Assembly (NCBI GenBank): GCA_030645455.1
Contig: JAUSNA010000031.1
Location: 1-36,114, forward strand
Direction of reading: 5' to 3'
DNA length: 36,114 nt
Source of the DNA: Candidatus Levyibacteriota bacterium
GTDB taxonomy: Bacteria; Patescibacteriota; Microgenomatia; Levybacterales; GWA1-39-11
In this document: positions 1 through 36,114 of the stretch, piece by piece
How the letters are laid out: every line of letters begins with the position of its first letter
How positions within the stretch are numbered: position 1 is the first letter of the stretch
The notes under the pieces: generated by a model
Seen by the model: the letters and a program-made list of their open reading frames with translations, nothing else
What the model was told of the DNA's origin: nothing
Database searches by the model: none
Translations under genes and position numbers: made by a program

Positions 1-637
1 AGCTAGTGACACTTTTAACAACAATCGTATCTCTTATGATCGTATAGTCTTTTGCCTCTTTTTCTTTTGCATGTATCGCAGTAATTGTCACCTTTGTACC
101 CTTTTTACCACGGATATTGTCTACAGCTTGACCTATTGTCCAGCCTGCCGTAGATTTTCCGTCTACTCGTAGTATTGTATCTCCGCTCTTAATACCGGCT
201 CTCTCCGAAGGAGACCCGTCGAGGGGCGCTACAACAATTATTTGACTCTGATCATTTTGGGAAAGTTCGGCTCCAATGCCGGAGAACTCTCCCGACAATT
301 GTTCTTTAAATTCAGTATTTTGCTTTGGTGGGAAAAAAGCCGTATAAGGATCTCCAAGACTCTCAACCATACCACCGATCGCTCCATTCACCATCTTTGT
401 GGCATCAATTTTTGACTTATCAAAATACATTAAATTTAATTTCTCTACAACATCATAAAAAACACGCATATCAAGAGACTTGGGATCTGGAGGATTTTGA
501 TTGGTAATACCAATTATGGGTTTGTACTTTTCCCACTTTGCGGAAATCTTGTAATTACCCAAAATGTATCCAATCCCTATGGAAATAATTACGATAACAA
601 GTAGCTGGAATACGCGAAGTTTTAATTGAGTTCTCAT
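1..637 (-). CDS. S41-family C-terminal processing protease, N-terminal part
   Basis: The visible 212 codons start with a short basic segment and one hydrophobic membrane span (LLVIVIISIGIGYILG). A region typical of S41 proteases follows (VFYDVVEKLNLMYFDKSKID, then MVESLGDPYTAFFPP), and then a PDZ domain with GIGAEL and SPSERAGIKSGDTILRVDG. The family cleaves C-terminal tails of envelope proteins with a Ser/Lys dyad. The catalytic domain lies beyond the left window edge, so activity cannot be judged. The start at 637 has no clear Shine-Dalgarno site. The gene lies 92 bp downstream of rpsR, in the place where many bacteria have rplI (L9). Confidence 0.9.
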   Translation of the reverse strand, partial: MRTQLKLRVFQLLVIVIISIGIGYILGNYKISAKWEKYKPIIGITNQNPPDPKSLDMRVFYDVVEKLNLMYFDKSKIDATKMVNGAIGGMVESLGDPYTAFFPPKQNTEFKEQLSGEFSGIGAELSQNDQSQIIVVAPLDGSPSERAGIKSGDTILRVDGKSTAGWTIGQAVDNIRGKKGTKVTITAIHAKEKEAKDYTIIRDTIVVKSVTS

Positions 638-729
638 GAATTACAGGAATTACAAACAGTATCAATATTACTATGGATAGAATAAATTCTACAAGAGGCG
701 AAATAATCGGGAGCAAAAACTTCCAACTC

Positions 730-981
730 CTATTCTGCCCTAACAATAAATGGAAGGAAGGCCAAAAGCCGTGCGCGCTTAACAGCAGTTGTCAATTTTC
801 TTTGATGCTTGCTGCATACACCTGTTCTCTGCCTGCTTTGGATTTTTCCGCGTTCTGAAATAAACCTTTTGAGTATTTCATATTCCATAAAATCAGGGTT
901 TCTCTTTTCCTTACAGAAAGAACACTCCTTTACAGGTTCGTGCAGATTTCTTCTTTTTTTAACAATCTTGTTTTTTTTCAT
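730..981 (-). CDS. rpsR: 30S ribosomal protein S18
   Basis: At 83 residues the protein has the usual S18 length. The family core is plain: a CSFCKEK zinc-type pair (C20, C23), then DFMEYEILKRFISERGKI and the basic RQRTGVCSKHQRKL segment, ending in ARLLAFLPF. S18 binds the small-subunit platform next to S6. The start at 981 is supported by a GAGGAA site 5 nt upstream. It is the third gene of rpsF-ssb-rpsR, a widely conserved order. Confidence 0.97.
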   Translation of the reverse strand: MKKNKIVKKRRNLHEPVKECSFCKEKRNPDFMEYEILKRFISERGKIQSRQRTGVCSKHQRKLTTAVKRARLLAFLPFIVRAE

Positions 982-1006
982 ATTCGTTCCTCTAAAGAGA
1001 TTCTAA

Positions 1007-1097
1007 TATTTAATTTCGAATTCCCAAACAAATCTCAATTTTGAAATTTTAAATTCAAAACTTGTTTCGAATTTCGAGCTTAGTGCTTCGAATTTCA
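1007..1097. repeat. AT-rich foldback spacer (rpsR-ssb)
   Basis: The spacer is an imperfect inverted repeat. A left arm with TTCGAATTCCCAAACAA and CAATTTTGAA pairs with a right arm containing TTCAAAACTTGTTTCGAA. No gene is seen. It belongs to a set of similar spacers in this window. Confidence 0.55.
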
Positions 1098-1583
1098 CTA
1101 AAACGGTATATCATCCGGATTTACGTCTTCAAATTCCGCTTTTTCTTCAACTTTTTCCTTCTTAACTTTCTTTACTGGCTTTTCTACCTCTACTTCCTCA
1201 ACCGGTTCCTCGTATGACATATCCGCTTCGTGTACTGCAACTCCTTCTTTTCTTGAGTCAAGGATGATCATATCATCGATCACTATCTCAGTTGTCGTTT
1301 TTTGTACTCCATCCTGACCTGTCCAGCTTCTTGTCGAAAGTCTCCCCTCAACATATACCTTTCTTCCTTTAGTCAATAATTGGGAACATAATTCACCCAA
1401 TTTATTCCATGCTACAATTTTGTGGAAATCTGCTTCTTCTTTCTTATCTCCACTATCTGTTGTCCAACTTCTATTCGTGGCCAACCCAAAAGTACAAACT
1501 CCTGTTCCCTGTGGCGTGTAGCGCAACTCAGGATCCCTGGTCAAATTTCCTATCAATTGTACTCTGTTCAAACTTCGTGCCAT
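1098..1583 (-). CDS. ssb: Single-stranded DNA-binding protein
   Basis: This 161-residue SSB has an N-terminal OB fold (MARSLNRVQLIGNLTRDPELRYTP, then FGLATNRSW, FHKIVAWNKLGELCSQLLTKG and VYVEGRLSTRSW) up to about residue 110. An acidic and Lys-rich linker (VEEVEVEKPVKKVKKEK) follows, then the C-terminal tip DDIPF. In the family this tip recruits replication and repair proteins. It protects single-stranded DNA. The gene sits between rpsF and rpsR as in most bacteria. No Shine-Dalgarno site is seen at 1583, and the spacer upstream is a foldback repeat. Confidence 0.97.
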   Translation of the reverse strand: MARSLNRVQLIGNLTRDPELRYTPQGTGVCTFGLATNRSWTTDSGDKKEEADFHKIVAWNKLGELCSQLLTKGRKVYVEGRLSTRSWTGQDGVQKTTTEIVIDDMIILDSRKEGVAVHEADMSYEEPVEEVEVEKPVKKVKKEKVEEKAEFEDVNPDDIPF

Positions 1584-1586
1584 TTT

Positions 1587-1672
1587 ATTTAGTTAATAGT
1601 TTGTAGTTGGTAGTTTGTAGTTTTTAGAAAAAATTTCTACAAACTATAAACCAAGAACCATAAACTAATTAA
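1587..1672. repeat. AT-rich foldback spacer (ssb-rpsF)
   Basis: The left arm iterates AGTTTGTAG / AGTTGGTAG units. The right arm iterates CTACAAACTATAAACC / AAGAACCATAAACT. The two arms are near-complementary around an AAAAAATTT centre. Differences between arms are mostly transitions. Confidence 0.65.
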
Positions 1673-1944
1673 TTCCTCACTAAAAGATGTCTCAGAACGT
1701 CATCGTGAATATGCACTTTATCTTCAAGCTCTGCAGAAACAGAAACACTCTCAAATTCAAAAAGCACATAATCCCCTTTCTGGTTTCCTTTTACAGGATA
1801 TGCAAATTTCTTTTCTCCAAGCTCAGATATCTTATCATTAGAAATTTTTCCACTCCAGGTTTTTACTTGGCTAAGAAGTTTTTCCTTCGCCTCTTTTTTC
1901 AAATCGCTTTTTAGAATAAGTACCAATCTGTATTTACGTGTCAT
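1669..1944 (-). CDS. rpsF: 30S ribosomal protein S6
   Basis: The protein begins MTRKYRLVLILKSDL and has the S6 pattern of a beta-alpha-beta ferredoxin-like fold. FAYPVKGNQKGDYVLFEF forms the middle strands, and HIHDDVLRHLLVRN is the C-terminal end that corresponds to the family's RHLVV segment. At 91 residues it is a compact S6. I take the start at 1944 rather than the in-frame ATG at 1962, because GAAGGAA lies 6 nt before 1944. It is the first gene of rpsF-ssb-rpsR. Confidence 0.95.
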   Translation of the reverse strand: MTRKYRLVLILKSDLKKEAKEKLLSQVKTWSGKISNDKISELGEKKFAYPVKGNQKGDYVLFEFESVSVSAELEDKVHIHDDVLRHLLVRN

Positions 1945-2041
1945 ACAATTTCCTTCAACCACAACAAAATTAGGGTCAAAGAATCAACATATAATACCGT
2001 ACCTCACCCAAAAATACAAGTAGGAAGTACCCCAATATTAC

Positions 2042-2070
2042 TTGACTGATAAATTTTCGTATAATAAAAT
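2042..2070 (+). promoter_or_regulatory. Promoter of the HtrA gene
   Basis: TTGACT (2042-2047) and TAAAAT (2065-2070) are separated by 17 bp. An overlapping TATAAT lies at 2060-2065. The predicted RNA start is about 7 nt before the ATG at 2084, so the leader would be very short. Confidence 0.5.
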
Positions 2071-2083
2071 ATACACTGATTTC

Positions 2084-3205
2084 ATGAAAAAGCTATTTCT
2101 ACTCCTTATTTTTCTTCTTATTATCGCATTCTCCTGGGACGCTGTCACAAGATCAAATAACCTCTCAGAGCTTATTCCCTCCAGGAGTGAGAAAAAAGTT
2201 GAACTCTTAAAAGAAGAATCCAACGTGATTGATGTAGTAAAAAAAGTAAGTCCAAGTGTAGTTACCATTGCTATTAAAAAACCTCTTACTTCATTTGACA
2301 ACGGACCCTTCTCATATTTCTTTGATACCCCCGAACCAGACGGCGAGGAAGAACAGGAACAGTATATAGGAACAGGATTTGTTATCAAGAAAGAAGGAAT
2401 TATTGTTACCAACAAGCACGTAGTGAATACCCAGACAGAATACACAATAATTGACGAAAAAGGTGATAAATACGAAGTCGATAAAATTTACCGCGACCCT
2501 TCAAATGACATTGCTATTCTTTCTATCAAAAATCCTCCGTCAAAAGACCTTCCGGTTATTACTCTTGGCTCTTCCTCAAATCTACAAGTTGGACAAAGCG
2601 TTATTGCAATTGGTACTGCCCTTGGGGAATTTAGAAACACGGTTACAACAGGTGTCGTCTCCGGACTTGGACGGGGGATTACTGCCGGCAGTAATTTTGA
2701 GGGCTTTACCGAGAGACTTGATAACGTTATCCAAACAGATGCAGCAATAAATCCCGGAAATTCAGGCGGCCCGCTACTTAACGCCCGCGGACAGGTAATT
2801 GGAGTAAATACAGCAATATCTGCACAAGGTCAGAATGTCGGGTTTGCAATACCTATTGATTTGGTAAAAGAATCACTTAATAACTTCAACCAAACAGGTC
2901 AGTTCTCCCGCCCTTATCTGGGCGTAAGCTATAGCCTAATTTCACAACGGGCAGCTCTATTAAATGAAATTCCGCAAGGGGCTCTTATCCAGCAAGTTAT
3001 TCCGGGATCGTCGGCTGCTGAAGCCGAGATCAAGGAAGGAGACATTCTGACAAAAATTGACGGCAAGCAGATCAATGAAACAGATAACACCTTAGCGATA
3101 CTTATTTCAAAGAAAAAGGTCGGCGACACAATTACAATTACTATTTTCCGAGATGGGGAGTCAAAAGACCTTCAAGTGAAATTAAAAGAAGCACCAACAC
3201 AATAA
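2084..3205 (+). CDS. HtrA/DegP-like serine protease with PDZ domain
   Basis: From the ATG at 2084 the protein has 373 residues. An N-terminal membrane anchor (KKLFLLLIFLLIIAFSW) is followed by a trypsin-like S1C domain with the triad His112 (NKHVV), Asp142 (SNDIAIL) and Ser227 (NPGNSGGPLL). One C-terminal PDZ domain follows (RPYLGVSY, SAAEAEIKEGDILTKIDGK). The family degrades or refolds damaged envelope proteins outside the membrane. A TTG at 2042 would extend the frame, but it lies inside the promoter, so 2084 is preferred. An S41 protease lies 1.4 kb away on the other strand. Confidence 0.95.
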   Translation: MKKLFLLLIFLLIIAFSWDAVTRSNNLSELIPSRSEKKVELLKEESNVIDVVKKVSPSVVTIAIKKPLTSFDNGPFSYFFDTPEPDGEEEQEQYIGTGFVIKKEGIIVTNKHVVNTQTEYTIIDEKGDKYEVDKIYRDPSNDIAILSIKNPPSKDLPVITLGSSSNLQVGQSVIAIGTALGEFRNTVTTGVVSGLGRGITAGSNFEGFTERLDNVIQTDAAINPGNSGGPLLNARGQVIGVNTAISAQGQNVGFAIPIDLVKESLNNFNQTGQFSRPYLGVSYSLISQRAALLNEIPQGALIQQVIPGSSAAEAEIKEGDILTKIDGKQINETDNTLAILISKKKVGDTITITIFRDGESKDLQVKLKEAPTQ

Positions 3206-3211
3206 AATTCG

Positions 3212-3298
3212 TATTAGTACAGGCATTAAGTATTTTGCAAAGAACATTTTTTTGTAAACATACTTGATACTTAATTCATAATACTTAATACTATTCTT
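3212..3298. repeat. AT-rich iterated spacer
   Basis: The motif ACTTAAT / ATTAAGTAT recurs in both orientations: ATTAAGTATTTTGC on the left, then TACTTGATACTTAATTC and ATAATACTTAATACTATTC on the right. It makes a loose foldback between htrA and the next gene. Confidence 0.5.
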
Positions 3299-3664
3299 AT
3301 GTCAGACGGAAATTCAATCGGAGGAGCGCTTGCAGATCTTGCTAAAGAAACAGTCAAACAAGTAGCCACAACCCCCTTAGATATCGCAAAAGAAGCCGGT
3401 CAACAGATCGTTGGCCACAACTCGGAGGAAGAAGAACTTAAAAAAAGGGCTGAAAAAATGGCCACTTTTCAAAGAATAAAGCAGATTGAGGCAGAAATGG
3501 CACAAATTCGAAATATCGAAGAACAGAAAAATCAAACTCAAACGAAAAGTATCACCACCCCCTCCCATCTTGAAAAATTCGGACAGTCAAAAACCAAAAA
3601 GATTGATGAAGCCTCACGTCAAGCTGTCGGCCGTGCAGAGCAAGGGAGAAATTTCAAAGGCTAA
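3299..3664 (+). CDS. Small charged protein of unknown function
   Basis: This 121-residue protein has no signal peptide or membrane span. Residues 1-40 are Ala/Gly-rich and could form an amphipathic helix (ALADLAKETVKQVATTPLDI). Residues 44-80 are strongly charged and probably coiled coil (EEEELKKRAEKMATFQRIKQ). The tail is basic and ends RAEQGRNFKG. Its organisation resembles small conserved proteins of CPR genomes, but I cannot name a family with certainty. It lies 93 bp after htrA, beyond a repeat spacer, and converges with the next gene. Confidence 0.75.
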   Translation: MSDGNSIGGALADLAKETVKQVATTPLDIAKEAGQQIVGHNSEEEELKKRAEKMATFQRIKQIEAEMAQIRNIEEQKNQTQTKSITTPSHLEKFGQSKTKKIDEASRQAVGRAEQGRNFKG

Positions 3665-3682
3665 TTATTCGAGCTTGAAAAA

Positions 3683-4798
3683 CTAATCAACCAAGCGTTT
3701 TACAGGTTGCATTTTCCTTTTTCTGCGCACTACTACTTCCTCCGACTCACTCATCTCAATTTCCTGTGGATCCTCGGTCAATCTATCATCAAATTCATAA
3801 CTTGAGTAATCAGGATTTGAATCCCTACGCGTAAGCATGCTTTCCCTAAGCTTTCTAGCAAGCGCTTCTTTTTGATCATGTTCTTCTTGTCTAAATTGTT
3901 CAAATTTTTGCTTTAAAAATTTATATCCCAATTCTCCACTTAGATACATAAGTGCAAGATGCCCGGGATCGTTAGAAGAATCAACAGATGAAAGTAAGTC
4001 ATTCAATTCCTCCGACACCTCAGGATCTGGTGAGGGTGCAACCTTCGCCTTTTCAGACGGAGAAAACCAAAAATATTTTTTTGACATTAGAGCTTCGAAT
4101 TCAGGATACATTAGGCCTACTATTAACAAGCGCATATCTTGATCATAAGTATAATTTGTAGTAAACAACTTCTCACCTTTATACGTAGGTGAAACCCGAA
4201 GTCCTCTAACTTCCAGCTTCAAATCTTCAGGTTTGATGTTTTTTACAAACGAATCATACTTGTCTGTAAACTCATTTTTACGTTCATTTTCCGGATTTTC
4301 ACTAGAAAAATCACTTAAAAAATCTCTGTAGTCTTTTATATATCCATCTACCATTTCGCCATCGTCAATCTGCACACTTTTGGCATTTATGCCTAGATAA
4401 CCTGCGACCGCCATTTCAAAAAGCTTTACCTCTAGCGAGGATACAAATTTTCTATCGTCAATATTTATCCCATTGACACTCGCAAGTCTACTGAATAAGT
4501 CTTTATGAAGTAATATTGCAGATCCATCCTCAGAATTAAACTGCTTAGGCGCAAACACGGCTTCCTTAATATCCTGACCACCCGAACCTAGGACTTCCAG
4601 AATTTTATATCCATTATTAAATGATGCTTCTTCAGCAGCAAGTATTTTTGATTCCGGAACGAACTTTACATGCCCAGCGACATTAAATTGAGGATTTTCC
4701 GCTCCAAAATGTTGCAGAGTCTTTGACGTTGCACTCAATCCGGATTTGATTTGCTCCGGCATTACCGGGGGTCTTAGTGTTTCTCTTCGAAAACTCAT
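3683..4798 (-). CDS. Unknown protein, 371 residues
   Basis: I do not recognise the family. The protein is soluble by sequence: no signal peptide and no membrane span. It is acidic in the middle. A charged, probably helical stretch lies at about 295-325 (FLKQKFEQFRQEEHDQKEAL), and the tail turns basic (VVVRRKRKMQPVKRLVD) after an acidic run. The N-terminal 30 residues look disordered. The coding frame is open throughout and the start at 4798 is the first ATG. It ends 18 bp from the convergent small gene and diverges from hisS. Confidence 0.75.
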   Translation of the reverse strand: MSFRRETLRPPVMPEQIKSGLSATSKTLQHFGAENPQFNVAGHVKFVPESKILAAEEASFNNGYKILEVLGSGGQDIKEAVFAPKQFNSEDGSAILLHKDLFSRLASVNGINIDDRKFVSSLEVKLFEMAVAGYLGINAKSVQIDDGEMVDGYIKDYRDFLSDFSSENPENERKNEFTDKYDSFVKNIKPEDLKLEVRGLRVSPTYKGEKLFTTNYTYDQDMRLLIVGLMYPEFEALMSKKYFWFSPSEKAKVAPSPDPEVSEELNDLLSSVDSSNDPGHLALMYLSGELGYKFLKQKFEQFRQEEHDQKEALARKLRESMLTRRDSNPDYSSYEFDDRLTEDPQEIEMSESEEVVVRRKRKMQPVKRLVD

Positions 4799-4848
4799 AT
4801 GCGTATTATAGGATAGTTATATTAATAAGTCAAAACCTTTTGATTCCC

Positions 4849-4877
4849 TTGTCTGTTACGCCAACAAACGCTACAAT
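4849..4877 (+). promoter_or_regulatory. Promoter upstream of the hisS leader ORF
   Basis: TTGTCT (4849-4854), a 17-bp spacer and TACAAT (4872-4877). The -10 box ends 8 nt before the ATG at 4886, the spacing seen at other likely leaderless genes here. This promoter serves the displaced copy of the hisS start, not the present start at 4950. Confidence 0.5.
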
Positions 4878-4885
4878 ATATAAAT

Positions 4886-4957
4886 ATGAAAATTGAACCA
4901 AGAATCCTTCGGCAAGCTCAGGACAAGCTCTTAGGTGAAAGGGGGATTTATGAATAA
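4886..4957 (+). CDS. Leader ORF resembling a displaced hisS start
   Basis: The 23-codon frame begins MKIEPRIL, almost the same as the present HisRS start MNKIEPRTL. It then runs into a dispersed repeat (4906-4930) and stops at TAA 4955-4957, overlapping the hisS ATG (4950) by 8 nt in another frame. The leader carries the only visible promoter. Translation of hisS could therefore be coupled to it through the GGGGGA site at 4941-4946. It may be a relic of the original start rather than a working peptide. Confidence 0.5.
   Translation: MKIEPRILRQAQDKLLGERGIYE
4906..4930. repeat. Short dispersed repeat with two CAAGCTC units
   Basis: The segment contains CCTTCGGCAAGCTCAGGA followed by CAAGCTC. 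It matches a short repeat type that I know from many bacterial genomes. The direct repeats CAAGCTC lie at 4913-4919 and 4924-4930. It separates the two hisS-like starts. Confidence 0.5.
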
Positions 4958-6176
4958 AATCGAACCACGAACTCTCAAGGGGTTCAGAGACTTCTTACCT
5001 AATGAGGCACGAAAACGCCAATACATTATAGAAATCCTGAAAAAGGTATTTGAGTCCTATGGTTTTGAGCGTTTGGAAACGCCTAGCTTGGAATACGAAG
5101 ACATTTTGCTTGGAAAATATGGGGAAGAAGGCGATAAATTAATGTACCGATTTGAAGATAACGGTGGACGCCGGGTCGCACTTCGCTACGACCAAACAGT
5201 CCCTTTAGCTCGTGTTGTTGCGCAATTTTCAAATACGCTCCCGACCCCATTCAAGAGATATCAAATGCAAAATGTGTGGAGAGCAGACAATACACAAAAA
5301 GGGCGATTTCGAGAATTTCTGCAATGCGATATTGATACTATTTCAAGCGACTCTCCTATGGCAGACGCAGAAATCATTGCTTGCGCAGCCCAAGCTCTAA
5401 AAAAACTTGGGTTTGAAAAATTCAGGTTTTTTATAAATGACAGAAAGATATTTAAGGATATTTCAAATGTAGCAATTGGGGCAATTGATAAGCTTAAAAA
5501 AATCGGAGAAGAAAGGGTTGTTGAAGAACTGGTTACAAGAGGCGAATATGATACATCTGAAAAAGCAACGCAAGTGTTACTTGAAATCAAGCAATCAACT
5601 CCAACATATTGGATTGAAGAAGTAATAAGTAAAGCGAAAAGTCTGGGGGTCGATGAAAATCAGCTTGCTTTTACCCCTACTCTAGCTCGGGGACTTGATT
5701 ACTATACCTCAACTATAATTGAGCTAGAAATTGAGGGATACACTGCAGGATCTGTTGGTGGCGGCGGAAGGTACGACAACCTTATTGGTATTTTTTCCGG
5801 CCAAGACATTCCGGCAGTTGGCTTTGCATTTGGCTTTGATAGGCTAATTGAGGCGATGGAGGAAAAAAAACTATTTCCCCCCGATTTAACAACAACAAAA
5901 GTTTTGGTCACGACCCCCTCTCCCAAATTGTTAACCATTTCATTGAGTATTAGCAATCTGCTACGCTCGAACAGTATAAATACAGAAGTTTGGTTGGATG
6001 AAAATGCAAAACTCGAAAGACAATTCAAATATGCAGAAAAAAAAGATATTTCCTATGTTGTAATTCCGCTTGATAACGAAACGGTTGAACTTAGATCAAA
6101 ATCAAAAAGCGGAAAAATCACAAAAAACAAACTCCGAACTGATCAACTATTGGAGCAATTTAAATATTCGATTTAA
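4950..6176 (+). CDS. hisS: Histidyl-tRNA synthetase
   Basis: This class II synthetase of 408 residues charges tRNA-His. Motif 1 lies around YGFERLETPSLEYED. Motif 2 is NVWRADNTQKGRFREFLQCD, the histidine loop is LARGLDYYTSTIIE, and motif 3 is AVGFAFGFDRLIEAM. A C-terminal anticodon-binding domain follows (VLVTTPSP to the end). I choose ATG 4950, which has GGGGGA just upstream. A GTG at 4935 is in frame but precedes that site. The leader ORF upstream repeats the first residues of this protein. Confidence 0.96.
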   Translation: MNKIEPRTLKGFRDFLPNEARKRQYIIEILKKVFESYGFERLETPSLEYEDILLGKYGEEGDKLMYRFEDNGGRRVALRYDQTVPLARVVAQFSNTLPTPFKRYQMQNVWRADNTQKGRFREFLQCDIDTISSDSPMADAEIIACAAQALKKLGFEKFRFFINDRKIFKDISNVAIGAIDKLKKIGEERVVEELVTRGEYDTSEKATQVLLEIKQSTPTYWIEEVISKAKSLGVDENQLAFTPTLARGLDYYTSTIIELEIEGYTAGSVGGGGRYDNLIGIFSGQDIPAVGFAFGFDRLIEAMEEKKLFPPDLTTTKVLVTTPSPKLLTISLSISNLLRSNSINTEVWLDENAKLERQFKYAEKKDISYVVIPLDNETVELRSKSKSGKITKNKLRTDQLLEQFKYSI

Positions 6177-6224
6177 GAAATATTTCCCACCTAATTCTGC
6201 CACTCTGTGAGGCTAACAATCTAA

Positions 6225-6366
6225 TTTGCATTTCAAGGAATGAGCGTTTGAATTTTGCGGATGAAGTGAAGACGGGGGATTCCTCGTCCCGCCCTGGCGG
6301 GATAGAGGAGGGGGTGAAATCACACACTTCACGAAGAAGCAAAATTAGCGACCCTTGATATGCAAA
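6225..6366. repeat. Nested foldback element, 142 bp
   Basis: Four pairs of arms are nested in order: TTTGCATTTCAAGG (6225-6238) with CCTTGATATGCAAA (6353-6366), 13 of 14 paired; AATTTTGC (6251-6258) with GCAAAATT (6339-6346); TGAAGTG (6262-6268) with CACTTCA (6325-6331); TCCCGCC (6287-6293) with GGCGGGA (6296-6302). No gene lies in the 293-bp spacer 6177-6469. The element could be a MITE-like repeat or an RNA hairpin. Confidence 0.65.
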
Positions 6367-6417
6367 GAGCTTCTGCTTCTCTTGTCGGCACAAGAGAAGA
6401 GAAAAAATTCAGAAAAA

Positions 6418-6444
6418 GGATTGCTTCGTTTCACTCGCAATGAC
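6418..6444. repeat. Dispersed GATTGCTTCG...CGCAATGAC repeat
   Basis: The sequence runs GGATTGCTTCG, a short middle, then CTCGCAATGAC. ATTGC and GCAAT are complementary ends. It is a short interspersed repeat type that I recognise from many bacterial genomes. Confidence 0.5.
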
Positions 6445-6469
6445 AAGAAGAAGTTGATAAACTTTATCA

Positions 6470-7378
6470 ATGAAACTGTCCAAGTCCCAGCTTGCCGTTC
6501 TAGCACTTATCATCGTCAATATGATTTGGGGTGCTGCGCCTCCTATTTTTAAATGGGCGCTTGAGGACATCCATCCCTACACTCTCGCTTTCTTGCGGTT
6601 CTTTCTGCCAGCACTTCTTATGTACCCTTTTGTAAGAGGAAGGCTAAAGGTACACAGGAAAGACTATCTAAATATAATTTATATAGGAATATTTGGAATA
6701 ACGGTCAACATTCTATTCTTTTTTCAGGGACTACTGCAGGCTCCTAGTATCAACGCGTCATTAATAGCAAGTTCAGGACCAATTTTTATCATCCTTTTTT
6801 CTATTTTCTTTCTAAGAGAAAAACTAAAATCAAAACTTGTATTAGGATCTATTATCGGACTTTTTGGGGTTTTACTGGTATTAATAGTTCCGTTTATAAA
6901 AAACGGCAATCTAGTTGCTCTTGGCAATTTATTCTTTCTAATTGCAATGTTTGGTAGCATAATTTCAATTCTTATCACAAGAAAAATTATGAAAAGGAAT
7001 GACCCTATCGCAATTACTTTTTGGGCTTTTTTTATTGGCGGACTCGGGTTTTTACCATTTTTCATAAATGAGGTTAATACATATGGTTTTTTACAAAATT
7101 TGACTTCTCAAGGGATTGTAGGGTTAATATTTGGCATTTTTCTTTCATCTTTGGCTGCTTACTACCTCCAAACATGGGCTCTAAAGTACCTTACGGCAGC
7201 GGACGTAAGCGTATTTACGTACATCGACCCTGTTGTGACAATACTTATTGCAATTCCTCTTCTTGGGGAATTTCCAGATGCGGCTTTTGTTGCAGGAACA
7301 GTTCTTGTGCTCGGCGGGATACTTATTGCCGAAGGGAGACTCCACTACCACCCTTTTCACTTATTCCTAAAGAAATGA
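6470..7378 (+). CDS. EamA/DMT-family transporter
   Basis: This 302-residue membrane protein has about ten hydrophobic segments in two EamA repeats. The first carries IVNMIWGAAPPIFKWAL, FLRFFLPALLMYPFV and INASLIASSGPIFIILFSIF. The second carries ITFWAFFIGGLGF, YLQTWALKYLTAADVSVFTY and ILIAIPLLGEFP. The family exports or imports small metabolites; the substrate cannot be told. A TAAACT box (6458-6463, with extended TG) ends 6 nt before the ATG, which suggests a leaderless start. The stop is TGA. Confidence 0.92.
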   Translation: MKLSKSQLAVLALIIVNMIWGAAPPIFKWALEDIHPYTLAFLRFFLPALLMYPFVRGRLKVHRKDYLNIIYIGIFGITVNILFFFQGLLQAPSINASLIASSGPIFIILFSIFFLREKLKSKLVLGSIIGLFGVLLVLIVPFIKNGNLVALGNLFFLIAMFGSIISILITRKIMKRNDPIAITFWAFFIGGLGFLPFFINEVNTYGFLQNLTSQGIVGLIFGIFLSSLAAYYLQTWALKYLTAADVSVFTYIDPVVTILIAIPLLGEFPDAAFVAGTVLVLGGILIAEGRLHYHPFHLFLKK

Positions 7379-7402
7379 AGCAATCTTTTAAGGTTTGGTT
7401 AA

Positions 7403-7431
7403 TTGCATTTTGAGCACAGATTAAGTATAAT
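7403..7431 (+). promoter_or_regulatory. Leaderless promoter of rpmE
   Basis: A perfect TATAAT (7426-7431) ends 7 nt before the ATG at 7439. TTGCAT at 7403-7408 is a weak -35 with a 17-bp spacer. No Shine-Dalgarno site can lie in the transcript. Confidence 0.65.
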
Positions 7432-7438
7432 AGTCAGA

Positions 7439-7729
7439 ATGAAAGCAACGATACATCCAAAATATTACGATGCAACTGTCACCTGCTCGTGCGGGAACTC
7501 TTTTAATGTGGGTTCAACGTCTGAACGAATTACTGTTGAACTTTGCTACAATTGTCATCCGTTCTACACAGGCCAGCAAAAATTCGTGGACACTGCTTCA
7601 AGAATTGAAAAATTCCAGAAAAAAATGGATGCTGCGCGACCCCTCATTAAAAAAACTCAAAAAGAAGATGCTGGTGATAACCGCCCAAAAACTCTCCGCG
7701 AGATGCTAGAAGCTCTCAAGAAAGGCTAA
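7439..7729 (+). CDS. rpmE: 50S ribosomal protein L31, C-terminally extended
   Basis: The start MKATIHPKYYDATVTCSCGNSF and the pair CxC...CYNCHPFYTGQQKFVDTASRIEKF are diagnostic for zinc-type L31. The first 65 residues are the normal protein. About 30 extra basic residues follow (KKMDAARPLIKKTQKEDAGD...), making 96 in all. The ATG at 7439 is chosen because TATAAT lies 7 nt upstream; the in-frame start at 7403 lies before the promoter. It is followed by prfA, a common pairing. Confidence 0.95.
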   Translation: MKATIHPKYYDATVTCSCGNSFNVGSTSERITVELCYNCHPFYTGQQKFVDTASRIEKFQKKMDAARPLIKKTQKEDAGDNRPKTLREMLEALKKG

Positions 7730-7734
7730 CGCAG

Positions 7735-7835
7735 TTTCCATTTTTCAATTCTCAGTTCTCAATAATTTCTCAATGAATAAATGTATTAATGAAAACTAAT
7801 TGAAAATTGTAAATTGTGAACTGTAAACTATTTAT
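7735..7835. repeat. AT-rich foldback spacer (rpmE-prfA)
   Basis: The left arm CAGTTTCCATTTTTCAATTC and TCAGTTCTCAATAATTTCTC is near-complementary to the right arm ACTAATTGAAAATTG and TAAATTGTGAACTGTAAACT. No gene is seen. Confidence 0.6.
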
Positions 7836-8783
7836 ATGAACAAAGACGATATACTTGCACAAATATACGAAATAGATTTTAAGATCACCGAGGCTGAAAA
7901 GCTATTGTCCGATCCTGAAATGAGTATTTTGGCCCACGAGGAAATAAACAATCTCAAAAAGCAAAAGGAAGAACTCGAAAAACAAGTTGATACTTCAGTG
8001 TTTGAGATACAAACATATGACGAGAAACCAGACTTAGGATCATCTCTTGATACGCGTAATGCAATTATAGAAGTCAAAGGTGCTGCCGGTGGAGATGAAG
8101 CAAATATTTTTGCCAAAGAACTTCTGAGAATGTATACACGATACTGCGAGCGTCACAACATCCAGAAAGAATTACTAGACGAATATAGTATTAAGATTAT
8201 CAACAAAAGTGCTTTTGGTACATTTAAATTTGAATCAGGTGTCCACAGAGTACAGCGTGTCCCTTTGACAGAAAAAAGAGGCCGCGTCCATACATCAACC
8301 GCAGTTGTTTCAATTCTTCCGGAATTGCAAGACATTGATCTTCATATCCGCCCGGATGATATAGAATTTGAGGCATACAGAGCCGGTGGACATGGAGGAC
8401 AGAATGTTAATAAAGTGTCAACAGCGGTCAGAATCAAGCACGTACCTTCAGGAATTATTGTAACCGCCCAAACAGAAAGATCACAAAACCAGAATCGCGA
8501 AAATGCTATGGCACTTCTTCGAAGTAGGCTTTGGGAAGCAGAGGTTGAAAAACAGCACTTGGAAGTGGCGGAATTAAAATCCACTCAGGTAGGAAAAGGC
8601 ATGCGAAATGAAAAAATCCGCACATATAACTTCCCCCAAGACAGGGTGACCGACCACAGGATTGGAAAATCATACCACAATCTCCCTACTTTCATGGATG
8701 GAGAAATTGACGAAATGCTAAATGATCTTAAAACTGCAGATAATTTAGAATCATCTTCGAATTCTTCACCCTCACAAAACTAA
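7836..8783 (+). CDS. prfA: Peptide chain release factor 1
   Basis: This 315-residue class I release factor carries the peptidyl-tRNA hydrolysis motif GGQ ([17 protein letters not shown]). The stop-codon recognition tripeptide P-x-T is seen in [12 protein letters not shown], which makes it RF1 (UAA/UAG) rather than RF2 (SPF). The domain order is a short coiled N-terminal domain (residues 1-50), then domain 2/4, GGQ domain 3 and a C-terminal helix. It is about 45 residues shorter than the usual 360, all in N-terminal domain 1. It follows rpmE; prmC, often next, is absent. Confidence 0.96.
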
Positions 8784-8786
8784 CCC

Positions 8787-9305
8787 ATGAAAGAAAGAGT
8801 TACGCAGTTCTTCCAAGATCTTCCCGATGAAGGAATAGCCCTTCAGGGAACAAATTTAGCCCGCGCAAAATCAATCCAAGAAAACGGCCTTATCCCTAAT
8901 AGTCTTGTCGGGTTAGATTCAAATATTTGGTACAACGTACAACCACCATCGATGAACCCTACGCTTTTCTGGGATATTATGCGAGAAATCAACTCACATG
9001 TCCGCGAATGCATAAAATTTGCAGATAGAGCAGCAAAATTAGATAGTTATTCCTATGGGAATTTATCTGAAAGCTCTATACCTGCTATTATCGTGTTCAA
9101 ACCTCTTGAAAAATTCGACAGAACATCTATGGCTCTAAAGAGCGCCCCATATCCAATGACAAGAAGAGAAACCAAACCCATCCCGAAAGAAAATGTATTC
9201 GGCGTTATTAATCTTGGACGTAATAATACTCAAGCGAAAGAAGTTATTACCCAAGTCGTAGAGCTATTTAGGCATTCAAGACCCCAATTACTTGCTCAAG
9301 GGTAA
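8787..9305 (+). CDS. Unknown protein with an ART-like N-terminal motif
   Basis: I do not recognise the family with confidence. Residues 17-37 (ALQGTNLARAKSIQENGLIP) resemble the opening motif of ADP-ribosyltransferase / RNA 2'-phosphotransferase folds, usually HGT followed by I-x-x-x-GL, but with Gln for His. A later PIPKENVFGVINL is like the end of such domains. There is no signal peptide or membrane span. The gene starts 3 bp after prfA, so it is probably co-transcribed. Its end overlaps the convergent DHH-like gene by 38 bp. Confidence 0.7.
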   Translation: MKERVTQFFQDLPDEGIALQGTNLARAKSIQENGLIPNSLVGLDSNIWYNVQPPSMNPTLFWDIMREINSHVRECIKFADRAAKLDSYSYGNLSESSIPAIIVFKPLEKFDRTSMALKSAPYPMTRRETKPIPKENVFGVINLGRNNTQAKEVITQVVELFRHSRPQLLAQG

Positions 9306-10209
9306 GACTACTTCCTTTCATTTCGGGGTTTTTGGAACTGCCATTCAATAACATCCTCTTGGATGCGTGGAGAAACCACGATGCGGTCGGATCCAATTCC
9401 TTTAATTTCTCATAAGCCTCAGTTAAATCGATGGTTCTTGTGAGTTCTTGGTCTTTTTTTTCTTCATCGCTCTTAATTCTTAATTCATAATTCTTACTTC
9501 TAATATTTGGCATTGCCTTTATTCTCACAAATCCCTCATTTGGATCCTTTCGTAGTGTAATCTTATACCCCATCATTTGTGCAGTTTTTAGAACTTCATC
9601 ATTGATTGATTCAATTCCCATAGCTCTACCCCATTTTGACTCAAATTCGATTCCTTTTTCCTTAATTTCCTGCTCTGCCCAGATCTTTTTTTCTAAATTC
9701 TGAAGCACAGCGTCAAGAGTCTGGAAAATAAACTCAACTAAAGCACTATCATCTTTTTGATGAATGAGTTTATAGCCTTGAATAATCGCAACAATACCAA
9801 ATTCGTAAATATCGTGATTTGAATCAGGGTAATACACTTCCTGAAAATGATCGTCATCAATAACAAGCTCAACAATTCTCTTGACAGCCTCGCGCTTTGT
9901 TTCGTGAACGTTGAGGTTGGAATCCGGATTTGCCAGTATAAAATCGAGTGTTTTTGACGCTCCGCAAACGTTATTGTCAGCCGTTTGATGATGATCCAAA
10001 GCCCCCATTCCGGTATCTACATGAATTGTTTCAACCCCATCAACAAGCTCAATTGCTTCGTTTTCGTTTTCATAAACTCCAGTCAATTTTTCCCCGGCAT
10101 TCACAAATCCCACTTCTGCTCCATCCCAATTGGGATAAAAGCGCTTGAGTAACCAAACGCTTGAAATAGCATCAATATCGCACGATTTGTGGGTCACAAT
10201 TTGTCTCAT
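9268..10209 (-). CDS. DHH-superfamily-like phosphoesterase, putative
   Basis: This 313-residue protein begins IVTHKSCDIDAISSVWLLKRF, the pattern with which DHH/MYG1-type phosphoesterases start (TH..xDxDA). A second motif is HVDTGMGALDHHQT (residues 63-76), with the DHH triplet at 72-74 as LDHH. These acidic and His residues would bind metal. The substrate is unknown. Residues 236-258 (RSKNYELRIKSDEEKKDQEL) are encoded by an AT-rich iterated sequence like the intergenic spacers and look inserted. Upstream lies a foldback spacer; downstream the gene overlaps its convergent neighbour. Confidence 0.75.
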   Translation of the reverse strand: MRQIVTHKSCDIDAISSVWLLKRFYPNWDGAEVGFVNAGEKLTGVYENENEAIELVDGVETIHVDTGMGALDHHQTADNNVCGASKTLDFILANPDSNLNVHETKREAVKRIVELVIDDDHFQEVYYPDSNHDIYEFGIVAIIQGYKLIHQKDDSALVEFIFQTLDAVLQNLEKKIWAEQEIKEKGIEFESKWGRAMGIESINDEVLKTAQMMGYKITLRKDPNEGFVRIKAMPNIRSKNYELRIKSDEEKKDQELTRTIDLTEAYEKLKELDPTASWFLHASKRMLLNGSSKNPEMKGSSLTLEQVIGVLNA

Positions 10210-10211
10210 AA

Positions 10212-10320
10212 ATTTAGTTTACAATTTTCAGTTCTCAGTTACCAGTTAGTTCTCATCTAATCATTGTTTCAATGGAAATTAATTGAGAATTGAAAAACTG
10301 ATCACCGTGAACTTTCAAAC
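10212..10320. repeat. AT-rich foldback spacer
   Basis: The left arm AGTTTACAATTTTCAGTTCT, CAGTTACCAGTTAG is near-complementary to the right arm TTGAGAATTGAAAAACTG, ATCACCGTGAACTTTC. It lies between the divergent DHH-like gene and the Pro-rich protein gene. Confidence 0.55.
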
Positions 10321-10353
10321 ATAAGTTGAGTAGTATACCCTATACCCAGTCTC

Positions 10354-10383
10354 TTGACAAGCAGGTTCAAGCGTCGCTAAACT
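10354..10383 (+). promoter_or_regulatory. Leaderless promoter of the Pro-rich protein gene
   Basis: A perfect TTGACA (10354-10359), an 18-bp spacer and TAAACT (10378-10383). The -10 box ends 7 nt before the ATG at 10391. Confidence 0.6.
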
Positions 10384-10390
10384 GAAGTGT

Positions 10391-10939
10391 ATGGATTCTA
10401 AAAAAACAAATCTTACCCCAGAGCTTAAAGAAATTTACGACAGAGTAATGAATACATCGGGAACGCCAAAAGTAGCACCAGTTGCAAATGCTTCCCCAAA
10501 TACTTCTGCGACACCTCCTAATCCGCTTGATGCACATACACCTGCAGCGACCCCGCTTGCTCAAACTCCAGCAAATCCTCTCAATCCGCCGGTTCTACCA
10601 AATTCTCCAATTCCTCCCGTAACAACTCCACTTCCTACAGCAGAAGCGGCTCCCATGCCGGAAACACCCCAGCTACCAAGCATGCCCGCAATGCCAAGCC
10701 CTGCGGAGCAAGCTTTGTCAAATACTCCTGCAAGACCTATTTCTGAAGGAAATACTTTCGCTTTCAACGGTACAGCAAAAAATAAGGAAAATAGTCCGGC
10801 ACCAAAACCTCAAGCAGATCCGGCACAAAAGAAGAAGAAAAAAATCTCAACGCCGATTCTTATTGTTCTGGGAATTGCGTTTATTGCTGTATGGGGAGTT
10901 TTTTGGGCAATAATACTAGGCTTCGTCCAAAAACCTTAA
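10391..10939 (+). CDS. Pro/Ala-rich protein with C-terminal membrane anchor
   Basis: This 182-residue protein has a short N-terminal helix (LTPELKEIYDRVMN). A long, low-complexity Pro/Ala/Thr stretch covers residues 27-150 and ends in a Lys cluster (QKKKKKIS). A single membrane span lies near the C-terminus (TPILIVLGIAFIAVWGVFWA). It would be tail-anchored with the disordered part in the cytoplasm. I know no function. The start at 10391 fits the leaderless promoter. It ends 10 bp from the convergent proS. Confidence 0.8.
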   Translation: MDSKKTNLTPELKEIYDRVMNTSGTPKVAPVANASPNTSATPPNPLDAHTPAATPLAQTPANPLNPPVLPNSPIPPVTTPLPTAEAAPMPETPQLPSMPAMPSPAEQALSNTPARPISEGNTFAFNGTAKNKENSPAPKPQADPAQKKKKKISTPILIVLGIAFIAVWGVFWAIILGFVQKP

Positions 10940-10949
10940 GATTTCAGTT

Positions 10950-12176
10950 CTAAAGCCTGGCAAATAATTCTTCTCTTGATACAATTTCAACTTCATTACC
11001 GGATCTCTTCTTTAGCTCTACTTTTCCATCTTCCAATTTTCCTGACAAAACCACTCTGTAGGGAATTCCCATCAAGTCACAATCGGCGAATTTTTGTCCC
11101 GGGTTTTTGTCTCTGTCGTCATACAAAACTTCAACACCTTTTTCTTGCAATTCTTTATACAAACTTTCTGCCTCTTCATCCTTTCCAATTGAAATTAGAT
11201 AGACTTTAAAAGGACTAACTGACTCAGGCCAAATAATCCCCCGTTCGTCGTTAAATTTCTCAACAATAACCCCCATTGCCCTTGAAATCCCAATTCCGTA
11301 GCACCCCATGATCGGAAATTGCTTTTGCCCCTCTTTGTCCAAAAATCCCATGTCAAAATCTTTTCCGTATTTCTGCCCTAAATCAAAAACATTACCAACT
11401 TCAGAAGCTCTAGCTTTTTTTAAGCCACTTGCACTACACCGAGAGCAAACTCCTCCCTCCAAAAGTCCCTCTGCCACCTCGGTATTCACACAAAAATCAC
11501 AAGCCTCGCAGTACAAAATGTCATCCTCACCGGCATCGGTCAGAACCATAAATTCGTATGATATTTTTTTGCTAAATGCCCCCCCGGACGCCTCGGTCAC
11601 TTTAGCCGTTAACCCAAGTCTTTCAAAAATCTTCATATACGCATCTTTGACTTTTGAATAATATTGATCAAAATCCTCTTGGGATTCATGGAATGAATAC
11701 ATGTCTTTCATAAAAAATTCACGTCCCCGCAATATTCCTGATTTTGCCCTTAATTCATCTCTGAATTTCCAATGAATTTGATAAACGGCAATAGGCAAAT
11801 CTTTATATGAATTAACTCTACCCATAACAAGAGGCGTTACAATTTCCTCCTCGCTTTGTCCCAATGCATATTCTTTTTCTGTCCGGGAATTTATCTTAAA
11901 TAAAACATCGATATTATCCCAACCGCCGGTTGTCACCCAATTATCCTTTGGGTGCAAAACGGGCATCAAAATCTCCTCACCACCCACAATATTCATTTCC
12001 TCACGGACTATCTGTTCGATGTTTCTTAAAACCTTGAGTCCAAGGGGAAGATACGTATAGACTCCTGCCATAAGCTGGTCAACAAATCCTGCTTGAGTGA
12101 GTAATTTGTGGTTGATTGTATCCGCATCACGAGGTGCTTCACGCAGAGTTTTTGAAAAAAGTTGTGAATAACGCAT
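10950..12176 (-). CDS. proS: Prolyl-tRNA synthetase, compact form without INS domain
   Basis: This class II synthetase of 408 residues joins proline to tRNA-Pro. It starts MRYSQLFSKTLREAP as bacterial ProRS does. Motif 2 is YQIHWKFRDELRAKSGILRGREFFMKD-like, followed by DMYSFHESQEDFDQYY. The long editing insertion (INS, about 180 residues between motifs 2 and 3) is missing. Instead there is a short Cys-rich segment (YCEACDFC...CSRCSASG). Motif 3 is GCYGIGISRAMGVIVE, and the C-terminal anticodon domain contains YDDRDKNPGQKFADCDLMGIP. Ala-tRNA-Pro editing must be absent or done by another protein. Confidence 0.95.
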   Translation of the reverse strand: MRYSQLFSKTLREAPRDADTINHKLLTQAGFVDQLMAGVYTYLPLGLKVLRNIEQIVREEMNIVGGEEILMPVLHPKDNWVTTGGWDNIDVLFKINSRTEKEYALGQSEEEIVTPLVMGRVNSYKDLPIAVYQIHWKFRDELRAKSGILRGREFFMKDMYSFHESQEDFDQYYSKVKDAYMKIFERLGLTAKVTEASGGAFSKKISYEFMVLTDAGEDDILYCEACDFCVNTEVAEGLLEGGVCSRCSASGLKKARASEVGNVFDLGQKYGKDFDMGFLDKEGQKQFPIMGCYGIGISRAMGVIVEKFNDERGIIWPESVSPFKVYLISIGKDEEAESLYKELQEKGVEVLYDDRDKNPGQKFADCDLMGIPYRVVLSGKLEDGKVELKKRSGNEVEIVSREELFARL

Positions 12177-12196
12177 GAAAATATTATAGCCGAAAG

Positions 12197-13567
12197 TTAA
12201 ACAGTTTTAAACTGTGGTGCATTACGCAATAATTGCGTAATTACCGATCCATCATCACCGTCAAGTTCTTTGTAATACACATATACTGCAGGGAGTGACT
12301 CAGCTATTCTTTCCGGCTCTACCACAAGAGTCGGATCGTATTCCCGAAGGGGCAATACTTTTCTTGTAATTGGGTGGATTACATTATAATTTGTCCCCGG
12401 ATTGAACCCGCGTCTTTTTCGGACTCCAAGAATTGCCGTGTTGGGGTTTTTAGAAAGTTTGAATGCAAATTTCTCAGCCTCTTCATCGGTATCAAATCGT
12501 GCATATTGCGGATACCAATTCACGATTTCCCCAAAAAGCCTTTGAGGCAGGATATCTAAATATTGAGAGTAACGCCTTTCGAGTTCATTCATTAAATCAT
12601 AATCAACCATTTCTCTAAGCTTTGCAGGAGTTATAGAATTCTCATCGTCTTCGTTGGTGGAATAAAATGGCTCGATAAGTCGTGCGACAAAAAGATCTCT
12701 CCCTTGCGAGGAGGGGTGAAGATACAATCTTTCGTGAAGCAGTGCTCTTACATGAAGAAAAGTTGCAAACATTTCAGGTTCACTTGAAAATACTTGCCCC
12801 CGCTTCCGGTCAATTCCAATCGTCTTATAGAGCTCACCAAATTTTGGGTTCTTATTCACTATATCAACAAAATCTTGAAGATATCGCGCATTTTCTTCAT
12901 GCAATGAGGGGTCTGCGGGCTTTAGGTATCTATCGGCTCCAATAAGCGCGTCCAAATCTTTTGCGGTATAGGTAATTCTATCTGCAATATCCAAAACTTG
13001 TCCCAAAACCCCCTCATTTTTTATTATTGCCTCAACTTCATCTACATTTGTACCATATTTTGCAAATAAGGCTTTCTCTTTATCGCTTACAATTGCCCGA
13101 AAATTTTCTTCCTCCGAAAGATTTGCGGGATCTAACTTCATTGTCGCATCCCCCAAGGCAGGTGTTGCAATGTCGTGCATAAGAAATGCAATGACTGCTT
13201 TGTTAATTTCCTCTTCAGAATAACCATTGTGTCTCAAAATCAACTCTCCAAGTTTCGCAACCACGTATGAGTGATCCTCACGTCCATGAGCAAACTCCTG
13301 ATAATGCTGCACATCCGGTGCCGGTCCAACCAGTGAGAGAAATGATAGGGCCCTTATCCCTGAAAGCCTGTAAAATGTACTGTTTTTTGCAACATCATGG
13401 TATACAGTACCTTCAGAAATTAGCTCCAAATTCCTGTTGGGTCGTGAATATGGGAGAGAGATTATAGCAAGTGGATCCTCATCCTCTGTCTCAGGATATG
13501 GTGATAAATCAATGAAAAACGGTTGAAAGCCGTAATCGCTGTAATCCATTGGTCGCTCCTGTCTCAT
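12197..13567 (-). CDS. HD-domain phosphohydrolase, dNTPase/SAMHD1-like
   Basis: This 456-residue protein has the HD metal signature in order: RLSGIRALSFLSLVGP then HGREDHS (H94, H99), HDIATPALGD (H131-D132) and LDIADRITYTAKDLDALI (D193, D196). The last motif and the Arg-rich lead-in resemble dGTP triphosphohydrolases and SAMHD1, so hydrolysis of a nucleotide is the best guess. The C-terminal 200 residues are unassigned. A TACAAT box with extended TG (13574-13582) ends 6 nt before the ATG at 13567. The ATG at 13549, 6 nt after AGGAG, is the alternative start. Confidence 0.85.
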   Translation of the reverse strand: MRQERPMDYSDYGFQPFFIDLSPYPETEDEDPLAIISLPYSRPNRNLELISEGTVYHDVAKNSTFYRLSGIRALSFLSLVGPAPDVQHYQEFAHGREDHSYVVAKLGELILRHNGYSEEEINKAVIAFLMHDIATPALGDATMKLDPANLSEEENFRAIVSDKEKALFAKYGTNVDEVEAIIKNEGVLGQVLDIADRITYTAKDLDALIGADRYLKPADPSLHEENARYLQDFVDIVNKNPKFGELYKTIGIDRKRGQVFSSEPEMFATFLHVRALLHERLYLHPSSQGRDLFVARLIEPFYSTNEDDENSITPAKLREMVDYDLMNELERRYSQYLDILPQRLFGEIVNWYPQYARFDTDEEAEKFAFKLSKNPNTAILGVRKRRGFNPGTNYNVIHPITRKVLPLREYDPTLVVEPERIAESLPAVYVYYKELDGDDGSVITQLLRNAPQFKTV

Positions 13568-13573
13568 GGGGGG

Positions 13574-13582
13574 ATTGTATCA
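13574..13582 (-). promoter_or_regulatory. Extended -10 promoter of the HD-domain gene
   Basis: Read on the minus strand, TGATACAAT is followed by six C residues and then the ATG at 13567, so the RNA would begin at or next to the start codon. No convincing -35 is seen. Confidence 0.5.
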
Positions 13583-13621
13583 CACACTAAAAGAAAGAGC
13601 AGGCGGATTAAATACTACTTT

Positions 13622-14455
13622 CTAGGCCGCCTGCTGCATACTTTCCTGCTGAGGGCCTTCCTGATGAGTCTGACTTTCACTTCTTATCGCACCCTCTTTA
13701 CGGAGCTTTTTGACAATCTCATCTATACTTCTCTTTTTACTACCTTTCCTTACAACTTCTTGATGATTAATCCCGCTTTGTGCAACCCCTTCAACTCTCT
13801 TATTATCCTCAGGCACAAACATAGCCTTCATGAGACTTGCCATCATGTCCACAAGCACCTCAAGCATAGTCGCTTTTTTCTCCTCATCCTCTTCGTCCTT
13901 AGCCATTTCGTGCAAAACCATCGTCATCTCAAGAAGAGTTTGCATGGCAAGTGTGTTGCTTGATTCAAGACTTTGAATTTTTTCAAGGAGATTCTTGTTT
14001 TTCTCTTCTAGATTTATAACCTGAGTTTCTAAATCTTTTACTCGAGAGCCAACAACATCCTGTTCATTATCCTTTGGTACTTCGTCTGTTTTATCTTCTG
14101 GATCAAATTCTAACTGAGCAGACTCACTGCTTTCTGCTGTCCTTTTCTCCGGCCCTGAAGTTGTTAATTCAACTTCCCTTTCGACCGTATCACCAACCTC
14201 CTTTTTGTCGATTGGATCAAAATCACCTTCGGCCAAATGAATAAGTGTCTCTTCAAATCCTTCATTTTTTGCAGAAAAAAGAATCTGATCTGAAGTCTCG
14301 ATAACTGTCTCTTTTGGCTCTTCTTCTACGTGCTCCTCTCCAACGATAGGTTTGGACATTTCAGCGCTTTCTGCACTGAAGGAATCATTTATTCCCGCGT
14401 CTACTCCTACAGCAACCGGCACATTAGAACTCATTGGCATTTCTGTTGTTTCCAT
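13622..14455 (-). CDS. Acidic coiled-coil protein of unknown function
   Basis: From the ATG at 14455 the protein has 277 residues. The first 130 are acidic and probably disordered (VEEEPKETVIETSDQ). A clear coiled coil follows (VKDLETQVINLEEKNKNLLE) and runs into a Met-rich helix (LLEMTMVLHEMAKDEEDEEK, MLEVLVDMMASLMKAMF). The tail is basic and Gln-rich. There is no membrane span. GTG 14467 is in frame but is preceded too closely by the AGGGGGTGA site, which is well placed for ATG 14455. One base separates it from the gene before, so translation is probably coupled. Confidence 0.75.
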   Translation of the reverse strand: METTEMPMSSNVPVAVGVDAGINDSFSAESAEMSKPIVGEEHVEEEPKETVIETSDQILFSAKNEGFEETLIHLAEGDFDPIDKKEVGDTVEREVELTTSGPEKRTAESSESAQLEFDPEDKTDEVPKDNEQDVVGSRVKDLETQVINLEEKNKNLLEKIQSLESSNTLAMQTLLEMTMVLHEMAKDEEDEEKKATMLEVLVDMMASLMKAMFVPEDNKRVEGVAQSGINHQEVVRKGSKKRSIDEIVKKLRKEGAIRSESQTHQEGPQQESMQQAA

Positions 14456-14456
14456 A

Positions 14457-14810
14457 TTATTCTTCACCCCCTTTCGCTAAAGCTTCAGAGGGCAAGCCCC
14501 CATTGATTGAAGACTGACTTGGTAATACTTCCTGCAAAAAATTCCTTACACTGGACAAACCAGCTGTAACCTTTTCTTTTTCATATGCCCCAACAGCCAC
14601 AATCGAAGCCTCAAGTATTTCAGGGTAGCTATATGAAATCTTCGTAAGAGCATTTAGAAATATACTTACGTCTTCACTTTTTAGTATCGGCAAAAAAACC
14701 TGGGCTGTTCTTTTCGCTCTACTATGTGAAAGCCTTTTATTTCTTAAATTGGTAATAATTTGATATAAAAGCTCCCGTTGAACTGTTGTTTGTAATTTTT
14801 GGTATGTCAT
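14457..14810 (-). CDS. Small helical protein of unknown function
   Basis: The 117 residues appear all-helical and basic at the N-terminus (YQKLQTTVQRELLYQIITNL, RNKRLSHSRAKRTAQVFLPI). A loose Gly/Ser-rich tail follows (LPSQSSINGGLPSEALAKGG). I do not recognise the family. The stop is directly followed by the acidic coiled-coil gene with one base between, so the two are almost certainly co-expressed. A foldback spacer lies upstream. Confidence 0.7.
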   Translation of the reverse strand: MTYQKLQTTVQRELLYQIITNLRNKRLSHSRAKRTAQVFLPILKSEDVSIFLNALTKISYSYPEILEASIVAVGAYEKEKVTAGLSSVRNFLQEVLPSQSSINGGLPSEALAKGGEE

Positions 14811-14813
14811 ATA

Positions 14814-14876
14814 TTAATAGTTTATGGTCAATAAATAATGGTTAAATTTTATAATTATCAATCATTAATCATCTAT
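14814..14876. repeat. AT-rich foldback spacer
   Basis: TAATAGTTTATGGTCAATAA and ATAATGGTTAA on the left face TAATTATCAATCATTAATC and ATCTATTTAT on the right. The units are of the ATTAATCATC/GTTAATGAT kind. Confidence 0.5.
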
Positions 14877-15119
14877 TTATCCTGTCAATTCTGCTATCTT
14901 TTCGTTGGTTTCTTTCCCTTGTCTTTCGGCTTCTTCACGCCTTTCGTGAGCAGCCTGCGCCTGTATTAACTCCAGCTCCAAGCTTCGCGCGTCTTCTTCT
15001 GCTTGGGAAGCTTCCAATTCAATCTGAGAAACATTTGTCCGTGCTTCCTGCAGCATATCTTTCACATTCCCCATTTCCGTTTTATTTGTTTTAATTATTT
15101 CAGCGTTATTTATTTTCAT
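14877..15119 (-). CDS. Short coiled-coil protein of unknown function
   Basis: Nearly the whole 80-residue protein is predicted coiled coil by eye: MLQEARTNVSQIELEASQAE, then EDARSLELELIQAQAAHERR and EEAERQGKETNEKIAELTG, with regular hydrophobic spacing and many Glu/Ala/Arg. An AAGGA site lies 8 nt before the ATG at 15119. It precedes two other helical unknown genes on the same strand and may form one unit with them across a repeat spacer. Confidence 0.7.
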   Translation of the reverse strand: MKINNAEIIKTNKTEMGNVKDMLQEARTNVSQIELEASQAEEDARSLELELIQAQAAHERREEAERQGKETNEKIAELTG

Positions 15120-15215
15120 AATTTAATTCCTTATTCATCTTCCCAAGCAGTTTACAGCTCTCATCCTGTCTCAACTTGACCGCCACTTCTTAAGATCCTC
15201 ACAAAGAGGTAACAT

Positions 15216-15244
15216 TTGACAGAACTACCCTGTGGGCGTATCCT
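15216..15244 (+). promoter_or_regulatory. Leaderless promoter of a small membrane protein gene
   Basis: A perfect TTGACA (15216-15221), a 17-bp spacer and TATCCT (15239-15244). The -10 box ends 6 nt before the GTG at 15251, which supports that GTG as the real start. Confidence 0.55.
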
Positions 15245-15250
15245 TCAAGT

Positions 15251-15538
15251 GTGGAAAGACCCCAATTTCGAAATGCTGCAAAGATAGGGTTATTTATGCT
15301 CGGAGGACTGTATTCTGCCGCAGCCTTAGATCAAATAGGAGAAAATAATAATGCGGCGATAGAATACGGTATTGAGGGCACAATTTTTACTCTTGGGGGA
15401 CTGAGCATAAAAGCGTATGAGCTAGGAAAGGAACGGAGACTTGATATAGCTCGAAATGAAGAGACAGAGGATGTAGTTGAAGTACCAATTGACGAATCTT
15501 TAATAGAACTTGGCTCTGGGGAATCCAGAGCAGTGTAA
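15251..15538 (+). CDS. Small membrane protein of unknown function
   Basis: The 95-residue frame starts with GTG just after a good promoter. Two weak hydrophobic helices (AAKIGLFMLGGLYSAAALDQ and YGIEGTIFTLGGLSIKAYEL) are followed by an acidic tail (EETEDVVEVPIDESLIELGS). The family is unknown. It is the only plus-strand gene between 13.6 and 24 kb and has no partner in an operon. Confidence 0.65.
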   Translation: MERPQFRNAAKIGLFMLGGLYSAAALDQIGENNNAAIEYGIEGTIFTLGGLSIKAYELGKERRLDIARNEETEDVVEVPIDESLIELGSGESRAV

Positions 15539-15583
15539 GTAAATACTCAACGGCTAAATCGGCGATAACTTTTAAGACACATC

Positions 15584-16483
15584 CTAAAAAGCGCTTGTAA
15601 TTATTGAAGAAAGGGAAAGAACTTCAAGTTTTTCAAAGTATTTGCTCTGAGGCACCGGGATTGCATCCGTCACAAAAATTTTCTTAGCTTTTGAATTCTG
15701 AAGAATTTTTGATGCATCTTCCGAAAGAACCGGATGCGTGGCAAAAACATAAATTTCCTCCGCCCCTAGCTCGGTTAGCTTGTCAACTGCCTGAACAATA
15801 GTGCGTCCTGACGAGATGATGTCATCTACTATAAAGCACGTCTTTTTTACATCTCCATGGATACCTGACGCTTTTATATCCCCCGTGTCATAATCCCTAT
15901 CCTTTTCTATTGAAGTAAAAGCAAGACCACCCACCATCTCAGACAACTGCTCCATACGTCTTAGCCCTCCCATGTCAGGACTTACAATGACACTACTCTG
16001 CGGATGTACTCCGATTTCTTTTATTTTTTCTGCAAAAAGAGAAAGAGCCGATAAATTTGCAACATCAATCGTGAACATTTCGGGCATTTTGATAGTATGA
16101 GGATCAACAAAAACAATCTTTGCAAGTCCGGCTGACTCAAGCAGGTGAATTATAACTTCCAAAGGTACCGCCTCTCCGCTCCTAAAGACATGGTCTGCGC
16201 GGCAATAAGGCAGATAGGGAATAATGCCTGTTATGGATTTGGCTCCGCTTCTTTTAAATGCATCAATCAAAAATGCCGTCTCTATAATAAATGAATCAAC
16301 ATTATCAGTAATGGATGAAGTTTTTAAAAAAACCACATCAGCATCAACAACTTCTTCAACAACTCTAATGCGTCTTTCCCCATCGGGAAAAACTGTTACT
16401 TCCGGAAAGTATAAGGGGGTCGTAAGACCTTTGCTTAAGCCTTCAGACAACGACTTATTTGTTGAATCTCCAAAAAATACCAT
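15584..16483 (-). CDS. prs: Ribose-phosphate pyrophosphokinase
   Basis: This 299-residue PRPP synthase makes PRPP from ribose 5-phosphate and ATP for nucleotide and amino-acid synthesis. Family marks are EVTVFPDGERRIRV, the flexible-loop region IIPYLPYCRADHVFRSGEAV, FVDPHT, VSPDMGGLRRMEQL, and the PRPP-binding loop CFIVDDIISSGRTIVQA. It is slightly shorter than the usual 310-315. The start at 16483 has no clear Shine-Dalgarno site; a foldback spacer separates it from ybaB upstream. Confidence 0.94.
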   Translation of the reverse strand: MVFFGDSTNKSLSEGLSKGLTTPLYFPEVTVFPDGERRIRVVEEVVDADVVFLKTSSITDNVDSFIIETAFLIDAFKRSGAKSITGIIPYLPYCRADHVFRSGEAVPLEVIIHLLESAGLAKIVFVDPHTIKMPEMFTIDVANLSALSLFAEKIKEIGVHPQSSVIVSPDMGGLRRMEQLSEMVGGLAFTSIEKDRDYDTGDIKASGIHGDVKKTCFIVDDIISSGRTIVQAVDKLTELGAEEIYVFATHPVLSEDASKILQNSKAKKIFVTDAIPVPQSKYFEKLEVLSLSSIITSAF

Positions 16484-16485
16484 AC

Positions 16486-16560
16486 GACAATGATTAATGG
16501 TTAATGAATAAAAATAAAACTGATTCCTTAGCCATCAGTCATCAATCATCAACCATTTAC
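16486..16560. repeat. AT-rich foldback spacer (ybaB-prs)
   Basis: The left arm ACAATGATTAATGGTTAATG is near-complementary to the right arm CATCAGTCATCAATCATCAA plus CCATTTAC. The differences are transitions, so RNA arms could pair with G-U pairs. Confidence 0.6.
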
Positions 16561-16848
16561 TTACTTTCCCAGTCCTCCGAGAAGTTCTTGAAGGCCACCT
16601 CCCATTTGCTGCATTTTTTGAGCACTTTTTTTCTGAGCTTTATCAACTGCTTCATTAATGGCGTCTTTAGCATCTCTCATCTCCTCACCGTTAATTTCAA
16701 CCGATTTTACTTTCATATCCCCGGTCATGACAATTTTTACTCTTCCCTTTTCAGCCTCAACTTCTATTTGTGCGAGCTCTTTCTGAATGGCATTCGCTTG
16801 ATCCCTGAGTTTTTTTAATTCTGCTGCTTGTTTGAATGGATTAATCAT
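16561..16848 (-). CDS. YbaB/EbfC-family nucleoid-associated protein
   Basis: The 95 residues show the YbaB pattern: a long N-terminal helix (FKQAAELKKLRDQANAIQKE), then a beta hairpin (VEAEKGRVKIVMTGDMKVKS, VEINGEEM) and a C-terminal helix with KKSAQKMQQMGGGLQELLGG. The family binds DNA as a dimer and is usually encoded next to dnaX-recR; here dnaX is 9 kb away. A strong AAAGGAGGTG site lies 11 nt before the ATG. It follows the mevalonate operon after 71 bp. Confidence 0.92.
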   Translation of the reverse strand: MINPFKQAAELKKLRDQANAIQKELAQIEVEAEKGRVKIVMTGDMKVKSVEINGEEMRDAKDAINEAVDKAQKKSAQKMQQMGGGLQELLGGLGK

Positions 16849-16919
16849 AAAATTTTCAACACCTCCTTTATAAGATTACTAGGATTTATCTTACAAAATG
16901 TAGAAAAATAACACAAGCT

Positions 16920-17897
16920 TTAGAAGAGGTGACTATCTATAATTCGAGCCCCATCTGAAGGGTCATTTGGGATAATTTTCATAACATACGGCAATTCTTC
17001 GAGTTTTTTAACTAATTTCTCTTCATCCTTTTTCTGGGCAATTAAGTGGATATTTTGCCCCGTATTTAAGGTAAAGTAAACAGACAACCCCTCGCTTCTC
17101 CATACCTTTACAAGCCTCATAATTCTTAAAGTTTCTGGAAGCAAGTATATAAGTGACGGATGGGAAGTAAGCATTATCGAATGTAATTCCAATGCTTCAG
17201 ACTCCAATAACTCACCAAACGCTTCAAAATCTTTTTTTGCGAGAATTTCTTTACATTTTTTAATTTTCTCAGGCATAGCTTTTCTTCTCGCTTCAAAAAA
17301 CTTACTTTCGGAAGCACTTTTCTGCCCTTCGGATGTCGAAACTTCTTTAAACTCAGTACTTACAACCGCAACCACATCAACTATATCCCAGTAATTTTTA
17401 GGGTAAAGAGAATAGGCATAGGACTCCTCGCTGGTATCCCCATCCAACCATTCAACAAAACCATTTGGAATTGATCTGCAGGCAGACCCCGACCCCTGGC
17501 GCGCAAGAATTGAAAGTTCTTTCTCTGAAAGTTTTAGCCCTGCAGCTTTTGTTGCCGCCAAGGTAAGAGCTGCAAATCCCGATGCAGAGGACGATAGTCC
17601 GGTTCCTGAAGGAAAATTATTTTGAGTGACAATCTTAACAGGTAGGCTTAAGTTTGCCAGTTTTCGAACTCTATCAATGTGTGCTATTGCCCGATTGTTT
17701 TTGACATTCTCAGAAACTCCGTTATATAACAATTCGTCTTTTTCAAACTTTGAGGAAAATTCAACCGTTGTTGTAGTCAGAAGGTTTGATAAATTCATCG
17801 AAATACTTCCATTTTCAGGAAGTCTGAGAATCTCATCCTTTCTCCCCCAATATTTAATAAATGCAATATTTGATGGCGCTACACTTGTTGCTTTCAT
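16920..17897 (-). CDS. mvaD: Diphosphomevalonate decarboxylase homologue with altered catalytic Asp
   Basis: This 325-residue GHMP-family protein has the decarboxylase pattern: SNIAFIKYWGRKDEILRLPE (9-28), PSGTGLSSSASGFAALTLAA, then RQGSGSACRSIPNGFVEW with Arg141. The family converts mevalonate diphosphate to IPP with ATP. The normal DAGPN motif with the catalytic Asp reads NTGQN here (N278, codon 17064-17066). It is the last gene of the mevalonate operon and overlaps the previous stop by 4 bp. It may still decarboxylate slowly, or it may act on a different mevalonate phosphate. Confidence 0.9.
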   Translation of the reverse strand: MKATSVAPSNIAFIKYWGRKDEILRLPENGSISMNLSNLLTTTTVEFSSKFEKDELLYNGVSENVKNNRAIAHIDRVRKLANLSLPVKIVTQNNFPSGTGLSSSASGFAALTLAATKAAGLKLSEKELSILARQGSGSACRSIPNGFVEWLDGDTSEESYAYSLYPKNYWDIVDVVAVVSTEFKEVSTSEGQKSASESKFFEARRKAMPEKIKKCKEILAKKDFEAFGELLESEALELHSIMLTSHPSLIYLLPETLRIMRLVKVWRSEGLSVYFTLNTGQNIHLIAQKKDEEKLVKKLEELPYVMKIIPNDPSDGARIIDSHLF

Positions 17898-18394
17898 AGT
17901 ATTCCAAGCTCCTCAAATGTCTTTTGGGCAAAGGGAGTCAGACGGTCAATCATATTTCTAATCTTCTCTCTTGAAAAATACTCAACTTCCTCAACTTCTT
18001 CAGTGTTTAGATGGAATGGACCATCATAATTGGCTGTAAATATCGCGTCAAACTCAGTTTCTAATGGCCCCTCAAAAAACCGTTTTTTTTCAAATTTCAA
18101 AGGAATTTTTATTCCAATCTCCTCATAGATCTCACGATTGGCAGTATCTGTGTATGATTCACCTTTATTCACATGGCCAGATGCACTAACAGTATATAAT
18201 CCAGGATACAAATCTTTTGTCAGGCTTCTTTTTTGAAGTAAAATCTCACCTTTTTTGTTAAAAATAACAATACTTGTACTTCTATGAATAAGGCTTTTGT
18301 CGGTATGACAATCTTTCCTGGTTCTGTAGCCAATAATTTTGTCATTTTTATCAACAACTATAAATAGTTCGTCCTGATTATCTGTTGTTTTCAT
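17894..18394 (-). CDS. Nudix protein of the Idi (IPP isomerase) type
   Basis: The 166-residue protein contains a complete Nudix box, GHVNKGESYTDTAN then REIYEEIGI. Compared with type I IPP isomerase, the five metal ligands are kept: His in KDCHTDK, His in LIHRS, His in SASGH and the Glu pair in LETEF. The catalytic Cys of the CGH motif is Ser (SASGH). Its place between the kinase and decarboxylase genes, with 4-bp overlaps on both sides, indicates work in isoprenoid synthesis. A Nudix hydrolase acting on prenyl or mevalonate phosphates is the alternative. Confidence 0.85.
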   Translation of the reverse strand: MKTTDNQDELFIVVDKNDKIIGYRTRKDCHTDKSLIHRSTSIVIFNKKGEILLQKRSLTKDLYPGLYTVSASGHVNKGESYTDTANREIYEEIGIKIPLKFEKKRFFEGPLETEFDAIFTANYDGPFHLNTEEVEEVEYFSREKIRNMIDRLTPFAQKTFEELGIL

Positions 18395-19365
18395 TTTTCA
18401 ATTCTAACACCTTGGGCATTTGTTTTGACGCTCAAAATCTTTCCTCCAACGCTTACTATTGCATTCTCAACTTTTTTTCGCATCTCTTTTGAAGATAAAG
18501 CAATCATGCAATCCCCACCGCCCGCGCCTGAAAGCTTGGCACCGTACGCCCCACTTGCAACCGATGCACTATTCATGTTGTCGAGCTTTTCTATCGAAAC
18601 CCCCAACGCCTCCAAAAGTCCTTGATTGATATTCATAAGACTTCCTAACTTTGCAAAATCTTGATTTTCTAGTGCAACCCGCGCATCATCAACAATTTTT
18701 CCAATTGCCTTTAGCATCTCATCCTTTAATTCCTCAAGGCCTTTAAATCTTTTTGTTACCGAGTCAATTAACGATACCGTATCTGCCTTTATTCCGCTGT
18801 ATCCAACGATAAGATTCAAGTCAGATATTTTTAGAGGTACAATTTCAGAACCGAATTTTTTGAAATAAATCGTTCCACCGTAAATTGCCGCGGCCACATC
18901 AAACCCCGATCCCTTTCCTTGCACATCAAGAACTGTTTTATAAGAGATATCAAAAATCTGTCGTTGCGAAAGTTTTAATGAAAACAATTCTGAAATGGCT
19001 TTGACCAGACAGACAGTTGAGGCTGATGATGAACCGAACCCGAATTTAGAAGAGAATTCCGAACGCGTTATAACCTTCAAACCTGCAGGTTTTAGATTAT
19101 ATTTACTGATCAAGTTACCGAGTGCAATTTCTATAAACTTCGCGCCCTTAGGGATTTGCCCGACACCCAAATTCTCTATTGGTTTTGTATAATTTGAAAC
19201 TTCAACTTCCGGAGCGTTGAGAACAAACATTCCTGAACTGTTTTTCTCAACAGTCACAAACATCCGTTGGTCAACAGCTGTCACAATACATGGGTGACCA
19301 TACACAACTGCATGCTCACCAAAAAGCATCAATTTCCCGGGCGCGCTCACTGTAATTTTTTTCAT
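18391..19365 (-). CDS. GHMP kinase, probably phosphomevalonate kinase
   Basis: The 324 residues open with APGKLMLFGEHAVVYGHP, typical of mevalonate kinase. The central motifs FGFGSSSASTVCLVKAI (109-123) and VQGKGSGFDVAAAIYGG (148-164) are like bacterial phosphomevalonate kinases. The third GHMP motif is KLSGAGGGDCMIAL. Since the next gene is a more classical mevalonate kinase, I assign this one to the second phosphorylation by elimination. It overlaps both neighbours by 4 bp. The two kinases may have arisen by duplication, and the roles could be reversed. Confidence 0.82.
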   Translation of the reverse strand: MKKITVSAPGKLMLFGEHAVVYGHPCIVTAVDQRMFVTVEKNSSGMFVLNAPEVEVSNYTKPIENLGVGQIPKGAKFIEIALGNLISKYNLKPAGLKVITRSEFSSKFGFGSSSASTVCLVKAISELFSLKLSQRQIFDISYKTVLDVQGKGSGFDVAAAIYGGTIYFKKFGSEIVPLKISDLNLIVGYSGIKADTVSLIDSVTKRFKGLEELKDEMLKAIGKIVDDARVALENQDFAKLGSLMNINQGLLEALGVSIEKLDNMNSASVASGAYGAKLSGAGGGDCMIALSSKEMRKKVENAIVSVGGKILSVKTNAQGVRIEK

Positions 19366-20294
19366 ATGACCTCCAATCTTACACCCTCATTTTCAATTTT
19401 GACATAAAAATAATCCCATTTTTTCCTCTCACACAATGCCTCAACTTTCCTTTTGTTTGAAATCCCGGCAACAATTATTCCCGATCCCTTTTTTATCCCG
19501 CCTCCTCCTGAAATTTTTGCGAATACACCACTATTTTTCAGCTCCAAAATAATGTTTTTTGCAACACTCCCAACTACTCCAATCTTATCCAGATTGGTTT
19601 GGGCCTCAGAAATGCATCTACTGATTACTTCCTTGTTGCCCTGTATCAGCGCTGTTGAAAGATTTTTGGCGACTATTTCCTGCTCTTCGCAAAATGCGCT
19701 AACTTTCTTTTTTTTCATTTTTGAAACCAAAGATACCATCTCTTTGGTAGATTCAATCGGTTTTCCTGAATCAATTACTATAAATTCCGGACAAATTTTT
19801 GCGGAAAGCTCAATTCTTTGAGAAAGTTTGAGACTCTCCGTTTCTTTTCGAAACCATAGGACTCCCCCATAAACACTTGCGGCCAAATCCCCTCCCGAGG
19901 GGTTACCGTGGAAAAAGCGCTCCGACTCATATGCGGCTTCAAAAACCGACCCCAGAGTAAAAGGAATTTTATACAACTTGTGAAAAGCTGCAGAAAGCGC
20001 CGCTGAAAGCGCCGCTGAAGAACCCAATCCCTTTCCGACAGGAATATCGCTTCCTATAATAATACCAACTTTTTCGACGGGAATTTTGTGAACCCTGTGT
20101 AAATATTTTTGGATTGATTCTACTGCCCCCTGCGTTTTTCCCTTGGGTAGATTCTTTAGACTACCCTCTCTCTCAACGCTTACCACAACTCTTCTGTTAA
20201 TTGCCAAAAGAATAGCCGGCTTGCCATAAACTGATGAATGCTCGCCAATTAAATGAATTTTTCCGGGAGCAGAGGCTTTTGCTACTTTTCTCAC
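19362..20294 (-). CDS. mvk: Mevalonate kinase
   Basis: This 310-residue GHMP kinase phosphorylates mevalonate with ATP. Motif 1 is APGKIHLIGEHSSVYGKPA (9-27), motif 2 the ATP loop PVGKGLGSSAALSAAL (85-100), then FHGNPSGGDLAASVYGG with the catalytic Asp136, and motif 3 KISGGGGIKKGSGIIVAG. HGNPSG and PVGKGLGSSAA are standard for mevalonate kinase. It lies in the operon between the DUF35 gene and the second kinase, with 4-bp overlaps. Confidence 0.9.
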   Translation of the reverse strand: MRKVAKASAPGKIHLIGEHSSVYGKPAILLAINRRVVVSVEREGSLKNLPKGKTQGAVESIQKYLHRVHKIPVEKVGIIIGSDIPVGKGLGSSAALSAALSAAFHKLYKIPFTLGSVFEAAYESERFFHGNPSGGDLAASVYGGVLWFRKETESLKLSQRIELSAKICPEFIVIDSGKPIESTKEMVSLVSKMKKKKVSAFCEEQEIVAKNLSTALIQGNKEVISRCISEAQTNLDKIGVVGSVAKNIILELKNSGVFAKISGGGGIKKGSGIIVAGISNKRKVEALCERKKWDYFYVKIENEGVRLEVI

Positions 20295-20599
20295 AGTGGT
20301 CTGAATTTTATCACATAAGATATGACGTCTTTTTTCTCCTCTGTTCTGAGTCTTCTTAAAACAGCAACTACTTTTTGACCAGTTGTTACTTCATCTGCAT
20401 GATAATCGGTCATTTGTCCCATAATTCTCTTTCCATTCACAAGTTTTACAATTGCAACCGGATATGGTGCGTATTGACCAAATCCTGATGGCGCAGCTCT
20501 AACAATAGTCACGCTCTCAACCACTCCTTTTTTTCCAATAAGATTTGAAATTGATTCTTTTCTTCTCCAAATTTTGACTGGTGTTATTTTTACACTCAT
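20291..20599 (-). CDS. DUF35 OB-fold protein without zinc ribbon
   Basis: The 102 residues match the OB-fold half of the DUF35 protein that in archaea bridges acetoacetyl-CoA thiolase and HMG-CoA synthase and holds the shared CoA. Visible parts are VKIWRRKESISNLIG, GVVESVTIVRAAP, YPVAIVKLVNGKRIMGQMTD and VISYVIKFRPL. The archaeal protein has a four-Cys zinc ribbon after the NLIG segment. Here that part is missing, and the protein contains no Cys at all. The gene directly follows thiolase and HMG-CoA synthase with 4-bp overlaps, as expected for a complex. Confidence 0.88.
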   Translation of the reverse strand: MSVKITPVKIWRRKESISNLIGKKGVVESVTIVRAAPSGFGQYAPYPVAIVKLVNGKRIMGQMTDYHADEVTTGQKVVAVLRRLRTEEKKDVISYVIKFRPL

Positions 20600-21744
20600 A
20601 TTCGTAAAATGTGAACGCCCGCAACTGCTCCCGATCCGCCTACATTGTGAGTCAGGCCAATTGTCGCGTTTTTTACTTGGCGTTTTCCCGCAACTCCCTC
20701 AAGCTGCATAGCAATTTCAATAACTTGCTTTATCCCGGTTGCCCCAACAGGATGACCGCATGCTTTGAGCCCCCCTGAAGGATTTATTATCACACCACTG
20801 CTTCCCAAAGTGACTTTACCATTCTTAACGTCTAACACGCCCATTCCTTTTTTTGAAAAGGAAAGGTCTTCAAGAGCAATCGCCTCAGCAATTGAAAAAC
20901 AGTCATGCACTTCGGCTACTGCAACCTCATGAGCCTTGATGCTTGCCTCAGCATATGCTTTTTTAGAAGCACTAACTGCCGACTTAAGTGTTGTCAAATC
21001 TTCCCGTCCGCATAACCCCACGGAGTCGGTCCCCAATTGGCTTGCTACAATTGTTACTCCCTTTGATTTTGCAAGCAATTTAGAGTCCGAGGAGATAATT
21101 ACCGCCGATGCACCATCGCTAATAGGCGAACAATCCAAAAGTTTTAAGGGATCTGATATTCTTGCGCTCTTCATAACCTGCTCAACTGTAATTAAATTTC
21201 TGAATTGGGCTTTGGGATTAAGACTCCCGTGAAAGTGATTTTTCACCGGAATTTCCGCCAGATCTTCCTCGGAAATTCCGTACTTTTTCATATAAGTCTG
21301 CGCGATCAATGCATAAAGACCTGCAAAAGTAATTCCTGAAGCTCGCTCTTCATCGCTCCCGGCAGCCATAAGACCGGCGATAACCTCATCCTGAGTGTGA
21401 TCAGTCATTTTCTCAATTCCCAGAACCATGACCGTCTTGTAAAGACCGGCTTTAACAGACTGAACCGCGTTGTGAAGTGCGACACTCCCTGATGCACATG
21501 CAGCTTCAACCCTCACCGATGGCACCGCAATCCCCAATTCTTCAGCGTAAAAACTAGCTAAATTTGCTTGGTTACCTAAAATCCCGGCCAACATATTCCC
21601 AACGTACAACGCCTCAATTTTTGCAGCCTCGAGCCGTGCTCCTTTTAGTGAATTTAAAAAAACTTCACGCGATAAATCACGTGGCGAGCGGTCCCATAGC
21701 TCCCCGAATTCAGTTGTTGAGTATCCAATTACGCCAATTTTCAT
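20596..21744 (-). CDS. Archaeal-type acetoacetyl-CoA thiolase
   Basis: This 382-residue thiolase of the SCP2/archaeal type condenses two acetyl-CoA. The nucleophile is Cys83 (VEAACASGSVAL). The other active-site motifs are AEVHDCFSIAEA and NPSGGLKACGHPVGATG, with GLTHNVGGSGA near the end. It is placed between HMG-CoA synthase and the DUF35 gene. In archaea these three form one complex that passes the unfavourable acetoacetyl-CoA intermediate directly on. A 4-bp overlap joins each side. Confidence 0.92.
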   Translation of the reverse strand: MKIGVIGYSTTEFGELWDRSPRDLSREVFLNSLKGARLEAAKIEALYVGNMLAGILGNQANLASFYAEELGIAVPSVRVEAACASGSVALHNAVQSVKAGLYKTVMVLGIEKMTDHTQDEVIAGLMAAGSDEERASGITFAGLYALIAQTYMKKYGISEEDLAEIPVKNHFHGSLNPKAQFRNLITVEQVMKSARISDPLKLLDCSPISDGASAVIISSDSKLLAKSKGVTIVASQLGTDSVGLCGREDLTTLKSAVSASKKAYAEASIKAHEVAVAEVHDCFSIAEAIALEDLSFSKKGMGVLDVKNGKVTLGSSGVIINPSGGLKACGHPVGATGIKQVIEIAMQLEGVAGKRQVKNATIGLTHNVGGSGAVAGVHILRI

Positions 21745-22784
21745 AGTAAGTGCAAATAAGTTTTTCTCAAAAAATCTATGTACGAAATGTATTCCGTATT
21801 TTTGCAGAAAGATGCAAATGTTCGCGCTTTTTTTTGTTTTTCCAAAATATTTCTTGTCGTCTCAAAAACAAATGCATCAGACCCGGCCCCTGACCCATAT
21901 GATGCAAAAAATATACGGCTACCCGGCTTTGCAACATCCAAAACTGCGGCAAGACCAGTCAGCGCTGAGGCTGAATACGGATTTCCAATTTCATCAACTA
22001 TTAAAGAGGGGGCTAGTTGCTGCGGGGTAAACCCTAACTCTTTTGCAACGACGCGGGGAAATTTCCCGTTGGGCATATGAAAGACACAATAATCAAAATC
22101 AGACGGTTTGGTGCCCGTTTTTGAAAAAAGTGCTTTTGCTGCCCCCATAACGTGCGCAAAATAAGCAGGCTCACCCGTAAATCTTCCGGCATGAGATGGA
22201 AATTTCATGCCTTCCCTTCTCCAGAAATCAGGAGTGTCTGAAGAAAAAGATAAGCTTCCGGTAATTTTGGCTATTATTTCGTCCTGCTTATTTCCTAAAA
22301 TGTATGCGGCTGCTGCCGAAGCAGCTGTGTACTCAAGAGGGTCGTGAGGTTTGGCCTGAGCCGTATCGCTACCTATAATAAGTCCGTAATCAATTGACTT
22401 ATTTTCCACAAAAGAAGCCGTCAGCTGCATTGCTGCTGTTGCAGCTTTGCAGGCAAATTCAAAATCTGCTGCTGAAAAAAGTCTCCCAACTCCCAAAAAA
22501 TCGGCAATAGTCGTGGATGTTGGATTGACAACATACGGATGACTTTCCGATCCAACAAATACCGCTTGCAGTTTTGATGGAGCAAGACCTGACATGTCCA
22601 GAGCATTTCTTGCTGCCTCAACACCCATGGTTACCGCGTCCTCATCATCATTAGGTACCGCCTTTTGTACAACTTTCAGACCATTGGTAATTTCATCCGG
22701 ATCTTTCTTCCACACGGATGCGATGTCCGCGACTTTAATTCTATAGCGTGGCACATACACACCGTATCCGACGATACCCGTCAC
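21741..22784 (-). CDS. Archaeal-type HMG-CoA synthase
   Basis: This 347-residue synthase of the thiolase superfamily adds acetyl-CoA to acetoacetyl-CoA. The start GIVGYGVYVPRYRI is typical. The catalytic residues appear as Glu80 (VGSESHPYVV), Cys112 (FEFACKAATAAM) and His236 (VFHMPNGKFP). The final segment has SYGSGAGSDAFVF. Its length and motifs match archaeal enzymes, not the longer MvaS of Gram-positive bacteria. The last 30 residues (ARTFASFCKNTEYISYIDF...) are a family-typical tail. It overlaps the reductase and thiolase genes by 4 bp each. Confidence 0.93.
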   Translation of the reverse strand: MTGIVGYGVYVPRYRIKVADIASVWKKDPDEITNGLKVVQKAVPNDDEDAVTMGVEAARNALDMSGLAPSKLQAVFVGSESHPYVVNPTSTTIADFLGVGRLFSAADFEFACKAATAAMQLTASFVENKSIDYGLIIGSDTAQAKPHDPLEYTAASAAAAYILGNKQDEIIAKITGSLSFSSDTPDFWRREGMKFPSHAGRFTGEPAYFAHVMGAAKALFSKTGTKPSDFDYCVFHMPNGKFPRVVAKELGFTPQQLAPSLIVDEIGNPYSASALTGLAAVLDVAKPGSRIFFASYGSGAGSDAFVFETTRNILEKQKKARTFASFCKNTEYISYIDFLRKTYLHLL

Positions 22785-24001
22785 GCTTTTTTTCTCCTTC
22801 CGAGTTTTTGATGTGCTTCTCCAAGAGTCTTGGTCGAAAGTGATGCAAGAAGTGACAACTCGCCGGCAAGAACTGCTCCGATGATACTTCGGGCTAGGTC
22901 ATCTGATCTGGAATTACCGTTTACCCCCATGAGTCTAAGCGCAGCTTTCTGGGTTGGAAGAACCGTTCCGCCACCAACGGTCCCCACAAGAAGAGAAGGA
23001 ATATTGACAGATATATATAGATCCCCTCCTCTTACTTCGCAAGTTGTAATGCCGCAACTCCCCTCAACAACGTGAGCTGGATCCTGACCTGTTGCGATAA
23101 AAACGGCAGAAATCATATTTGCAAAATGAGCGTTAAATCCCAATGAGCCGCTCGCGTATGAGCCTACCATGCACTTTGCAAGCCACGTTGAATATAACGC
23201 CTCTGCATCCGTGTGTAAAATGTCCCTCAAAACCTGCGCTTTTATAACACTCTCAGCCCACGCTTCTTGCCCGCGGCCATCTATAACATTAAGCCACGCA
23301 CTTTTTTTATCAATGTCAAAATTTCCGGCAACGGAAATACATTTGGCACCTGTCTCTTTCTCGATAAGACCAACCAGCACCTCAGTTGCTATGGTTACCA
23401 TATTCATTCCCATCGCGTCTTTCGTATCGAACGAAAACCTTACATAAGTATTTGCGCCGATTACTTTCACTTTAGCCGATAGGTATTTGATGTGAGATGA
23501 AGTTTTGGAGGAGGCAGCCGCAAGCTTTTTAACGTTATTCTCAATCCATTCCTTAAGCTCTATCCCCTTGCTTACACTTTTCGTTGAGAAAACAGGCCCC
23601 CGGGTCTGACCATGAAGTTTTGAATAGACTTTTGCGCCACCGCTTAAAAATATTGCCTTACTGCCCCGGCTCGTTGAGGCAACAAGTGCCCCCTCGGTTG
23701 TCGCCATCGGAATATAAACATCCCTAATTTTTCCGTCATCAAGAATTCGCAAAGGCCCCGCAACTCCGAGGGGAATTTGAGTAGCGCCTATTACATTTTC
23801 GCAATGTACATTCTGATCGTTCTCAATAGAATCACTTTGGAGGATCGACAAATCAATATCGAGTTTTTTTGATAAATATTCTCTGCGCTCTTTGGCTGTT
23901 GGAAAATTTCGTAAACTCACGGGATTTTGCTTACAGAAGGACGCTTTTGTCCTTTTTGCATCGACATAGTATAGCAAATGATTACCTGGAATTCTATTCA
24001 T
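22781..24001 (-). CDS. hmgA: HMG-CoA reductase, class I
   Basis: This 406-residue soluble reductase makes mevalonate from HMG-CoA. Class I marks are ENVIGATQIPLGVAGP (68-83), TTEGALVASTSRG with the catalytic Glu104, and the cofactor motif DAMGMNM (195-201). Lys lies in GNFDIDKKSAW, Asp307 in GQDPAHVVEGS and His397 in GEAHQKLGR. There is no membrane anchor. It is the first gene of the operon. The ATG at 24001 lies just after -10-like boxes, so the mRNA is probably leaderless. The Idi gene diverges 21 bp away. Confidence 0.95.
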   Translation of the reverse strand: MNRIPGNHLLYYVDAKRTKASFCKQNPVSLRNFPTAKERREYLSKKLDIDLSILQSDSIENDQNVHCENVIGATQIPLGVAGPLRILDDGKIRDVYIPMATTEGALVASTSRGSKAIFLSGGAKVYSKLHGQTRGPVFSTKSVSKGIELKEWIENNVKKLAAASSKTSSHIKYLSAKVKVIGANTYVRFSFDTKDAMGMNMVTIATEVLVGLIEKETGAKCISVAGNFDIDKKSAWLNVIDGRGQEAWAESVIKAQVLRDILHTDAEALYSTWLAKCMVGSYASGSLGFNAHFANMISAVFIATGQDPAHVVEGSCGITTCEVRGGDLYISVNIPSLLVGTVGGGTVLPTQKAALRLMGVNGNSRSDDLARSIIGAVLAGELSLLASLSTKTLGEAHQKLGRRKKA

Positions 24002-24022
24002 TTTTACTATACAATACTAAAA
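24002..24022. promoter_or_regulatory. Divergent promoter between HMG-CoA reductase and Idi genes
   Basis: Only 21 bp separate the two start codons. TACAAT (24010-24015) ends 7 nt before the plus-strand ATG. Read on the minus strand, TATTGT (24011-24016) and TATAGT (24006-24011) face the reductase ATG. The sequence TTTTTACTAT...ATACTAAAAA is nearly symmetric. The two -10 elements overlap, so the two RNAs must compete or be controlled together. Confidence 0.55.
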
Positions 24023-24574
24023 ATGAGCATACAAAATTCGTATTATAAAAAAAAGATCACGATCGCCCGGTGTGACAGAAATGGAAATATCTTGGGTGAA
24101 ATCGAAAGATGGGAGGCACACGAGAAAGGGATTCTTCATAGAGCTTTTACAGTTGCACTCTTTTACAAGGAAAAACTTATCGTTCAGCACAGAAAACACC
24201 CGGTTTTTGATGGTGTTTTTGATGTCACCTCCTCCTCACACCAAGTATATTCCAAGGGAGTTCTCCAAGACACAATTGAAGCAACGTATCTCACGCTTGA
24301 ACGCGAATGGGATATAAAAAAATCAGATCTGATAAAACTTCCGAAGGATTTAGGAACAATCTATTATAAAGCGCGTGACACTCATAGTATTTATACTGAG
24401 CATGAGGTATGCAACGTAGTCGTTGCAACGGTTAAAAAATTACCTGAAATAGTTGAAGAAGTATCGTACGGATATTCACTCGCATCCAAGAAAGAACTTT
24501 CGGACCGCACTTCCCGCTTATACAACAATCTCGCACCTTGGGTAAAAGCCATGTTAGAAAAAAACCTCTTATAA
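24023..24574 (+). CDS. idi: Type I IPP isomerase homologue with Ser for catalytic Cys
   Basis: From the ATG at 24023 the 183-residue protein follows E. coli Idi along its length. His in ERWEAHE, His in LHRAF, His in SSSHQ, the Glu pair in TEHEVC and Trp in APWVKAM are all kept; the His and Glu residues form the metal site. The catalytic Cys of the family's CGH motif is Ser (SSSH). The Nudix box is degenerate, as in Idi. The family converts IPP to DMAPP. It diverges from the mevalonate operon and shares its promoter region. The longer frame from 23978 would cross the promoter. Confidence 0.88.
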   Translation: MSIQNSYYKKKITIARCDRNGNILGEIERWEAHEKGILHRAFTVALFYKEKLIVQHRKHPVFDGVFDVTSSSHQVYSKGVLQDTIEATYLTLEREWDIKKSDLIKLPKDLGTIYYKARDTHSIYTEHEVCNVVVATVKKLPEIVEEVSYGYSLASKKELSDRTSRLYNNLAPWVKAMLEKNLL

Positions 24575-24608
24575 TGCTTTGAACCGAACTTTTTGTATTA
24601 ATAAAACT

Positions 24609-24631
24609 AAACCTAACTTTCCTATAGGTTT
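24609..24631 (+). terminator. Weak terminator-like hairpin after the Idi gene
   Basis: AAACCTA (24609-24615) pairs with TAGGTTT (24625-24631), followed by AAATTTTT. The stem is short and AT-rich. Confidence 0.3.
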
Positions 24632-24686
24632 AAATTTTTGCCTATAAATGATATAATTTCTAAGTAATTTGCGGTTTTATAGGAAA
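24618..24686 (+). promoter_or_regulatory. Promoter of GC-rich cassette 1 with possible operators
   Basis: TTTAAA (24629-24634), a 17-bp spacer and a perfect TATAAT (24652-24657) with extended TG. Around it lie TTTCCTATA (24618-24626), CCTATA (24641-24646) and the inverse TATAGGAAA (24678-24686). The repeated motif on both sides of the promoter could bind a repressor. The leader to the first gene would be about 148 nt. Confidence 0.5.
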
Positions 24687-24744
24687 TTTGCTTACCTAGC
24701 GCAATCGCAAAAGCACATTGAAATGTTGCGGAAATAATTTTTGG

Positions 24745-24787
24745 TTGCTACCGCTTTTGGTATTATTAGTGCCCGAAGCGGTAGCAA
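24745..24787 (+). promoter_or_regulatory. Hairpin in the leader of cassette 1
   Basis: TTGCTACCGCTT (24745-24756) pairs perfectly with AAGCGGTAGCAA (24776-24787) around a 19-nt loop. No T run follows, so it is not an ordinary terminator. It ends 24 nt before the first start codon. Confidence 0.6.
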
Positions 24788-24811
24788 ATCAGAAAACCGG
24801 AAAGGAAGAAA

Positions 24812-25027
24812 GTGAATACATCAGCTATCCAAAAAGTCCCAGCGGGCACGAAAGTGAAATGTGCCCACTGCAACGAAAACGGCGTCTGGAAATGGTGCAC
24901 CAGGTGCATGATCTCCTTCTTGGAGACCCCTACGCCTGTTTGCCCCGATGCAGACAACGATCACGAGAGGCATAACACGCGTCTCACAGAACCTTCCCGA
25001 TGGACTCCCGGGGACCACGCAAGTTGA
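24812..25027 (+). CDS. Small zinc-ribbon protein (cassette 1, gene 1)
   Basis: The 71 residues contain C17-x2-C20-x8-C29-x2-C32 (KCAHCNENGVWKWCTRCM), a plausible zinc ribbon, and a hydrophilic tail without structure. GTG 24812 follows AAGGAAG. The stop TGA overlaps the next ATG by one base (TGATG), which suggests coupled translation. Base composition is clearly richer in G and C than the flanking genes. The family is unknown. A protein-, RNA- or DNA-binding ribbon is a guess from the Cys pattern only. Confidence 0.6.
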   Translation: MNTSAIQKVPAGTKVKCAHCNENGVWKWCTRCMISFLETPTPVCPDADNDHERHNTRLTEPSRWTPGDHAS

Positions 25028-25212
25028 TGACCAACACACTTCGCGACAATCTCGAGCGCATCTTCTTAACCCTAAAGGGAAGCGAAGGATGGATGACCCA
25101 CCCCAACAGTGAGCTCGACGGTGAAACACCGGATTCCTTGGTCAAAAGGGGCGAGGAGGACAAGGTCCTTAAGGTTCTTAAGTCCCAAATGGGATTCTGG
25201 ATCAACCACTAG
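25027..25212 (+). CDS. Small protein like an antitoxin MbcA/ParS domain (cassette 1, gene 2)
   Basis: From the ATG at 25027 the 61 residues contain GWMTHPNSELDGETPDSLVK. This matches the W-x3-PN-x2-L-x-G-x-TP-x2-L pattern of the MbcA/ParS/Xre-antitoxin toxin-binding domain (DUF2384). The Xre-type DNA-binding part and a RES-type toxin gene are absent, so it is a lone domain. It is coupled to gene 1 by TGATG. GC-rich codon use is unlike the neighbouring dnaX and idi. It could be a stand-alone regulator; a toxin-antitoxin role is not shown. Confidence 0.6.
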   Translation: MTNTLRDNLERIFLTLKGSEGWMTHPNSELDGETPDSLVKRGEEDKVLKVLKSQMGFWINH

Positions 25213-25224
25213 TAAGGAGGTGAC

Positions 25225-25416
25225 ATGACCGACATCAAAAACCTCTCGCAAGAACGAGCGCTTGAAGCCCATCGAGGACCGCCACTCTACGCCCGCAATC
25301 CCGACTGCGCACTTTGTGACGCGTCCGGATTGCACTATTCCGAGGACGGAGAACCAACGTACTGCATGTGCATGTACGAAGCAAAGCTTCCCTCATGGGC
25401 GCGCCGAAAGGCATAG
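25225..25416 (+). CDS. Small Cys-rich protein (cassette 1, gene 3)
   Basis: The 63 residues contain C28-x2-C31 and C47-x-C49 (CALCDASG ... YCMCMY), a probable zinc site. The site AAGGAGGTGAC directly before the ATG is a near-perfect Shine-Dalgarno sequence, stronger than at almost any other gene here. The segment GPPLYARNPDCALC...TYCMC resembles the C-terminal part of gene 4, so the two are probably paralogues. There is no membrane span or signal peptide. Function is unknown. Confidence 0.6.
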   Translation: MTDIKNLSQERALEAHRGPPLYARNPDCALCDASGLHYSEDGEPTYCMCMYEAKLPSWARRKA

Positions 25417-25470
25417 CCCAAAAAAGGGATCACACTTTCCCATCCGGGAAGAAAGGACAGGGTCAACACC

Positions 25471-25731
25471 ATGCCATTTTGGAACAAGAAAAAGGAGCCT
25501 GCGGTAACCGCTGCTCCCCAGAAGGCAACAACACCGACACCTAGTATCCAACCAGCCACCGAGTGGTTGGATCCACCACCGGGAGCGACAGAGAAGGAAC
25601 TCCTCGACGGTCGTGACGGTCCGGCGTACGGAGCCAATTCCGCACACAAGTGCGGAGGGTTCATGCGCAACGCAGAGGGAAAAGTGGTTTACTGCTTCTG
25701 TCGTCTCATGAAGATGAGCAACGGGAGGTAG
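25471..25731 (+). CDS. Small Cys-containing protein with disordered N-terminus (cassette 1, gene 4)
   Basis: The 86 residues begin with a basic, Pro/Thr/Ala-rich part (MPFWNKKKEPAVTAAPQKAT). They end with a domain similar to gene 3: DGPAYGANSAHKCGGFMRN, then KVVYCFCRLM. The first Cys of the pair is missing; His59-x-Cys61 could replace it, with C75-x-C77 as the second half. A purine-rich stretch upstream (GGGAAGAAAGGACAGGG) serves as ribosome site. It is the last gene before the terminator. Function is unknown. Confidence 0.55.
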   Translation: MPFWNKKKEPAVTAAPQKATTPTPSIQPATEWLDPPPGATEKELLDGRDGPAYGANSAHKCGGFMRNAEGKVVYCFCRLMKMSNGR

Positions 25732-25770
25732 GGCGTATCACTTTCCACAAATTCTCCGCAACAAAACCTA

Positions 25771-25799
25771 GGGCCGCCCCCATCCGGGCGGCCCTTTTT
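25771..25799 (+). terminator. Rho-independent terminator of cassette 1
   Basis: GGGCCGCCC (25771-25779) pairs perfectly with GGGCGGCCC (25786-25794) around CCATCC and is followed by TTTTT. It lies 40 bp after gene 4. It is also 22 bp from the dnaX stop on the other strand and could act both ways. Confidence 0.88.
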
Positions 25800-25820
25800 C
25801 TATTTAAAAAAAAGGGTTTT

Positions 25821-27368
25821 TTACTGCGTAAGAGTTACAATTCTAACGTCTACTTTTCTGCCCATTAGTTCTTCCCCTGCATTTTGCAAGTCTGGAAAAA
25901 CTTTTTCAGAAAGAAGTCTTTCAGCGTGAATTGGAAAAGGCGTACTGATTGTAATCGTATCATCTTCAAAAACAGCCTTTTTACACGAACGTAAAAGGGC
26001 CGCAGCCGGCTTATTTTTTTCATTCACAAGAGCCATCAAACGCGGGAGAATGCTTGCAACTTTAGATTCTTCATCTTTAATTGCAATTAAGCTCGCTTTA
26101 GGTTTTGCCACAACTTCACCTTGAAATTGCTTCTCTTTAATTGAATAATCATCTCTATACCCCTGCGACTTATCCCCTACTTCTTCACTCCCTATACTTA
26201 GTTCATTATTCTTAGTTTTGCCCTCTTCTTTCTCCTCATCCAAAATGCAAAATTTCACCGTCATAAGCTCCAGTGGAAGCTGGGGAATAATTGAAAATTT
26301 CAATTCGCCATAAGCTTCATTGGCAAGCTCAAGAAGATTTTTAATATCCTCAATGGTCAGACCCTTAACATCTTTTTGGGGACTCTCAATGCTGTTTCGA
26401 AGCATAAGAAGACCCCTCAATTGATCAACCAACCGCTCCATTACAATTTTAAAATCAGCTCCATTTACCTGCAGTCTTCCGATAACTTCAAGCGCTTTTT
26501 TAGCATCTCTTGCCTCATATGCCTCCAAAAGCATATACACCTCGTCCCCCATACCTTTCGTTTTGAAAGTAACATCAAATAGTTCCTTTGTAATTCTTTG
26601 ACCCCTTGCGGCAAGAACCAACTCTTCAAGCAATTTAGCTCCATCCCGGAAGGCACCATCAGACAACTTTGCAATCTCTTCCAGAACCTTTGGCTCAACC
26701 ACAAGCTTCTCCCCTTTTACAATTCTTTCAAGACTCGTTGCTATTTGCTCTGTTGTGGGCTTTTCAAAAAGCACTTGAAAAGCGCGCGAAACAACCGTTG
26801 CAGGAAGTTTCCATAATTCGGTTGTTGCAAGTATAAATATTACGTGCGAAGGTGGCTCCTCGAGCGTCTTAAGTAATGCGTTGAATGCCCCAGTAGATAG
26901 CATATGTACTTCGTCGATGATATAAACTTTGTATCTTAAATTCGCAGACGAAAATTTTACCCGTTCCCGGAGCGTACGGATCTCTTCTACTCCCCCATTA
27001 GACGCTGCATCTATTTCCAAAACGTCAATATTTGAACCGTTTGTAATTGATATACAAGCCTCACAGCTATTGCATGGCTCAATGCCTAAATCACGATTTA
27101 AGATTGATGATTTATTATCTATGATTTCTGGATTTGTATTTTTGACTTTCAATTTTGAATTTTGATCTTTGAATTTTGAATTGTTTTCGCAGTTGATTGC
27201 TTTTGCCAAAATCCTGGCACTTGAGGTCTTTCCAAGACCTTTACTCCCTGTGAACAAAAATGCATGAGGAAGTTCTTTTGATGAGAGGATAGCTGTCAAT
27301 TTCTCCCGTACTTGCGGTAAATCAAGCTCCGAGATTTTTTGGGGACGATACTTGCGATAGTAAACCAT
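25821..27368 (-). CDS. dnaX: DNA polymerase III gamma/tau subunit with inserted loop
   Basis: This 515-residue clamp-loader subunit starts YYRKYRPQKISELDLPQVRE. Walker A is GSKGLGKTS (41-49), the zinc module has C60 and PCNSCEAC (C99, C102, C105), Walker B is YIIDEVHML (149-157), and sensor regions follow (ILATTELWKLPATVVSRAFQ). Domain III and a short tau-like C-terminus follow. Residues 62-96, between the first zinc Cys and the other three, are an extra loop (NNSKFKDQNSKLKVKNTNPE...) encoded by iterated AT-rich DNA. Homologues usually have about 8 residues there. The gene lies downstream of rpsU and ybeY. Confidence 0.95.
   Translation of the reverse strand: MVYYRKYRPQKISELDLPQVREKLTAILSSKELPHAFLFTGSKGLGKTSSARILAKAINCENNSKFKDQNSKLKVKNTNPEIIDNKSSILNRDLGIEPCNSCEACISITNGSNIDVLEIDAASNGGVEEIRTLRERVKFSSANLRYKVYIIDEVHMLSTGAFNALLKTLEEPPSHVIFILATTELWKLPATVVSRAFQVLFEKPTTEQIATSLERIVKGEKLVVEPKVLEEIAKLSDGAFRDGAKLLEELVLAARGQRITKELFDVTFKTKGMGDEVYMLLEAYEARDAKKALEVIGRLQVNGADFKIVMERLVDQLRGLLMLRNSIESPQKDVKGLTIEDIKNLLELANEAYGELKFSIIPQLPLELMTVKFCILDEEKEEGKTKNNELSIGSEEVGDKSQGYRDDYSIKEKQFQGEVVAKPKASLIAIKDEESKVASILPRLMALVNEKNKPAAALLRSCKKAVFEDDTITISTPFPIHAERLLSEKVFPDLQNAGEELMGRKVDVRIVTLTQ
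27081..27190. repeat. Spacer-like iterated repeat inside dnaX
   Basis: Read on the minus strand, AATTCAAAATTCAAAGATC, then AAAATTCAAAATTGAAAG and later AATCATAGATAATAAATC are the same kind of motifs that fill the intergenic foldbacks. Here they are in frame and free of stops over 35 codons. Confidence 0.65.
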
Positions 27369-27371
27369 TGA

Positions 27372-27476
27372 ATTAGCGGCTAGGATCTAGTTACTAGCGT
27401 TTAGTTTATATAGCAAGAATCGTAAATAATCAAATATTTTGTCTAGACGCTATACGCTGACTACTAAACGCTATAT
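27372..27476. repeat. AT-rich foldback spacer (ybeY-dnaX)
   Basis: GCTAGGATCTAGTTACTAGC and GTTTAGTTTATATAGC on the left face GTCTAGACGCTATACGCTG and ACTACTAAACGCTATATC on the right. TAGCGTTTAGT occurs in both orientations. Confidence 0.6.
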
Positions 27477-27863
27477 CTATCTATGGTGAAATCCTAAAAG
27501 GTGCATAAGACTATGCTCGACTAATTCATTAACTCTGTCATCAATAAGCATGTTATCCCGGGCGCATTCTTCAACTACTTTAGGATACGAAAGAACAATG
27601 TCTCCCAGATATAATTTGTCAGGCGGCTGCATAACCGCTTCCCCCTCTGTTTGGGAAAATGAAAGAACGTTGGTGGATTTATCTATGTCGCGGTATTTCT
27701 TATTTAGTACGCGCATTTTTCTATTTCCGATAACGGCAACCGAAACCTCAACGGGACTTGTTATTTGTTGCTTTAAAAGAACCTTAATAACAGTTTCCTT
27801 TATTTTCTTCCGGTTGATCTTATACCGGCTTTCCACGTAAATGGGAATTGAAATACTATTCAT
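27477..27863 (-). CDS. ybeY: YbeY endoribonuclease, C-terminally short
   Basis: The 128-residue protein has the YbeY order: VEVSVAVIGNRKMRVLNKKY, RDIDKSTNVLSFS, YLGDIVLSYPKV, and the metal motif EHSLMHLLGFHHR. The usual motif is H-x3-H-x5-H; H117, H121 and H127 fill it. The protein ends just after the last His, whereas most have 10-30 more residues. YbeY takes part in 16S rRNA maturation and ribosome quality control. It lies between rpsU and dnaX, each separated by a foldback spacer. Confidence 0.9.
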   Translation of the reverse strand: MNSISIPIYVESRYKINRKKIKETVIKVLLKQQITSPVEVSVAVIGNRKMRVLNKKYRDIDKSTNVLSFSQTEGEAVMQPPDKLYLGDIVLSYPKVVEECARDNMLIDDRVNELVEHSLMHLLGFHHR

Positions 27864-27865
27864 AA

Positions 27866-27944
27866 ATGAATGGTTAATGACTAATAGCTAATGGTTAATG
27901 AAGAAATAATATTTAACTATCAACTATTGACTATCAGCTATCAA
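27866..27944. repeat. AT-rich foldback spacer (rpsU-ybeY)
   Basis: The left arm GGTTAATGACTAATAGCTAA, TGGTTAATGA is nearly the inverse of the right arm TAACTATCAACTATTGAC, TATCAGCTATCAAC. Almost all differences are transitions, so both strands could pair with G-U wobble as RNA. The unit is about 7-8 bp (GTTRATR). Confidence 0.7.
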
Positions 27945-28130
27945 CTAATACTGATTGTGTTTTGCCATTTTCCGCGCAAGTTCTTTTTTGAATTTCTTGG
28001 CAAGGCTCGGTTTTAAATGAAACTCTCTTTTTTTCATTTCATGAATAATACCCTCGCTCATAACTTTACGAGAAAATTTTCGGATCATTGCATCGGGACT
28101 GTCCCCGGGTTGTTTTTTTACAAAAACCAT
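27945..28130 (-). CDS. rpsU: 30S ribosomal protein S21
   Basis: The protein begins MVFVKKQPGDSPDAMIRKFS, followed by RKVMSEGIIHEMKKREFHLK and a Lys-rich end, the S21 pattern, 61 residues in all. The longer frame from 28184 has a Cys/Trp-rich start unlike S21. An AAAGGTGGTG site lies upstream of 28130, about 10 nt away. S21 helps initiation on the small subunit. It heads the rpsU-ybeY-dnaX run. Confidence 0.93.
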   Translation of the reverse strand: MVFVKKQPGDSPDAMIRKFSRKVMSEGIIHEMKKREFHLKPSLAKKFKKELARKMAKHNQY

Positions 28131-28275
28131 AAAAATAAAACACCACCTTTCAAATTCTTGCACTTTACTACAAGATAAAAGCAATTATACTGCAAATTCA
28201 AATAAATTAAAACCCGGTTTTTAGTTTTAGAAAAGCTTTGCCTGTAAGACATATGACGCAAAAATTAAACGAGTG

Positions 28276-28304
28276 TTGATCTTGTAAAAAACGAGGCGTA
28301 TAAT
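28276..28304 (+). promoter_or_regulatory. Promoter of GC-rich cassette 2
   Basis: TTGATC (28276-28281), a 17-bp spacer and a perfect TATAAT (28299-28304). Predicted RNA start near 28311. No protein gene of normal size follows for 740 bp on this strand. Confidence 0.65.
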
Positions 28305-28421
28305 TGCCGTAACTGAAGTTCAAAGGCCTTTGCCTTTGAGCACAGTTGTTCTTTGACTTTATTGTTCATGTTCCACCCGGCTTGCCGGGTGTTGCAGTTG
28401 ATTACACTCTGGAGGTTGTTC

Positions 28422-28478
28422 ATGAAGGACACGACCGGGCTGTTCGGTGATAGGGGGCCTCCGGGCTCCGCATCCTAA
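28422..28478 (+). CDS. Micro-ORF 1 of cassette 2 (18 residues)
   Basis: The ATG lies 6 nt after GGAGG (28411-28415). The peptide is MKDTTGLFGDRGPPGSAS. Just upstream is the hairpin CACCCGG/CCGGGTG. The stop overlaps the first base of the ACCGC/GCGGT hairpin. It is too short for a family assignment. Confidence 0.4.
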   Translation: MKDTTGLFGDRGPPGSAS

Positions 28479-28749
28479 CCGCACACGCGGTCACAACCAA
28501 GTGCAGGGCAACTTCCCTGTAACCGAGTGCCGGGGCAGTACGCACCCACCCAAGCGGCCAATTTGCCGACTATTTGCCCTAGTGGGTTATGGGTTGCGCT
28601 TCTCCCCCGAATGAGATGGATCACCGGCCTCTGGCCGGGCCTCCCGTTTGTCGGTGAGGGGGGTGCCCCGTAGTACCCCCTCACCGAATATCAACTGCAG
28701 TCAGGCAGCTCCTGACACCTTACAAGGCAAACCCAGGAGGGTTACCAAC

Positions 28750-28782
28750 ATGACGAAGTTCACGACCTCGACCTTCACCTAA
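28750..28782 (+). CDS. Micro-ORF 2 of cassette 2 (10 residues, Thr-rich)
   Basis: The ATG lies 9 nt after AGGAGG (28735-28740). The peptide MTKFTTSTFT has five Thr in ten residues, then TAA. Strong hairpins follow. Such a layout is known from attenuator leader peptides, but no threonine gene is near. Confidence 0.4.
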   Translation: MTKFTTSTFT

Positions 28783-28936
28783 CGCTGGCGATGTCGGCCG
28801 CCGCACGCCATGCGGCAGCAAACTGCCCCCACGCGGGGCACAACAGTTAACGACGAGGCTTCCCGTCCGTAAGTCTGACATTGCGCGCAGATACTCCGGA
28901 CACCGGAAGAGACACCTATGGTGCCACCCCGTCCCC

Positions 28937-28965
28937 GTCCGGGCGGCTCTCAGAGCCGCCCGGAC
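28937..28965 (+). terminator. Terminator-like hairpin at the end of cassette 2
   Basis: GTCCGGGCGGCTCT (28937-28950) pairs perfectly with AGAGCCGCCCGGAC (28952-28965). The tract after it (ATTCCATTT) is only partly T-rich. It shares the 10-mer TCCGGGCGGC with the cassette 1 terminator. Confidence 0.6.
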
Positions 28966-29047
28966 ATTCCATTTATCCCACAACAACCCGCGACCTAATC
29001 TCAAAATTTGAAAAAATATAAAAATTCAGAAGATCAATCTACCAAAA

Positions 29048-29380
29048 TTACACAACCGGAGCGTGAAGGCCTGTCGGGCCAATTAAATGAAAATGCAGAT
29101 GATTGATTACCTGTCCGCCACCGCCATTTACAATAATTTTATATCCTTTACCAACCAAATCATTCTGCTCAACAATTTTTTGAATTCCTTTTCTTATAGA
29201 AGAAAGTATTGCGTCATCAAAAAGATTTTCAAATGCCGCAATGTGTTCTTTTGGGATAAAAAGGACATGAACTTTTGCCACCGGATGGATGTCATCAAAA
29301 GCCAGAACATTCTCGTCCTTAAATCGGAAGTCCTTTGGAATATCGCCTTTGACTATCTCGCAAAATATACAATCAGTCAT
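29048..29380 (-). CDS. HIT-family nucleotide-binding protein
   Basis: The 110 residues have the complete HIT domain: CIFCEIVKGDIP, VLAFDDIHPVAKVHVLFIPK, INGG-like VNGGGGQVINHLHFHLIG with the His triad HLHFH. The family hydrolyses nucleoside phosphoramidates or dinucleotides. C4 and C7 make only half of the zinc site seen in some members. On the minus strand TATTAT (29388-29393) lies 7 nt before the ATG, so a leaderless start is likely. Confidence 0.93.
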   Translation of the reverse strand: MTDCIFCEIVKGDIPKDFRFKDENVLAFDDIHPVAKVHVLFIPKEHIAAFENLFDDAILSSIRKGIQKIVEQNDLVGKGYKIIVNGGGGQVINHLHFHLIGPTGLHAPVV

Positions 29381-29401
29381 AGATACTATAATAATATAAT
29401 A

Positions 29402-29905
29402 CTAAACTTCCTGTCCAGTTAACTTAAGGATTACACTCTTTAGAGGATTGCGGGAAACTTCCATACTTTTAGCAGTAGGATATTCCTCAATGAGTTTGTC
29501 CATAAATAGTCTGGTCGATAAAGAGAAAGGATAGCCATAACTTCTCGAAATAGTCTCTAACAATGCCTGCAAATTAACTATTTGTTCACCGGTTAAAATC
29601 AATCCAAGATCCCGCGGATCTCCTGTCTTTGACTCATAAGAAACCGGTCTTGCTCTTCTAAATGCCTTAAGAATTCCTTTTCCGCTAACAATTTCCGTAC
29701 TTTCTTCGGACGTGGGACCAAGCAAATTTCTTTCTTCCAGTAAATATTGTCCCAAGTCTTTCTCAATGCCTTGCGCAGGAAGAAATCCAACTATAAATTT
29801 CCTTGGATCAACCTGCCCACGAAGCTCAGCAAGCCTATCAACAGCTTCCCCTGTTGCTACCTGCTGCTCGCACTCGTTCAAAAAGCCGTTCCCACTTTCC
29901 ACCAT
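29402..29905 (-). CDS. Unknown protein, 167 residues
   Basis: I do not recognise the family. The protein is soluble by sequence. A charged N-terminal half (LNECEQQVATGEAVDRLAEL) is followed by a mixed middle and a helical C-terminal part (GEQIVNLQALLETISRSYGY). The ATG at 29905 is chosen because TATAAT (29912-29917) lies 6 nt before it, with TTGAAA (29936-29941) at an 18-bp spacing. The longer frame from 29941 would include the promoter. It diverges from the FabD-like gene. Confidence 0.7.
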   Translation of the reverse strand: MVESGNGFLNECEQQVATGEAVDRLAELRGQVDPRKFIVGFLPAQGIEKDLGQYLLEERNLLGPTSEESTEIVSGKGILKAFRRARPVSYESKTGDPRDLGLILTGEQIVNLQALLETISRSYGYPFSLSTRLFMDKLIEEYPTAKSMEVSRNPLKSVILKLTGQEV

Positions 29906-29911
29906 GAACGA

Positions 29912-29941
29912 ATTATAACAAAAATAGGCAAGACCTTTCAA
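29912..29941 (-). promoter_or_regulatory. Leaderless promoter of the 167-residue unknown
   Basis: On the minus strand: TTGAAA, an 18-bp spacer, a perfect TATAAT, 6 nt, ATG. One of the best promoter matches in the window. Confidence 0.7.
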
Positions 29942-29958
29942 ACTATAAGACTACATAA

Positions 29959-29987
29959 TTGCACTGTCAAAAACATTCTGATAAAAT
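29959..29987 (+). promoter_or_regulatory. Leaderless promoter of the FabD-like gene
   Basis: TTGCAC (29959-29964), a 17-bp spacer and TAAAAT (29982-29987) with extended TG. The -10 ends 8 nt before the ATG at 29996. Confidence 0.6.
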
Positions 29988-29995
29988 CATCCCTT

Positions 29996-31123
29996 ATGAC
30001 ACAGATGTCGGAAAAGCGTGAGGCGTTGGAACACGTCGGTTATCCTATCGAGCATAACCCCTTGGAACGTCACAGTAATATCGGAATTATACTTCCAGGT
30101 CAAGACGTAAGAAAAATCGGGATGTTTGAGCAGATCATGGAATCACCCGCCGGACGAGAGGTTCTTACGCGTGGAAATGAATGGCTCAAGGAGAATTATA
30201 ATTACGACTTGCTTGAAATGGCGAAAGAAATACCAGACGAATCCCCTGAAGATAGAAAAAACAGAGCAGACATTCTACGACAGACAAAATATACACAGCC
30301 GGCCGTTTATCTGGCTTCAATGGCACTTCATAATATAAAAAAACACCACGAGCGTAGTCCAGGATACGCAACCACTCCCGACTACATCACCGGAATTAGT
30401 ATGGGAATGGGAACGGCGGCGGTTCTTGCAGGATACATGGATTTTGAAACGGGCCTTAAATTTCACGCAGAGCGAGGACGCATCATGCAAGAGGAAAGCG
30501 ACCCCACCCCAACGTCTATGGTAACCCTTATGGGAGACGAGGAAAAAGTAAATGAATATCTTAAGAAGCCTGAAAATGCAATGCTCCATCTTTGTATCAT
30601 AAACGCTGACAATCTTTTTGTTGTGGGGGGACCCGACGACCCAAGTGATCCTACTTCCCCCATGCAACGCGTGAGAAGTGAAGCAAAAAGTGCCGGATTT
30701 AGAAGAACGATGGAAGTTGATACCGATAGAGCCATGCATGGCAGATATGTACGCCCTGCACGAGAATCTTTTGACAAGTTGGTTGACAGTATTGATTTTA
30801 AAAAACACCATTCTATAGTTGTCAGCAGCCTTACGGGAGAGCCTATTCATAACGAAGAGGATATGAAAAATGAATTAAAACAGGGGTTTGACAATACGAT
30901 TGACAACAGATTGCCTCTCAAATTCTTCAAAGAAAGAAAAATTCACGTGGCTTCAGAAGTAGGCAGCGAAAAAGGGTTTTTTGCGAAATTCTTAGGAGAC
31001 CATAGGGTTCAGGCAGCGGCTGCCATTGGAGCTGGAGTTGTTGCAGCCGGAGCGGTCACAGCATACGAAATCATGACACATCACCACCCGGATCACCCTG
31101 AGAACGGCAATAAGGAAGAATAA
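29996..31123 (+). CDS. FabD-like acyltransferase with C-terminal membrane anchor
   Basis: From the ATG at 29996 the 375 residues follow malonyl-CoA:ACP transacylase: NIGIILPGQDVRKIGMFEQI (28-47), TQPAVYLASMAL (100-111), nucleophile Ser135 in GISMGMGTAAVLAGY, ERGRIMQEE, His248 in DRAMHGRYVRPARE, and SSLTGEPIHNEEDM. Ser and His of the active site are present, but the family GHSLGE reads GISMGM. A membrane span (AAAAIGAGVVAAGAVTAYEI) and a His-rich tail (THHHPDHPENGNKEE) are added. No other fatty-acid or polyketide gene is in the window, so the acyl acceptor is unknown. Confidence 0.8.
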   Translation: MTQMSEKREALEHVGYPIEHNPLERHSNIGIILPGQDVRKIGMFEQIMESPAGREVLTRGNEWLKENYNYDLLEMAKEIPDESPEDRKNRADILRQTKYTQPAVYLASMALHNIKKHHERSPGYATTPDYITGISMGMGTAAVLAGYMDFETGLKFHAERGRIMQEESDPTPTSMVTLMGDEEKVNEYLKKPENAMLHLCIINADNLFVVGGPDDPSDPTSPMQRVRSEAKSAGFRRTMEVDTDRAMHGRYVRPARESFDKLVDSIDFKKHHSIVVSSLTGEPIHNEEDMKNELKQGFDNTIDNRLPLKFFKERKIHVASEVGSEKGFFAKFLGDHRVQAAAAIGAGVVAAGAVTAYEIMTHHHPDHPENGNKEE

Positions 31124-31149
31124 ATCATTTGCTCCCGCGTTAATTTAGC

Positions 31150-31647
31150 TTACTTTTTTTTCGATTCTTTTACTACTTTCCCAAATGGACCTACTACCTT
31201 CCGGTAATTATTTCTGTATTCTCTTTGCATCTTCCTCGATGCCCCCACATGGGGTAAATGCCTTTTCACCTCTCTTAAAATTCTAAGATCACTAAGTGGA
31301 GTCAAAAGATTCCCGTCGGAAAGCGTACCGCACCTATCTCTGAAATCGTGCAATTTATTTTGCACAAGACCTAACCTCTCACCATCAATATCTATTCCAT
31401 GCTTACCAAAATCCTGTAAAATCGCATCATAATTTTGATCCAAAAAATTTACAAGCTTAAGCGCTGACACTACGGGAATTGTTGCTTTCCAAATTCTCTC
31501 AGGAGGTTTTAAATTTTCTTGCTTGCCGCTTGTCAGTTGCCTCGCGCGATCAAATATCGCAGAAAGTTCAGAATTATCAGTACTATCTACCCAATCCGGG
31601 AATGCTTCTATAAATGCTCGAGGTATCGGGGGTTTTTCGGCACCCAT
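31150..31647 (-). CDS. Unknown basic protein, 165 residues
   Basis: The family is not recognised. The protein is soluble and ends strongly basic (KMQREYRNNYRKVVGPFGKV VKESKKK). The middle is probably helical (IFDRARQLTSGKQENL, VVSALKLVNFLDQNYDAIL). It begins 5 bp after the ychF stop on the same strand, so the two are very likely co-transcribed. Its gene ends 26 bp from the convergent FabD-like gene. Confidence 0.7.
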   Translation of the reverse strand: MGAEKPPIPRAFIEAFPDWVDSTDNSELSAIFDRARQLTSGKQENLKPPERIWKATIPVVSALKLVNFLDQNYDAILQDFGKHGIDIDGERLGLVQNKLHDFRDRCGTLSDGNLLTPLSDLRILREVKRHLPHVGASRKMQREYRNNYRKVVGPFGKVVKESKKK

Positions 31648-31652
31648 CTTAT

Positions 31653-32753
31653 TTATCTTCCTATTTTAAATTCTACAACATCGCCGTCTTGCATGACATG
31701 ATCTTTTCCTTGAAGTCCTGCTTTTCCTTTCTCCCGCGCCCCCTTCCAGCCGTGACACTGCACAAAATCGGAAAACCCTACAATTTCTGCCTTTATAAAT
31801 TTATCCATAAAATCAGTGTGGATTTCACCAGCTGCCTCAACAGCTGACGCACCAATTTTGACTGTCCATGCCCTTACCTCTTTTTCTCCACAAGTAAGAA
31901 AAGACATAAGTCCCAATTTTTCGTATGCCTTCTGAATAAGCCGCTCAAGGCCGGATTTTTCAACACCCAACTCCTTTAGATACTCCTTCGCGTCTGCTTC
32001 GCCCAACTCTGCCAGCTCCGATTCAATTTTTGCGCTTATAACCACAAAATTTGCCTTTTCCATGCCCATAGTAAGAGCATATTCTGAGATAATTTCATCA
32101 AATTTTGCCTCTTGATAGTCTCCCTCCGTGACATTCAAAACGATAAGCTCGGGCTTTGATGTCAAAAGCGATAACTGTTTTGCAGCAGCTTCTTCCCCCT
32201 CGGTAAGCAAAGCGCTTCTTGCAGGAAGTCCTGTGTTCATGTGATTTTTGAGCTTTGTAACAGCAGAATTGAGAACATTATCGGTTCTTAAAGTTTTATC
32301 ATTAACTTTTTCAAGGGTATCAAGGTCTGCGAGAATAAGCTCGGTTGTTATTGTTTCGTAGTCTTCTCTCACACCAATACTTCCCTCACGGATAACGTCC
32401 TTATCCTCAAAAGCTCTTACCACATGGGCAATTACTTTTACTTCCCGTATGTGTGAGAGAAATTTATTTCCAAGCCCTTCCCCCTCGTGTGCACCCTTAA
32501 CAAGTCCCGCAATATCGACAAATTCGATCATTGCAGGTTTGAGAGGCGGTAACTCACCCATACCCTCTTCGAGCTTTGTGATATCCGCCAATATATTTAG
32601 CCGTGCGTCAGGAACTGCAACAACACCAACATTTGGCTCGATGGTGGCAAATGGATAATTTGCAGCCAAAGCCGCCTGCTTTTTGAGTAAAGCATTGAAC
32701 AATGTGGACTTTCCCACATTCGGCAACCCAACAATTCCAACAGATAGATTCAT
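31653..32753 (-). CDS. ychF: Ribosome-binding ATPase YchF
   Basis: This 366-residue Obg-family P-loop ATPase starts MNLSVGIVGLPNVGKSTLFN (Walker A 9-17). Then come NYPFATIEPNVGVV, DIAGLVKGAHEGEGLGNKFL and, in place of NKxD, VLNVTEGD, which is the ATP-preferring form. A coiled-coil insert and a C-terminal TGS domain follow (WKGAREKGKAGLQGKDHVMQ). The first 15 bases of the gene occur again at 33757-33771, where a good promoter lies; the HEPN gene sits between. The gene now has only AAAGGA 13 nt upstream. Confidence 0.96.
   Translation of the reverse strand: MNLSVGIVGLPNVGKSTLFNALLKKQAALAANYPFATIEPNVGVVAVPDARLNILADITKLEEGMGELPPLKPAMIEFVDIAGLVKGAHEGEGLGNKFLSHIREVKVIAHVVRAFEDKDVIREGSIGVREDYETITTELILADLDTLEKVNDKTLRTDNVLNSAVTKLKNHMNTGLPARSALLTEGEEAAAKQLSLLTSKPELIVLNVTEGDYQEAKFDEIISEYALTMGMEKANFVVISAKIESELAELGEADAKEYLKELGVEKSGLERLIQKAYEKLGLMSFLTCGEKEVRAWTVKIGASAVEAAGEIHTDFMDKFIKAEIVGFSDFVQCHGWKGAREKGKAGLQGKDHVMQDGDVVEFKIGR
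32739..32753. repeat. Direct repeat, left copy (ychF start)
   Basis: AACAGATAGATTCAT, on the minus strand the first five codons of ychF. It is identical to 33757-33771. Confidence 0.85.
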
Positions 32754-32769
32754 TTTGTAACTTTTCCTT

Positions 32770-33687
32770 TCATGTATTTAGAATAATTTTATCCATTTCC
32801 TTTTCGCTCTCTTCGTTTGCTTTTTTGAACAAATCTATTTTACCAGTAGATCTTAAATTTATTGCTCTTATAAGCGCTTCTCTTACTATCTCTAATAGTT
32901 CAGCTGTTTTGATAATCAAATCTTCACCATCAATACCTGGTAATCCATGCACTATTTTATTTCTTAAATTATACGCAGAAAGTAAAAACTCATATAGCTC
33001 TTGAGTCTTTTTGGATTTATCAGGATAAATTAGATGAGCAGTTCTTAAAGCAATTTTGAATTTTACATCAAATGGGCTTTTGTTAAACAATCCCTCCAGG
33101 GAGGTTATTAAGTCGAGAAGTTTCTCATTGGGTGAATTGTAGTGCCTGAAAGAGATATTGAATCTATCAACAGCAATAGAATCTATAATATCGTCAAGTC
33201 CATCTAGCTTTTTTGTGAAAATTTCAAATTTATTCTTATTGTCGAGAATATATTTATCCACTAATCCAGGATAACTATCAAAGTCTAGCGGATTACTTTC
33301 TGGTCTATAGTGCTCTTTAGGAATAGCACTAAGGTATCGCCCTTGTACATCTCCTTTGCCATAAAGCCTCAAACACGTCAATAACCATTTGATCTTTCTG
33401 TCAGCAATCGAGAATTCGAAGTCATTCTCAAATGTTAATTCTGACGTGATGATAAAATGAGGGAAATCTCTGTTTTCTTGGGATTCATAAAGGAACATTA
33501 ATGTATTGATAAAATTTACCTCGTTCATTGACATACCAGCGCTAACTAATTTGTTTGGATCCAAAGATATTGATACTCTTTTGAACCTTTTGATACTGAA
33601 ATCTACTAATTGAAATTCTTCCTCGTTGAAGGAGATGTCAAAATTCCACAGGCTTGCGTAAATAATATATGATTTTGTCTTACTCAT
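32770..33687 (-). CDS. HEPN-domain protein, putative RNase
   Basis: The 305 residues end in a helical domain that fits the ApeA/HEPN group: LITSLEGLFNKSPFDVKFKI, ALRTAHLIYPDKSKKTQELY, and YNLRNKIVHGLPG with the R-x4-H motif (R242, H247) of HEPN RNases. The N-terminal 180 residues are of unknown fold and may sense a target. Relatives occur among anti-phage and stress RNases; the role here is inferred. The gene is flanked by a 15-bp duplication of the ychF start and separates ychF from its former promoter. No toxin-antitoxin partner is seen. Confidence 0.75.
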   Translation of the reverse strand: MSKTKSYIIYASLWNFDISFNEEEFQLVDFSIKRFKRVSISLDPNKLVSAGMSMNEVNFINTLMFLYESQENRDFPHFIITSELTFENDFEFSIADRKIKWLLTCLRLYGKGDVQGRYLSAIPKEHYRPESNPLDFDSYPGLVDKYILDNKNKFEIFTKKLDGLDDIIDSIAVDRFNISFRHYNSPNEKLLDLITSLEGLFNKSPFDVKFKIALRTAHLIYPDKSKKTQELYEFLLSAYNLRNKIVHGLPGIDGEDLIIKTAELLEIVREALIRAINLRSTGKIDLFKKANEESEKEMDKIILNT

Positions 33688-33720
33688 GTTTTACTTAGGC
33701 TTACACAACTTAAAATGAAA

Positions 33721-33771
33721 CTAAATTCTAAACTGATTTATCAATGTTGCTTCCCAAACAGATAGATTCAT
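33721..33771 (-). pseudogene. Displaced ychF start (relic)
   Basis: The frame MNLSVWEATLINQFRI has the first five codons of ychF (ATG to GTT, identical) and then runs out at TAG. It lies 7 nt after a TGATATAAT promoter, which probably is the old ychF promoter. Confidence 0.65.
33757..33771. repeat. Direct repeat, right copy
   Basis: AACAGATAGATTCAT, identical to 32739-32753 over 15 bp. The bases outside differ on both sides. Confidence 0.85.
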
Positions 33772-33778
33772 GAGGGTA

Positions 33779-33787
33779 ATTATATCA
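33779..33787 (-). promoter_or_regulatory. Extended -10 promoter, probably the former ychF promoter
   Basis: On the minus strand TGATATAAT, then TACCCTC and the relic ATG at 33771. Spacing and type equal the other leaderless promoters in the window. Confidence 0.6.
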
Positions 33788-33806
33788 TGCTAGGATACAA
33801 ACTAGG

Positions 33807-34958
33807 TTATCTTCCAGGGAAGGTGTCTTTTGGAACTGCGACTCTGAGTCCGTTGCCCAGATCAAATTCTTGATCCCCATTCTCTTCTTCAAGCTGGATA
33901 AGTGCCAAAACTGACGGGACATACGTTTCCGAGTAATCAGCAAGCTCTGATATTACTTTTTCTCTTACGGCAGGATTGCTTACAAGTTTGTAATAATCCA
34001 ATTTATCTTTTTTAATGAGTTCTCTCGCTTTTTTCTCATTTTTATCACCGTTGTCAAACCCGATATCCTCCCCGTATTTATCCTGAAAGTACACTGACAA
34101 CGCTTTATTAACGTTGCCGATTCCTGCATGATACGACCATATGGTAAGTCCAATGTCATCACCAAGAAGACCCTTATGAACTTGCAAATAACGGGCAGCC
34201 GCTTCAATACTAAGAACCGGATCTTTTCTCTGGTCTTGATTTGCGTTCACAATTAACCCGTACTGTCTGGCAGTATCGGGCAAAAATTGGGCAACCCCTG
34301 TTGCTTCTGATACAGGGTGTACTCTATCCGTTCCGCCACCGTTTTCAATAGCTATAATTCCATACAACATTTCAGGTGGCAAGCCATAATCTTTGGCAGC
34401 ATCTGTAATAATTTCTTTGTATTGCTGAGGAATCATCCGGTGTTCTTTTTCATAACCTGGCTTCTTTTTAATCTCTATTTTGAAATATTCCACCCATTTT
34501 CGTGCTTCCTGCTGCTGTCGTGGAGTAAGGTCATGGAAAACCGTTTCAAAAAGCGGTGTGTCATCATGCAGATTTTCTTGAGTTTTAACAATGGCTACAT
34601 TTTTGGAGTCTTGTGTTTCGGCTGTATGTGATTGAACGGCTGATTCTACATTCGTTGTATTTTTATCCTGTTGCTCGAATGCACTCGCGTGGGCGCTATC
34701 GCCATCCATCTCGTCAATGACCGCTGCCCCGCCGCCAAGGGTCACTCCTAAAGCCGCAATTGCTGCTACTTTACTGCCCCAAGAACTCCCATTTTCCCGA
34801 TCAATTTTATGCGATTTGGGTAGCTCTGTGTTGCCGGCATTTATCCTGCGGACAATTCCATCAGGGCTTACACTATTTGATAAAGGTTGACGGATATTTA
34901 TCGCATTTGTCCGGTTAATGATTTGCCCTTGCGGCAAATTCTCTGCTGAAGGATCCAT
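33807..34958 (-). CDS. Membrane-anchored lytic transglycosylase (SLT domain)
   Basis: From the ATG at 34958 the protein has 383 residues. A short cytoplasmic part is followed by one membrane span (KVAAIAALGVTLGGGAAVID, 63-82), a disordered linker and a soluble-lytic-transglycosylase-like domain. That domain has DAAKDYGLPPEMLYGIIAIE (catalytic Glu205), then ATGVAQFLPDTARQYG, AAARYLQVHKG and WSYHAGIGNVNKAL. The family cleaves peptidoglycan glycan strands. TATACT (34967-34972) ends 8 nt before 34958 but only 2 nt before the ATG at 34964, so 34958 is preferred. Confidence 0.88.
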   Translation of the reverse strand: MDPSAENLPQGQIINRTNAINIRQPLSNSVSPDGIVRRINAGNTELPKSHKIDRENGSSWGSKVAAIAALGVTLGGGAAVIDEMDGDSAHASAFEQQDKNTTNVESAVQSHTAETQDSKNVAIVKTQENLHDDTPLFETVFHDLTPRQQQEARKWVEYFKIEIKKKPGYEKEHRMIPQQYKEIITDAAKDYGLPPEMLYGIIAIENGGGTDRVHPVSEATGVAQFLPDTARQYGLIVNANQDQRKDPVLSIEAAARYLQVHKGLLGDDIGLTIWSYHAGIGNVNKALSVYFQDKYGEDIGFDNGDKNEKKARELIKKDKLDYYKLVSNPAVREKVISELADYSETYVPSVLALIQLEEENGDQEFDLGNGLRVAVPKDTFPGR

Positions 34959-35029
34959 TAACATTCAGTATAACAATATATAAGAAAGTCGGGAAAGTGG
35001 CTTTCCAACCTACACTAAAAGCGAGACAC

Positions 35030-35059
35030 TTGACAAGTACTAAAAAGTGGGATCATACT
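35030..35059 (+). promoter_or_regulatory. Leaderless promoter of the pentapeptide-repeat gene
   Basis: A perfect TTGACA (35030-35035), an 18-bp spacer and CATACT (35054-35059), 6 nt before the ATG at 35066. Confidence 0.55.
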
Positions 35060-35065
35060 CAAAGT

Positions 35066-35839
35066 ATGGCTAGGAAAATTTCAAAACACCTGAAAAGTTC
35101 AACCACCCACCTTTATATTCTCTTCGGCTTGACAGCATTTTTCTTTGGAATAATTGCAGCATTTATGATCTCAAATGTTTTTGCCCAGAACGCTGATACC
35201 AATCAAATCTATGCATGCGTCAACAACACCAATGGAGTTATGAGAATGGTGACTTCGACTGACACTTGCAAGAACGGAGAAAAGTCAATTAAATGGTCTA
35301 TCCAAGGACCACCCGGACCCGCAGGGCCAGCTGGGGACACCGGAGGACTCAACCAGTATTTTGGTCTCCCTTTTTTCTGCACAAGTTGCTATTTTGTCGG
35401 TGTTGCGGATCGGTTTGTTGACAAAGACTTTTCATATGCACAAATTGTCAAAAGTGAATTCAGCGGATCAGACCTGCATGGTGTGATTTTTAAAGGTGCC
35501 TATCTTTATTCAAATACCTTCAATAATACAAATATGACAAACTCAGACCTTAGCAACATGACAGAAATGTCGGGATGGGGATATTCACGAAGAAATACAT
35601 TCTTGAACGCAAATCTAACCGGAACAAATTTTTCCAATAGCATAATCCAAGAATTTGACTTCACAAATGCCAATCTTCAGAATGCTAATTTTTCAGGTGC
35701 ACATCTTAAGGGATCTAAATTTACTGGAGCAACTAACTTATCTACGGCAAATTTTAGCGGAGCGACCTGGGAAAATTCAACATGTCCGGACAACACAAAC
35801 TCTAGCAACAACGGGAACACTTGCGAAGGACATTTTTAG
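35066..35839 (+). CDS. Pentapeptide-repeat surface protein with collagen-like segment
   Basis: From the ATG at 35066 the protein has 257 residues. A basic start and a membrane span (YILFGLTAFFFGIIAAFMIS) export or anchor it. A short module follows (IYACVNNTNGVMRMV ... DTCKNG), then a brief collagen-like GPPGPAGPAGDTGG, a Cys pair (FFCTSCYF), and pentapeptide repeats of the A-N/D-L/F-x-x type (LNANLTGTNFSNS, FTNANLQNANFSGAHLKGS). It is probably exposed outside the cell. The in-frame GTG at 34997 lies before the promoter and is rejected. Confidence 0.85.
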   Translation: MARKISKHLKSSTTHLYILFGLTAFFFGIIAAFMISNVFAQNADTNQIYACVNNTNGVMRMVTSTDTCKNGEKSIKWSIQGPPGPAGPAGDTGGLNQYFGLPFFCTSCYFVGVADRFVDKDFSYAQIVKSEFSGSDLHGVIFKGAYLYSNTFNNTNMTNSDLSNMTEMSGWGYSRRNTFLNANLTGTNFSNSIIQEFDFTNANLQNANFSGAHLKGSKFTGATNLSTANFSGATWENSTCPDNTNSSNNGNTCEGHF

Positions 35840-35955
35840 TCTCACCACACCACTGCCAATTCTTCGTTTTTCGAAAGCGTTGTAAGTCCAGATATTGATA
35901 TGCTGCCAATCACGTTTTTTGTGACGTGTTCCATGGAATTTATGACGGGTTCTTT

Positions 35956-36114
35956 TTACAGAAGTGCTTGTTGCAATCTATCTTCAATTTTTTTTAGCTC
36001 AATTTTTTCTATAAGCTTTTTTACTCTTTTGAAGACCTCCTCCTGGGGTACTTTTAACTCCGTAACAAAAGTGCCTTTTACCTTTTTTGAGAGCGGATAC
36101 ATTAGTTGTTTTTC
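35956..36114 (-). CDS. C-terminal fragment of an unknown protein
   Basis: The last 52 codons of a minus-strand gene are present. They contain MYPLSKKVKGTFVTELKVPQ and EEVFKRVKKLIEKIELKKIE, and end RLQQALL. The part is basic and probably helical. The 5' end lies beyond the window, so no family can be given. The 116 bp between this stop and the pentapeptide-repeat gene hold nothing I recognise. Confidence 0.55.
   Translation of the reverse strand, partial: EKQLMYPLSKKVKGTFVTELKVPQEEVFKRVKKLIEKIELKKIEDRLQQALL

Follow-up and report, generated by a model that had tools for sequence, protein, structure and literature searches.

The four-gene, GC-rich block at 24618-25799 of the window (the whole 36,114-nt stretch of DNA analysed) carries a boxA-like site in its leader, followed directly by a strand that has an exact complement in the trailer. 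These two elements, both missing from the original prediction, are the main finding of this analysis. A promoter, a boxA-like site, a trailer-complementary strand, a hairpin, GC-rich ORFs led by Shine-Dalgarno sites and a terminator recur together in many units with unrelated cargo, and the leader and trailer of rRNA type are the common feature that unites them. Judged by its sequence, the block (cassette 1) probably belongs to a dispersed class of transcription units that are built like an rRNA operon and have accessory small proteins, mostly orphans, as their cargo.

Architecture of Cassette 1

Cassette 1 lies on the forward strand of a 1.2-Mb source genome (82 contigs, 38.7% GC; Patescibacteria-like by its size and relatives) and, read directly from the sequence, is composed of a leader, small ORFs, a trailer and a terminator. 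The upstream promoter element CCTATAGGTTT (24621-24631) is situated 31 nt 5' of an extended -10 box, TGATATAAT (24649-24657). Consensus scoring places the boxA-like element AGCACATTGAAAT at 24712-24724, where the genome's own 16S leader has AGCACATTAACC. At the very end of boxA, in a boxC-like position, begins the strand TGTTGCGGA (24724-24732), which over 9 nt is the perfect complement of TCCGCAACA (25755-25763) in the trailer. The leader next contains a 12-bp hairpin (24745-24787), in which 24745-24756 pairs with 24776-24787.

ORF1 (24812-25027, 71 aa) opens with a GTG start (GGAAAGGAAGAAAGTG) and encodes two CxxC pairs with further Cys and His residues. A TGATG overlap couples it to ORF2 (25027-25212, 61 aa), which is ParS_C-like. 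ORF3 (25225-25416, 63 aa; AAGGAGGTGACATG) has the arrangement CxxC...YCxC. The C-terminal YCxC part of ORF4 (25471-25731, 86 aa) aligns weakly with ORF3, of which ORF4 may possibly be a paralogue on this likeness. The intrinsic terminator AGGGCCGCCC...GGGCGGCCCT-T5 (25770-25799) consists of a perfect hairpin (25770-25795) followed by T5. The extended -10 box, the 12-bp leader hairpin, the TGATG coupling, the perfect terminator and the four small ORFs, each behind a good Shine-Dalgarno site, had all been predicted, and each is present on direct reading.

Composition and the Class of GC-Rich Cassettes

ORF1 to ORF4 have GC contents of 0.55, 0.51, 0.57 and 0.57, against a genome mean of 0.387; host genes average 0.39 (SD 0.044, n = 814), with a GC3 of 0.34. 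The idea of a compositionally foreign small-protein cassette is borne out by this difference (51-57% against 38.7%). High expression was considered as the source of the cassette GC and rejected, since EF-Tu, S12, GroEL, DnaK and RpoC have a host-like GC3 of 0.29-0.35. When the six frames were compared using a codon model trained on other GC-rich cassettes, all four ORFs scored highest in their own frame, ORF1 only weakly.

In the 0.91 Mb of the genome that was read (roughly 76%), about 20 GC-rich islands were found. Some of these are rRNA or repeat-rich native genes; 15 are self-contained units of orphan or sporadic genes with unrelated cargo, which elsewhere in the genome includes GAPDH, a DUF6166 protein, an AsnC-type domain and an alpha-CTD protein. 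The last of these, at 11895-12857 of L005, carries an RNA polymerase alpha C-terminal domain (PF03118, E = 3.3e-9) outside RpoA. Two other genomes, G003 and G005, contain similar islands, 0.12-0.2 over their own GC. One G003 cassette (L147, 9350-10550) has two small genes that start alike (VARIVE.. and VARVIG..), a pair that resembles the ORF3/ORF4 layout of cassette 1.

Several cassette-type units carry the promoter element CCTATAGKTT about 31 nt 5' of the -10 box. The pattern CC/CT-N-ATAG-G/T-TT with a -10 box precedes L094b, L126, L180, L183, L199, L200 and L174 of G005, all of which have a boxA, and is also found at about five non-cassette sites. Matches to the cassette 1 hairpin elsewhere in the genome are at chance level. 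Rfam recognized only rRNA and tRNA among the GC-rich units, and none of its families in the window.

boxA-Like Sites in the Leaders

Comparison of the leaders revealed a recurrent AGYACATTAACAA-like word, which matches both the genome's own 16S leader and the 16S boxA of G003, GCTCTTTAAAAA. The gammaproteobacterial consensus is GYTCTTTAANA (PMC5725501); the boxA of cassette 1 has three mismatches to it and one mismatch to the own 16S site within GCACATTAA. Using a consensus restricted to rRNA leaders (E. coli, own 16S and G003 16S), 11 of the 15 cassette leaders reached at least 12/13, compared with 3 of 164 ordinary leaders (Mann-Whitney p = 1.7e-6). A wider consensus, drawn partly from these same cassettes, gave 12/15 against 6/164. 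The exact E. coli boxA sequence also scored higher in cassette leaders than in ordinary ones (p = 5e-4). Cassette 1 itself reaches 12/13 under the wide consensus and 11/13 under the rRNA-only one, and several of the 15 cassettes are without a good boxA or without a good helix. NusB is encoded in the genome (E = 2.2e-22, above the cut-off, as a partial domain match).

The Leader-Trailer Helix

When the minimum-energy fold is predicted for the 1,135-nt transcript, 24724-24732 stays paired with 25755-25763. In this fold prediction only, a second segment of 8-11 bp joins the ORF1 start region (24808-24819) to a complementary trailer stretch (25735-25745). In eight cassettes, the helix begins 11-14 nt past the start of boxA. 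It measures 9 bp in cassette 1 and 9-16 bp in others. Its sequence varies among cassettes yet remains self-complementary, a compensatory pattern. The 9 bp of cassette 1 fall below the more than 17 bp required for E. coli 30S formation.

Among the cassettes of the source genome, the own leader-trailer pairs summed to -229 kcal/mol against -161 (SD 10) when re-paired, a value attained in none of 50,000 trials; in an earlier version of this test the trailer limits had been set by eye. The leader window of L008 was lengthened once a match had been noticed. A boundary-only form of the test was weaker, being significant in the source genome (28/20,000) and not in G003. RNAduplex across whole leaders was uninformative. 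In several cassettes of other genomes (L194, L200, L204 and L206), the trailer complements boxA itself as well as the strand 3' of it.

Independent scans gave similar units. A scan of the 0.91 Mb that required boxA, an adjacent strand, its complement and a hairpin returned four matches (decoy mean 0.28, maximum 3): cassette 1, L079, L094 and L008, all of them GC-rich cassettes. The leader-only pattern GYWCWTTRANAA-N0-5-TTGCGGAAAT matched five times across 373 genomes, and its reversed control never. Three of the five lie outside the source genome, and all three are small-gene cassettes: L181 has a CAP-domain gene and L183 a small membrane-like protein, with trailer complements of 11 and 13 nt, respectively, beside their terminators, and L180 is a run of small genes on a contig that stops before any trailer. 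With a looser pattern, the matches numbered 33, and about 10 in the control. At 29 loci outside the source genome, a set that includes chance matches, the leader-downstream pairing was 804 against 726 (SD 17) for re-paired sequences (0/20,000). A partial search of the literature brought up neither orphan islands in Patescibacteria nor a boxA there, nor leader-trailer helices around protein genes.

Genomic Setting

Beside dnaX, seven genomes of the same family have no cassette. Most of these place dnaX next to a ybaB-like gene and rpsU close to a HIT gene; in the source genome, GC-rich units adjoin dnaX and separate rpsU from HIT, all four names being readings from the sequences. The nearest relatives belong to different genera, with dnaX about 50% identical, and so offer no precise empty site. 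Directly upstream of cassette 1, the window holds a run of genes that resembles a mevalonate pathway cluster by sequence (16920-24574: kinases and decarboxylase-like, idi-like and HMG-CoA synthase- and reductase-like genes), and relatives have prs and ybaB near dnaX instead of this run.

A GC-rich GAPDH copy (GC 0.57) is 43% identical to another GAPDH in the source genome, and this second copy makes at least one GC-rich unit look imported. The extra gene, at 611-1633 of L004, sits in a cassette with a boxA-like AGCACATGAACAA and an 11-nt leader-trailer complement. Islands 0.12-0.2 above host GC occur in three genera of differing GC, and this makes a single, recent donor of high GC less likely. 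Horizontal import of cassette 1 is plausible on its composition. It had been described as horizontally acquired or mobile; the foreign composition holds, and as for mobility, neither a recombinase such as an integrase nor a target duplication was seen near the cassette.

The last result also bears on another reading of the paired strands, namely that they are DNA recombination ends, comparable to attC sites or terminal inverted repeats, between which a recombinase or transposase inserted mobile cargo. The breaking of conserved family neighbourhoods by cassettes of foreign composition agrees with this, as does the variation of cargo behind related leaders: L083 (8950-9350) and L181 (1388-1797) belong to two genera and are alike in leader and signal peptide (69% over 420 nt, E = 6e-31), and their mature proteins are unrelated despite this common start, as if cargo had been swapped behind a fixed front end. 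However, the strands lie inside the transcript, past boxA and before the terminator and not at the edges, their sequences vary among cassettes of one genome, and the adjacency to boxA is left unexplained, which makes recombination ends an unlikely account.

The Four Proteins

The Cys pairs noted originally are present in ORF1, ORF3 and ORF4, and at least these three proteins are probably metal-binding. Homologues were sought in the source genome itself, in genomes of relatives, of the class and of the phylum, and in viral contigs, phages, plasmids and genome contigs, with some of the ORFs in each case, and the matches were chance ones only. No homologue was found for ORF1 in viral contigs or plasmids, for ORF2 in 286 genomes of the phylum, for ORF3 among 147 related genomes or for ORF4 in 373 genomes of the class, and ORF3 and ORF4 had no match in phage records. 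Single-sequence structure models were of poor quality and gave no PDB match. Pfam, PHROGs, PADLOC and NCBIfam yielded a weak ParS_C match of ORF2 only (PF09722, E = 4.6e-4; 20.6 bits, under the Pfam gathering score of 24.5). ORF2 shares 35% identity over 51 aa with a GC-rich cassette protein of G003, the only relative of 147 with a PF09722 match.

An antitoxin-like system, suggested by the domain noted originally, found no support. Residues 20-41 of ORF2 resemble the C-terminal domain of the Xre/MbcA/ParS antitoxins (PF09722, NF049845), but this 61-aa protein stays below the cut-off and lacks the Xre helix-turn-helix, and a RES-type or other recognisable toxin partner is missing. A toxin-antitoxin reading is thus not supported, given the sub-threshold PF09722 score and no toxin or PADLOC family match in the four proteins. 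The same results weigh on a broader reading, that of an ordinary small-protein or antitoxin-like operon of horizontal origin that has a promoter and a terminator of its own, in which the likeness to boxA would be incidental. The GC and GC3 far from those of the host, the ParS_C-like ORF2 and the absence from relatives would all fit such an operon. It is nevertheless improbable, because boxA and helix are common to cassettes with unrelated cargo at strong significance.

A Second Unit in the Window

Between rpsU and the HIT gene lies a second GC-rich unit on the forward strand (28299-28985, GC up to 0.62), with a TATAAT promoter, the boxA-like TGTTCTTTGACTT (28347-28359), strong hairpins and a perfect terminator (28937-28965). 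Its helix is weaker than that of cassette 1, and no forward-strand ORF of more than 18 aa led by a Shine-Dalgarno site was recognised in it. The unit is a probable sibling of cassette 1 and possibly a structured RNA or micropeptide unit. That the units in general are chiefly structured RNAs with secondary or spurious short ORFs, as this boxA-bearing unit might suggest, is very unlikely in view of the strong Shine-Dalgarno sites, the in-frame codon bias and the recognisable domains of other units (CAP, DUF6166, AsnC, alpha-CTD).

Relation to Known Systems and Proposed Mechanism

The cassettes share with the bacterial rRNA operon (boxA, boxC and leader-trailer helix; rrnTAC) a boxA followed by a trailer-pairing strand, flanking a GC-rich insert. 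The own 16S unit, read by eye, combines its boxA with about 22 bp of leader-trailer pairing. The cassettes differ in that the insert consists of small protein genes with Shine-Dalgarno sites and matches no rRNA or other Rfam family, the helix is shorter, the intrinsic terminator follows directly and no boxB was identified.

Phage morons are autonomous gene cassettes with their own promoter and terminator, foreign composition and variable cargo, features that the present cassettes also have. Unlike morons, the latter sit between chromosomal housekeeping genes and have an rRNA-type leader, and ORF3 and ORF4 are unmatched among phages. Another parallel is offered by the boxA-regulated mRNAs (suhB, ParE-like toxin genes), in which the 5' leader of a protein-coding transcript likewise contains a boxA, which in suhB represses translation near the start codon; the part of the source consulted treats single loci and describes no trailer complement (PMC5725501), whereas the cassettes form a dispersed class.

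For the E. coli pre-16S rRNA, Warner and others report that boxC comes after boxA and pairs with the trailer, and they discuss the idea that a boxA tethered to NusB promotes the leader-trailer helix (PMC10250234). By analogy, a nascent cassette boxA may recruit NusB-S10 and other Nus factors, which would keep RNA polymerase processive across the GC-rich, possibly Rho-sensitive sequence and hold the leader tethered. The emerging trailer would then pair with the leader strand and close the mRNA into a loop before termination. Such a loop could yield an end-protected, abundant messenger, with ORF1 to ORF4 as its cargo of accessory small proteins.

The coupling of a leader-trailer helix to boxA is a known feature of rRNA precursors. 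It is quite conceivable, if short of probable, that in Patescibacteria of this class antitermination of the rRNA type, together with closed-loop mRNAs, serves as a general expression chassis for interchangeable, unrelated small orphan genes, a unit previously undescribed. If boxA-coupled leader-trailer helices surround protein genes many times per genome and in several families of small-genome bacteria, the rRNA transcription machinery would serve a second class of clients, overlooked small proteins could be found and annotated from their leaders alone, and the cassettes would offer a natural test case for closed-loop mRNA in bacteria.

Follow-up and report, generated by a model that had tools for sequence, protein, structure and literature searches.

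The identity of a GC-rich unit at positions 28276-28965 (+ strand) of a 36,114-nt stretch of the genome of a Candidatus Levyibacteriota bacterium (the whole stretch analysed, referred to as the window) poses the question of what is made from a stand-alone unit of about 655 nt without a normal protein product. Two housekeeping genes flank the unit, both on the minus strand: rpsU (ribosomal protein S21, Pfam match; about 27944-28130) on its left and a gene of the HIT family (29048-29380) on its right. It is divergent from rpsU and convergent with the HIT gene, and therefore no downstream gene shares its transcript. The GC content of its body is 0.60 compared with 0.32-0.35 in the flanks, in agreement with the original prediction that its base composition differs from that of the AT-rich surroundings. 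The sigma-70-type promoter of that prediction was also recovered and is the best promoter match of the region (Table 1). The terminal stem, described earlier as 14 bp, is present but comprises 13 bp closed by a 3-nt loop; the longer count requires a loop of 1 nt. Since the U-tract that follows it (ATTCCATTTA) is weak, a role for this stem as a terminator is plausible rather than clear.

Table 1. Features of the GC-rich unit, with the GTTCTTTGA sites of the genome (window positions unless a locus is named)
Feature	Position	Strand	Remarks
Sigma-70-type promoter TTGATC-17-TATAAT	28276..28304	+	10/12 consensus matches
8-bp stem-loop upstream of boxA (boxB-like position)	28320..28339	+	
boxA-like element GTTCTTTGAC	28348..28357	+	fits GYTCTTTRA
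7-bp hairpin CACCCGG/CCGGGTG directly after boxA	28374..28391	+	
Predicted multibranch domain	28393..28699	+	z -4.5, prediction only
Shine-Dalgarno GGAGGT of micro-ORF 1	28411..28416	+	
Micro-ORF 1, 18 codons, MKDTTGLFGDRGPPGSAS	28422..28478	+	ATG 28422, SD spacing 5 nt
6-bp hairpin	28624..28638	+	
Perfect 12-bp stem, 13-nt loop	28651..28687	+	
6-bp hairpin	28700..28716	+	
Shine-Dalgarno AGGAGG of micro-ORF 2	28735..28740	+	
Micro-ORF 2, 10 codons, MTKFTTSTFT	28750..28782	+	ATG 28750, SD spacing 9 nt
6-bp hairpin	28800..28816	+	
6-bp hairpin	28824..28840	+	
Terminal stem, terminator-like, weak U-tract	28937..28965	+	13 bp, 3-nt loop
GTTCTTTGA sites	reported unit; L038 4983(-); L042 17923(-)		

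Comparison with Rfam, proposed earlier as a check, matched no family. At gathering thresholds cmscan found nothing in the window (tmRNA, RNase P, rRNA, GOLLD, ROOL, OLE, and others), a permissive cmscan returned weak, chance-level matches only (best E=0.26), and ARAGORN found nothing; cmscan and ARAGORN thus bear out the claim that it is not tmRNA, RNase P, or rRNA. By blastn, the unit matched only itself in its own genome (no paralogue) and in overlapping sets of 99 genomes of relatives, 380 of the phylum, and 374 of the class, and it matched nothing in phage and plasmid records. DNA patterns of the micro-ORFs found no homologue in viral contigs, and a covariance model of 28520-28700, weak because it was built from one sequence, recovered only the unit itself in 374 genomes. 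A literature search yielded no report of such a large RNA for this lineage. A homologous locus in relatives, whose absence the original prediction had named as telling against it, was not detected in the genomes searched. The description of the locus as an undescribed RNA or small-peptide mRNA of this lineage holds insofar as the unit is discrete, is not rRNA, tmRNA, or RNase P, has strong predicted structure, and carries two translatable micro-ORFs; the words "of this lineage" apply only narrowly, as no relative searched has the unit. Because nothing similar was found elsewhere, any function assigned to the unit is conjectural.

The surrounding gene order, DnaX-YbeY-S21-HIT, is conserved in six genomes of the same family and in one Levybacteria MAG. 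Of these seven genomes, four have an S21-HIT spacer of about 120-210 bp and one a spacer of about 430 bp, and the other two carry, between S21 and HIT, a gene of 390-422 aa that is unrelated to the unit; a related RNA at the syntenic site was accordingly rejected. Because the order is conserved without the unit in relatives, the unit would most simply be a lineage-specific gain. A search of genome contigs with DnaX returned distant relatives only, the nearest being a Levybacteria MAG (39% identity), and yielded no locus homologous to the unit. The S21 leader of one relative (L058 1980-2220) contains imperfect hairpins ending in a CCCGATTAAATCGGG palindrome and is possibly an S21 regulatory leader.

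The unit is rich in hairpins. Measured against 2000 dinucleotide shuffles, which supplied the expectations for hairpins and Shine-Dalgarno (SD) sites, it contains seven perfect stems (6 bp or longer, loops of 3-8 nt) where 0.98 are expected (p=0.0005), and the roughly ten perfect hairpins reported earlier are reached once 5-bp stems and the 12-bp stem with its 13-nt loop are counted. It folds far more stably than its dinucleotide shuffles (z -8.1 and -8.45), and a perfect 10-bp helix (28393-28402 with 28690-28699) closes the predicted multibranch domain. This structure is a prediction from single-sequence folding, no relative searched having the unit. GC-rich coding regions of the same genome also out-fold their shuffles (z -2 to -6.6), although less than the unit does, and a large structured RNA is at present an unproven identity for it.

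In rRNA leaders, boxA is the binding site of NusB/S10. The leader of the unit consists of the promoter, a stem-loop, the boxA-like GTTCTTTGAC, and a hairpin, an order like that of an rRNA leader, and a GC hairpin is equally placed after boxA in two other GC-rich units of the genome. Both the boxA-like element at 28348 and the other GC-rich units are additions to the original prediction. GTTCTTTGAC departs from the strict gamma-proteobacterial consensus, GYTCTTTAANA (PMC5725501), an exact match to which is found in L067 and L078. The genome contains three copies of GTTCTTTGA with two GC runs close behind, all of them in front of GC-rich units, and GTTCTTTAA adds two sites at such units (L067 9063(+) and L078 3832(+)). 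The motif GTTCTTT[AG]A has 27 scorable places over the 1.19-Mb genome; five of these lie just upstream of 500-nt stretches with at least 50% GC compared with a background of 1.6% (p=6e-5, an optimistic value because the motif was defined post hoc from these sites), and the GC content downstream of boxA-like sites is clearly discontinuous between 45% and 51%. Of 300 letter-shuffled 9-mers, not one has as many sites before GC-rich stretches as GTTCTTTGA, which has three. Stems are predicted upstream of boxA at all five GC-rich sites and are on average stabler than those at the other matches (p=0.02). The genome encodes NusB (PF01029 match, contig C63, E=2.2e-22), and so the features looked for in boxA antitermination (a boxA sequence in the leader, an upstream stem-loop, and a NusB gene in the genome) are all present. 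The 30 loci with boxA and GC runs that were examined among 82 genomes of the order were chance-like sites and 23S boxA only, and none was another GC-rich unit like this one.

The likeness to rRNA operon leaders (boxB-boxA, NusB/NusE) extends to the order of promoter, stem-loop, boxA (GTTCTTTRA), and hairpin-rich, GC-rich transcript. In relatives of the same order, GTTCTTTGAAAAG, a boxA matching that of the unit, lies 56-96 nt before the 23S rRNA, and the genome's own 16S leader has a long stem followed by GTTCTTTTGG, not GTTCTTTGA. The unit differs from an rRNA operon in that its transcript is not rRNA (no Rfam match), is free-standing, and has a terminal stem of its own.

The boxA-like motif precedes four further GC-rich units, all of which have long ORFs and foreign-looking composition, and the reported unit is the only boxA-led GC-rich unit without a long ORF. 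GC-richness alone is therefore no mark of a structured RNA, nor does boxA imply a non-coding transcript. The earlier argument from composition is thereby weakened: further GC-rich units of this genome, including coding ones (for gapA, FBPase, and secreted-looking proteins), are almost as conspicuous, and their coding sequences likewise out-fold shuffles. The GC-rich units are probably an acquired class. A second, GC-rich gapA (L034 611-1633, G000 contig C1) is 43% identical to the native-type copy (G000 C79:29092-30129) and looks acquired. A GC-rich FBPase gene (L078 3947-5077) has a boxA-like leader, and no FBPase was found in the same-family genomes searched; the FBPase genes of relatives have a GC content close to that of their surroundings, and the gapA loci of relatives are without a comparable GC jump. 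L042 16271-17980 and L038 3635-4990 are GC-rich and have boxA-like motifs; their leaders are long and structured (394 and 541 nt were folded), and their proteins have no Pfam matches. Secreted-looking proteins are among the products of the other GC-rich units. Phage origin of these units was rejected, as the three proteins tested have no relative in viral contigs; the one PHROG match, for gapA, is to a PHROG of unknown function.

Several other GC-rich regions were observed. The window itself contains a second GC-rich transcription unit (24600-25800), in which a hairpin leader precedes four or more small ORFs for small Cys-rich proteins, one of which is weakly similar to the C-terminus of Xre/MbcA/ParS antitoxins, below the Pfam cut-off; the 3' stem of this small-protein operon (24800-25800) resembles that of the reported unit. 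A further GC-rich small-ORF operon (L257 210-1390) has a TATAAT-like promoter, a hairpin, and a terminator. A GC-rich gene at L035 11895-12857 has a 320-aa product that includes an RNA polymerase alpha C-terminal domain, and a 10-codon micro-ORF (MTKVLRMYRG) lies in the L038 leader. One contig of 2999 bases (L047, G000 contig C14) has a computed G+C of exactly 0 and probably consists of N.

The strongest rival to a functional RNA is that the unit is a decayed or truncated acquired GC-rich coding unit, of which the promoter, boxA leader, and 3' stem are left, the coding sequence having been lost or degraded and the transcript being functionless. The boxA leader and GC-rich 3' stem are traits of the GC-rich coding class and both are present in the unit; other units with the same leader and stem carry long ORFs, and long structured leaders are also found before the L042 and L038 genes. 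Codon usage was scored with a model that had learned from the organism's own GC-rich genes; it separates true frames only modestly, and the reading frame of one small ORF in the training set (w1) was off by one base. The scores are negative in nearly all windows of the unit in all frames, which argues against decay, the exceptions being a weak coding-like signal just past micro-ORF 2 in another frame, which favors it, and signals in the AT-richer leader region. No longer ORF with a strong SD site was found at these exceptions, and the unit contains no long ORF with an SD site and matching codon usage of the kind that would mark a protein-coding gene of the GC-rich class. Decay should also erase hairpins and SD sites, yet both exceed chance, and no related intact copy was found in the organism's own genome. 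Decay is a possible but unlikely origin of the unit.

The next rival is a small-peptide mRNA, the product of which would be the 18-aa and/or 10-aa peptide, the structure merely stabilizing or regulating the message. The two micro-ORFs behind strong SD sites were reported earlier and are upheld: ATG 28422 and ATG 28750, both well spaced, are the only starts of the unit with an anti-SD match of at least 6 nt, and 0.25% of shuffles have at least two ATGs of this kind (p=0.0025). The neighboring GC-rich operon, which encodes several small proteins, also favors this reading. However, the micro-ORFs account for only 28 codons in 655 nt, and there is no homologue with which conservation of frame could be compared; a message made for its peptides appears improbable. 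An assembly or binning artefact, in which foreign DNA was misjoined into the contig, would explain the sharp composition jump but is highly improbable given that the GC rise begins just past the AT-rich promoter, this pattern is seen again in several contigs, and the genes on either side stand in their conserved order.

Our favored explanation, held tentatively and at somewhat less than even chances, is that the unit encodes a structured, essentially untranslated RNA under Nus/boxA-type antitermination. The anatomy of the unit, its more than chance number of hairpins and SD sites, the enrichment of boxA at GC-rich units, the NusB gene, and the absence of the unit from the relatives searched are observations; the lack of homologues, the well-folding coding units (to z -6.6), the post hoc motif, and the weak U-tract count against this explanation. 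The promoter would drive an RNA of about 655 nt, and the leader stem-loop and GTTCTTTGAC would recruit a NusB/S10 antitermination complex as in rRNA operons. Polymerase could thereby continue as far as the terminal stem on a GC-rich unit whose transcript is hairpin-rich and barely translated. A boxA leader would suit a transcript with many hairpins that few ribosomes protect from termination. The RNA would fold into a multibranch structure and most likely act as RNA, and the micro-ORFs, as putative ribosome landing sites, may regulate or protect it.

Transcripts with boxA outside rRNA are represented by suhB, in which boxA represses a coding gene (PMC5725501). The unit likewise has a boxA leader outside rRNA but, unlike suhB, no gene follows boxA in its transcript; non-coding RNAs were not considered in the boxA study, as its authors note (PMC5725501). 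The unit has a general resemblance to GOLLD, ROOL, and OLE (PMC12286853) in its long, strongly structured (predicted) transcript without a long ORF, and differs from them in matching no Rfam family.

In its broadest and more doubtful form, the proposal is that this Levybacteria-like CPR bacterium has a large structured RNA of a new class. Its leader would be of the rRNA antitermination type, and it would belong to a genome-wide boxA regulon that also drives acquired GC-rich genes. An AT-rich host would then have turned rRNA-style antitermination to the expression of GC-rich DNA that is foreign and prone to hairpins. If true, the use of boxA antitermination, mostly seen as a device for rRNA, would extend to an orphan structured RNA and to a set of acquired GC-rich genes in a reduced bacterium. 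This would add a large RNA to the lineage and would suggest how AT-rich CPR cells express foreign DNA that is rich in GC.
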